NCBI GenBank assembly: GCA_902779125.1
Contig: CACZAC010000028.1
Location: forward strand, 1 to 32,107
Length of the DNA stretch: 32,107 nt
Reading direction: 5' to 3'
Source: an uncultured Bacteroidales bacterium
Lineage (GTDB): Bacteria > Bacteroidota > Bacteroidia > Bacteroidales > Muribaculaceae
This document shows positions 1-32,107 of the stretch, in pieces (positions within the stretch are counted from its first letter, which is position 1; each line of letters begins with the position of its first letter). The notes beneath the pieces are model-generated. The model ran no database searches, was not told the DNA's origin, and saw only the letters and a program-made list of their open reading frames with translations. The position numbers and the translations under genes are program-made.

Positions 1-53
1 TTATCCTGTTTGCTGTAGAGGCTTGCTACTTTACCTGGTTCTTTGCCCTCTAA
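1..53 (+). CDS. Succinate dehydrogenase/fumarate reductase cytochrome b subunit, C-terminal fragment (partial)
   Basis: The third reading frame is open from the window edge to a TAA at 51-53. It encodes about 16 hydrophobic and aromatic residues (ILFAVEACYFTWFFAL), which look like the end of a membrane helix. In Bacteroidales the membrane-anchor cytochrome b gene sits directly before the flavoprotein gene. This position, 36 bp before frdA, therefore supports it being the tail of that anchor. The fragment is too short to identify on its own. The call rests mostly on gene order. Confidence 0.55.
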   Translation, partial: ILFAVEACYFTWFFAL

Positions 54-89
54 TCGCTGAGTATTAACCTTTTAAAATTTGTAACACAA

Positions 90-2090
90 ATGGAAGAAAA
101 CAAAATGAACGCTCAGCCCATCGATTCCAAGATTCCCGAGGGACCCATCGCTGAGAAGTGGACCAACTATAAGGCTCATCAAAAACTCGTCAACCCCGCC
201 AACAAGCGTAAACTCGACATCATCGTCGTGGGTACCGGTCTGGCAGGTGCGTCGGCAGCCGCCACGCTGGGCGAGATGGGCTTCAACGTGCTGAACTTCT
301 GCATCCAGGATTCTCCCCGCCGTGCTCACTCGATTGCTGCACAGGGTGGTATCAACGCAGCCAAGAACTATCAGAACGACGGTGACTCGATTTACCGCTT
401 GTTCTACGACACCGTCAAGGGTGGTGACTACCGTGCCCGCGAGGCCAACGTATATCGCCTGGCCGAGGTATCCAACAATATCATTGACCAGTGCGTGGCA
501 CAGGGTGTTCCCTTCGCCCGTGAGTATGGTGGTCTGCTCGCCAACCGTTCATTCGGTGGCGCTCAGGTAAGCCGCACGTTCTACGCCAAGGGTCAGACCG
601 GTCAGCAGTTGCTGCTCGGTGCCTACTCGAGCCTGAACCGCATGATTCATGCCGGCAAGGTGAAGAGCTACAACCGCTATGAGATGCACGACGTGGTGAT
701 TATCGACGGCCGTGCCCGTGGTATCATCGCCAAGAACCTCGTGACCGGTAAGCTCGAGCGTTTTGCTGCCCACGCTGTGGTTATCGCCACTGGTGGTTAT
801 GGCAACACCTACTTCCTGAGCACCAACGCTATGGGTTGCAACTGCTCGGCTGCCATGGCTTGCTATCGCCACGGCGCTTATTTCGCTAACCCCGCCTATG
901 TTCAGATTCACCCCACCTGTATCCCCGTTCACGGCGACAAGCAGTCCAAGCTGACGCTGATGAGTGAGTCGTTGCGTAACGACGGCCGCATCTGGGTGCC
1001 CAAGAGCATCGAGGACGCCAAGAAGCTGCAGGCAGGTCAAATCAAGGGCAGTGACATCCCTGAGGAGGAGCGCGACTACTATCTGGAGCGCCGCTATCCC
1101 GCCTTCGGTAACCTCGTTCCCCGTGACGTGGCCAGCCGCGCCGCCAAGGAGCGCTGCGACAAGGGCTTCGGCGTGAACAACACCGGCAAGGCTGTATTCC
1201 TCGACTTCAGCGAGGCCATCAACCGCCTGGGCATCGACGTGATTCGTCAGCGCTACGGCAACCTGTTCGACATGTATGAGGAAATCACCGACGTGAATCC
1301 TGGCGAGCTCGCCAACGAGATTAACGGCGTGAAGTACTACAACCCCATGATGATTTATCCCGCTATCCACTACACGATGGGCGGCATCTGGGTTGACTAT
1401 GAGTTGCAGACCAGCATCAAGGGTCTGTTCGCTATCGGTGAGTGCAACTTCAGTGACCACGGTGCAAACCGCCTGGGTGCTTCGGCACTGATGCAGGGTC
1501 TGGCTGACGGTTACTTCGTGCTGCCTTACACCATCCAGAACTACCTGAGCGACCAGATTACTGTGCCTCACTTCTCGACCGACTCACCCGAGTTTGACGC
1601 TGCTGAGAAGAAGGTTCAGGCCAACCTTGACAACCTGATGAGCATCAAGGGCAAACGCTCTGTTGACAGCATCCACAAGGAGTTGGGTAACGTGATGTGG
1701 GACTATGTGGGCATGGCCCGCACCAAGGAGAGCCTTGAGACCGCGTTGCAGAAACTCAAAGACCTGCGCAAGGAATTCGAGACCAACCTGTTCATCCCCG
1801 GCACCCAAGAGGGCATGAATATAGAGCTTGACAAGGCATTCCGCCTGCGTGACTTCATCACCATGGGTGAACTGATTGCCTATGACGCCTTGAACCGTCA
1901 CGAGAGCTGCGGTGGCCACTTCCGCGAGGAGCACCAGACCGAGGAAGGCGAGGCCAAGCGCGACGACGAGAACTTCTTCTATGTCGCCTGCTGGAAGTAC
2001 AACGGCAACGATGAGACCGCTCCCACGCTCATCAAGGAACCGCTCCACTACGAGGCCATCAAGGTCCAGACGCGTAACTATAAGTCATAA
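90..2090 (+). CDS. frdA: Fumarate reductase/succinate dehydrogenase flavoprotein subunit
   Basis: Catalytic FAD subunit of the membrane-bound quinol:fumarate reductase/succinate dehydrogenase complex, which interconverts fumarate and succinate on the cytoplasmic face. The 666-residue product has a Rossmann GTGLAG at about 48-53. HSIAAQGG near 80-87 contains the histidine that normally carries FAD covalently. QIHPT lies mid-protein, and [13 protein letters not shown] is in the C-terminal part of the FAD domain. The long form with an extended N-terminus is typical of Bacteroidetes. The start at 90 gives MEENKM; an in-frame ATG at 105 is almost as good. A 28-bp gap separates it from frdB, so the two belong to one operon with the cytochrome b gene upstream. 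In these anaerobes the enzyme mainly reduces fumarate, though sdhA would be an equally valid name. Confidence 0.96.
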
Positions 2091-2118
2091 TCAACCACAT
2101 TAAAATTCATCGAATACA

Positions 2119-2874
2119 ATGGATACAAGTATAAGCTTCAAACTTAAGGTTTGGCGTCAGGCCAACGCTCACGCCGAGGGCCGCTTTGAGACCTACGAGA
2201 TGCGCGACATCCCCACCGACACCTCCTTCCTCGAGATGATGGACATCCTCAATGAGCAGCTCATCGAGAAGGGCGAGGAACCTGTCACCTTTGACCACGA
2301 CTGCCGCGAGGGTATCTGCGGTATGTGCTCGCTCTATGTTAACGGTCACCCCCACGGTCCCGCTACGGGTGCTACTACCTGCCAGCTCTACATGCGCCGC
2401 TTCAAGGATGGTGATACCATCACCGTTGAGCCCTGGCGCTCGGCTGCATTCCCCGTAATCAAGGACTTGATGGTTAACCGCAACGCTTTTGACCAGATTC
2501 AGCAGGCTGGTGGTTACGTGAGCTTCCAGACTGGCGGTGCCCAGGATGCCAACGCCATCCCCATCAGCAAGGAGGCCGCCGACGAGGCTATGGACAGCGC
2601 TACCTGCATCGGCTGCGGTGCCTGTGTCGCTGCTTGCAAGAACGGTTCGGCCATGCTGTTCCTCAGCGCCAAGGTCAGCCAGTTTGCTCTGCTGCCCCAG
2701 GGACGTGCCGAGGCAAAGCGCCGCGTGAAGGCCATGCTCGCTAAGATGGACGAACTGGGCTTCGGTAACTGCACCAACACCGGTGCCTGTGCCGCCGAGT
2801 GCCCCAAGAACATCAAGCTGAGCAATATCGCCCGCTTGAACCGCGAGTTCATCTGCGCTAAGTGCAGCGATTGA
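2119..2874 (+). CDS. frdB: Fumarate reductase/succinate dehydrogenase iron-sulfur subunit
   Basis: Electron-transfer subunit linking the flavoprotein to the membrane cytochrome b. The 251-residue protein shows a plant-type 2Fe-2S site in its N-terminal half (C62, C67, C70, C88 in CREGICGMC and TTC). C163, C166, C169 and C173 ([11 protein letters not shown]) are followed by C218, C224 and C228 ([12 protein letters not shown]). Together these supply the 4Fe-4S and 3Fe-4S clusters. All expected cysteines are present and the length is normal for the family. It follows frdA closely and is the last gene of the operon, with a strong hairpin just downstream. The direction of catalysis in vivo, fumarate reduction rather than succinate oxidation, is inferred from the anaerobic lineage. 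Confidence 0.96.
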
Positions 2875-2907
2875 TAACAGGGACAATTTAATTCCCGGAC
2901 TTAAACA

Positions 2908-2945
2908 AACCGTGCCGCATGACCTTTACAGTCAGCGGCACGGTT
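2908..2945. terminator. Bidirectional hairpin terminator between convergent frdB and the DUF4834-like gene
   Basis: An 11-bp perfect inverted repeat (AACCGTGCCGC at 2908-2918 against GCGGCACGGTT at 2935-2945) is extended by an inner TGAC/GTCA pair around a 7-nt loop. A T/A-rich stretch follows. It lies between the stop of frdB and the stop of the opposing gene, so it can serve both strands. Confidence 0.8.
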
Positions 2946-2968
2946 ATTTATAGAGTTGTGTCTATTAG

Positions 2969-3292
2969 TTAGATGTCTTCAAACTCGGCGTCGGTAATCT
3001 GTTCTTCAATGACAGTGCGGGTCTCCTCGGCTTTGACGGTTTCCTCGATAACGGTTTCCTGGACTTCTTCAAAGTCGGCATACTCACCCTCGTTGCTGGT
3101 GAAAATCTTTCGTTCACCGGTCTCGGTGTATTCTTCATTATTGTCACGGCGCGGGCGTTCGTGCTGTTGGCGGCCGCGGAATGACTCATTGACACGGCGT
3201 TTCAAGTTCTGCATGTAAAGCCATCCCCGTATCAGGGGCAACCCCACGAGCATGAACAGGATAACCAGAATGAACAACAGAAATGTTCCCAT
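2969..3292 (-). CDS. DUF4834-like small membrane protein
   Basis: A 107-residue protein with one strongly hydrophobic N-terminal helix (residues about 4-25), a short basic stretch (about 30-48) and an acidic, Glu/Thr-rich C-terminal tail without obvious domains. Its ATG directly abuts the pssA stop (TAAATG on the minus strand), so it is translated as the third gene of the psd-pssA operon. From memory, a small protein of this design (DUF4834) is often found after pssA in Bacteroidales. I make the family assignment from architecture and position, not an alignment. Its role is unknown. A link to phospholipid synthesis or the membrane is inferred only from the operon. Confidence 0.8.
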   Translation of the reverse strand: MGTFLLFILVILFMLVGLPLIRGWLYMQNLKRRVNESFRGRQQHERPRRDNNEEYTETGERKIFTSNEGEYADFEEVQETVIEETVKAEETRTVIEEQITDAEFEDI

Positions 3293-3991
3293 TTATTTCT
3301 CTCTTTTAATAATTGACAGCAACACATAGAGCATAATGGCAGCGGCCAGACCGGGCAGCCCCGTCAGCACGATGAGTGCAACTGTAGCCACTACCTGCAA
3401 ATATTGTGCCCAATTCTCCTTGAGCGATGACAGATTGTGCATTTTCAACGAGAACATGCGCAGGTTGCACACCATCAGCAATGCCAACGCCACAATGAGC
3501 AGAACCACTATCCACAGGGGGATGGGATGCATCACATACCACGCCGTGAAACCAATCCAGAAGATGGCATTGGCGGGAATGGGCAATCCGGTGAAGGTTG
3601 TTGCCTGGTTGGTATCAACGTTGAAGCGTGCCAGGCGTAATGCGCCGAAGACGGGTATCAGCAGGGCAATCAGTGCCCAATGGCCCGCTCCGTGCCCCAG
3701 CATCATATTATAAAGCACTAAGGAAGGTGCCAGACCGAAACTCACGAGATCGGCGAGAGAGTCCAGTTCCTTGCCGATGCCGCTCACGGCATTCAGCAGT
3801 CGTGCCACGAGCCCGTCAAGAAAATCGGCGACAGCCGATAGGGCTATGAGTATGTATGCCCACTCATATCCCTTGAGACCAGTGCTGCACATCGGATCAT
3901 AGCAGTGAAATGCCACGATGCATGCCATACAGCCAAACAACAGGTTCAGCGATGTGATGGCATTGGGTATATTGTTGCGAATCGCATTCAT
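3293..3991 (-). CDS. pssA: CDP-diacylglycerol--serine O-phosphatidyltransferase
   Basis: Makes phosphatidylserine from CDP-diacylglycerol and serine at the inner membrane, the step before decarboxylation to phosphatidylethanolamine. The 232-residue protein contains the complete CDP-alcohol phosphotransferase signature DG(x2)AR(x8)G(x3)D(x3)D, with D59, G60, A63, R64, G73, D77 and D81. Several membrane helices surround it. The motif identifies the superfamily. Serine as substrate is inferred from pssA-type length and from psd immediately upstream (32-bp gap). The stop codon abuts the start of the DUF4834-like gene. Confidence 0.95.
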   Translation of the reverse strand: MNAIRNNIPNAITSLNLLFGCMACIVAFHCYDPMCSTGLKGYEWAYILIALSAVADFLDGLVARLLNAVSGIGKELDSLADLVSFGLAPSLVLYNMMLGHGAGHWALIALLIPVFGALRLARFNVDTNQATTFTGLPIPANAIFWIGFTAWYVMHPIPLWIVVLLIVALALLMVCNLRMFSLKMHNLSSLKENWAQYLQVVATVALIVLTGLPGLAAAIMLYVLLSIIKREK

Positions 3992-4023
3992 ACTAGATTC
4001 TCTTTTGTTTTCGGTGTTTTAGC

Positions 4024-4701
4024 CTATTTATTCTTCAGTCTTGCCACCAGTGTTTCACCGCCCCATGTGCGGTCACCCAACTTGACCTTGATTTCGGTGT
4101 CAAGGGGCAGGAAAATGTCCACTCTCGAACCGAACTTGATGAATCCGATGAAATCGTTGACATCGACTGATTCTCCTTGTTCTACGTAGGTCACGATGCG
4201 GCGGGCGACGGCCCCTGCAATCTGACGCACAAGGATGTCCTCGCCTGTAGCACTGCGGATGACAATCGACGACCGTTCGTTGTCGCTGCTCGACTTGGGC
4301 AGGTTGGCAGCGAGGAAGCGTCCCGAGTGATGCTTGACATAGGTGACATCGCCCTTGACGGGCACCCAGTTGGCATGAACATTGAATACGGTCATGAACA
4401 CAGACACCTGAATAACGTTGCGATGCAGATACTCGTCCTCATAGACCTCTTCCAGTGCCACTACCGTGCCGTCAACACTTGATACCACGGCCGTGCCATC
4501 ACTGTTGTCGCCCTTGAAGTGACGACGGGGAAGCCTGAAGAAGTTGAGTACCAGCAGGAACAGGATTGCCATGAGCGCAATCAGGCACCAGGCTACAGGT
4601 TTGTAGTCAAAGAACCAATAGGCCAACGCACCACTGGCTACGATGATCAGGAACAGGATAAGCAGTATGTTCTCACCCTCGTGATGGATTTTAACTTTCA
4701 T
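4024..4701 (-). CDS. psd: Phosphatidylserine decarboxylase proenzyme (short type)
   Basis: Decarboxylates phosphatidylserine to phosphatidylethanolamine, using a pyruvoyl group made by self-cleavage. The 225-residue protein has two N-terminal membrane helices (about 12-30 and 37-54) and FMTVFNVHANWVP near 102-114, which includes the family's conserved histidine. The cleavage site is G191-S192 in KFGSRVDIF. The GSR context matches short, archaeal-like Psd enzymes rather than the LGST motif of E. coli. It heads the psd-pssA-DUF4834 operon. A -7 promoter motif lies 28 bp upstream of its ATG. Confidence 0.95.
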   Translation of the reverse strand: MKVKIHHEGENILLILFLIIVASGALAYWFFDYKPVAWCLIALMAILFLLVLNFFRLPRRHFKGDNSDGTAVVSSVDGTVVALEEVYEDEYLHRNVIQVSVFMTVFNVHANWVPVKGDVTYVKHHSGRFLAANLPKSSSDNERSSIVIRSATGEDILVRQIAGAVARRIVTYVEQGESVDVNDFIGFIKFGSRVDIFLPLDTEIKVKLGDRTWGGETLVARLKNK

Positions 4702-4728
4702 TGTTGCGGTTAAAAATCATTTAACTTG

Positions 4729-4736
4729 CAAAGATA
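4729..4736 (-). promoter_or_regulatory. -7 promoter element for psd operon
   Basis: On the minus strand this reads TATCTTTG, an exact match to the Bacteroidetes TAnnTTTG -7 box, preceded by an A/T-rich spacer. No clear TTTG -33 box stands 19-21 bp upstream. The start site would fall about 20 bp before the psd ATG. The rest of this 278-bp gap (4702-4979) holds a TATTTTTG box for the rightward gene and an imperfect dyad at 4818-4837 (ATACTCT / AGAGTGTAT). I see no gene in it. Confidence 0.65.
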
Positions 4737-4905
4737 TAAAAAGTTTTTGGTTTTTACCTTTTTTGAATTTCAGTTTTTGCTTTTTGTACGGTATTAGGAT
4801 AGATTTGGCTCTTTTTGATACTCTTTATAGAGTGTATGGCGCGTGGCTGCCCTCATTGTAAAAACTGCAACCTTGCAAAAAATGACCTCGTGAAGATATC
4901 GGTTG

Positions 4906-4913
4906 TATTTTTG
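4906..4913 (+). promoter_or_regulatory. -7 promoter element for the VWA gene
   Basis: TATTTTTG matches the TAnnTTTG box, 66 bp upstream of the ATG at 4980. A well-spaced -33 box is not evident. Together with the opposite -7 box at 4729-4736 it makes this gap a divergent promoter region. Confidence 0.55.
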
Positions 4914-4979
4914 CAGTGTTAATGGGGAATACCCCAAAAGCATTACTTAATTATTCACCAATTCAAAAACTATAGAAAG

Positions 4980-5660
4980 ATGAAAACACCACTGACTGTT
5001 TACAATGTGATTATCCTTGACAAGAGCGGTTCCATGAGCAGTATCGCCCGTCAAGCAGTTGATGGAGTCAACGAGACCATCGGCTCTATCAGGAGTGCCC
5101 AGGAAAAGAATCCCGACCAGCAACACAAGGTCACACTCGTCGCCTTCTGCGGCTGTGAATTGAAGACTATCTATGACAACACCCTGGTAGCCGAGGTGCG
5201 TACCCTCACCGACAAGGACTACCGTCCGTGTTGCATGACGCCGCTGTATGACGCCATTGGCATCACCATCAGCCGCGTCCATGACCTCAAGAGCAATGAC
5301 CCGGAGTCATTGGCGCTGGTGACCGTCATCACCGATGGCTATGAGAACGCTTCTCATGAGTTCACCCAATCGGCCATCCGCGCGCTCATCGAGAGCTACA
5401 AGGAGCAAGGCTGGCAGTTCACCTACATCGGCGCCGACCACGATGTGGAGTCGGTATCCTTCTCGTTGAGCATTGACCACCACCTGCAGTTCGACAAGAC
5501 CGAAGTAGGCACCAAGGTCATGTTTGCCAAGGAGCGTAAGGCGCGCAACCGCTGGATGGGAAAAGTACAGGAGTTGAGACAATGTTGTAATGAATCATTG
5601 GCATCGCCAATGGCAAAGAAGGGTCTCAAAGACCTCAACAAAGAGGAGTATTTTGAATAG
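4980..5660 (+). CDS. VWA domain protein (MIDAS-containing)
   Basis: A 226-residue protein that is essentially one von Willebrand factor A domain. The metal-ion-dependent adhesion site is complete: DKSGS (D14, S16, S18), T87 in CCMTPLYDA and D119 in VITDG. There is no signal peptide or membrane helix, so it is probably cytoplasmic. Stand-alone bacterial VWA proteins of this kind occur with stress-response (TerY-like) systems, chelatases or AAA ATPases, but none of those partners is adjacent. The next gene (5763-6887) is in the same direction but lies beyond a terminator. The C-terminus is basic and has no recognised domain. The domain call is firm; the function is unknown. Confidence 0.88.
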   Translation: MKTPLTVYNVIILDKSGSMSSIARQAVDGVNETIGSIRSAQEKNPDQQHKVTLVAFCGCELKTIYDNTLVAEVRTLTDKDYRPCCMTPLYDAIGITISRVHDLKSNDPESLALVTVITDGYENASHEFTQSAIRALIESYKEQGWQFTYIGADHDVESVSFSLSIDHHLQFDKTEVGTKVMFAKERKARNRWMGKVQELRQCCNESLASPMAKKGLKDLNKEEYFE

Positions 5661-5682
5661 TATTAATGCCTGAAATGCCATT

Positions 5683-5712
5683 AGCCGCTACACAGTCGGG
5701 TAGCGGCTTTTT
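5683..5712 (+). terminator. Rho-independent terminator after the VWA gene
   Basis: AGCCGCTAC (5683-5691) pairs with GTAGCGGCT (5700-5708) around an 8-nt loop and runs straight into TTTTT. A further outer pairing (TGCCA 5676-5680 with TGGCA 5712-5716) is possible. Confidence 0.85.
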
Positions 5713-5762
5713 GGCATGATTTTTGCCGTAATTTTTTATATTAACCTATCCTGTCAATCATT

Positions 5763-6887
5763 ATGGAACAGCCTATCGCCCAAAACCTGAAATATGGTGT
5801 CATCTACGTCTTTTATAATCCCGTGCGCAATGAAAAAGTGCGCACAGGAAGGTCACTCATCGAGAAAACCGCCTATCCGTTTATAATCCAATGGTCTGAA
5901 GATTTGGAGATGGATACCGGTGACACGATGCTTGTTGCACGACGCTTCAATGTGGGAAATATCGGTCAGAGTGCTACGGTGACCCTGCGACTGAGTGACA
6001 GCAATCCGCATGGAGTGCAGTTTGATGCACTGCACAAGTTCCGCGACAAGTTGTTCGATGTGAGTGGCACGGACTACGGCAATATCTTCATTGATGAGGA
6101 TAGTTTCGTGCCTGATTACATGAGCTGTACCGATGACCTGTTGACCTGCAGTGATGCTGACCTTCCCATGCCGATGGCGGCACCCGAAGATCACACCCGT
6201 GTTGAGCTGCAAAAGAAGAAACGCCGTAAAAATATCTTCGGGGGGTTGGTGAGCGAAACGCATGCCTGTCGCAATCTGATAAAAGAGTATTCCGAGCCCG
6301 ACTTGCTCGACGATGAACAACAAGAGATTAAGCGCATCGAACGGGAGAGGCGTCAGGAATTGGAACAGATTAGGCGTGCCATCATCAACTATATAGCCCA
6401 GTACCATGAGGACCCCCAGGAGTTGATGGCTGAGCTGATGCGTGGCAAGGTGGTGGTGGGTAAGCCGGGGCGCCTGCTGGTCAATGGAAACTTGAAGATT
6501 GTGTTGCCCGAATTGGACGAGATGGAAATCAAAATGCCTGCCATGTGCCGCACGCTCTACATCCTGTTTATGAAATACAGCAAACAGGGTGGGGGTATTG
6601 TCTTGAAGAACATCGATGAGTACCGTGACGAGATTCTTGATATATATGGCCTGGTGAAACCCGGTGCCAACGAGTCGCGGGTGCGAACCACAGTCGATAA
6701 CCTGTGCGACCCCTTGAGCGACTCTCTCAACCAGATGATTTCAAGGATTAACCGTTGTGTCAAGAATGTAATCACCGACAAGGCATCGGCAAAGCATTAC
6801 ATCATTGCTGGCACCAAAGGCGGAGCCTATGGTATCGATCTGAATGCCGCCCACATGGAACTGCCCCGAGCCGTTACAGGTGAGTGA
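5763..6887 (+). CDS. Hypothetical protein with possible C-terminal winged-helix domain
   Basis: I do not recognise this 374-residue protein by name. Residues about 1-135 look like a compact globular domain. A basic patch (KKKRRK) lies near 160. Residues about 185-230 are charged, with a helical run (QQEIKRIERERRQELEQI) that could form a coiled coil. The C-terminal part (about 255-365, MPAMCRTLYILFMKYSK to KGGAYGIDL) resembles a helix-rich, winged-helix-like module that I associate with uncharacterised Bacteroidetes proteins; that resemblance is inference. There are no membrane segments. It starts 102 bp after the VWA gene, beyond its terminator, and is itself followed by a terminator, so it is probably a separate unit. 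Confidence 0.8.
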   Translation: MEQPIAQNLKYGVIYVFYNPVRNEKVRTGRSLIEKTAYPFIIQWSEDLEMDTGDTMLVARRFNVGNIGQSATVTLRLSDSNPHGVQFDALHKFRDKLFDVSGTDYGNIFIDEDSFVPDYMSCTDDLLTCSDADLPMPMAAPEDHTRVELQKKKRRKNIFGGLVSETHACRNLIKEYSEPDLLDDEQQEIKRIERERRQELEQIRRAIINYIAQYHEDPQELMAELMRGKVVVGKPGRLLVNGNLKIVLPELDEMEIKMPAMCRTLYILFMKYSKQGGGIVLKNIDEYRDEILDIYGLVKPGANESRVRTTVDNLCDPLSDSLNQMISRINRCVKNVITDKASAKHYIIAGTKGGAYGIDLNAAHMELPRAVTGE

Positions 6888-6942
6888 TATTCATTGCTGG
6901 TAATTGCCAATGAAGAGACACTGAAATACAGTTTTTGCTTAA

Positions 6943-6969
6943 GGCCCATTTTTTTTAGGAAAATGGGCC
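6943..6969 (+). terminator. Rho-independent terminator after the 374-aa gene
   Basis: GGCCCATTTT (6943-6952) and AAAATGGGCC (6960-6969) form a 10-bp perfect stem with a short T-rich loop. A T-rich run follows. The downstream promoter begins almost at the foot of the stem. Confidence 0.8.
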
Positions 6970-6997
6970 ATTGTTTTAACTAAAATAGATACCTTTG
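6970..6997 (+). promoter_or_regulatory. Promoter for the zinc-ribbon protein gene
   Basis: ATTG (6970-6973) is followed by TACCTTTG (6990-6997). The -7 box is a perfect TAnnTTTG. The 16-bp spacing is shorter than usual, so the -33 box is doubtful. The predicted leader is about 110 nt and contains a palindromic TGATGCATCA flanked by short complementary arms, which could fold. Confidence 0.6.
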
Positions 6998-7113
6998 TAG
7001 GTTGAAAACTTGTGCCAGCCGAAGGCCATGATGCATCATCAATGGCTGAGGCGCCGCCAAGTTTATTCAAAACAGATGAAGTTTAACCATTGGTAAAAAA
7101 ATAGACTACGATT

Positions 7114-8583
7114 ATGAGATGTCAACATTGCGGACACGAGGTTCCCGAGGGTTCAGTATTTTGTAACCGTTGCGGCTACCGCATGAGTAACGACATGGCT
7201 TGCCCCCATTGCGGCAAGCAGATTCCCGCTACGTCGGTTTTCTGCCCCAGTTGTGGCAGAGCAGTTAAGGATGAGGTGAAGCCGACAGCAGCTACTACTA
7301 CCACAACCACGACCGACGCTCCCCGTCAAGGCATGACCTACAACGAGCAGCGCCGCGCTGCGGAAAATCAGGCTCAGCGCCCGGCAAATGCATGGCAGCA
7401 GCCCAAGCCCGTCGAGGTGGAGGAAGAAGAGGAAGACGACGACAACTATGGCGGACGTTCCAACTTTAACCGCAACCTGATTATCGGTATCGTGCTGGCG
7501 GTAATCGCTATTGGTTTGCTGAGCCTGTTGCGCCACTGCAACAGCCAGGAGAATGACCGTCTCGAGGCCCGTGGTGACAGCCTAGCGCTGGCTGCCGACA
7601 ACAGTCAGGACCCGCTGGCGGTGTTCAGTGCCGAGTTGAGCCGTAACAATATGACCGACGACAAGGCCTATGTCGGCTGTGCAGTGAAGTTCCACAGCAC
7701 CGACCCCGATACCCCCGAGCGCATTGTCGGTGTGACTTACAAGGACGACACCGACCGCCCCTTTGTCAAGGTCTATAACCTGAGCCATGACGGTTCCCAG
7801 TGGAAGACCGAGTTGGGACAGACCAAATACTTTGACGGCCGCATCATCAGCATGGACAATTCATCACTGATTGCCGACGCCATGAACGTGCCGCGTGCCG
7901 CCACGGTCGATGGTAAGGAATGCCTCTATTTTGCCTTCCTCAACCACCTCAAGGGTGCCGGTGAGGGCAACAATGGTCGCGTGACCTTGTGTCTGTATGA
8001 CGTGGAGGCCAAAAAACTCACCACCTTGACCTATGATGGTACCATCCGATCCCGAACCGATGGCCGACAGTATGTTTACAGCCGTGGACCCCTTGAGGGC
8101 ACGGGTAGCGTTGAACGCCGATTCCTGCAACAGGAGGCTTCCAATATCGGCGCCATCCATTTGGCAACCCAGGAAGAGATAGACGCTGAGGAAGAAGCCA
8201 AGGCCAAGGAAGAAGAGGAGAAGGCTCTTGCCGGTGAGGAGAATGCCGATGCCAAGTGGGACCACGACAACGCCGAGAACATGGATAAGCTCAAGGAAGG
8301 TGAGGAAGTGAAGATGAAGCCCACCCAGTATGACAAGCCCATCATCAACATGAAGGAGATTAAGGAAAAGCTCGAGAATGACCGCTATCTGGTATTCTTG
8401 GACACTAAGGGCTCGGTAGTCGGCTTCAACAAGAGCACCCGCAAGTACTTTACCGTCTATGCCGGCAAGAATGGAGCAGCATCGGGTATCAGCTTCAGCG
8501 GCGACAACAACGTGCTCATCAAGACCAGCAACGGTTCCATCACCTATGACCTGGTGCATGACCGCGCGAAATCCGCTAACTAA
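7114..8583 (+). CDS. Double zinc-ribbon, single-pass membrane protein
   Basis: A 489-residue protein. It begins with two tandem zinc ribbons of the rubredoxin-like type: C3/C6/C17/C20 and C30/C33/C44/C47. A Thr-rich and acidic linker follows (about 55-115), then one membrane helix (about 121-139, NLIIGIVLAVIAIGLLSLL). The large C-terminal region of some 350 residues has no domain I recognise. Within it, residues about 352-405 are very rich in Glu, Lys and Ala and are probably a charged helix. With the ribbons inside the cell, the C-terminal domain would be periplasmic. This design (zinc ribbon, helix, extracytoplasmic domain) is common in bacteria, usually with unknown function. A 36-aa membrane ORF follows 13 bp later. 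Confidence 0.88.
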   Translation: MRCQHCGHEVPEGSVFCNRCGYRMSNDMACPHCGKQIPATSVFCPSCGRAVKDEVKPTAATTTTTTTDAPRQGMTYNEQRRAAENQAQRPANAWQQPKPVEVEEEEEDDDNYGGRSNFNRNLIIGIVLAVIAIGLLSLLRHCNSQENDRLEARGDSLALAADNSQDPLAVFSAELSRNNMTDDKAYVGCAVKFHSTDPDTPERIVGVTYKDDTDRPFVKVYNLSHDGSQWKTELGQTKYFDGRIISMDNSSLIADAMNVPRAATVDGKECLYFAFLNHLKGAGEGNNGRVTLCLYDVEAKKLTTLTYDGTIRSRTDGRQYVYSRGPLEGTGSVERRFLQQEASNIGAIHLATQEEIDAEEEAKAKEEEEKALAGEENADAKWDHDNAENMDKLKEGEEVKMKPTQYDKPIINMKEIKEKLENDRYLVFLDTKGSVVGFNKSTRKYFTVYAGKNGAASGISFSGDNNVLIKTSNGSITYDLVHDRAKSAN

Positions 8584-8596
8584 TTGAGCGAAAATC

Positions 8597-8707
8597 ATGA
8601 CTCCCGAGCGACGTTATTACTTTTGGTTCTTTTTCAAGTTGAACATCATCATTGTGGGCTTGCTGGCCCTGTTATGGTGGCTCAATAACGTCTATTATGC
8701 GGGATAA
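8597..8707 (+). CDS. Small membrane protein, 36 aa
   Basis: An ATG at 8597 opens a 36-codon frame ending in TAA. The peptide starts MTPERRYYFWFFFK, continues with a hydrophobic helix (NIIIVGLLALLWWL) and ends NNVYYAG. A basic N-terminus followed by one membrane helix is a plausible small membrane protein topology. It lies 13 bp after the zinc-ribbon gene and 30 bp before the GNAT-like gene, in the same direction, and so fills an otherwise empty gap. No homology is known to me. The support is composition, start codon, topology and position only. Confidence 0.55.
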   Translation: MTPERRYYFWFFFKLNIIIVGLLALLWWLNNVYYAG

Positions 8708-8737
8708 CAATAACCACTAAACAACCAATACATCATT

Positions 8738-9871
8738 ATGGCTGTTGAAATCAGAGAAATCCAACCCACTAAGGGCAACTTGCTCAAGTTTGTGCATTTC
8801 CCCATTGACAAACTTTACCAGGACAGCGAATACTTTGTTCCGCCACTGGTTACCGATGAACTCAACACCCTCATGCCTGACAAGAATCCAGCCTTTGACT
8901 TCTGCGAGGCGGTTTATTACCTGGCTTACCGTGACGGCAAGATTGTGGGCCGCGTGGCGGGTATCATCAACCACGTGTGCAACGAGCGCAGCAAGAAAAA
9001 AGAGGTTCGTTTCAGCTATATCGACTTTATCGATGATGCCGAGGTCGTTGACGCCCTTATCGATGCTGTGACAAAGTGGGGCAAGTCCAAGGGTATGGAA
9101 CACTTGACAGGACCGTTGAGTTTCACCGATATGGACCCTGAGGGCATGCTCGTCGAAGGATTTGAACGCGTGGGTACGAGTGGTGGCATCTACAACTATC
9201 CGTATTATCCCAAGCACATGGAACGCCTGGGCTTTGTCAAGGATGCCGACTGGATTGAGATGCTTATCACCATCCCGCCTGACATTCCCGAGAAGATGGT
9301 CCGCATCTCCAATCTGGTGGCACAGCGCTACAACCTGACGACCATCAAGTACACTGACCGCAAGAAACTTGTCGCCGACTACGGTGATGCCATCTTCAAA
9401 CTGATTAACGTGGCCTATGACGATATATTCGGTTACTCGCCGTTGTCCGACAAGCAGATTAAGCACTACATCAAGATGTACCTGCCTTTCCTGCCCTTGA
9501 ACGACCTGGCAATGGCTATTGAGAAGGACACGCGTGAACTCATTGCTGTGGGTATCTCCATCCCCTCAATGGCCAGGGCGCTCATCAAGTGCCGCGGTCG
9601 CCTCTTCCCCATGGGTTGGAAACACCTGCTGCGCGCGTTCAAGCACAACGACGTAGTGGACCTGATGCTCATCGCTGTCAAGCCTGAGTTCCAGAACAAG
9701 GGCGTGAACTCGTTGCTGTTTACCGACCTGATTCCCTGTTTCAATGCCAATGGCTACAAGTATGCCGAGAGCAACCGTGAGCTCGAACTCAACTCCAAGG
9801 TGCTCAAGCAGTGGGAATACTTCGAGACCGACCAGCACAAGCGCCGTCGTGCCTTTACCAAGCCCATCTAA
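8738..9871 (+). CDS. GNAT-like N-acetyltransferase family protein
   Basis: A 377-residue cytoplasmic protein. Near residues 307-326 it carries a typical GNAT acetyl-CoA-binding motif (LIAVKPEFQNKGVNSLLF, the Q/RxxGxx loop after a beta strand), with a matching C-terminal part. The N-terminal half (YLAYRDGKIVGRVAGIINH and GPLSFTDMDPEGMLVEGF) looks like a second, divergent GNAT-type fold. This two-domain form is, in my recollection, widespread in Bacteroidetes, annotated only as an acetyltransferase. The substrate is unknown. It stands alone between the small membrane ORF and pgi and shows no clear promoter of its own. Confidence 0.75.
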   Translation: MAVEIREIQPTKGNLLKFVHFPIDKLYQDSEYFVPPLVTDELNTLMPDKNPAFDFCEAVYYLAYRDGKIVGRVAGIINHVCNERSKKKEVRFSYIDFIDDAEVVDALIDAVTKWGKSKGMEHLTGPLSFTDMDPEGMLVEGFERVGTSGGIYNYPYYPKHMERLGFVKDADWIEMLITIPPDIPEKMVRISNLVAQRYNLTTIKYTDRKKLVADYGDAIFKLINVAYDDIFGYSPLSDKQIKHYIKMYLPFLPLNDLAMAIEKDTRELIAVGISIPSMARALIKCRGRLFPMGWKHLLRAFKHNDVVDLMLIAVKPEFQNKGVNSLLFTDLIPCFNANGYKYAESNRELELNSKVLKQWEYFETDQHKRRRAFTKPI

Positions 9872-9875
9872 ACAA

Positions 9876-9898
9876 TCTCGAGCATCTGGATACTCCAG
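9876..9898. repeat. Degenerate 9-bp-period repeat (three weak TCYNG units)
   Basis: TCTCG, TCTGG and TCCAG begin at 9876, 9885 and 9894, exactly 9 bp apart, immediately after the stop codon of the GNAT-like gene. The pattern agrees in period and core with the clearer arrays at 19896-19936 and 24450-24490. Three units with two imperfect cores could still be chance. Confidence 0.35.
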
Positions 9899-9946
9899 AC
9901 TGCTTGAATGCCAACAAAGAACTAAAAACTTAAAACTAACATAATT

Positions 9947-11272
9947 ATGAACGACAAGATTCAAGTTATCACCAAACATGCACTCAACAAGAGTGATGAA
10001 ACCCGCATCAAGACCTTGACATCCAGGGCTCTTGCTGCAAAGCATACCCTCGAGAGTGGTAGTGGTGCCGGCAATGATTTCCTCGGTTGGCTCCACTTGC
10101 CCACCAGTATTGACGAGAAACACTTGCAGGACATCGAGAATAGTGCAGCCCAGCTGCGCAAGGACTGTGAGTTTGTCATCACCATCGGTATCGGTGGCAG
10201 CTATCTGGGCGCCAAATGCGTCATTGAGGCATTGAGCGACCATTTTGCCGCTTACAAGCCTGGTGGCACTAAGGTGCTGTTTGCCGGTAGCAACATCGGC
10301 GAGGACTACCTCTATGACCTGATGGACCTGGTGCGAGGACACAAGTTCGGCATCATCGTGATTTCCAAGTCGGGTACGACTACTGAGCCGGGCATCGCTT
10401 TCCGTCTCTTCAAGGACATGCTCGAGAAGCAGGAGGGCAAGGAGTTTGCCCAGCGCAACATCATAGCCGTGACCGATGCCCATCGAGGCGCCCTGCGTGG
10501 CCTGGCTACCCAGGAGGGATATGTCACCTATGTCATCCCCGACAACGTGGGAGGTCGTTTCTCGGTGCTGACTCCTGTTGGCCTGTTGCCCATTGCCGTG
10601 GCTGGATTTGACATCCGCGCTCTGGTAGCAGGTGCTGTCGAGATGGAACGCGAAGGCGACGAACAGATACTTAATTATGCCATTGCCCGTAATGTCCTGT
10701 ACCAGAATGGCAAGAAGATTGAGATTCTCGCCAACTTCACCCCGCGCCTGCACTTTGTTGCCGAGTGGTGGAAACAGCTCTATGGTGAGAGCGAGGGTAA
10801 GCAGCACAAGGGTATCTTCCCTGCCAGCGTGGACTTCACGACTGACCTCCACAGCATGGGTCAGTGGATTCAGGATGGTGAGCGCACCATCTTTGAGACC
10901 GTCCTCAGTGTGGGCGACCAGCAGCATGAAGTGACTATTCCTGCCGATGAAAAGGACCTTGACGGCTTGAATTATATCGCTGGCAAGAATGTGGACTATG
11001 TCAACAAGATGGCCGAGCTGGGTACACGTGTGGCTCATGTCGACGGCGGCGTGCCCAACCTGATTATCACGATGCCTGCTGTTACCGAGCGCTACTTGGG
11101 ACAATTGATTTACTTCTTTGAGAAGGCCTGCGGTGTCAGCGGCTATATGCTGGGAGTTAACCCGTTTGACCAGCCCGGTGTCGAGGATTACAAGCGCAAC
11201 ATGTTCGCCCTGCTGAACAAGCCGGGCTATGAGGAGCAGAGCGCCGCTATCCGTGCAAGACTGAAAATGTGA
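9947..11272 (+). CDS. pgi: Glucose-6-phosphate isomerase
   Basis: Interconverts glucose-6-phosphate and fructose-6-phosphate in the cytoplasm. The 441-residue protein is the short bacterial form. It carries [10 protein letters not shown] (81-90), SKSGTTTEP (140-148) for phosphate binding, and [15 protein letters not shown] (201-215), which is the PROSITE-type Pgi signature. The acid near YGESEGK, HSMGQ and C-terminal QPGVEDYK supply the usual catalytic Glu, His and Lys. All are present and the length is normal. The A/T-rich leader has no Shine-Dalgarno. It is probably a housekeeping single gene; its neighbours are not glycolytic. Confidence 0.97.
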
Positions 11273-11423
11273 GAACTATAACATTAACAATAAAAGGAAT
11301 AATAAAGGAAAACAATAAGTACAGCAAGTGCAGCATGATAACTACATGAAAACCTAAAACTGATACATTGTGCGTTTTAGTGTATTTATTGCGCTCCTTT
11401 GGACTAGAAATTTTTAACGTAAT

Positions 11424-12923
11424 ATGATTTATCCGATTCTTTCGGCCGAGGAAGCCGCCGAATTTGTACAAAATGGCTTCACTGTGGGTGTTTCGGGCTT
11501 TACCTCGCCTGGTTGTCCTCAAGCAGTGCCCGTGGCCATCGCCGAGCGCGCCAAGCGCGAGCATGAGGCTGGTCGCGAGTTCAAGATTAACCTGTTCAGT
11601 GGCGCATCGACTAGCGACCACATCGATGGCGAGCTCACACGCGCCGACGCGTTGAACTTCCGCACCCCTTACCAGTCGCATCCCGACATGCGCAAGGCCA
11701 TCAACGCTAATGCCATCCACTATAACGACCGCCACCTGAGCGAGTTGGCACAGGAGTTCCGCTATGGTTTCTACGGCAAGATGGACATCGCCATCGTCGA
11801 GGCCCAGAGCATCACCGATGACGGCGAACTCATCCTGGGTACCTCGATGGGTAACACCGCCACTTGGCTCAAGATGGCCGATAAGGTGATTGTCGAGGTC
11901 AATGACCAGATTCCCGAGACCATCCGCGGCATGCATGACGTATATACACCCGTTGACCCGCCTTATCGTCGCGAGATTCCTATCTACACACCTCATGACC
12001 GCGTGGGTACTCCCACCGCCCATGTCGACCCCAAGAAGGTTATCGGCGTTGTCAAGACTTCGCTGCCCATCAGCAAGGAGGGTGCTTTCACCCCCGTTGA
12101 CGAGGTAACTGCCGCTATCGGCCGCAATGTGTGCGCTTTCCTCGTTAACGAGTTGAAGGCTGGCCGCATCCCCAAGGAGTTCCTGCCCCTGCAGAGTGGT
12201 GTGGGCAATATCGCCAACGCCGTGCTCGATGCCCTCGACAAGAGCGATGACATCCCCCCGTTTGAAATGTACACCGAGGTGATTCAGGACAGCGTGCTCG
12301 AACTGCTCGAGAGTGGCAAGTGTAAGTTTGCCAGCACCTGCTCGATGACCTTCTCCAGTGGTGCCATGATGGAATTCTTTGAGAAGGGTGAGGCTCTGCA
12401 CAACAAGGTGCTCATGCGTCCCAGCGAAATCAGCAACAACCCCGAGGTGGTTCGCCGTTTGGGCGTCATCACGATGAACACAGCCATCGAGGCCGACATC
12501 TATGGTCACATCAACTCGACCCACGTCAGCGGTACGCGCCTGATGAATGGTGTCGGTGGCTCGGGCGACTTCACCCGCAACGCTTACATCAGCATCTTCC
12601 TGTGCCCGTCCATCAAGAAAGACGATTGCATCAGTACCATCGTGCCCATGGTATCCTATCCCGACCACAACCCGCACTCGGTGGACATCATCATCACCGA
12701 CCAGGGTATCGCTGACCTGCGTGGCAAGGATCCCGTACAGAGTGCTCATGAAATCATCGAGAAGGCTGCTCATCCCGTTTATCGTCCCCTGTTGCGCGAG
12801 TACCTCAACCTCGCCAAGAAGGGCCACGTGATGATGAACCCCGACATCGCCTTCGCCATGCACAGCACACTGATTCACGACGGCGACATGCGCAAGACCG
12901 ACTTCGCCAAGTTCATGAAGTAA
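11424..12923 (+). CDS. Acetyl-CoA hydrolase/transferase family protein, probable succinate/acetate CoA-transferase
   Basis: Moves CoA between succinyl-CoA (or propionyl-CoA) and acetate. In succinate- and propionate-forming anaerobes this recycles CoA and yields succinate or acetate without loss of the thioester. The 499-residue protein has the N-terminal GFTSPGCPQAVP, QSGVGNIANAVL (257-268), the probable catalytic glutamate E285 in MYTEVIQD, and the late glycine loop GVGGSGDF (376-383). Its closest named relatives are AarC and Cat1-type enzymes. Propionyl-CoA:succinate transfer and simple acetyl-CoA hydrolysis are alternatives within the same family. The 151-bp leader is A-rich. A hairpin follows the stop, and the AT-rich island begins after that. 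Confidence 0.9.
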   Translation: MIYPILSAEEAAEFVQNGFTVGVSGFTSPGCPQAVPVAIAERAKREHEAGREFKINLFSGASTSDHIDGELTRADALNFRTPYQSHPDMRKAINANAIHYNDRHLSELAQEFRYGFYGKMDIAIVEAQSITDDGELILGTSMGNTATWLKMADKVIVEVNDQIPETIRGMHDVYTPVDPPYRREIPIYTPHDRVGTPTAHVDPKKVIGVVKTSLPISKEGAFTPVDEVTAAIGRNVCAFLVNELKAGRIPKEFLPLQSGVGNIANAVLDALDKSDDIPPFEMYTEVIQDSVLELLESGKCKFASTCSMTFSSGAMMEFFEKGEALHNKVLMRPSEISNNPEVVRRLGVITMNTAIEADIYGHINSTHVSGTRLMNGVGGSGDFTRNAYISIFLCPSIKKDDCISTIVPMVSYPDHNPHSVDIIITDQGIADLRGKDPVQSAHEIIEKAAHPVYRPLLREYLNLAKKGHVMMNPDIAFAMHSTLIHDGDMRKTDFAKFMK

Positions 12924-12956
12924 TAATTCTCATCAAGAAACTCTTAATAACTGTTA

Positions 12957-12985
12957 CTGCTGGTAGGTATAAAGCCTGCCAGCAG
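12957..12985 (+). terminator. Hairpin terminator after the CoA-transferase gene
   Basis: CTGCTGGTAGG (12957-12967) pairs with CCTGCCAGCAG (12975-12985) through one G-T pair, with a 7-nt loop. The tail is only weakly T-rich. It marks the end of the GC-rich upstream segment. The remaining gap up to 13184 is very AT-rich and holds two copies of TAACTCGTT and a -7 box. Confidence 0.65.
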
Positions 12986-13021
12986 TTGCAATATTAAAGG
13001 CGATACCATAAGACTTTTTAA

Positions 13022-13072
13022 TAACTCGTTGTCTTGATGTAAAAGTTGATGGAATTTGTTTTTTAACTCGTT
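13022..13072. repeat. Two direct copies of TAACTCGTT upstream of the island
   Basis: TAACTCGTT occurs at 13022-13030 and again at 13064-13072. The start-to-start distance is 42 bp, about four helical turns, and both copies follow a T-run. They lie 51 bp or more upstream of the -7 box at 13123. They might be operator half-sites or remnants of an insertion. No palindrome is visible. Confidence 0.4.
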
Positions 13073-13122
13073 ATTTTTTACGGAAATAGATTAAATAGAT
13101 TTTATTATTGAGGAATTATTAT

Positions 13123-13130
13123 TATTTTTG
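13123..13130 (+). promoter_or_regulatory. Candidate -7 element for the AT-rich island operon
   Basis: TATTTTTG fits the TAnnTTTG box and lies 54 bp before the kinase ATG. In such AT-rich sequence a chance match is likely, and no TTTG stands at the right -33 distance. Confidence 0.45.
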
Positions 13131-13184
13131 CATTGTGATATGATTAATTTATTATAAACTCTTTTACCTTTAAATATTTTCTTA

Positions 13185-13784
13185 ATGAATAAAAAATCGT
13201 TTGTTATTGGAGTTTCAGGTGCAACAGGATCTGGAAAGAGTTGGTTTGCTAAACAGGTCAAAGACTTGGCCAGTGATTCTATTGGCGTTTTCACCTTAGA
13301 CAGTTATTATAAGAATAATAATTATGTTAATTGCCTAAAATATAGGCATGATAATCCTGATGCGATTAATTATGATTTTGCGATTGTCGACTTGCAAAAT
13401 ATTATAAATGGTCACTCTATTCGAGTTCCACAGTATGATTATGAAACTCATAAAGTCATCAAGTATGATATAAAGGAGCCAATGCCCATCATTATTGTTG
13501 AAGGGTTGTTTGCCTTCTCAGATGAGCGATTAAGACATTTAATGGATTTTTTGGTTTGGATTGAGGCTGACTATGATGTTAGGTTGCAGCGTAGGATTAA
13601 TCGCGATATCAACGAGCGGGGTGATACTATTGATTCTGCAACCGAAAGGTTTACGTGTGATGCAGAACCGGCATTTCAAGAAATAATTTCAATAAATAAG
13701 CAGTATGCTGATTGCGTTATTTTTAATAATGGCAATAACCATGTTTCTAAAACGCTACTAATGTTAAAGAACTTGTTACAATGA
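13185..13784 (+). CDS. Uridine kinase-like P-loop nucleoside kinase
   Basis: A 199-residue protein with nearly every uridine kinase/phosphoribulokinase family motif: Walker A GATGSGKS (12-19), DSYYK (39-43), NPDAINYDF (57-65), PQYDYETHK (82-90), EGLFAF (106-111) and the arginine-rich lid RLQRRINRDINERG (133-146). It should therefore phosphorylate a nucleoside or similar sugar-containing substrate with ATP or GTP. The exact substrate is uncertain. It is probably not the housekeeping udk, because its base composition is far more AT-rich than the surrounding chromosome. Its stop overlaps the start of the next gene (ATGA), which implies translational coupling. It is the first gene of a four-gene AT-rich operon with a membrane protein, a transporter and a phosphoribosyltransferase. 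Confidence 0.88.
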   Translation: MNKKSFVIGVSGATGSGKSWFAKQVKDLASDSIGVFTLDSYYKNNNYVNCLKYRHDNPDAINYDFAIVDLQNIINGHSIRVPQYDYETHKVIKYDIKEPMPIIIVEGLFAFSDERLRHLMDFLVWIEADYDVRLQRRINRDINERGDTIDSATERFTCDAEPAFQEIISINKQYADCVIFNNGNNHVSKTLLMLKNLLQ

Positions 13785-15358
13785 AAGAAGGATATTATAA
13801 TAAAGTCAGATCTGAAAATAATAGATTAAGAGAAATTATTATTACTCACCGCCAATGGATTATATCAATCATGGGGATTGCGGTAATTATTGGAGGTGTC
13901 CTTTGTGATGCTAGGTGCGATAAGGTAATTGGAACAATTCTTGGACAAATTGGAAGTAGTCTTCTTGCTATTGGTATTGTTGCTGTTGTTTATGAAAGAT
14001 GGAAGGATAAAAATCGAGAAGGACGTTATTTTATAATGAACCCTGATAGAGTAGGAAGTGGTGAGGAATTGATAAATAATGCGAATATTGATATAAGTAG
14101 TGAAGGGAAAATTTTTCTAATTGGAAGAATGACTGAGGATAGTTTTATATCTAATAATTATGCATTTACAGTCTTATTAACTAAAACGTATTTTAAATTA
14201 CTCAATAAGGATATACCGCTTTTCTCGTATGGAACAACATTCAAGTATCTTGATCCTAGATGGAAAGATGGAAAATATCAAAGAGCATTTGAAAATGCCG
14301 TTAAACAGGGCTTAGGTCTAAATGTTTCTATTATTAATCCCATTTCAAATAAAATAATTGAATTAGAGAATGGGAAGGATGCCGCGATAAGAGAAGCCAA
14401 TAACACGATTCAACATTTTATAGAACTTATTAATGCATATCGACACCGTATTAAACAACCAATAGAATTACGACTTTCCACATATTTTTCTCCTTGTAGC
14501 TTTTCATCAATATCGTTTGCTAATGGAAGAGTAGTGCGTTCTTTGGATTTTAATTTTAGACATGACGAAAGCCGGCTTTGTCAAATTTATGATAATATTG
14601 AAGAGAGTGACAATATAAATAATAGTAATCATAAAGCCTTCTCCCAATTACTTTTCAGGAGATATAATAGATATTACCAAGAAAGTACGTTAGCATTAAG
14701 GTTCCCAATGGAAGATGAAGTCACGTTTCACATTCTAGGCATTCTTGAAGACGTGGTAGATAATTCGTCTGACAATACAAGTAAATATGTAAAACAGATC
14801 ATTTGCAACAATGATGAAGACTTAAGCATTATAAGTATAACCATTCGTTTATCTGATGGCAATGAATTAGGATGGCAAGTTAAGAGAGGCGAAAAATATG
14901 TAGAACTTAATCAAGATAATATATTCATTTTGTTCAATAAAGCTCCCAACGCTGATGAAAATTTGAATATCAATCAGGAAAATCCAAATCAAGTATCATT
15001 GAAAAATACAATTGTAGGGAATGTTTTATATGAATACTATCTGTTGACTGGTGGTTATTGCGATAGCGATTCTGAAGAAATAAAAGAAACAGAAACTGAA
15101 CGTAAAGAAGGTAAATTTGGTTATCGTTTCGATATTATGACATCTTTTGAAAAGAATGCTGATACGAGAACAGATTTTAATAGGGACAATGAGTTCGTAT
15201 TGATAGGTGAGATAGTCAGTACGCCAGAAAGAGTAGTCCCCAAAGAACCAATTAAGAGAGTTGCTTTAGGTCAGTTCAATCTAAAAAACAAATTGATAAA
15301 TTTAGGTTTTAGTTCTAATCAAGCATCGACAATTATTGCAAAGATAAATAGTATTTGA
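13781..15358 (+). CDS. Hypothetical two-helix membrane protein, possibly with a PLD-like domain
   Basis: I do not recognise this 525-residue protein. After a basic N-terminus come two membrane helices (about 25-42 and 50-71), then a large cytoplasmic part. Residues about 90-250 alternate strands and helices (KIFLIGRMTEDSF, GLNVSIINPISNKIIE, IRLSTYFSP-like segment followed by SSISFANGRVVRSLDFNF). This reminds me of HKD-lacking phospholipase D-like sensor domains such as DUF5919; that is inference without alignment. Residues about 300-480 appear to be a second domain, with an acidic stretch near 430-445. The gene overlaps the kinase by 4 bp and ends 2 bp before the transporter ATG. Composition is strongly AT-rich. 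A sensor, scaffold or membrane effector role is possible. Confidence 0.8.
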   Translation: MKEGYYNKVRSENNRLREIIITHRQWIISIMGIAVIIGGVLCDARCDKVIGTILGQIGSSLLAIGIVAVVYERWKDKNREGRYFIMNPDRVGSGEELINNANIDISSEGKIFLIGRMTEDSFISNNYAFTVLLTKTYFKLLNKDIPLFSYGTTFKYLDPRWKDGKYQRAFENAVKQGLGLNVSIINPISNKIIELENGKDAAIREANNTIQHFIELINAYRHRIKQPIELRLSTYFSPCSFSSISFANGRVVRSLDFNFRHDESRLCQIYDNIEESDNINNSNHKAFSQLLFRRYNRYYQESTLALRFPMEDEVTFHILGILEDVVDNSSDNTSKYVKQIICNNDEDLSIISITIRLSDGNELGWQVKRGEKYVELNQDNIFILFNKAPNADENLNINQENPNQVSLKNTIVGNVLYEYYLLTGGYCDSDSEEIKETETERKEGKFGYRFDIMTSFEKNADTRTDFNRDNEFVLIGEIVSTPERVVPKEPIKRVALGQFNLKNKLINLGFSSNQASTIIAKINSI

Positions 15359-15360
15359 TT

Positions 15361-16098
15361 ATGGTTCTTCTATATTGGATTATAGGCCTTTTACTCACGG
15401 TTTATGTGTCTATATGGACCATAAAAAAGAATCGAGAGATTGGCTTTACGATATTGACAGTTCTGTTGTCAGGTTATATATTGATATCTAATATTTTAAC
15501 GCCAAGGTTGTCATTATTCAATCTTGGGTTTACACAGTTGACTGTCGTGACGGGGAGTCTTATATGGCCGTTTACTGCTCAGTTATCGGATATGATTAAT
15601 GAGGTGTATGGTAAAAGGAAGACCTTCATTGCTGTAGCTTTGGGTTACTCTTTGAATTTACTATTTGTTCTGTTTGTGTTTATGGCCAATTCTACTCAGC
15701 CTATTTGGGACACATCTATGGAAGAGTTTTGGCAATCATATTTTTTGCCGTCAGGGAGGGTGTTTCTCGCTTCGACAGTCAGCTTTATAGTTTGTCAGTT
15801 GATAGACATCAATGTGTTTTCTTTCTTAAAAGAAAAGTTTCGAAACCGTGAAGAGACTTCAAGAAATAGTGCGTTAATTAGTTTTAGTTCGCTAAGGAGT
15901 GTGCTAAGTGATGTGATTAACATGGTCTGTGATGCTGTTTTGTTTACATTGCTTGCATTTGCTCTTGTCTTACCACTAGATTCATTGATTGATTTAGTAA
16001 TCGGCAGTATTATATTCAAAGGTTTACTATCTATAATAGATACGCCATTATTTGCGCTTTTTAGAGTAAGTATAAAAAACATACAGAGGCAAGAATAA
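15361..16098 (+). CDS. YhhQ/VUT family transporter (queuosine precursor transporter-like)
   Basis: An integral membrane protein of 245 residues with six or seven helices. The family hallmark is PFTAQLSDMINEVYGKRKT, corresponding to the conserved D-x-x-N-E-x-Y-G-K-K segment of COG1738. Family members import 7-deazaguanine precursors of queuosine (preQ0, preQ1) or related bases. The substrate here is unproven. A TTG at 15355 would overlap the preceding gene by 4 bp; I prefer the ATG at 15361, 2 bp after its stop. AT-rich like its neighbours. It is followed after 6 bp by a phosphoribosyltransferase, suggesting that the imported compound is a nucleobase converted to a nucleotide. I see no QueA, QueG, Tgt or other Q-pathway gene in the window. 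Confidence 0.85.
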   Translation: MVLLYWIIGLLLTVYVSIWTIKKNREIGFTILTVLLSGYILISNILTPRLSLFNLGFTQLTVVTGSLIWPFTAQLSDMINEVYGKRKTFIAVALGYSLNLLFVLFVFMANSTQPIWDTSMEEFWQSYFLPSGRVFLASTVSFIVCQLIDINVFSFLKEKFRNREETSRNSALISFSSLRSVLSDVINMVCDAVLFTLLAFALVLPLDSLIDLVIGSIIFKGLLSIIDTPLFALFRVSIKNIQRQE

Positions 16099-16104
16099 AA
16101 CAAT

Positions 16105-16605
16105 ATGACAGAAATCACAAAACTATCATGGGAGGATATCGAGAATTGCTGTATTAAGTTGTATGAGCAAATCCTGTCTATTAATATCAAGATTGATACT
16201 ATAGTGAGTATTCAGCGTGGCGGGTGCATCCCTGGAGTTATTTTAAGCCATATGCTTCATGTAGATGAGTGCTATACTATTGGAATCAGAACTACTTGTT
16301 CTGATAATGTTCGCTCGAGAAGGTTAGATGATCCTAAAATACAGATACCGGAGACACTAAGAAGTATTTCTGGTAAGAATGTTTTAATTGTTGATGATGT
16401 AACTAATACAGGAAACACTTTAGTGTATGCAAAAGAAGAAGTTCTTAAATTTAATCCTTGTAATTGTTTCACTTCTGTGTTGATTTGGGACGGCGATAAT
16501 AGTTTTGAGTGTAAAGCTGATTTGTTTGCTCGTCACACCCCGGGTTGGGTTGTCTTTCCATGGGAAGTGGTTAGTGGTTCAGAAGCAAAAAGAAATCGAT
16601 TATAA
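16105..16605 (+). CDS. Phosphoribosyltransferase, COG2236/Gpt-like
   Basis: A 166-residue type I phosphoribosyltransferase. The PRPP-binding loop is VLIVDDVTNTGNTL (93-106), with the paired acidic residues D97-D98 and the TNTGNT loop. The pyrophosphate loop is RGG (38-40). The C-terminal WVVFPWE (148-154) is the hood motif seen in xanthine/guanine phosphoribosyltransferases and COG2236 proteins. It should join a purine-like or modified base to PRPP, giving the 5'-monophosphate. The base is unknown. It ends the AT-rich operon, 6 bp after the transporter gene and 17 bp before the GC-rich EamA gene, so composition changes abruptly at its 3' end. Confidence 0.88.
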   Translation: MTEITKLSWEDIENCCIKLYEQILSINIKIDTIVSIQRGGCIPGVILSHMLHVDECYTIGIRTTCSDNVRSRRLDDPKIQIPETLRSISGKNVLIVDDVTNTGNTLVYAKEEVLKFNPCNCFTSVLIWDGDNSFECKADLFARHTPGWVVFPWEVVSGSEAKRNRL

Positions 16606-16622
16606 CAATTACAGTCTTTTTA

Positions 16623-17513
16623 ATGAACAATAAGGACTTGAAGGCACATGGCGCGATGTTGCTGGCCATGGTGCTGTTCGGGCTGATGGCGACGTTCAGT
16701 AAGGACGTGCTCGCCAACGGTGGCATCACGGGACCGCAGCTGGTGGCGTTCCGGGTCATTGGGGCAGCATTGCTCTTTTGGTTGGGGTCGATTATTGTGC
16801 CGCAGCAGCGCATTGAGCGTCGTGATTTCCTCAAGATTGCCGGTGCGGGCTTTTTCGGCTTTGCGTTGGCTCAGGGTGGCTACATCGTGGGCTTGAGCTT
16901 CACTTCGCCCATCAATGCCACCATCGAGCTGACGACCATGCCCATCTTCACCCTCATCCTGTCGTCTATCCTGTTGCACGAGCGCATCACGCCACGGCGT
17001 GCACTGGGCATCATCATGGGTTTTGTGGGTGCCATACTGCTGATTACACGTACAACCGCGGGTGATGGCAGGCCAACGGACTTCCGTGGTGACATCCTGA
17101 TTCTGATATCACAGGTGGGGTATGCATTCTACCTGACACATTATTCTAAGGTCATTCGCAAGTATGACGCTTTCACGTTCAACAAGTGGACATTCACCTT
17201 TGCGAGCCTGTTTATCTTGCCCTTCACTTTGCCTCACATCATGCAGATTGACTGGGCGGGAATGAGTGCCCGAACAGCGAGCGAAATCATCTATATCGTG
17301 GCTGGGGCGACATTCTTCACCTTCCTGCTGGTGGTGTTTGCCCAGCGTCGGTTGCTGCCCACCACTGTGAGCGTATATAATTATGTTCAGCCCTTTGTCG
17401 CGGTCGTTGCCAGCATGGCGATGGGTCTTGCCGCACCGCAGTGGATGCATGGCGTGGCTGCCGCACTTATCTTCACAGGTGTGTGGCTCGTTGTCAACAA
17501 TAAAAATAGTTGA
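16623..17513 (+). CDS. EamA/DMT family transporter
   Basis: A 296-residue membrane protein with about ten helices arranged as two EamA repeats. The first repeat starts near residue 10 (AMLLAMVLFGLMATFSKDV). The second starts near 155 (GDILILISQVGYAFYLTHY). VYNYVQPFVAVVASM and ALIFTGVWLVV at the end are typical of the drug/metabolite exporter superfamily. Members export amino acids, nucleobases or drugs; the substrate cannot be read from sequence. It lies only 17 bp after the phosphoribosyltransferase but has the GC-rich composition of the chromosome, so it probably predates the island. It may now be transcribed from the island promoter, since I see no good promoter of its own. Confidence 0.92.
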   Translation: MNNKDLKAHGAMLLAMVLFGLMATFSKDVLANGGITGPQLVAFRVIGAALLFWLGSIIVPQQRIERRDFLKIAGAGFFGFALAQGGYIVGLSFTSPINATIELTTMPIFTLILSSILLHERITPRRALGIIMGFVGAILLITRTTAGDGRPTDFRGDILILISQVGYAFYLTHYSKVIRKYDAFTFNKWTFTFASLFILPFTLPHIMQIDWAGMSARTASEIIYIVAGATFFTFLLVVFAQRRLLPTTVSVYNYVQPFVAVVASMAMGLAAPQWMHGVAAALIFTGVWLVVNNKNS

Positions 17514-17563
17514 CCGACAAGTCGTCAGCCAACTATTAACTATTCCTATTAACTTTTAACTCC

Positions 17564-18214
17564 TTACATGCCGTAGAGATTCCCGAATGCACCTTCCTGA
17601 ATATTTTGCAAGAGTTCGGGGTTGGTGAGGAGGCGGAAGGTCTGGATGCAGGTCCATACCACTCCAATGATTATTGTGATAATCATCCACTTCTTGGCTG
17701 TAGAAGCATCTTTTTCCGAGCCCATGGTGTCACCTGCCATGAACTTGTTCTTGGAACTGTAGGCTTTGAAAATCGAGTATATACCCGCTATCAAACCAAT
17801 CGGGTTGCAGCAGCACAAGGCCGAGAGCACCGTGACAAGGATGGACTCGGTGAGCCACGTCTTAGGCATCATCCGGTTGGTGGGAGTGTTGTTGCTGGGG
17901 CCGTATTGCGGCGGAGCATAGGGCTGGTTGGGCGTTCCCTGCCCATAGGTCGTCGGTTGTGTCGGCTGGAACGGCGGCACCTGGGGCTGATTGCCACCGA
18001 TTGGGGGCATCTGGGGCAACTGGGTGTCGATGTTGCCCGGATTAAAGGTTTGTCCGCTCAACAGCGCCATCAACTCGGGCACCTGGCTCGCCGAAGTCCA
18101 ATTGGGCATACCTTCACACCACACAAGCGAATTGACGGTTAGTCCGTGCAGCAGCAATTCACTAGGTTCAAATGGTCCGGCCTGCTGGCCGTTTTCTGCA
18201 ATGTAGTACTTCAT
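17564..18214 (-). CDS. GYF-domain (DUF4339) and CD225/dispanin-like membrane protein
   Basis: A 216-residue protein with three parts. Residues 1-52 form a GYF_2 (DUF4339) domain (YYIAENGQQAGPFEPSEL and WCEGMPNWTSASQVPEL). Residues about 60-115 are a Pro/Gln/Asn-rich flexible linker. The C-terminal part has two membrane helices (about 122-150 and 176-195), with CCCNPIGLIAGIYSIFKAYS resembling the CD225/dispanin (interferon-induced transmembrane protein) core. GYF_2 domains are thought to bind proline-rich partners, so the linker could bind its own or a sister protein. It lies 61 bp after nadB, with no functional link visible. Function is unknown, but the architecture recurs in Bacteroidetes and Planctomycetes. 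Confidence 0.85.
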   Translation of the reverse strand: MKYYIAENGQQAGPFEPSELLLHGLTVNSLVWCEGMPNWTSASQVPELMALLSGQTFNPGNIDTQLPQMPPIGGNQPQVPPFQPTQPTTYGQGTPNQPYAPPQYGPSNNTPTNRMMPKTWLTESILVTVLSALCCCNPIGLIAGIYSIFKAYSSKNKFMAGDTMGSEKDASTAKKWMIITIIIGVVWTCIQTFRLLTNPELLQNIQEGAFGNLYGM

Positions 18215-18275
18215 AATTTTATCGTTGTTAGTAGATTGTTGTACACTTCTTAACTAGTTGGCACCGGAAAGCCTA

Positions 18276-19868
18276 TTATAACTTCAGATCTTCCTCACTT
18301 TTGGGTTGGGGTGGATAATCGATGGTGTAGTGCAAGCCGCGTGACTCCTTGCGGTCCTTGGCCTGACGGGTGATGAGGTAAGCCACGTTGATGATGTTAC
18401 GCAACTCGCAGATGCGTCGTGACACCTTGCTGGTCTTGAACAGGCGCTCTGTCTCCTCATAGAGGATGTCCAGTCGGTTCCATGCGCGGTCGAGACGCAG
18501 GTTGCTGCGCACGATGCCCACATAGGTCGACATGATTTCACCCACCTCTTTCTCGCTCTGGCTGATGAGCACCATTTCCTCGGGGTGCGTTGTGCCGGCA
18601 TCGTCCCAGGCGGGGATGTCCTCGCGCCAGGTGTATTCGTTGAGGTGTTCAATGGCGTGCTTAGCGGCGGCATCGGCATACACGACAGCCTCGATGAGCG
18701 AGTTGCTCGCCAATCGGTTACCACCATGCAGACCTGTGCAGGAGCATTCACCCACGGCATACAGGCGCTTGATGCTGGAGCAGGCATTCAGGTCCACCTT
18801 GATACCGCCACACATGTAATGTGCTGCAGGCACCACAGGAATGTATTCCTTGGTGATGTCGATGCCCAGGTCCAGGCAGTGCTTGTAGATGTTGGGGAAG
18901 TGGTGCTTGGTTTCCTCGGCGTCTTTGTGGGTTACATCCAGGAAGACGTGGTCCTCGCCTCGCTGCTTCATCTCGTTGTCGATGGCGCGGGCTACCACGT
19001 CACGCGGTGCCAGCGACAGGCGCGGGTCATATTTCTGCATAAACTCCTCTCCACCCAGGTTGCGCAATACACCGCCGTAGCCACGCATGGCCTCGGTGAT
19101 AAGGAACGCGGGACGGTCGCCGGGATGATACAAGGCGGTGGGATGGAACTGGACGAACTCCATGTCTTGAACCGTGCCCTTGGCGCGATAGACCATGGCG
19201 ATGCCGTCGCCTGTTGCCACCAGTGGATTGGTCGTTGTATGATAAACACAACCGACGCCACCCGTGGCCATCAACGTCACGCGCGACAGGAAAGTATCGA
19301 CTTCGCCAGTATTCTGATTGAGAACGTATGCACCATAACATTCAATACCTGGTGTGCGGCGGGTTACAATTTTTCCCAAGTGGTGCTGGGTGAGGATTTC
19401 TACAGCGAAGTGGTCCTCAAAGACGTCGATGTTGGGATGGTTCTTGACCGTCTCGATGAGCGATACCTGGATTTCGTGACCTGTGTTGTCGGCGTGGTGC
19501 AGGATGCGGAATTCGCTGTGACCACCCTCGCGGTGCAGGTCAAACTCGCCTTTCTCGTTCTTGTCAAAGTCCACGCCCCAACTTACGAGTTCCCGGATTT
19601 GTGCGGGAGCCTCGGTGACGACTTTTTTTACGGCCTCGGGGTCGCTGAGCCAGTCGCCTGCCACCATCGTGTCGTGAATGTGCTTCTCAAAGTTGTCCAC
19701 CTCGAGGTTAGTCACTGTGGCGACGCCACCCTGGGCGAGGTCGGTATTGGCCTCTTCCATCTTGGACTTGCACACGAGCGCCACCGTCCCCGTCTTTGCC
19801 ACCTTGAGGGCAAAGCTCATACCGGCAACACCCGAGCCGATGATGAGGTAATCATATTTTCGTACCAT
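18276..19868 (-). CDS. nadB: L-aspartate oxidase
   Basis: Oxidises aspartate to iminoaspartate, the first step of de novo NAD synthesis, which NadA then condenses with dihydroxyacetone phosphate. The 530-residue flavoprotein has GSGVAG (11-16) for FAD, DLAQGGVA, the substrate-site motifs HHADNTGHEI and FHPTALYHPG, APRDVVARAID, and a C-terminal helical domain. Length and motifs are normal. As a homologue of the FrdA flavoprotein, NadB can use fumarate instead of oxygen as acceptor, the likely mode in an anaerobe. nadA and nadC are not nearby. A 9-bp-period repeat lies between upp and this gene. Confidence 0.95.
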   Translation of the reverse strand: MVRKYDYLIIGSGVAGMSFALKVAKTGTVALVCKSKMEEANTDLAQGGVATVTNLEVDNFEKHIHDTMVAGDWLSDPEAVKKVVTEAPAQIRELVSWGVDFDKNEKGEFDLHREGGHSEFRILHHADNTGHEIQVSLIETVKNHPNIDVFEDHFAVEILTQHHLGKIVTRRTPGIECYGAYVLNQNTGEVDTFLSRVTLMATGGVGCVYHTTTNPLVATGDGIAMVYRAKGTVQDMEFVQFHPTALYHPGDRPAFLITEAMRGYGGVLRNLGGEEFMQKYDPRLSLAPRDVVARAIDNEMKQRGEDHVFLDVTHKDAEETKHHFPNIYKHCLDLGIDITKEYIPVVPAAHYMCGGIKVDLNACSSIKRLYAVGECSCTGLHGGNRLASNSLIEAVVYADAAAKHAIEHLNEYTWREDIPAWDDAGTTHPEEMVLISQSEKEVGEIMSTYVGIVRSNLRLDRAWNRLDILYEETERLFKTSKVSRRICELRNIINVAYLITRQAKDRKESRGLHYTIDYPPQPKSEEDLKL

Positions 19869-19895
19869 ATCAATTGTCAGTTTTAAATTGTCGTT

Positions 19896-19940
19896 TCTAG
19901 ACCATCTAGATTATCTAGAATATCTAGTTTCTCTAGTGAA
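19896..19940. repeat. 9-bp-period tandem repeat, five TCTAG units
   Basis: TCTAG begins at 19896, 19905, 19914, 19923 and 19932, exactly every 9 bp, with variable 4-bp spacers (ACCA, ATTA, AATA, TTTC, TGAA). It fills most of the 72-bp gap between the stop of upp and the start of nadB. Read on the minus strand in frame it would encode a Leu-Asp/Glu-x tripeptide repeat, but I see no gene there. CTAG is usually a rare tetranucleotide, so five in 41 bp is unusual. Confidence 0.75.
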
Positions 19941-20597
19941 TCACTCTTTCTCACCGTAGAGCAGGTCACCGCAGTCGCCCAGACCGGGCACGATGTAGCT
20001 GTGCTCGTTGAGTTCGTCGTCGATGTCACAGGTCCACAAGGTGGTCTTGTCCTCAGGCAGATGCTGGCGCACAATTTCGATGGCCTTGGGGGTGGCTACA
20101 ACGCTGCACACATGGATGTGGGCGGGATGTCCCTTGGTGACCAGGGCCTGATAGGCGAGTTCCATCGATGAGCCGGTGGCGAGCATCGGGTCAACGATGA
20201 CCAGCGTCTTGTCGTCAAGGCGCGGACTGGCGATATACTCGATGTGAACAACAAAGTCGTCGGTCTTGGGGAAGTATTTCCTGTAGGCGGACACAAAGGC
20301 GTTTTCGGCACCGTCAAAGTAATTCAGGAAGCCTTCGTGGAAAGGCAGACCGGCACGCAGCAGGGTGGCGAGCACCACGGGGTCGTTCAGCACACGGCAT
20401 TGTTTCACGCCAAGAGGTGTCTCGACTCCCACAGTCTTATACTGGAGTTTCTTTGAAATCTCATAAGCCATGATTTGGCCCAAACGCTGAATGTTGGCGC
20501 GGAAGCGCAGACGCTCTTGCTGCAAATCCTTGTTGCGGATTTCGCTCATGAACTGTCCCACGAGCGAGTTGTTTTCACACAAGTTGATGATGTCCAT
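19941..20597 (-). CDS. upp: Uracil phosphoribosyltransferase
   Basis: Makes UMP from uracil and PRPP, the main uracil salvage step. The 218-residue protein has the PRPP loop VIVDPMLATGSSMELA (133-148), IEYIASPRLDDK upstream of it, and a C-terminal GLGDCGDLLYG typical of the uracil-binding loop. Length is normal. It starts 5 bp after ribF on the same strand, so the two are probably co-transcribed. The pseudouridine genes psuK and psuG nearby would release uracil, giving this enzyme a local source of substrate, although they are transcribed in the other direction. Confidence 0.95.
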   Translation of the reverse strand: MDIINLCENNSLVGQFMSEIRNKDLQQERLRFRANIQRLGQIMAYEISKKLQYKTVGVETPLGVKQCRVLNDPVVLATLLRAGLPFHEGFLNYFDGAENAFVSAYRKYFPKTDDFVVHIEYIASPRLDDKTLVIVDPMLATGSSMELAYQALVTKGHPAHIHVCSVVATPKAIEIVRQHLPEDKTTLWTCDIDDELNEHSYIVPGLGDCGDLLYGEKE

Positions 20598-20602
20598 TTT
20601 CT

Positions 20603-21547
20603 CTATGATTGTTTTGTGGTTAAATATTCTTTTAAAAGTCGCTTGGCATTGCTGCGGTCAAGTGTCAGCTGCTGCTTGAGTTCGTCAAGTCCGCACATCT
20701 TGAATTCCAGGCGCAGGAAACTGATGAATTCCAGCATGATGTCCTCTCCATAGATGTCATCCTCAAAATCAAACAGGTTAACCTCGATGCTCAACTGGTT
20801 GCCGTTGTCGAGGGTGGGGCGCTTGCCGATGTTCGCCATGCCCTGCAACCGTTGTCCGGCAACGTGCGCCAGTACAGCGTAGGCTCCATTATGGGGCAAC
20901 AGCAGGCTGGCATCAATCATTCCCACATTGGCGGTGGGGAATCCCAGTCCCCTGCCATTATGGAAGCCGTGAACCACTTTGCCCCTGAGGGTATAAGGGC
21001 GTCCCATGCAATGCATGGCATCAACAACCCTGCCCGCAGCGATGAGTCCGCGCACGATGGTGGAACTCACGGGCGCATATTGTCCCAGGTATTCAGGCGC
21101 TTTGAGCACAGTCACGCCATGGCGTTCGCCATCACGTTGATAGTCGGCGAAAGTGCCGCCTCGGTTATGCCCGAAGTGGTGGTTGTAGCCCGCCACAAGC
21201 GCCGAAACGCCGTAACGGTCATGCAGTAGTTCAATGAATTGGGATGAGTTTAGCTTGGCAATTTCGGTATTGAAGTCGAGTGTCAGCAGCAGGTCGGGAC
21301 CGAGGGCTTCAAGCTGGCTCAAGCGGTCGGCTAGCGGCATGATAAGGCCAAAAGGCTCGTCAGGACGCAGCACTTGACGAGGATGGCGCAAAAAAGTGAT
21401 AACCAGTGATTGCTTGCCTTGGGCGCTTGCCTGTTGTTTGAGGAAATCGATTAACGTGGCGTGCCCGAGGTGGACGCCGTCAAACATGCCGATAGTGGCG
21501 ACTGTGCTACCCTGCGGCAGGCGGTCGGTTTCGCCGATAACCTTCAT
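20603..21547 (-). CDS. ribF: Bifunctional riboflavin kinase/FAD synthetase
   Basis: Converts riboflavin to FMN and then FAD. The N-terminal adenylyltransferase domain shows MFDGVHLGHATLI (21-33) with the HxGH nucleotide-binding motif, and SSTIVRGLIAAGRV at its end. The C-terminal kinase domain begins with YTLRGKVVHGFHNGRGLGFPTANV, including the PTAN metal/ATP site. I choose the ATG at 21547 (314 aa, MKVIGETDRL). A GTG at 21562 would add five residues. It follows the SDR gene by 21 bp and precedes upp by 5 bp. FAD made here serves the neighbouring flavoprotein NadB and FrdA, but no regulatory link is visible. Confidence 0.95.
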   Translation of the reverse strand: MKVIGETDRLPQGSTVATIGMFDGVHLGHATLIDFLKQQASAQGKQSLVITFLRHPRQVLRPDEPFGLIMPLADRLSQLEALGPDLLLTLDFNTEIAKLNSSQFIELLHDRYGVSALVAGYNHHFGHNRGGTFADYQRDGERHGVTVLKAPEYLGQYAPVSSTIVRGLIAAGRVVDAMHCMGRPYTLRGKVVHGFHNGRGLGFPTANVGMIDASLLLPHNGAYAVLAHVAGQRLQGMANIGKRPTLDNGNQLSIEVNLFDFEDDIYGEDIMLEFISFLRLEFKMCGLDELKQQLTLDRSNAKRLLKEYLTTKQS

Positions 21548-21568
21548 GCCCTCTTTAATCACTAATCT

Positions 21569-22429
21569 CTATTTATCGATATGCTCTTTCAGGATGCGCA
21601 TCGTGTCGTTGCACACGCGGATGAACATCTCGCGGTTCTTGAGCATGGTCGATGTTTTCACTTTCTTGTCTGCACCCGAGAAGATGTAGCCGGTATCCTT
21701 GCTCTCGAGAGCACGCAGCGTGGGCACCACGCCGGCCTCGGGGCTGGGAATGTTGCGGCTCAGGTAGTCGGGAACACGGTCCATCCAGCGCGACATGGCG
21801 ATGGCGCCGCTCTTCAGCAGACCAGGGTTGACGCAGTTCACTGCCACACGGCGCGTCTTCATCACACTCGACATGTAAATTGAGAACAGCGTGAGCGCCA
21901 GTTTGCTCTGGGCATAGGCTCCCCAGGGCGTGAAATGCGACACAGCAGGAAACTCATAGGGTAGTGACACGAAGCGGCGTGACACGCTGGTGGACAGGAT
22001 GATGCTGCTGCCTTCCAGGATGAGCGGATACACCTGCATCGACAGCAGGGCAGTGCTCAGGTAATTCACCTGGACAGCGTGCTCAAATCCGTCGGGAGAA
22101 ATCTCGCTGCGACGGGGCAGCAGACCGGCGTTGTTGATGAGCGCTGCGACGGGGCGGTTGAGTTCGCGCAGGCGGCGCACAAAGTCATTGACCAGTTCAA
22201 AGGAGTTGAGGTCCAGCTGCAGGCAGGTGATATCCTTGTTGCGGGTAACATTGCGTAACTGGGTGGCATAGTTCTCGGCTTTGGCAATATCGCGGCTTGC
22301 GAGTAACACGGCCTTGCCTTGTTCTGCCAGTTTGCGGGTAATCACGCTACCCATGCTGTCGGTCGAGCCTGTCACGATGTATAACGGTTTTACATCGGGA
22401 TCCAGCACTTTATCGTTATCGGTCATCAT
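21569..22429 (-). CDS. Short-chain dehydrogenase/reductase family protein
   Basis: A 286-residue NAD(P)-dependent oxidoreductase of the classical SDR fold. Cofactor motif TGSTDSMG (20-27), NNAG (99-102), N122, a Ser-rich strand near 147, and catalytic Y172 and K176 in YAQSKLAL are all present. It resembles the retinol dehydrogenase/WW-domain oxidoreductase-like branch, and the substrate cannot be told from sequence. It is the first gene of the minus-strand SDR-ribF-upp group. A -7 box (TATCTTTG) lies 38 bp upstream of its ATG, back to back with the esterase promoter. Confidence 0.92.
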   Translation of the reverse strand: MMTDNDKVLDPDVKPLYIVTGSTDSMGSVITRKLAEQGKAVLLASRDIAKAENYATQLRNVTRNKDITCLQLDLNSFELVNDFVRRLRELNRPVAALINNAGLLPRRSEISPDGFEHAVQVNYLSTALLSMQVYPLILEGSSIILSTSVSRRFVSLPYEFPAVSHFTPWGAYAQSKLALTLFSIYMSSVMKTRRVAVNCVNPGLLKSGAIAMSRWMDRVPDYLSRNIPSPEAGVVPTLRALESKDTGYIFSGADKKVKTSTMLKNREMFIRVCNDTMRILKEHIDK

Positions 22430-22466
22430 ATAGTTTTAGTTTTATGGTTCATTTCTTTCTAACCTG

Positions 22467-22474
22467 CAAAGATA
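22467..22474 (-). promoter_or_regulatory. -7 promoter element for the SDR-ribF-upp unit
   Basis: The minus strand reads TATCTTTG, an exact TAnnTTTG box, followed by a short A-rich leader. The -33 box is not clear. About 65 bp separates it from the opposite-facing box at 22539, so the two transcription units diverge from one small region. Confidence 0.65.
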
Positions 22475-22538
22475 TAAAACTTTGCCTAAAGTCATCCCAT
22501 TTCACCATAAAAAATGTGCCATTGTGATTGAATTGTTT

Positions 22539-22546
22539 TATCTTTG
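22539..22546 (+). promoter_or_regulatory. -7 promoter element for the esterase-psuK unit
   Basis: TATCTTTG, preceded by several TTG triplets at 22522-22536 but none at the ideal distance. It shows that an upstream in-frame TTG at 22528 cannot be the translation start, because it would lie before the transcript begins. Confidence 0.7.
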
Positions 22547-22569
22547 CAGATGACAAATACAGTAACATA

Positions 22570-23505
22570 ATGGCAAGAAGAAATAAAAAGAAGATGATAC
22601 TCTGGTCAATTGGAGCCCTCTTGCTGCTGCTGGGAGCAGTGGCATGGTTCATGAGACCTCCCAAGAATTCGATACCGACAGCGGCCCGCGGGACACTGGA
22701 GCGTTTCCCGCAGTTCACGTCGCAATTTGTCCCGACGCGAGATGTGGTCGTCTGGCTTCCAGAGGGTTATCAGACAGGTGACTCTTGCGATGTCCTCTAC
22801 ATGCACGACGGCAATATGCTGTTTGATGCCACCACGACGTGGAACCGCCGCGAGTGGCAGGTCGACGAGGTGACGGACAGCCTGATACAGGCCGGTCTAA
22901 TCAGGCCGTGCATCGTTGTCGGCATCTACAACACCGACGACCGCCTCACCGAGTATTTCCCCGCCAAAACATGGCAGCATGTTGCCGAAGCCGATCGCAA
23001 GGATGCTGATTTGAAAAAACTCACTGCCGACGGCTATCTGCAGTTCATCGTTGAGGAATTGAAACCTTTCATCGACCAGCGTTACAAACCATTGACCACC
23101 CGTGAACACACCTTCATGATGGGTTCCAGCATGGGCGGCTTGATTTCGCTCTACGCCCTGTGTGAATACCCTCAGGTGTTCGGTGGCGTAGCCTGCCTGT
23201 CGTCCCACCTGTCGATGGCACATTTGCCCAATGGCGTCGATGGTGAGCCATGGGCAACAGGCTTCCGCAACTATGTGGGCCAACACCTGCCCGAGGCTAA
23301 CGGCAGCCTCGTTTACATGGACCACGGCACCGAGGGTTTTGACGCTGACTACGGGCAGTACCAGGAGCAGTTGGATAGCGTCATCCGTGCCAAAGGTTGG
23401 GACGCTCAGCACTACATGAGCCTCGTGTTTGACGGCGATGACCACAACGAGACTTGTTGGGGTAAGCGACTAAATCAGCCACTCCAATTCTTGTTAAGTA
23501 AATGA
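22570..23505 (+). CDS. Alpha/beta hydrolase, esterase family, membrane-anchored
   Basis: A 311-residue enterochelin esterase/esterase D-like hydrolase. The basic N-terminus MARRNKKK is followed by a hydrophobic helix (about 9-27, MILWSIGALLLLLGAVAWF), acting as a signal anchor or signal peptide, so the enzyme probably works outside the inner membrane. The nucleophile elbow is GSSMGG. FDGDDHNETCW near the C-terminus supplies the likely histidine. The ATG at 22570 is chosen because a -7 box lies just upstream of it. psuK follows after 10 bp, but a functional tie to pseudouridine use is not obvious. The natural ester is unknown; a sugar ester or siderophore is possible. Confidence 0.88.
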   Translation: MARRNKKKMILWSIGALLLLLGAVAWFMRPPKNSIPTAARGTLERFPQFTSQFVPTRDVVVWLPEGYQTGDSCDVLYMHDGNMLFDATTTWNRREWQVDEVTDSLIQAGLIRPCIVVGIYNTDDRLTEYFPAKTWQHVAEADRKDADLKKLTADGYLQFIVEELKPFIDQRYKPLTTREHTFMMGSSMGGLISLYALCEYPQVFGGVACLSSHLSMAHLPNGVDGEPWATGFRNYVGQHLPEANGSLVYMDHGTEGFDADYGQYQEQLDSVIRAKGWDAQHYMSLVFDGDDHNETCWGKRLNQPLQFLLSK

Positions 23506-23515
23506 ACCAAGTTTT

Positions 23516-24427
23516 ATGCAAGGAATGATAATGGACGGATATGTAACTGTAATTGGGGGCGTGAATATGGACATTTCGGCGGCATTGACTGCCCCGTTTG
23601 TCCCAGCCGACTCGGTACCGGGACAGGTCACTCTGGGCTGCGGCGGCGTGGCGCGCAACATCGCCCACAACCTGCTGCTAATGGGCCACGAGGTGAAGTT
23701 TCTGAGCGTTTTCGGCGGCGAGACCTTCGGCGAGATGTGTTGGCGTGAGTGCCAGGCCATTGGGCTGGACCTCTCGTTAAGTGAGCGCTGCGAGGGGATG
23801 CGCAACGGCCTGTACCTGTGTGTAAACGACCAGACAGGTGACATGATTGCCGCCGTGGCCGACACCGACATCGTTGACCGTATCACTCCCGATTTTCTCC
23901 AGTCCCGCATCGACGTCATCAATCGCTCGGCGCAGGTGGTTGCCGATACCAACATTTCTGTCCAGGCGCTTCAGTATCTCATTGACCACTGCACAGCCCC
24001 CCTGTTTGTGGACACGGTGAGCACTGCCAAGGCGCCCCGCGTCATCAAAGCCCTGCAACAGAGCTACAACAAGTGCCTTCACGCCTTGAAACTCAATCTC
24101 ATCGAGGCTCAGGCAGTTACAGGTTGCGATACTGCCAAGGCTGCCGCCCAGCGCCTCACCGCGATGGGCGTGCAAGAGGTCTACATCACCATGGGCAGCG
24201 ACGGCGTGTATTGCAGCGACGGCGCCCGTCATGAGCATTTCAATGCGATTCCCACCCGTGTCATCAACACTACTGGGGCGGGCGATGCCTTCATCGCTGG
24301 CATCGTCCACGCCACAATGCAGCAAGAGCCCTTCCCCGACCGGACTAAGACAGGAATGAAGGCAGCCCATGCCACTCTGCTGTCTCTCCAGACTGTCAAC
24401 CCCGAAGTGGGCACCTATTGCCGTTAA
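23516..24427 (+). CDS. psuK: PfkB family kinase, probable pseudouridine kinase
   Basis: Expected to phosphorylate pseudouridine to pseudouridine 5'-phosphate. The protein (303 aa) has the PfkB N-terminal pattern GGVNMDISAAL, CGGVARNIAHNLLLMG (the substrate GG and N), and the C-terminal signature NTTGAGDAFIAGIVHA with the catalytic Asp in GAGD. PfkB enzymes vary widely in substrate. Pseudouridine is inferred from psuG directly downstream, the standard pairing. In-frame ATGs at 23525 and 23531 are possible alternative starts; I keep the first. It follows the esterase by 10 bp. A 9-bp-period repeat occupies the 93-bp gap before psuG. Confidence 0.88.
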   Translation: MQGMIMDGYVTVIGGVNMDISAALTAPFVPADSVPGQVTLGCGGVARNIAHNLLLMGHEVKFLSVFGGETFGEMCWRECQAIGLDLSLSERCEGMRNGLYLCVNDQTGDMIAAVADTDIVDRITPDFLQSRIDVINRSAQVVADTNISVQALQYLIDHCTAPLFVDTVSTAKAPRVIKALQQSYNKCLHALKLNLIEAQAVTGCDTAKAAAQRLTAMGVQEVYITMGSDGVYCSDGARHEHFNAIPTRVINTTGAGDAFIAGIVHATMQQEPFPDRTKTGMKAAHATLLSLQTVNPEVGTYCR

Positions 24428-24449
24428 AGAAATGATGACACAGTGTCCC

Positions 24450-24495
24450 TCCAGTTAGTCCAGTCTATCTAGCCCATCCAGTCCCTCCAGTAACG
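24450..24495. repeat. 9-bp-period tandem repeat, five TCYAG units
   Basis: TCCAG or TCTAG begins at 24450, 24459, 24468, 24477 and 24486, exactly 9 bp apart, with variable 4-bp spacers (TTAG, TCTA, CCCA, TCCC, TAAC). It lies between psuK and psuG. Unit length, number of units and core agree with the array at 19896. The two arrays differ in spacer sequence, so they are not simple copies. Confidence 0.72.
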
Positions 24496-24520
24496 ACAAC
24501 ATCAACTAAAAATAAAAAAT

Positions 24521-25432
24521 ATGAATAACTACCTATCCATCTCACCCGAAGTGCAGCAGGCACTTGACGAGGGCCGTCCCGTGGTCGCCCTTGAATCGAC
24601 AATTATTTCCCACGGCATGCCTTATCCCCAAAACGTGGAAACGGCACTCAAGGTCGAACAGACCATCCGCGATAATGGGGCTGTTCCCGCCACCATCGCC
24701 ATCATCGGCGGCAGGCTCAAAGCGGGCTGCACACCCGATGAAATCGAGTACCTGGGCAAGAAGGGCCAGGCTGTAACCAAGGCGTCGCGTCGTGACCTGC
24801 CCGTGCTTATCGCTCGTGGCGAGGATGGTGCCACCACCGTGACCACGACGATGATTATCGCCGCAATGGCAGGCATACGCGTGTTTGCCACTGGTGGAAT
24901 CGGTGGCGTACACCGTGGCGCCGAAACCACAATGGATATCAGTGCCGACCTCGAGGAACTCGCTATGACCCCTGTCATGGTCATCTGCGCTGGCGCCAAA
25001 TCGATCCTCGACTTGGGGCTCACGCTGGAGTACCTCGAGACCAAGGGCGTGCCCGTCATCGGCTACGGCACCGAAGAACTGCCCGCCTTCTATACCCGCC
25101 ACAGCGGTTTCAAGGTGGACTACCGCATCGACACGCCTGAGGACCTCGCCGCCGCTTTCCGTGCCAAATTAGATATGGGCCTGCAGGGCGGTATGCTCGT
25201 CACCAATCCCATCCCCGAGGAGTACTCCATGCCCGCCGACGTCATCAACAAGGCAATAGACGAAGCTATAGCCGAGGCCAACCGCTTGGGCATCCGTGGC
25301 AAGGAAACGACGCCATTCCTGCTCGCTAAGGTCAAGGACCTCACGGGCGGTGACAGCCTCGCCAGCAACATCCAACTGGTGCTCAACAACGCCCGACTCG
25401 CCGCCAAAACGGCCGCAGCTCTAATCCGTTGA
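24521..25432 (+). CDS. psuG: Pseudouridine-5'-phosphate glycosidase
   Basis: Cleaves the C-C glycosidic bond of pseudouridine 5'-phosphate, giving uracil and ribose 5-phosphate. The 303-residue protein has the family signature ALESTIISHGMPYPQN (23-38), TTTMIIAAMAGIRVFATGGIGGVHRGAE, and CAGAKSILDLG. By alignment from memory with E. coli PsuG (E31, K166, N289), the active residues are E25, K160 and N283, a constant offset of six, which supports the identity. Length is normal. Pairs with psuK just upstream. Uracil can be reused through upp 4 kb away. Confidence 0.96.
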   Translation: MNNYLSISPEVQQALDEGRPVVALESTIISHGMPYPQNVETALKVEQTIRDNGAVPATIAIIGGRLKAGCTPDEIEYLGKKGQAVTKASRRDLPVLIARGEDGATTVTTTMIIAAMAGIRVFATGGIGGVHRGAETTMDISADLEELAMTPVMVICAGAKSILDLGLTLEYLETKGVPVIGYGTEELPAFYTRHSGFKVDYRIDTPEDLAAAFRAKLDMGLQGGMLVTNPIPEEYSMPADVINKAIDEAIAEANRLGIRGKETTPFLLAKVKDLTGGDSLASNIQLVLNNARLAAKTAAALIR

Positions 25433-25444
25433 CGCTGCAGCGGT

Positions 25445-25476
25445 TTTGCGGGAGTGGCGGATTTTGTGTACCTTTG
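25445..25476 (+). promoter_or_regulatory. Promoter for miaB
   Basis: TTTG (25445-25448), 20 bp, then TACCTTTG (25469-25476): a textbook Bacteroidetes -33/-7 pair. Transcription would begin near 25483. This excludes the in-frame GTG at 25454 and points to the ATG at 25502 as the start. Confidence 0.85.
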
Positions 25477-25501
25477 CGCCCTCAATGCAAAAAACGAAGA
25501 T

Positions 25502-26872
25502 ATGGCAATGAATTTAATATATGACGCCCAGGGCGATGCGCCCAAGAGGCTGATGCTGGAAACCTACGGCTGCCAGATGAATGTGGCTGACAGCGAGGTG
25601 GTCGCTACGGTGATGAAGATGGCAGGCTATGAAACTTGTGAAGACATCGACGCGGCCGACGCGATTTTCATCAACACCTGCTCGGTGCGCGACAATGCAG
25701 AGCAGCGCATCTTTTCGCGCCTGAACCAGTTGAACGCCTATCGCCACAAGCGTCAGCGCCGCCTCATCATCGGCATCATCGGCTGCATGGCCGAGCGCAT
25801 GAAGGAGGTGCTCATCAATGAGCACGGTGTGGACTTGGTGGCTGGTCCCGACGCTTATTTGGAGTTGCCGGCGCTCATCGGCCTTGCCGAGCGTGGCGAG
25901 AAAGCCATCAACACCCAACTGTCCACTACCGAGACCTATCGCGACATCATCCCGTCGCGCGTGGCTGGCAGCAAGGTGAGCGGCTTCATCAGCATCATGA
26001 GGGGGTGCAACAACTTCTGCACCTACTGCATCGTGCCCTATACCCGAGGACGTGAGCGCAGCCGTGAGCCGCAGAGCATCCTCAATGAGTTGGCCGACTT
26101 GCGTCAGCGGGGCTTCAAGGAGGTGACTCTCCTGGGGCAGAATGTCAATTCCTACCTCTACAAACCTGCCGACGGCAGCGAGCCCGTTGACCTGGCACGT
26201 CTGTTGGCGATGGTCGCCGAGGCTGCCCCCGAGATGCGCGTGCGCTTCACCACGAGCAACCCCGAGGACTTGAGCGACGCCATCATCGACACGATGGCAA
26301 GCCATGACAACATCTGCAACCACATCCACCTGCCGGTGCAGAGCGGTAGCAACAAGGTGTTGAAACTGATGAATCGCAAGTACACCCGCGAGTGGTATCT
26401 TGACCGCATCGCACGCATCCGCGCCGCCATGCCCGACTGCGGCATCTCGACCGACATGTTCACGGGCTTCCACGACGAGACTGAGGAGGATTTCCAGGAA
26501 ACGCTGTCGCTGATGCGCGAGGTGGGCTTTGACTCGTCCTTCATGTTCAAGTACAGTGAGCGTCCCGGCACGTTTGCAGCCAAGAATCTGCCTGACAACG
26601 TCCCCGAGGACGTGAAAATCGACCGCCTCAACCGCATGATTGCCCTGCAGAACGAACTGTCGCTGTGCAGCAACCGTGCTGACGTGGGCAAGACCTTCGA
26701 GGTGCTGGTCGAAGGCTACAGCAAGCGCAGCCGCGACGATATGTTCGGACGCACCCAGCAGAACAAAGTCATCGTTTTCCCAGCCCATGGCGAGAAGCCG
26801 GGTGACAAGGTGATGTGCCGTGTGCTCAGTGCCTCCAGTGCTACCTTGCTGGGTGAGCGTGTGGCAGAGTAA
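25502..26872 (+). CDS. miaB: tRNA-2-methylthio-N6-dimethylallyladenosine synthase
   Basis: Radical SAM methylthiotransferase that adds a methylthio group to i6A37 of tRNAs reading U-initial codons. From the chosen ATG the protein has 456 residues. The N-terminal UPF0004 domain holds the auxiliary cluster cysteines C24, C60 and C95 (TYGCQMN, NTCSVRDNAEQR, GCMAER). The radical SAM cluster is C169, C173 and C176 (RGCNNFCTYCIVPYTRGRERSR). A TRAM domain ends the protein (FEVLVEGYSKR). The NAEQR-type sequence distinguishes MiaB from RimO and MtaB. An in-frame ATG at 25508 is also possible. It stands alone, with its own promoter. Confidence 0.95.
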   Translation: MAMNLIYDAQGDAPKRLMLETYGCQMNVADSEVVATVMKMAGYETCEDIDAADAIFINTCSVRDNAEQRIFSRLNQLNAYRHKRQRRLIIGIIGCMAERMKEVLINEHGVDLVAGPDAYLELPALIGLAERGEKAINTQLSTTETYRDIIPSRVAGSKVSGFISIMRGCNNFCTYCIVPYTRGRERSREPQSILNELADLRQRGFKEVTLLGQNVNSYLYKPADGSEPVDLARLLAMVAEAAPEMRVRFTTSNPEDLSDAIIDTMASHDNICNHIHLPVQSGSNKVLKLMNRKYTREWYLDRIARIRAAMPDCGISTDMFTGFHDETEEDFQETLSLMREVGFDSSFMFKYSERPGTFAAKNLPDNVPEDVKIDRLNRMIALQNELSLCSNRADVGKTFEVLVEGYSKRSRDDMFGRTQQNKVIVFPAHGEKPGDKVMCRVLSASSATLLGERVAE

Positions 26873-26905
26873 ACCGTTAGGGTTGTTCAAATAATGGCCA
26901 AATTG

Positions 26906-26936
26906 TTGCATATCTCGCTGATATGATGTAACTTTG
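26906..26936 (+). promoter_or_regulatory. Promoter for the GT9-epimerase-aroK operon
   Basis: TTG (26906-26908), 20 bp, then TAACTTTG (26929-26936). Spacing and -7 box fit the Bacteroidetes consensus. The leader to the ATG at 26972 is about 30 nt. Confidence 0.8.
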
Positions 26937-26971
26937 CCCAACAATAAAACTGACTTCTATTCCTGTGTTTT

Positions 26972-28099
26972 ATGGCAACCAACAATAAACCCTTGCGTAA
27001 CGTGCTTGTCATGCGTCTGTCGGTGCTTGGCAATGTGGCGATGACAATTCCTGTTTTGTACCCTGTATGCAAAGCAAACCCCGATACCCGCTTCATCATG
27101 CTCACCAAGATGTGGCCCGCATCGATGTTCCATGACCGTCCCGCCAACCTCAAGGTGGTCGATTTTGATGTCAAGGAGAAACACCACGGACTGTTCGGCC
27201 TGTTGAAGCTGGCAAGGCAGTTGTATCATCTCTATGACATCGATGCAGTTGCCGACCTGCACAACGTGAGCGGTACATGGATTATCGATGCCTACATGCG
27301 TCTGCATGGTGCCAAGATTGCCCGTTTTGACAGGGAAAAATCCAAGCGCAAGGCGTTAACGACCCACAGGAGCGACGAGCCTTTGACGCCCGTTCATGAG
27401 CGCTACCGCAACGTGTTCAGGCAATTGGGATTTGAAACACCCGACAATTTCACGCATCTCTATGACGGCCGTGATTGGCCTGTGAGCCCCATTGTGCTGG
27501 AGAAGGAAGAAGGACAGCGCTGGATTGCCATTTCTCCGTTCTCGTCACACACCAATAAGTCTTATCCCCTGGACCAGATGGAAAAGGTGATTGCCGAGTT
27601 GACCAAACACGAGAATTACTGGATTTTCCTCATGGGTGGCGGCAAATCCGAAAAAATCGCACTACGCGGCATTGCCCGCAAGTACAAGAATGTCATCTCG
27701 ATGGCAGAGGTCAAGCACAAATTCATCGATGAATACGCGCTTTTTGCTAAGTGTGACCTGATGCTCACCATGGAGTCTGCCAACATGCACTTGGCGTCGC
27801 TGGTGGACCTTCAGGCGATGACCATCTGGGGACCTACTTCACCTGATTGCGGTTATCTGGGCTATAATCAGATTGTCGAGGACGACATTCAACTCGATAT
27901 GGACTGCCGTCCTTGCTCCATCAACGGCGACAAGCCTTGCAAGTATGGCGACTACCGTTGCCTGAAGAACATCTCGCCCGAGTATATCGCTCAGCATGTC
28001 GTTGAGGCGGTCGAGTTCAACGCTAAGAATAAGACCAAAGGCACAAAGTTGGCGCTGCTGCGTCAGGCTAAGCATCATTCCGAGGACACCAATTCATGA
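26972..28099 (+). CDS. Glycosyltransferase family 9 (heptosyltransferase-like)
   Basis: A 375-residue GT9 protein. The N-terminus VLVMRLSVLGNVAMTIPVL has the RLSxLGD-like acceptor-domain motif, here with N in place of D. The C-terminal half has GGGKSEKIA and then LTMESANMHLASLVDLQAMTIWG, the nucleotide-sugar-binding region. The closing cysteine pattern CRPC-x7-C-x6-C (CRPCSINGDKPCKYGDYRC) is common in Bacteroidetes members. Such enzymes add heptose or other sugars to lipopolysaccharide core on the cytoplasmic face. The donor is unknown. Its stop overlaps the next start (ATGA), so it is coupled to the epimerase gene. Confidence 0.92.
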   Translation: MATNNKPLRNVLVMRLSVLGNVAMTIPVLYPVCKANPDTRFIMLTKMWPASMFHDRPANLKVVDFDVKEKHHGLFGLLKLARQLYHLYDIDAVADLHNVSGTWIIDAYMRLHGAKIARFDREKSKRKALTTHRSDEPLTPVHERYRNVFRQLGFETPDNFTHLYDGRDWPVSPIVLEKEEGQRWIAISPFSSHTNKSYPLDQMEKVIAELTKHENYWIFLMGGGKSEKIALRGIARKYKNVISMAEVKHKFIDEYALFAKCDLMLTMESANMHLASLVDLQAMTIWGPTSPDCGYLGYNQIVEDDIQLDMDCRPCSINGDKPCKYGDYRCLKNISPEYIAQHVVEAVEFNAKNKTKGTKLALLRQAKHHSEDTNS

Positions 28100-29103
28100 A
28101 AAGCATTTTGATTACTGGTGCCGGTGGTTTCATCGGCGGTTTCCTCGTTGAGGAAGCACTCAAGCGCGGTTACGACACCTGGGCTGCCGTGCGCTCCACC
28201 ACGAGCCGCGAGTTCCTGCAGGACGAACGCATACACTTCATCGAACTGGACTATGACGACCAGGACCGCCTGGAGGAAACCCTGCGCGACCATGCAGGCG
28301 AGTGGGGTAGATGGGACTATATCGTCCACAACCTGGGCGTGACCAAGAGCACCAACTATCTCGACTTTGAACGTGTCAACTACGGTTACCTGCGTGCCCT
28401 GGTCGATGCCTTGCAGGACACCGGGATGGCGCCCGACGTCTTCCTGATGATGAGCAGCCTGAGCGTCATGGGACCAGGCGATGAAAAGAACTACACCCCC
28501 ATCAAGCCGACCGACGTTCCCATGCCCAACACCTTCTACGGCGTTTCCAAACTCAAGGCGGAGACCTACCTGCAGAGCGTCGAGGGCTTCCCCTATACCA
28601 TCTTCCGTTGCACGGGCGTGTATGGACCGCACGAGAAGGACTACTATCTGATGATTAAGAGCATCAAGCGGGGCTTTGACTTCAGTGTGGGTTTTGAAAA
28701 GCAGATGCTCACATTCATCTACGTCAAGGACCTCGTGGTGGGCGTGATGGACGCGTTGGAGAAGGGTCCCTTGTATAAGGCTTATTTTATCAGCGAGGAC
28801 AAGGCTTACACACAGCAGGAATTCCGCAAAATCGTCTGCGAGGAACTGGGCAAGAAGTTTGTCATTCCTGTGACCTGTCCCCTGTGGCTGGTCAAGATAG
28901 TGTGCAATGTGGCAGAGTGGATTGGCAAAGTGACCCTCAAGGCAAGCGCGCTCAACCGCGACAAGTTCAAAATCCTGAAACAGCGCAACTGGCAATGCGA
29001 CACCAGCGACGCCCAGCGCGACTTCAACTTCAACCCCAAGTATCCGCTGCGGGAAGGCATCCGTGAGGCGATTGCATGGTATCGCAAGGCAGGATGGCTA
29101 TGA
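28096..29103 (+). CDS. NAD-dependent epimerase/dehydratase family protein
   Basis: A 335-residue extended SDR. The N-terminal cofactor motif is ITGAGGFIGGFLVEE (GxxGxxG). The active-site YxxxK is YGVSK in FYGVSKLKAE. SSLSVMG supplies the Ser. Acts on an NDP-sugar or similar substrate, not identifiable from sequence. The C-terminal region (about 255-285) is fairly hydrophobic (PLWLVKIVCNVAEWI). It overlaps the GT9 gene by 4 bp, and its own stop overlaps aroK. The pairing with a glycosyltransferase suggests a role in cell-surface glycan synthesis. Confidence 0.9.
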   Translation: MKSILITGAGGFIGGFLVEEALKRGYDTWAAVRSTTSREFLQDERIHFIELDYDDQDRLEETLRDHAGEWGRWDYIVHNLGVTKSTNYLDFERVNYGYLRALVDALQDTGMAPDVFLMMSSLSVMGPGDEKNYTPIKPTDVPMPNTFYGVSKLKAETYLQSVEGFPYTIFRCTGVYGPHEKDYYLMIKSIKRGFDFSVGFEKQMLTFIYVKDLVVGVMDALEKGPLYKAYFISEDKAYTQQEFRKIVCEELGKKFVIPVTCPLWLVKIVCNVAEWIGKVTLKASALNRDKFKILKQRNWQCDTSDAQRDFNFNPKYPLREGIREAIAWYRKAGWL

Positions 29104-29639
29104 TGAACCCCGTTTTCCTTATCGGTTATATGGGCTGCGGCAAGACCACGCTAGGCGAGGTGCTTGCTAGGCAGATGGATTGCCGTTTTATCGACCTGGA
29201 CGAGTTCATCGAGCAACGCCAAGGCATGACGGTGCTGCAAATCTTCGATGAAATGGGAGAAAACCGATTCCGCGAACTGGAAACCGAGGCGCTGCATGAG
29301 GTGGCATCGATGACCGATCTCATCGTCGGCTGTGGCGGCGGTACCCCCTGCCATGGCGATAACATGTCGCTGATGAATCAAGCGGGCACCACCGTCTGGC
29401 TCACCACCAGTCCCGAGCGCATCACCGCCCGCCTGCTCCTGCCAGAGCAAAAGAGCAAACGGCCCAAAATCAATACCCTTTCCACCCATGAAGTGTTACC
29501 ATTGGTTAAAAAGGAATTGCAATCACGTTCCCCCTACTACGCCCAAGCCCAACTGCAGTTCGACTCCACCGACATTGAAACAGGCCCCGCCACCGTCCGC
29601 ACTGCCCGCCGCCTCGCCAAGTTATTGAAATCCCTTTAA
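29100..29639 (+). CDS. aroK: Shikimate kinase
   Basis: Phosphorylates shikimate to shikimate 3-phosphate in chorismate synthesis. From the ATG at 29100 the protein has 179 residues, the usual size. Walker A is GYMGCGKTT (9-17), substrate-binding IDLDEFIE (31-38), R57 in ENRFRELE, and CGGGTP (78-83). I prefer 29100 because it overlaps the preceding stop as ATGA. An ATG at 29103 is equivalent, and 29076 would add eight residues ahead of the conserved start. It is the third gene of an operon whose first two genes look glycan-related, an unusual but not informative pairing. Confidence 0.93.
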   Translation: MMNPVFLIGYMGCGKTTLGEVLARQMDCRFIDLDEFIEQRQGMTVLQIFDEMGENRFRELETEALHEVASMTDLIVGCGGGTPCHGDNMSLMNQAGTTVWLTTSPERITARLLLPEQKSKRPKINTLSTHEVLPLVKKELQSRSPYYAQAQLQFDSTDIETGPATVRTARRLAKLLKSL

Positions 29640-29675
29640 CCGCTCCCCTCTTCCCCGCAATCTCCAGTAGAGTGT

Positions 29676-29691
29676 TCTCTCGCGTGAGAGA
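29676..29691. other. Hairpin in the aroK-rnhA gap (first of three)
   Basis: TCTCTC (29676-29681) and GAGAGA (29686-29691) form a 6-bp stem with a GCGT tetraloop. No T-run follows directly, though TCTTTT occurs 4 nt later. One of three perfect hairpins in about 105 bp. Confidence 0.55.
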
Positions 29692-29717
29692 GCGTCTTTT
29701 GCGACAGGGTCGACTAT

Positions 29718-29737
29718 GCCGTGGCTCCCGCCACGGC
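29718..29737. other. Strong GC-rich hairpin in the aroK-rnhA gap (second of three)
   Basis: GCCGTGGC (29718-29725) and GCCACGGC (29730-29737) form an 8-bp perfect stem closed by TCCC. It lacks a T-run and so is not a simple terminator. Confidence 0.65.
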
Positions 29738-29762
29738 CCCATCGCCAGTGTTGTCCCGTGGG

Positions 29763-29785
29763 CGGCGGCTCTGCCGCCGTTTCTC
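29763..29785 (+). terminator. GC-rich hairpin, likely terminator of the aroK operon (third of three)
   Basis: CGGCGGC (29763-29769) and GCCGCCG (29773-29779) pair around a TCT loop, followed by TTTCTCC. A 7-bp all-GC stem with a short T-run fits a weak rho-independent terminator. The 250-bp gap 29640-29889 shows no gene. It holds these hairpins and the rnhA promoter. Confidence 0.55.
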
Positions 29786-29826
29786 CATCCCCGTCCCCTC
29801 TGCTTCCACCCGCTAGTGAAACAAAA

Positions 29827-29858
29827 TTTGCCGTTTTCAAGTAAATGATGTAATTTTG
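29827..29858 (+). promoter_or_regulatory. Promoter for rnhA
   Basis: TTTG (29827-29830), 20 bp, then TAATTTTG (29851-29858), both boxes exact. The leader is about 25 nt before the ATG at 29890. Confidence 0.85.
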
Positions 29859-29889
29859 TCGCTTTAAGAAACCAAAGTGGATATTCAGC

Positions 29890-30534
29890 ATGGCAAGCGA
29901 TAGACGCAAGTGGTATGTCGTGTGGCAGGGGACTGAACCTGGCATCTGTGACTCGTGGGCTGAATGCGAGTTGCGCGTCAAGGGCTACCCTGGAGCACGA
30001 TACAAGGCTTTTGACTCACAGCAGGAAGCTGTCGAGGCATTCCGCAACGACCCTGGAGAGATGGACATCCTCAGGGCGATAGCACGTGCGCCCCGTGAGT
30101 TTGTCAACTATGACGCCATACCCGGCATTATTCACGACAGCATCGCAGTGGATGGCGCTTGTTCAGGCAATCCCGGCATGATGGAGTATCGCGGAGTGGA
30201 TGTCCCTACGGGCGCCGAACTGTTCCATCAGGGACCGTTTGCCGATGCCACCAACAACATCGGCGAGTTTCTGGCCATTGTGCATGCACTGGCGTTGTTC
30301 CACAATCAGGGCAACGACCATACTGCTATTTATAGCGACAGCAAGACAGCCCAGGCGTGGGTAAAGGCGGGACAATGCCGCACCAAACTGGCGCGTACCG
30401 ATGCCAATGCACGCTTGTTTGAAATCATTGCCCGTGCCGAGTGCTGGTTGGCAACGCACACCTGGCCTAATGCCATCCTCAAGTGGAACACTGCCGAGTG
30501 GGGGGAGATACCCGCTGACTTTGGCCGTAAATAA
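29890..30534 (+). CDS. rnhA: Ribonuclease H with N-terminal viroplasmin-type domain
   Basis: Degrades the RNA strand of RNA-DNA hybrids such as R-loops and Okazaki primers. The 214-residue protein begins with a viroplasmin/hybrid-binding domain (about 6-52; KWYVVWQGTEPGICDSW and GYPGARYKAF), as in eukaryotic RNase H1. The catalytic domain follows: D88 in IAVDGACSGNPG, E126 in NNIGEFLAI, D150 in YSDSKTAQAWV and D210 near the C-terminus (IPADFGRK). All four acidic residues are present. It has a strong promoter, and a hypothetical gene follows 7 bp downstream. Confidence 0.95.
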   Translation: MASDRRKWYVVWQGTEPGICDSWAECELRVKGYPGARYKAFDSQQEAVEAFRNDPGEMDILRAIARAPREFVNYDAIPGIIHDSIAVDGACSGNPGMMEYRGVDVPTGAELFHQGPFADATNNIGEFLAIVHALALFHNQGNDHTAIYSDSKTAQAWVKAGQCRTKLARTDANARLFEIIARAECWLATHTWPNAILKWNTAEWGEIPADFGRK

Positions 30535-30541
30535 AGAAGAT

Positions 30542-31075
30542 ATGTCAGAGAAAAAACTAATGAAATATCGTGACGAACTGGATAGGAGTTATGGCGCTGC
30601 AGGTATGGCGTTGGGACTCTCGGTGTTCGATGCCAGCGACCTGTTCACCGCCATCACACTCGATGCCGACACACCTGGCTGCATCCAGTTCACGCCCGAG
30701 TTTTTCTTTGCCGGCAATCCGAGGCTCTCGCCTCGAGGCGCTTGGAAGTATATCCTGGGACATTACCGCATCTCGGTCGGATTGGCCGTAGCCAACGTGC
30801 TGTGCCGACGCATGGTGCTCGATAACGACAAGGTTGACCAGCAATTGCGTGATCAGTTGTTTAATGCCGCCTGTGACGACGGACGCGACTACTGTCAGTT
30901 GGAACGTGATGAGGTGGAGCCTATTTTTACCGAGGCATTTGACAACATGAAGCGTCTGTTCGCCGATAGCCGAGTGCGCAAGGCGATGGACACCTTTGCC
31001 GATGCCCTGCAACAGCGACGCACGCTCTCCCATATCGATGTCACCGACATCCTGCATCAGTTGGGTCTCATGTGA
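30542..31075 (+). CDS. Hypothetical protein downstream of rnhA
   Basis: I do not recognise this 177-residue protein. The ATG at 30542 gives MSEKKLMKYRDELDRSYGAAG. An upstream in-frame ATG at 30401 lies inside rnhA and is unlikely. The protein appears soluble. It has an alpha/beta N-terminal half (LFTAITLDADTPGCIQFTPEFFF) and a helical C-terminal half with many charged residues. No signal peptide, membrane helix or metal-binding motif stands out. It starts 7 bp after rnhA and is surely in the same operon, but this gives no functional clue. Confidence 0.85.
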   Translation: MSEKKLMKYRDELDRSYGAAGMALGLSVFDASDLFTAITLDADTPGCIQFTPEFFFAGNPRLSPRGAWKYILGHYRISVGLAVANVLCRRMVLDNDKVDQQLRDQLFNAACDDGRDYCQLERDEVEPIFTEAFDNMKRLFADSRVRKAMDTFADALQQRRTLSHIDVTDILHQLGLM

Positions 31076-31139
31076 TATCGGTATTTCTTTTTTATATTAA
31101 TAATGTGTAATCAAAACAATAAACTTAAAACTAAATAAC

Positions 31140-31919
31140 ATGCAAACGGTAATTTTTAATTCTACGATATACGGACCCATACACAGCCGCAGGTTGGGAA
31201 TGTCACTCGGCATTAACCTCATGCCCAACGATGGCAAGATCTGTTCTTTTGACTGCCTGTACTGCGAGGCAGGTTTTAACGCCCAGGGTCCCGGCAAAGA
31301 TGGTGTCCCAACGCGCGAGGCCGTGAAGAAACAACTCAGGCATAAACTCCAGGAGATGAAAGAGGCTGGACAGACGCTCGACGTCATCACTTTCTCAGGT
31401 AACGGTGAGCCCACGCTGCACCCCGAGTTCAAGAAGGTGGTCGAGGATGTGCTGCGACTGCGCACTGAGTTCTTCCCCAATGCCAAGGTTTCGGTGCTCA
31501 GCAATTCGACCATGGCAGGCAAGCCTGCAGTTGCCGAGGCGTTGCTCAAGGTGGACAACAATATCCTCAAACTCGACAGTGCCATGCCTCGCACTTTCAT
31601 TGTCATCAATCGCCCCGTTTCTCCCAATTGCCTGCCCGAGGGTGTCATTGCCGACCTGAAGAAGTTCAGTGGTCAGTGCGTCGTGCAGACCATCATGATT
31701 CGTGGCGAGTATGAGGGTAAACATTTTGACAACACCACCGACGAGGAACTTGATGCCCTCTTGAGCGCTTATCTCCAGATCAAGCCACGTGAGGTGATGC
31801 TCTATAGCATCGACCGAAAAACCCCTGCCGAGAACCTCGAAAAGGTTTCCAAGGAGGAGTTGGAACGCATCGCACAGCGTTTCCGTGACGCGGGAATCAA
31901 GGTGCAGGTCAACGCCTGA
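31140..31919 (+). CDS. Radical SAM protein, COG0731-like
   Basis: A 259-residue radical SAM enzyme. The cluster cysteines are C35, C39 and C42 in CSFDCLYCEAG. TFSGNGEPTLHPEF (about 82-95) is the glycine-rich strand and GEP motif for SAM binding. The N-terminal YGPIHSRRLGMSLGINLMP is typical of COG0731, the family that includes archaeal wyosine synthases. Bacterial members mostly have no known substrate, so tRNA modification is only a guess. There are no extra cysteine clusters. Stand-alone gene in a 64-bp A-rich leader context. Confidence 0.9.
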   Translation: MQTVIFNSTIYGPIHSRRLGMSLGINLMPNDGKICSFDCLYCEAGFNAQGPGKDGVPTREAVKKQLRHKLQEMKEAGQTLDVITFSGNGEPTLHPEFKKVVEDVLRLRTEFFPNAKVSVLSNSTMAGKPAVAEALLKVDNNILKLDSAMPRTFIVINRPVSPNCLPEGVIADLKKFSGQCVVQTIMIRGEYEGKHFDNTTDEELDALLSAYLQIKPREVMLYSIDRKTPAENLEKVSKEELERIAQRFRDAGIKVQVNA

Positions 31920-31948
31920 TAGCAGTTTTTTGACATTGAAATAATTCT

Positions 31949-31971
31949 ACCTACTATTTTCGGTAGGTTTT
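31949..31971 (+). terminator. Weak hairpin terminator after the radical SAM gene
   Basis: ACCTAC (31949-31954) pairs with GTAGGT (31963-31968), loop of 8, then TTTTC. The stem is short, so this is a candidate only. Confidence 0.45.
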
Positions 31972-32055
31972 CGACGAGAAAAATCTAAAATTTAGCCATT
32001 TTTTTGCTATTAAATTGTGAAAATAGGTTAAATAATAGATTTTTCTTCCGGAATA

Positions 32056-32087
32056 TTTGGTCGGTTTCCCGGGCGGCTGTAATTTTG
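32056..32087 (+). promoter_or_regulatory. Promoter at the right edge for an off-window gene
   Basis: TTTG (32056-32059), 20 bp, then TAATTTTG (32080-32087): a complete -33/-7 pair at ideal spacing. No start codon follows before the window ends. The 188-bp stretch 31920-32107 is otherwise AT-rich and empty. Confidence 0.8.
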
Positions 32088-32107
32088 CATCGCTTTTCGG
32101 CTCACAA

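Follow-up and report, generated by a model that had tools for sequence, protein, structure and literature searches.

The window analysed here is the whole of contig C28 (32,107 bases), which belongs to a 3.35-Mb bin of 97 contigs. Between positions 13185 and 16605 it carries a run of four genes on the forward (+) strand, with all reading frames open throughout, coding for a nucleoside kinase, a 525-aa protein with two membrane helices, a transporter and a type I phosphoribosyltransferase (PRTase). The junctions are tight: the kinase gene overlaps that of the 525-aa protein by 4 bp, the latter is either separated from the transporter gene by 2 bp (ATG start) or overlaps it by 4 bp (TTG start), 6 bp lie between the transporter and PRTase genes, and the next gene follows the PRTase gene after 17 bp. 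The run is part of an insert of 3,705 bp (12925..16629, unstranded) with a GC content of 33.2%, compared with 53.7% (about 54%) for the remaining contig, where the lowest value among 433 sliding 3.4-kb windows outside the insert is 0.485 (mean 0.537, sd 0.022). GC3 ranges from 0.23 to 0.36 across the four insert genes, against 0.74 and 0.69 in two flanking genes. A sequence-only reading of the same DNA had described four AT-rich genes in one direction with tight junctions, which the open reading frames, GC and GC3 confirm.

The breakpoints of the insert were set by exact comparison with contig C14 of genome G082, the closest relative of the region among the matches listed. In the stretch fetched from G082, identity is 97.3% (3,118 columns) up to position 12924 and 95.9% (4,662 columns) from position 16630, and the matching flanks are separated by 222 unrelated bases where the window has the insert. 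Since the agreement breaks at 12924 and resumes at 16630, the insert is taken to span 12925 to 16629; the edges originally proposed for the island, 13014 and 16615, were thus right as to location but slightly short. The comparison with G082 and the base composition support horizontal acquisition of the block, as had been suggested for it. Neither an integrase gene nor a tRNA gene was found, no repeats of at least 12 bases joining the two insert ends were found, and a nucleotide search of the insert against plasmids gave no match. The insert begins with an AT-rich leader 5' of the kinase gene (12925..13184, +) in which no riboswitch was found: nothing in the window reached the gathering score with Rfam, and between 12800 and 16900 the preQ1 riboswitch was absent up to E = 5, the three weak matches returned up to that value all being implausible. 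Within the leader, a 19-nt sequence is repeated imperfectly in direct orientation (13017 and 13059). At the other end, the first codons of the resident EamA transporter gene (16623..17513, +) are supplied by the insert, because the agreement with G082 starts only at 16630; a terminator scan found no terminator-like site between the PRTase and EamA genes.

Some match to the region was found in all 70 genomes of the genus that were searched, own bin included, and according to our own tally of that search both neighbours of the insert lie on one contig at at least 19 places besides the window. The gap between them measures up to 222 bp at at least 7 places, 725–767 bp at at least 4 and 1.7–9.0 kb at at least 8, so the site is variable within the genus. 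Sixteen of these alternative loci (at least 19) were retrieved, and none of the 16 contains relatives of the four insert proteins at E ≤ 1e-3. By our reading of the occupant list, the other occupants of the site are often lipoprotein-like. The six occupants that were searched comprise two TPR proteins, one UvrD-type helicase in AT-rich DNA (L145, GC 0.35), two AAA ATPases (L133 and L141) and one protein without a match; PADLOC profiles are matched by the helicase and by both ATPases, those of the ATPases being candidate families. The same bin also holds, on contig C57, a second version of the neighbourhood without the island, in which the CoA-transferase and the EamA protein are 91% and 85% identical. 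Either two organisms or two copies are therefore present in the bin, and what lies on its other contigs may come from an organism without the island.

The first gene of the run (13185..13784, +) codes for a divergent nucleoside kinase of 199 aa from the uridine-cytidine kinase family, whose closest solved structures are the Thermus and human uridine-cytidine kinases. It shares with the Udk/UCK enzymes the profile (Pfam PRK, 1.4e-32), the P-loop and a His at the position aligned to residue 93, which is His or Tyr in two Thermus enzyme entries, but differs from them in staying below the cut-offs of the NCBIfam uridine kinase models (171.8 vs 180 and 159.3 vs 220.3 bits) and in lying beside a PRTase and a transporter of the QPTR family. 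Residue 93 of the Thermus entries presumably has a role in specificity, and the His at this position makes a pyrimidine nucleoside a possible substrate. Three further PRK-family matches are present in the bin, of which the one on contig C13 (Udk) has a higher score than the island kinase and shares 33% identity with it over 174 aa. Scans of viral contigs, sensitive to close relatives only, gave no match for the kinase or for the transporter, while six phage records match the kinase at 31–37% identity; on one of the matching contigs, the fecal contig L152, the neighbouring genes look unrelated.

The second gene (13781..15358, +) codes for an orphan protein of 525 aa, for which hydropathy places the two N-terminal membrane helices at about residues 26–44 and 52–70. 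As a whole it has no match in Pfam, NCBIfam, PADLOC or PHROG, its pieces have no convincing one, and no known nuclease, protease or pore domain was found in it. No convincing relatives were obtained from 100 other genomes of the genus, 296 of the family and 392 of the order (the genus, family, order and phylum samples overlap), and no relative was found among plasmids and phages, nor in genome_contigs and viral contigs with single-protein scans that detect close relatives only. Several candidates were rejected. A family-level match at E = 0.0041 lies in a frame that holds four stops, and 13 order-level matches at E ≤ 0.05 among the 392 other genomes are within chance expectation; the best order match (E 6.6e-4) covers the membrane helices, in a 156-aa frame, and the alignment was judged to be due to chance. 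A degenerate phospholipase-D-like domain in residues 80–275, suspected from the predicted order of elements, found no support in any search. Structure prediction, which had been proposed as a check on this protein, was of no help: AlphaFold run without an alignment returned unusable models (mean pLDDT 34 for the whole protein and 41 for residues 80–275), and a Foldseek search with the model of residues 80–275 gave nothing at E ≤ 0.001, its top matches, nitrilase-like with E 0.03, being set aside.

The third gene (15361..16098, +) codes for a highly divergent transporter of 245 aa (P0003) from the QPTR/YhhQ (COG1738, Vut_1) family, or of 247 aa if the alternative TTG start at 15355 is used. In common with other members, it scores above the cut-offs of Pfam Vut_1 (1.6e-28, 100.4 vs 27.2 bits) and of TIGR00697, the queuosine precursor transporter model (86.1 vs 50.95 bits); the narrower YhhQ model is not reached (14.6 vs 252 bits). 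It differs from them in its low identity, 23–34% to the matches found in 95 of 394 other genomes of the phylum sample, and in not being located beside TGT or que genes. It is the sole Vut_1 match in the bin at E ≤ 0.001. A phylogeny of the transporter had been proposed as a check; membership of the QPTR/COG1738 family stands by profile, but the 37-row tree gives no supported partner and places P0003 on an end branch of 6.9, by far the longest. The nearest rows by path are those of the archaeal loci L094 and L063, without support, and P0003 stands apart from the QPTRs linked to clusters (L071, L075 and phage MS1). Known members of the family are described as transporting preQ0 and preQ1, or queuine, the latter being carried by the QPTR of Chlamydia trachomatis (PMC11130926). 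The substrate that we suggest below for P0003 is read from its family and from the neighbouring gene.

The fourth gene (16105..16605, +) codes for a type I PRTase of 166 aa (P0004; Pfam Pribosyltran, 6.2e-16) that is related to the PRTases of bacterial 7-deazaguanine gene clusters, while its closest solved structures are purine PRTases from Sulfolobus and Pyrococcus. The uridine kinase motifs, COG1738 signature and type I PRTase recognised earlier from the letters alone are thus all present, as PRK, Vut_1/TIGR00697 and Pribosyltran matches. The PRTase has no match at E ≤ 1e-6 in 197 other genomes of the family, and is matched, distantly, in only 10 of 394 other genomes of the phylum. Scanning genomes with an alignment gave 199 relatives, of which 80 were kept (27 bacterial and 53 archaeal, some with short flanks). 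QueC, QueD or QueE is encoded in the fetched flanks of 24 of the 27 bacterial relatives, compared with none of the 53 archaeal ones. The remaining bacterial loci are L066, with FolE alone, and L053 and L074, with none of these genes, the flank of L053 being short on one side and that of L074 having a transposase-like frame directly upstream. A thymidylate-kinase-like gene is also present in 22 of the 27 bacterial loci. A related PRTase is encoded on six viral contigs; five of them (L022–L026, of which L025 and L026 are near-copies) carry QueE together with FolE and/or QueD, and L027 carries none. Plasmid matches, in 23 records, have identities of up to 35%; in four of the six examined (two from Streptomyces, one from Streptosporangium and one, at 28%, from Rhizobium) the PRTase gene lies by QueE, accompanied by FolE, QueD and/or QueC, while the archaeal record has no such genes and the Neisseria one is unannotated there.

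Two trees were built from the 106 PRTase rows gathered, with 66 rows after leaving out mostly haloarchaeal ones, and with 48 after also removing most long rows and near-copies; the rows referred to as cluster rows include L074, whose own flank has no que gene, and L066, which has FolE only. In the 66-row tree, P0004 and the 30 cluster PRTases form one group (99/89), with L053 immediately outside it (98/84). In the 48-row tree, support is 98/75 for the 25 cluster rows together with P0004 and 90/53 when P0004 is left out of the set; P0004 thus adjoins the cluster rows rather than being clearly inside, and no starred set of that tree contains it. Of the constraints tried, the one that joins P0004 to 16 archaeal rows is rejected (p-AU 0.016); the one that unites these archaeal rows without P0004 is not (p-AU 0.31), nor is the one that pairs P0004 with L053 alone (p-AU 0.146). 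The sequence thus appears to group with the PRTases of preQ0-gene clusters and not with the archaeal or purine Gpt enzymes, a placement which is good but not final because the P0004 branch is long (2.4 and 3.2 in the two trees), identity to every sequence of the 48-row tree being at most 36%. One alignment column, which is our own marker and not a published definition, has Asn in 29 of 30 cluster PRTases and in L053, Lys in the Pyrococcus and one Sulfolobus (GpT-2) purine enzyme, and Leu (51) or Lys (3) in 54 archaeal rows. P0004 has an Asp there, in a part of the alignment that is gappy nearby, which counts against its membership of the cluster PRTases. For comparison, TubE, the PRTase of the tubercidin cluster, is described as using CDG but not deazaguanine in vitro, and as 39% identical to ToyH (PMC6112128). 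The island has in common with the tubercidin and toyocamycin clusters a type I PRTase in a 7-deazaguanine setting, the tie being made via the gene context of relatives and not by direct alignment, but it does not have their FolE, QueD and QueE or their tailoring enzymes, and none of the four insert genes is a CDG/preQ0 synthesis gene.

The four genes were not encountered as a block in any of the other genomes searched, so the expectation that they would be found together repeatedly, at different loci, is so far not borne out. A related gene set is a run found in the Clostridia loci L071 and L075, composed of genes for a QPTR, a QueC-like protein, a PRTase, a thymidylate-kinase-like protein, a radical SAM protein, a DegT aminotransferase, a small protein and an exonuclease, with a tyrosine integrase gene adjoining it in L071. 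The DNA fetched for L055, L056 and L074 shows a run of this type without the QPTR part. This arrangement shares with the island a QPTR, a PRTase and a kinase in one run, with PRTases that are among the closest to P0004 (35–36% identical); it differs in having a QueC-like gene (absent in L074) and modifying enzymes, in the family of its kinase, and in encoding nothing related to the island kinase or the 525-aa protein. In the archaeal loci L063 and L094, a QPTR gene lies within about 3 kb of the PRTase gene. The dpd DNA-modification islands and type IV CBASS share 7-deazaguanine chemistry with the role that we propose for the island, but differ from it in that no TGT-like, QueC-like or other such gene was recognised in the insert; YhhQ is given as occurring in about 9% of dpd islands (PMC11888242). 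We found no publication naming the four-gene set in its title or at the start of its abstract, which is no proof that the set is unpublished.

Queuosine-type bases are salvaged as bases for tRNA, and are used in DNA, in natural products and, recently, in phage defence. With a probability that we put a little short of even, the island is a horizontally acquired operon for the salvage of a 7-deazaguanine-type base. The QPTR-family protein would import the base (preQ0, CDG, preQ1 or queuine) or its nucleoside, and the PRTase would couple the base to PRPP, giving the 5'-monophosphate. The uridine-kinase-like enzyme could convert an imported nucleoside to the same kind of monophosphate, or phosphorylate another nucleoside of the pathway, and the 525-aa membrane-anchored protein may be the user, sensor or gate of that nucleotide. 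Import, conversion of base to nucleotide and a nucleoside kinase together give the most economical account of the three genes whose families are known. Gene order, insertion, protein families, the affinity of the PRTase and the contexts of its relatives are shown by the data; substrates, reaction directions and the whole role of the 525-aa protein are what we propose on that basis. The PRTase trees and contexts, the TIGR00697 score and the pairing of QPTR with PRTase in L071 and L075 speak for salvage, and the placement and contexts of the PRTase relatives, together with the transporter family, back the 7-deazaguanine-like substrate already suggested by the sequence-only reading. The long branch of the PRTase, the Asp at the marker column and the separation of the transporter from the cluster-linked QPTRs speak against it, as does the island's having no synthesis gene and no enzyme that would obviously use the product. 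The likeness of the kinase to uridine-cytidine kinases would argue for a pyrimidine nucleoside and against salvage of this kind. The bin moreover contains TGT and QueC, TGT being present also in the 16 relatives searched, so salvage for tRNA is not needed and gives a weak reason to keep the island. The enzyme families are known individually, whereas we know of no precedent for the gene set, for its lack of synthesis genes or for the orphan protein. If the salvage reading is right, the operon would represent a new branch in which an imported base becomes a free nucleotide without synthesis genes, posing the question of that nucleotide's purpose, and it offers four testable genes, including a membrane protein without known relatives. 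There is a slight chance that a 7-deazaguanine nucleotide made from the imported base or nucleoside is a signal or cofactor for a membrane-anchored receptor or effector of an undescribed family; the arrangement would then be a counterpart, scavenging and fed from outside the cell, to the immune chemistry that type IV CBASS bases on 7-deazaguanine.

Among the other explanations, ordinary salvage of nucleobases and nucleosides, with a Gpt-like purine PRTase, a uridine-cytidine kinase and a transporter that has drifted in substrate, and no 7-deazaguanine at all, is unlikely but carries real weight. The nearest structures, purine PRTases of Sulfolobus and Pyrococcus and uridine-cytidine kinases, would fit it, as would the divergence of the transporter, whose substrate may have changed along its branch of 6.9, and a PRTase without the Asn typical of the cluster enzymes; the PRTase trees and gene contexts disagree with it, and the bin already has a better-scoring Udk-family protein. 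A role in defence or signalling, in which the operon would make a 7-deazaguanine nucleotide or conjugate that controls the 525-aa protein, the protein in turn acting on cell or phage, appears distinctly improbable. It would be in keeping with the variable site, whose other occupants include the AT-rich UvrD-type helicase and the two ATPases matching PADLOC candidate families, with an orphan two-helix membrane protein in mid-operon, and with the 7-deazaguanine chemistry reported from other immune systems, namely its use in type IV CBASS and its study in qatABCD (PMC11996544, PMC13279940, PMC13329287). The defence module supposed earlier is nevertheless not directly supported: no convincing match to a defence family came from any of the four proteins, the best PADLOC match, of the PRTase to ShosT (E 1e-5, 23.5 bits, 57 residues), being read as a general PRTase match. 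The 525-aa protein showed no known nuclease, protease or pore domain in the searches made, and many other occupants of the site are TPR proteins or, in our reading, lipoprotein-like. We accordingly file the island under 7-deazaguanine salvage chemistry and not under defence.

Salvage of queuosine for tRNA seems very doubtful. The transporter would import queuosine and the kinase would convert it to queuosine-5'-phosphate, from which the PRTase, running in reverse with pyrophosphate, would free queuine for TGT; the comparison case for queuine release is the eukaryotic Qng1/DUF2419. Against it, PRTases favour the formation of nucleotides, and the relatives of this one are found in biosynthetic settings; the QueC of the bin would furthermore make such salvage unnecessary. 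In favour of it are the TGT of the bin and of the 16 relatives searched, a kinase family that works on nucleosides, and the queuine carried by the QPTR of Chlamydia trachomatis (PMC11130926). Finally, the insert could be a mosaic, in which four AT-rich genes without a shared function arrived jointly or stepwise. This is improbable, although the absence of the four-gene block from all other genomes searched would be explained by it, considering the tight overlaps, the single direction and the similar GC and GC3 of the genes, and the joint occurrence in Clostridia, more than once, of relatives of two of them.

The site that holds the AT-rich island, between the CoA-transferase and EamA genes, varies across the genus (loci L130-L135 and L141-L149), and the spacing of its aligned ends ranges from 27 bp to 9 kb among the matches listed. 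In these relatives its occupants include genes for lipoprotein-like proteins, TPR proteins and AAA ATPases; L145 carries there, within AT-rich DNA, a gene for a UvrD-type helicase. The window's own bin contains two versions of the island neighbourhood, the window itself (contig C28) and contig C57 (L130), which are 75-95% identical by segment and of which only the former carries the island; this reflects either a mixed bin or a duplication. A 2.9-kb stretch (window 1-2866, L130 10087-12955; 94.5% identical) is found on the EamA side in C57, L132 and L133, while in the window the PGI and CoA-transferase genes lie downstream of it; this difference in placement is a rearrangement.

Relatives of the island phosphoribosyltransferase (PRTase) also occur in a Clostridia gene run (L071 1-8525, L075 212-5300, L055, L056 6716-11351 and L074 9980-14202), with the order QPTR (queuosine precursor transporter), QueC-like, PRTase, thymidylate-kinase-like, radical SAM and DegT aminotransferase, followed, where the contig extends, by a small gene, an exonuclease gene or both. 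In the DNA covered at these five loci, the QPTR gene is present only in L071 and L075, and the QueC-like gene is absent from L074. The run is possibly an undescribed 7-deazaguanine nucleotide pathway. Since L071 has a tyrosine integrase gene (Pfam) at one end and an integrase-like frame, recognized by eye, at the other, its run looks mobile. Related PRTases are also encoded on viral contigs (L022-L026), together with QueE and FolE and/or QueD, and in archaeal (Mnemosynella) loci L063 (about 7287 and 10001) and L094 (about 7600 and 10001), with a QPTR gene about 3 kb away or less.
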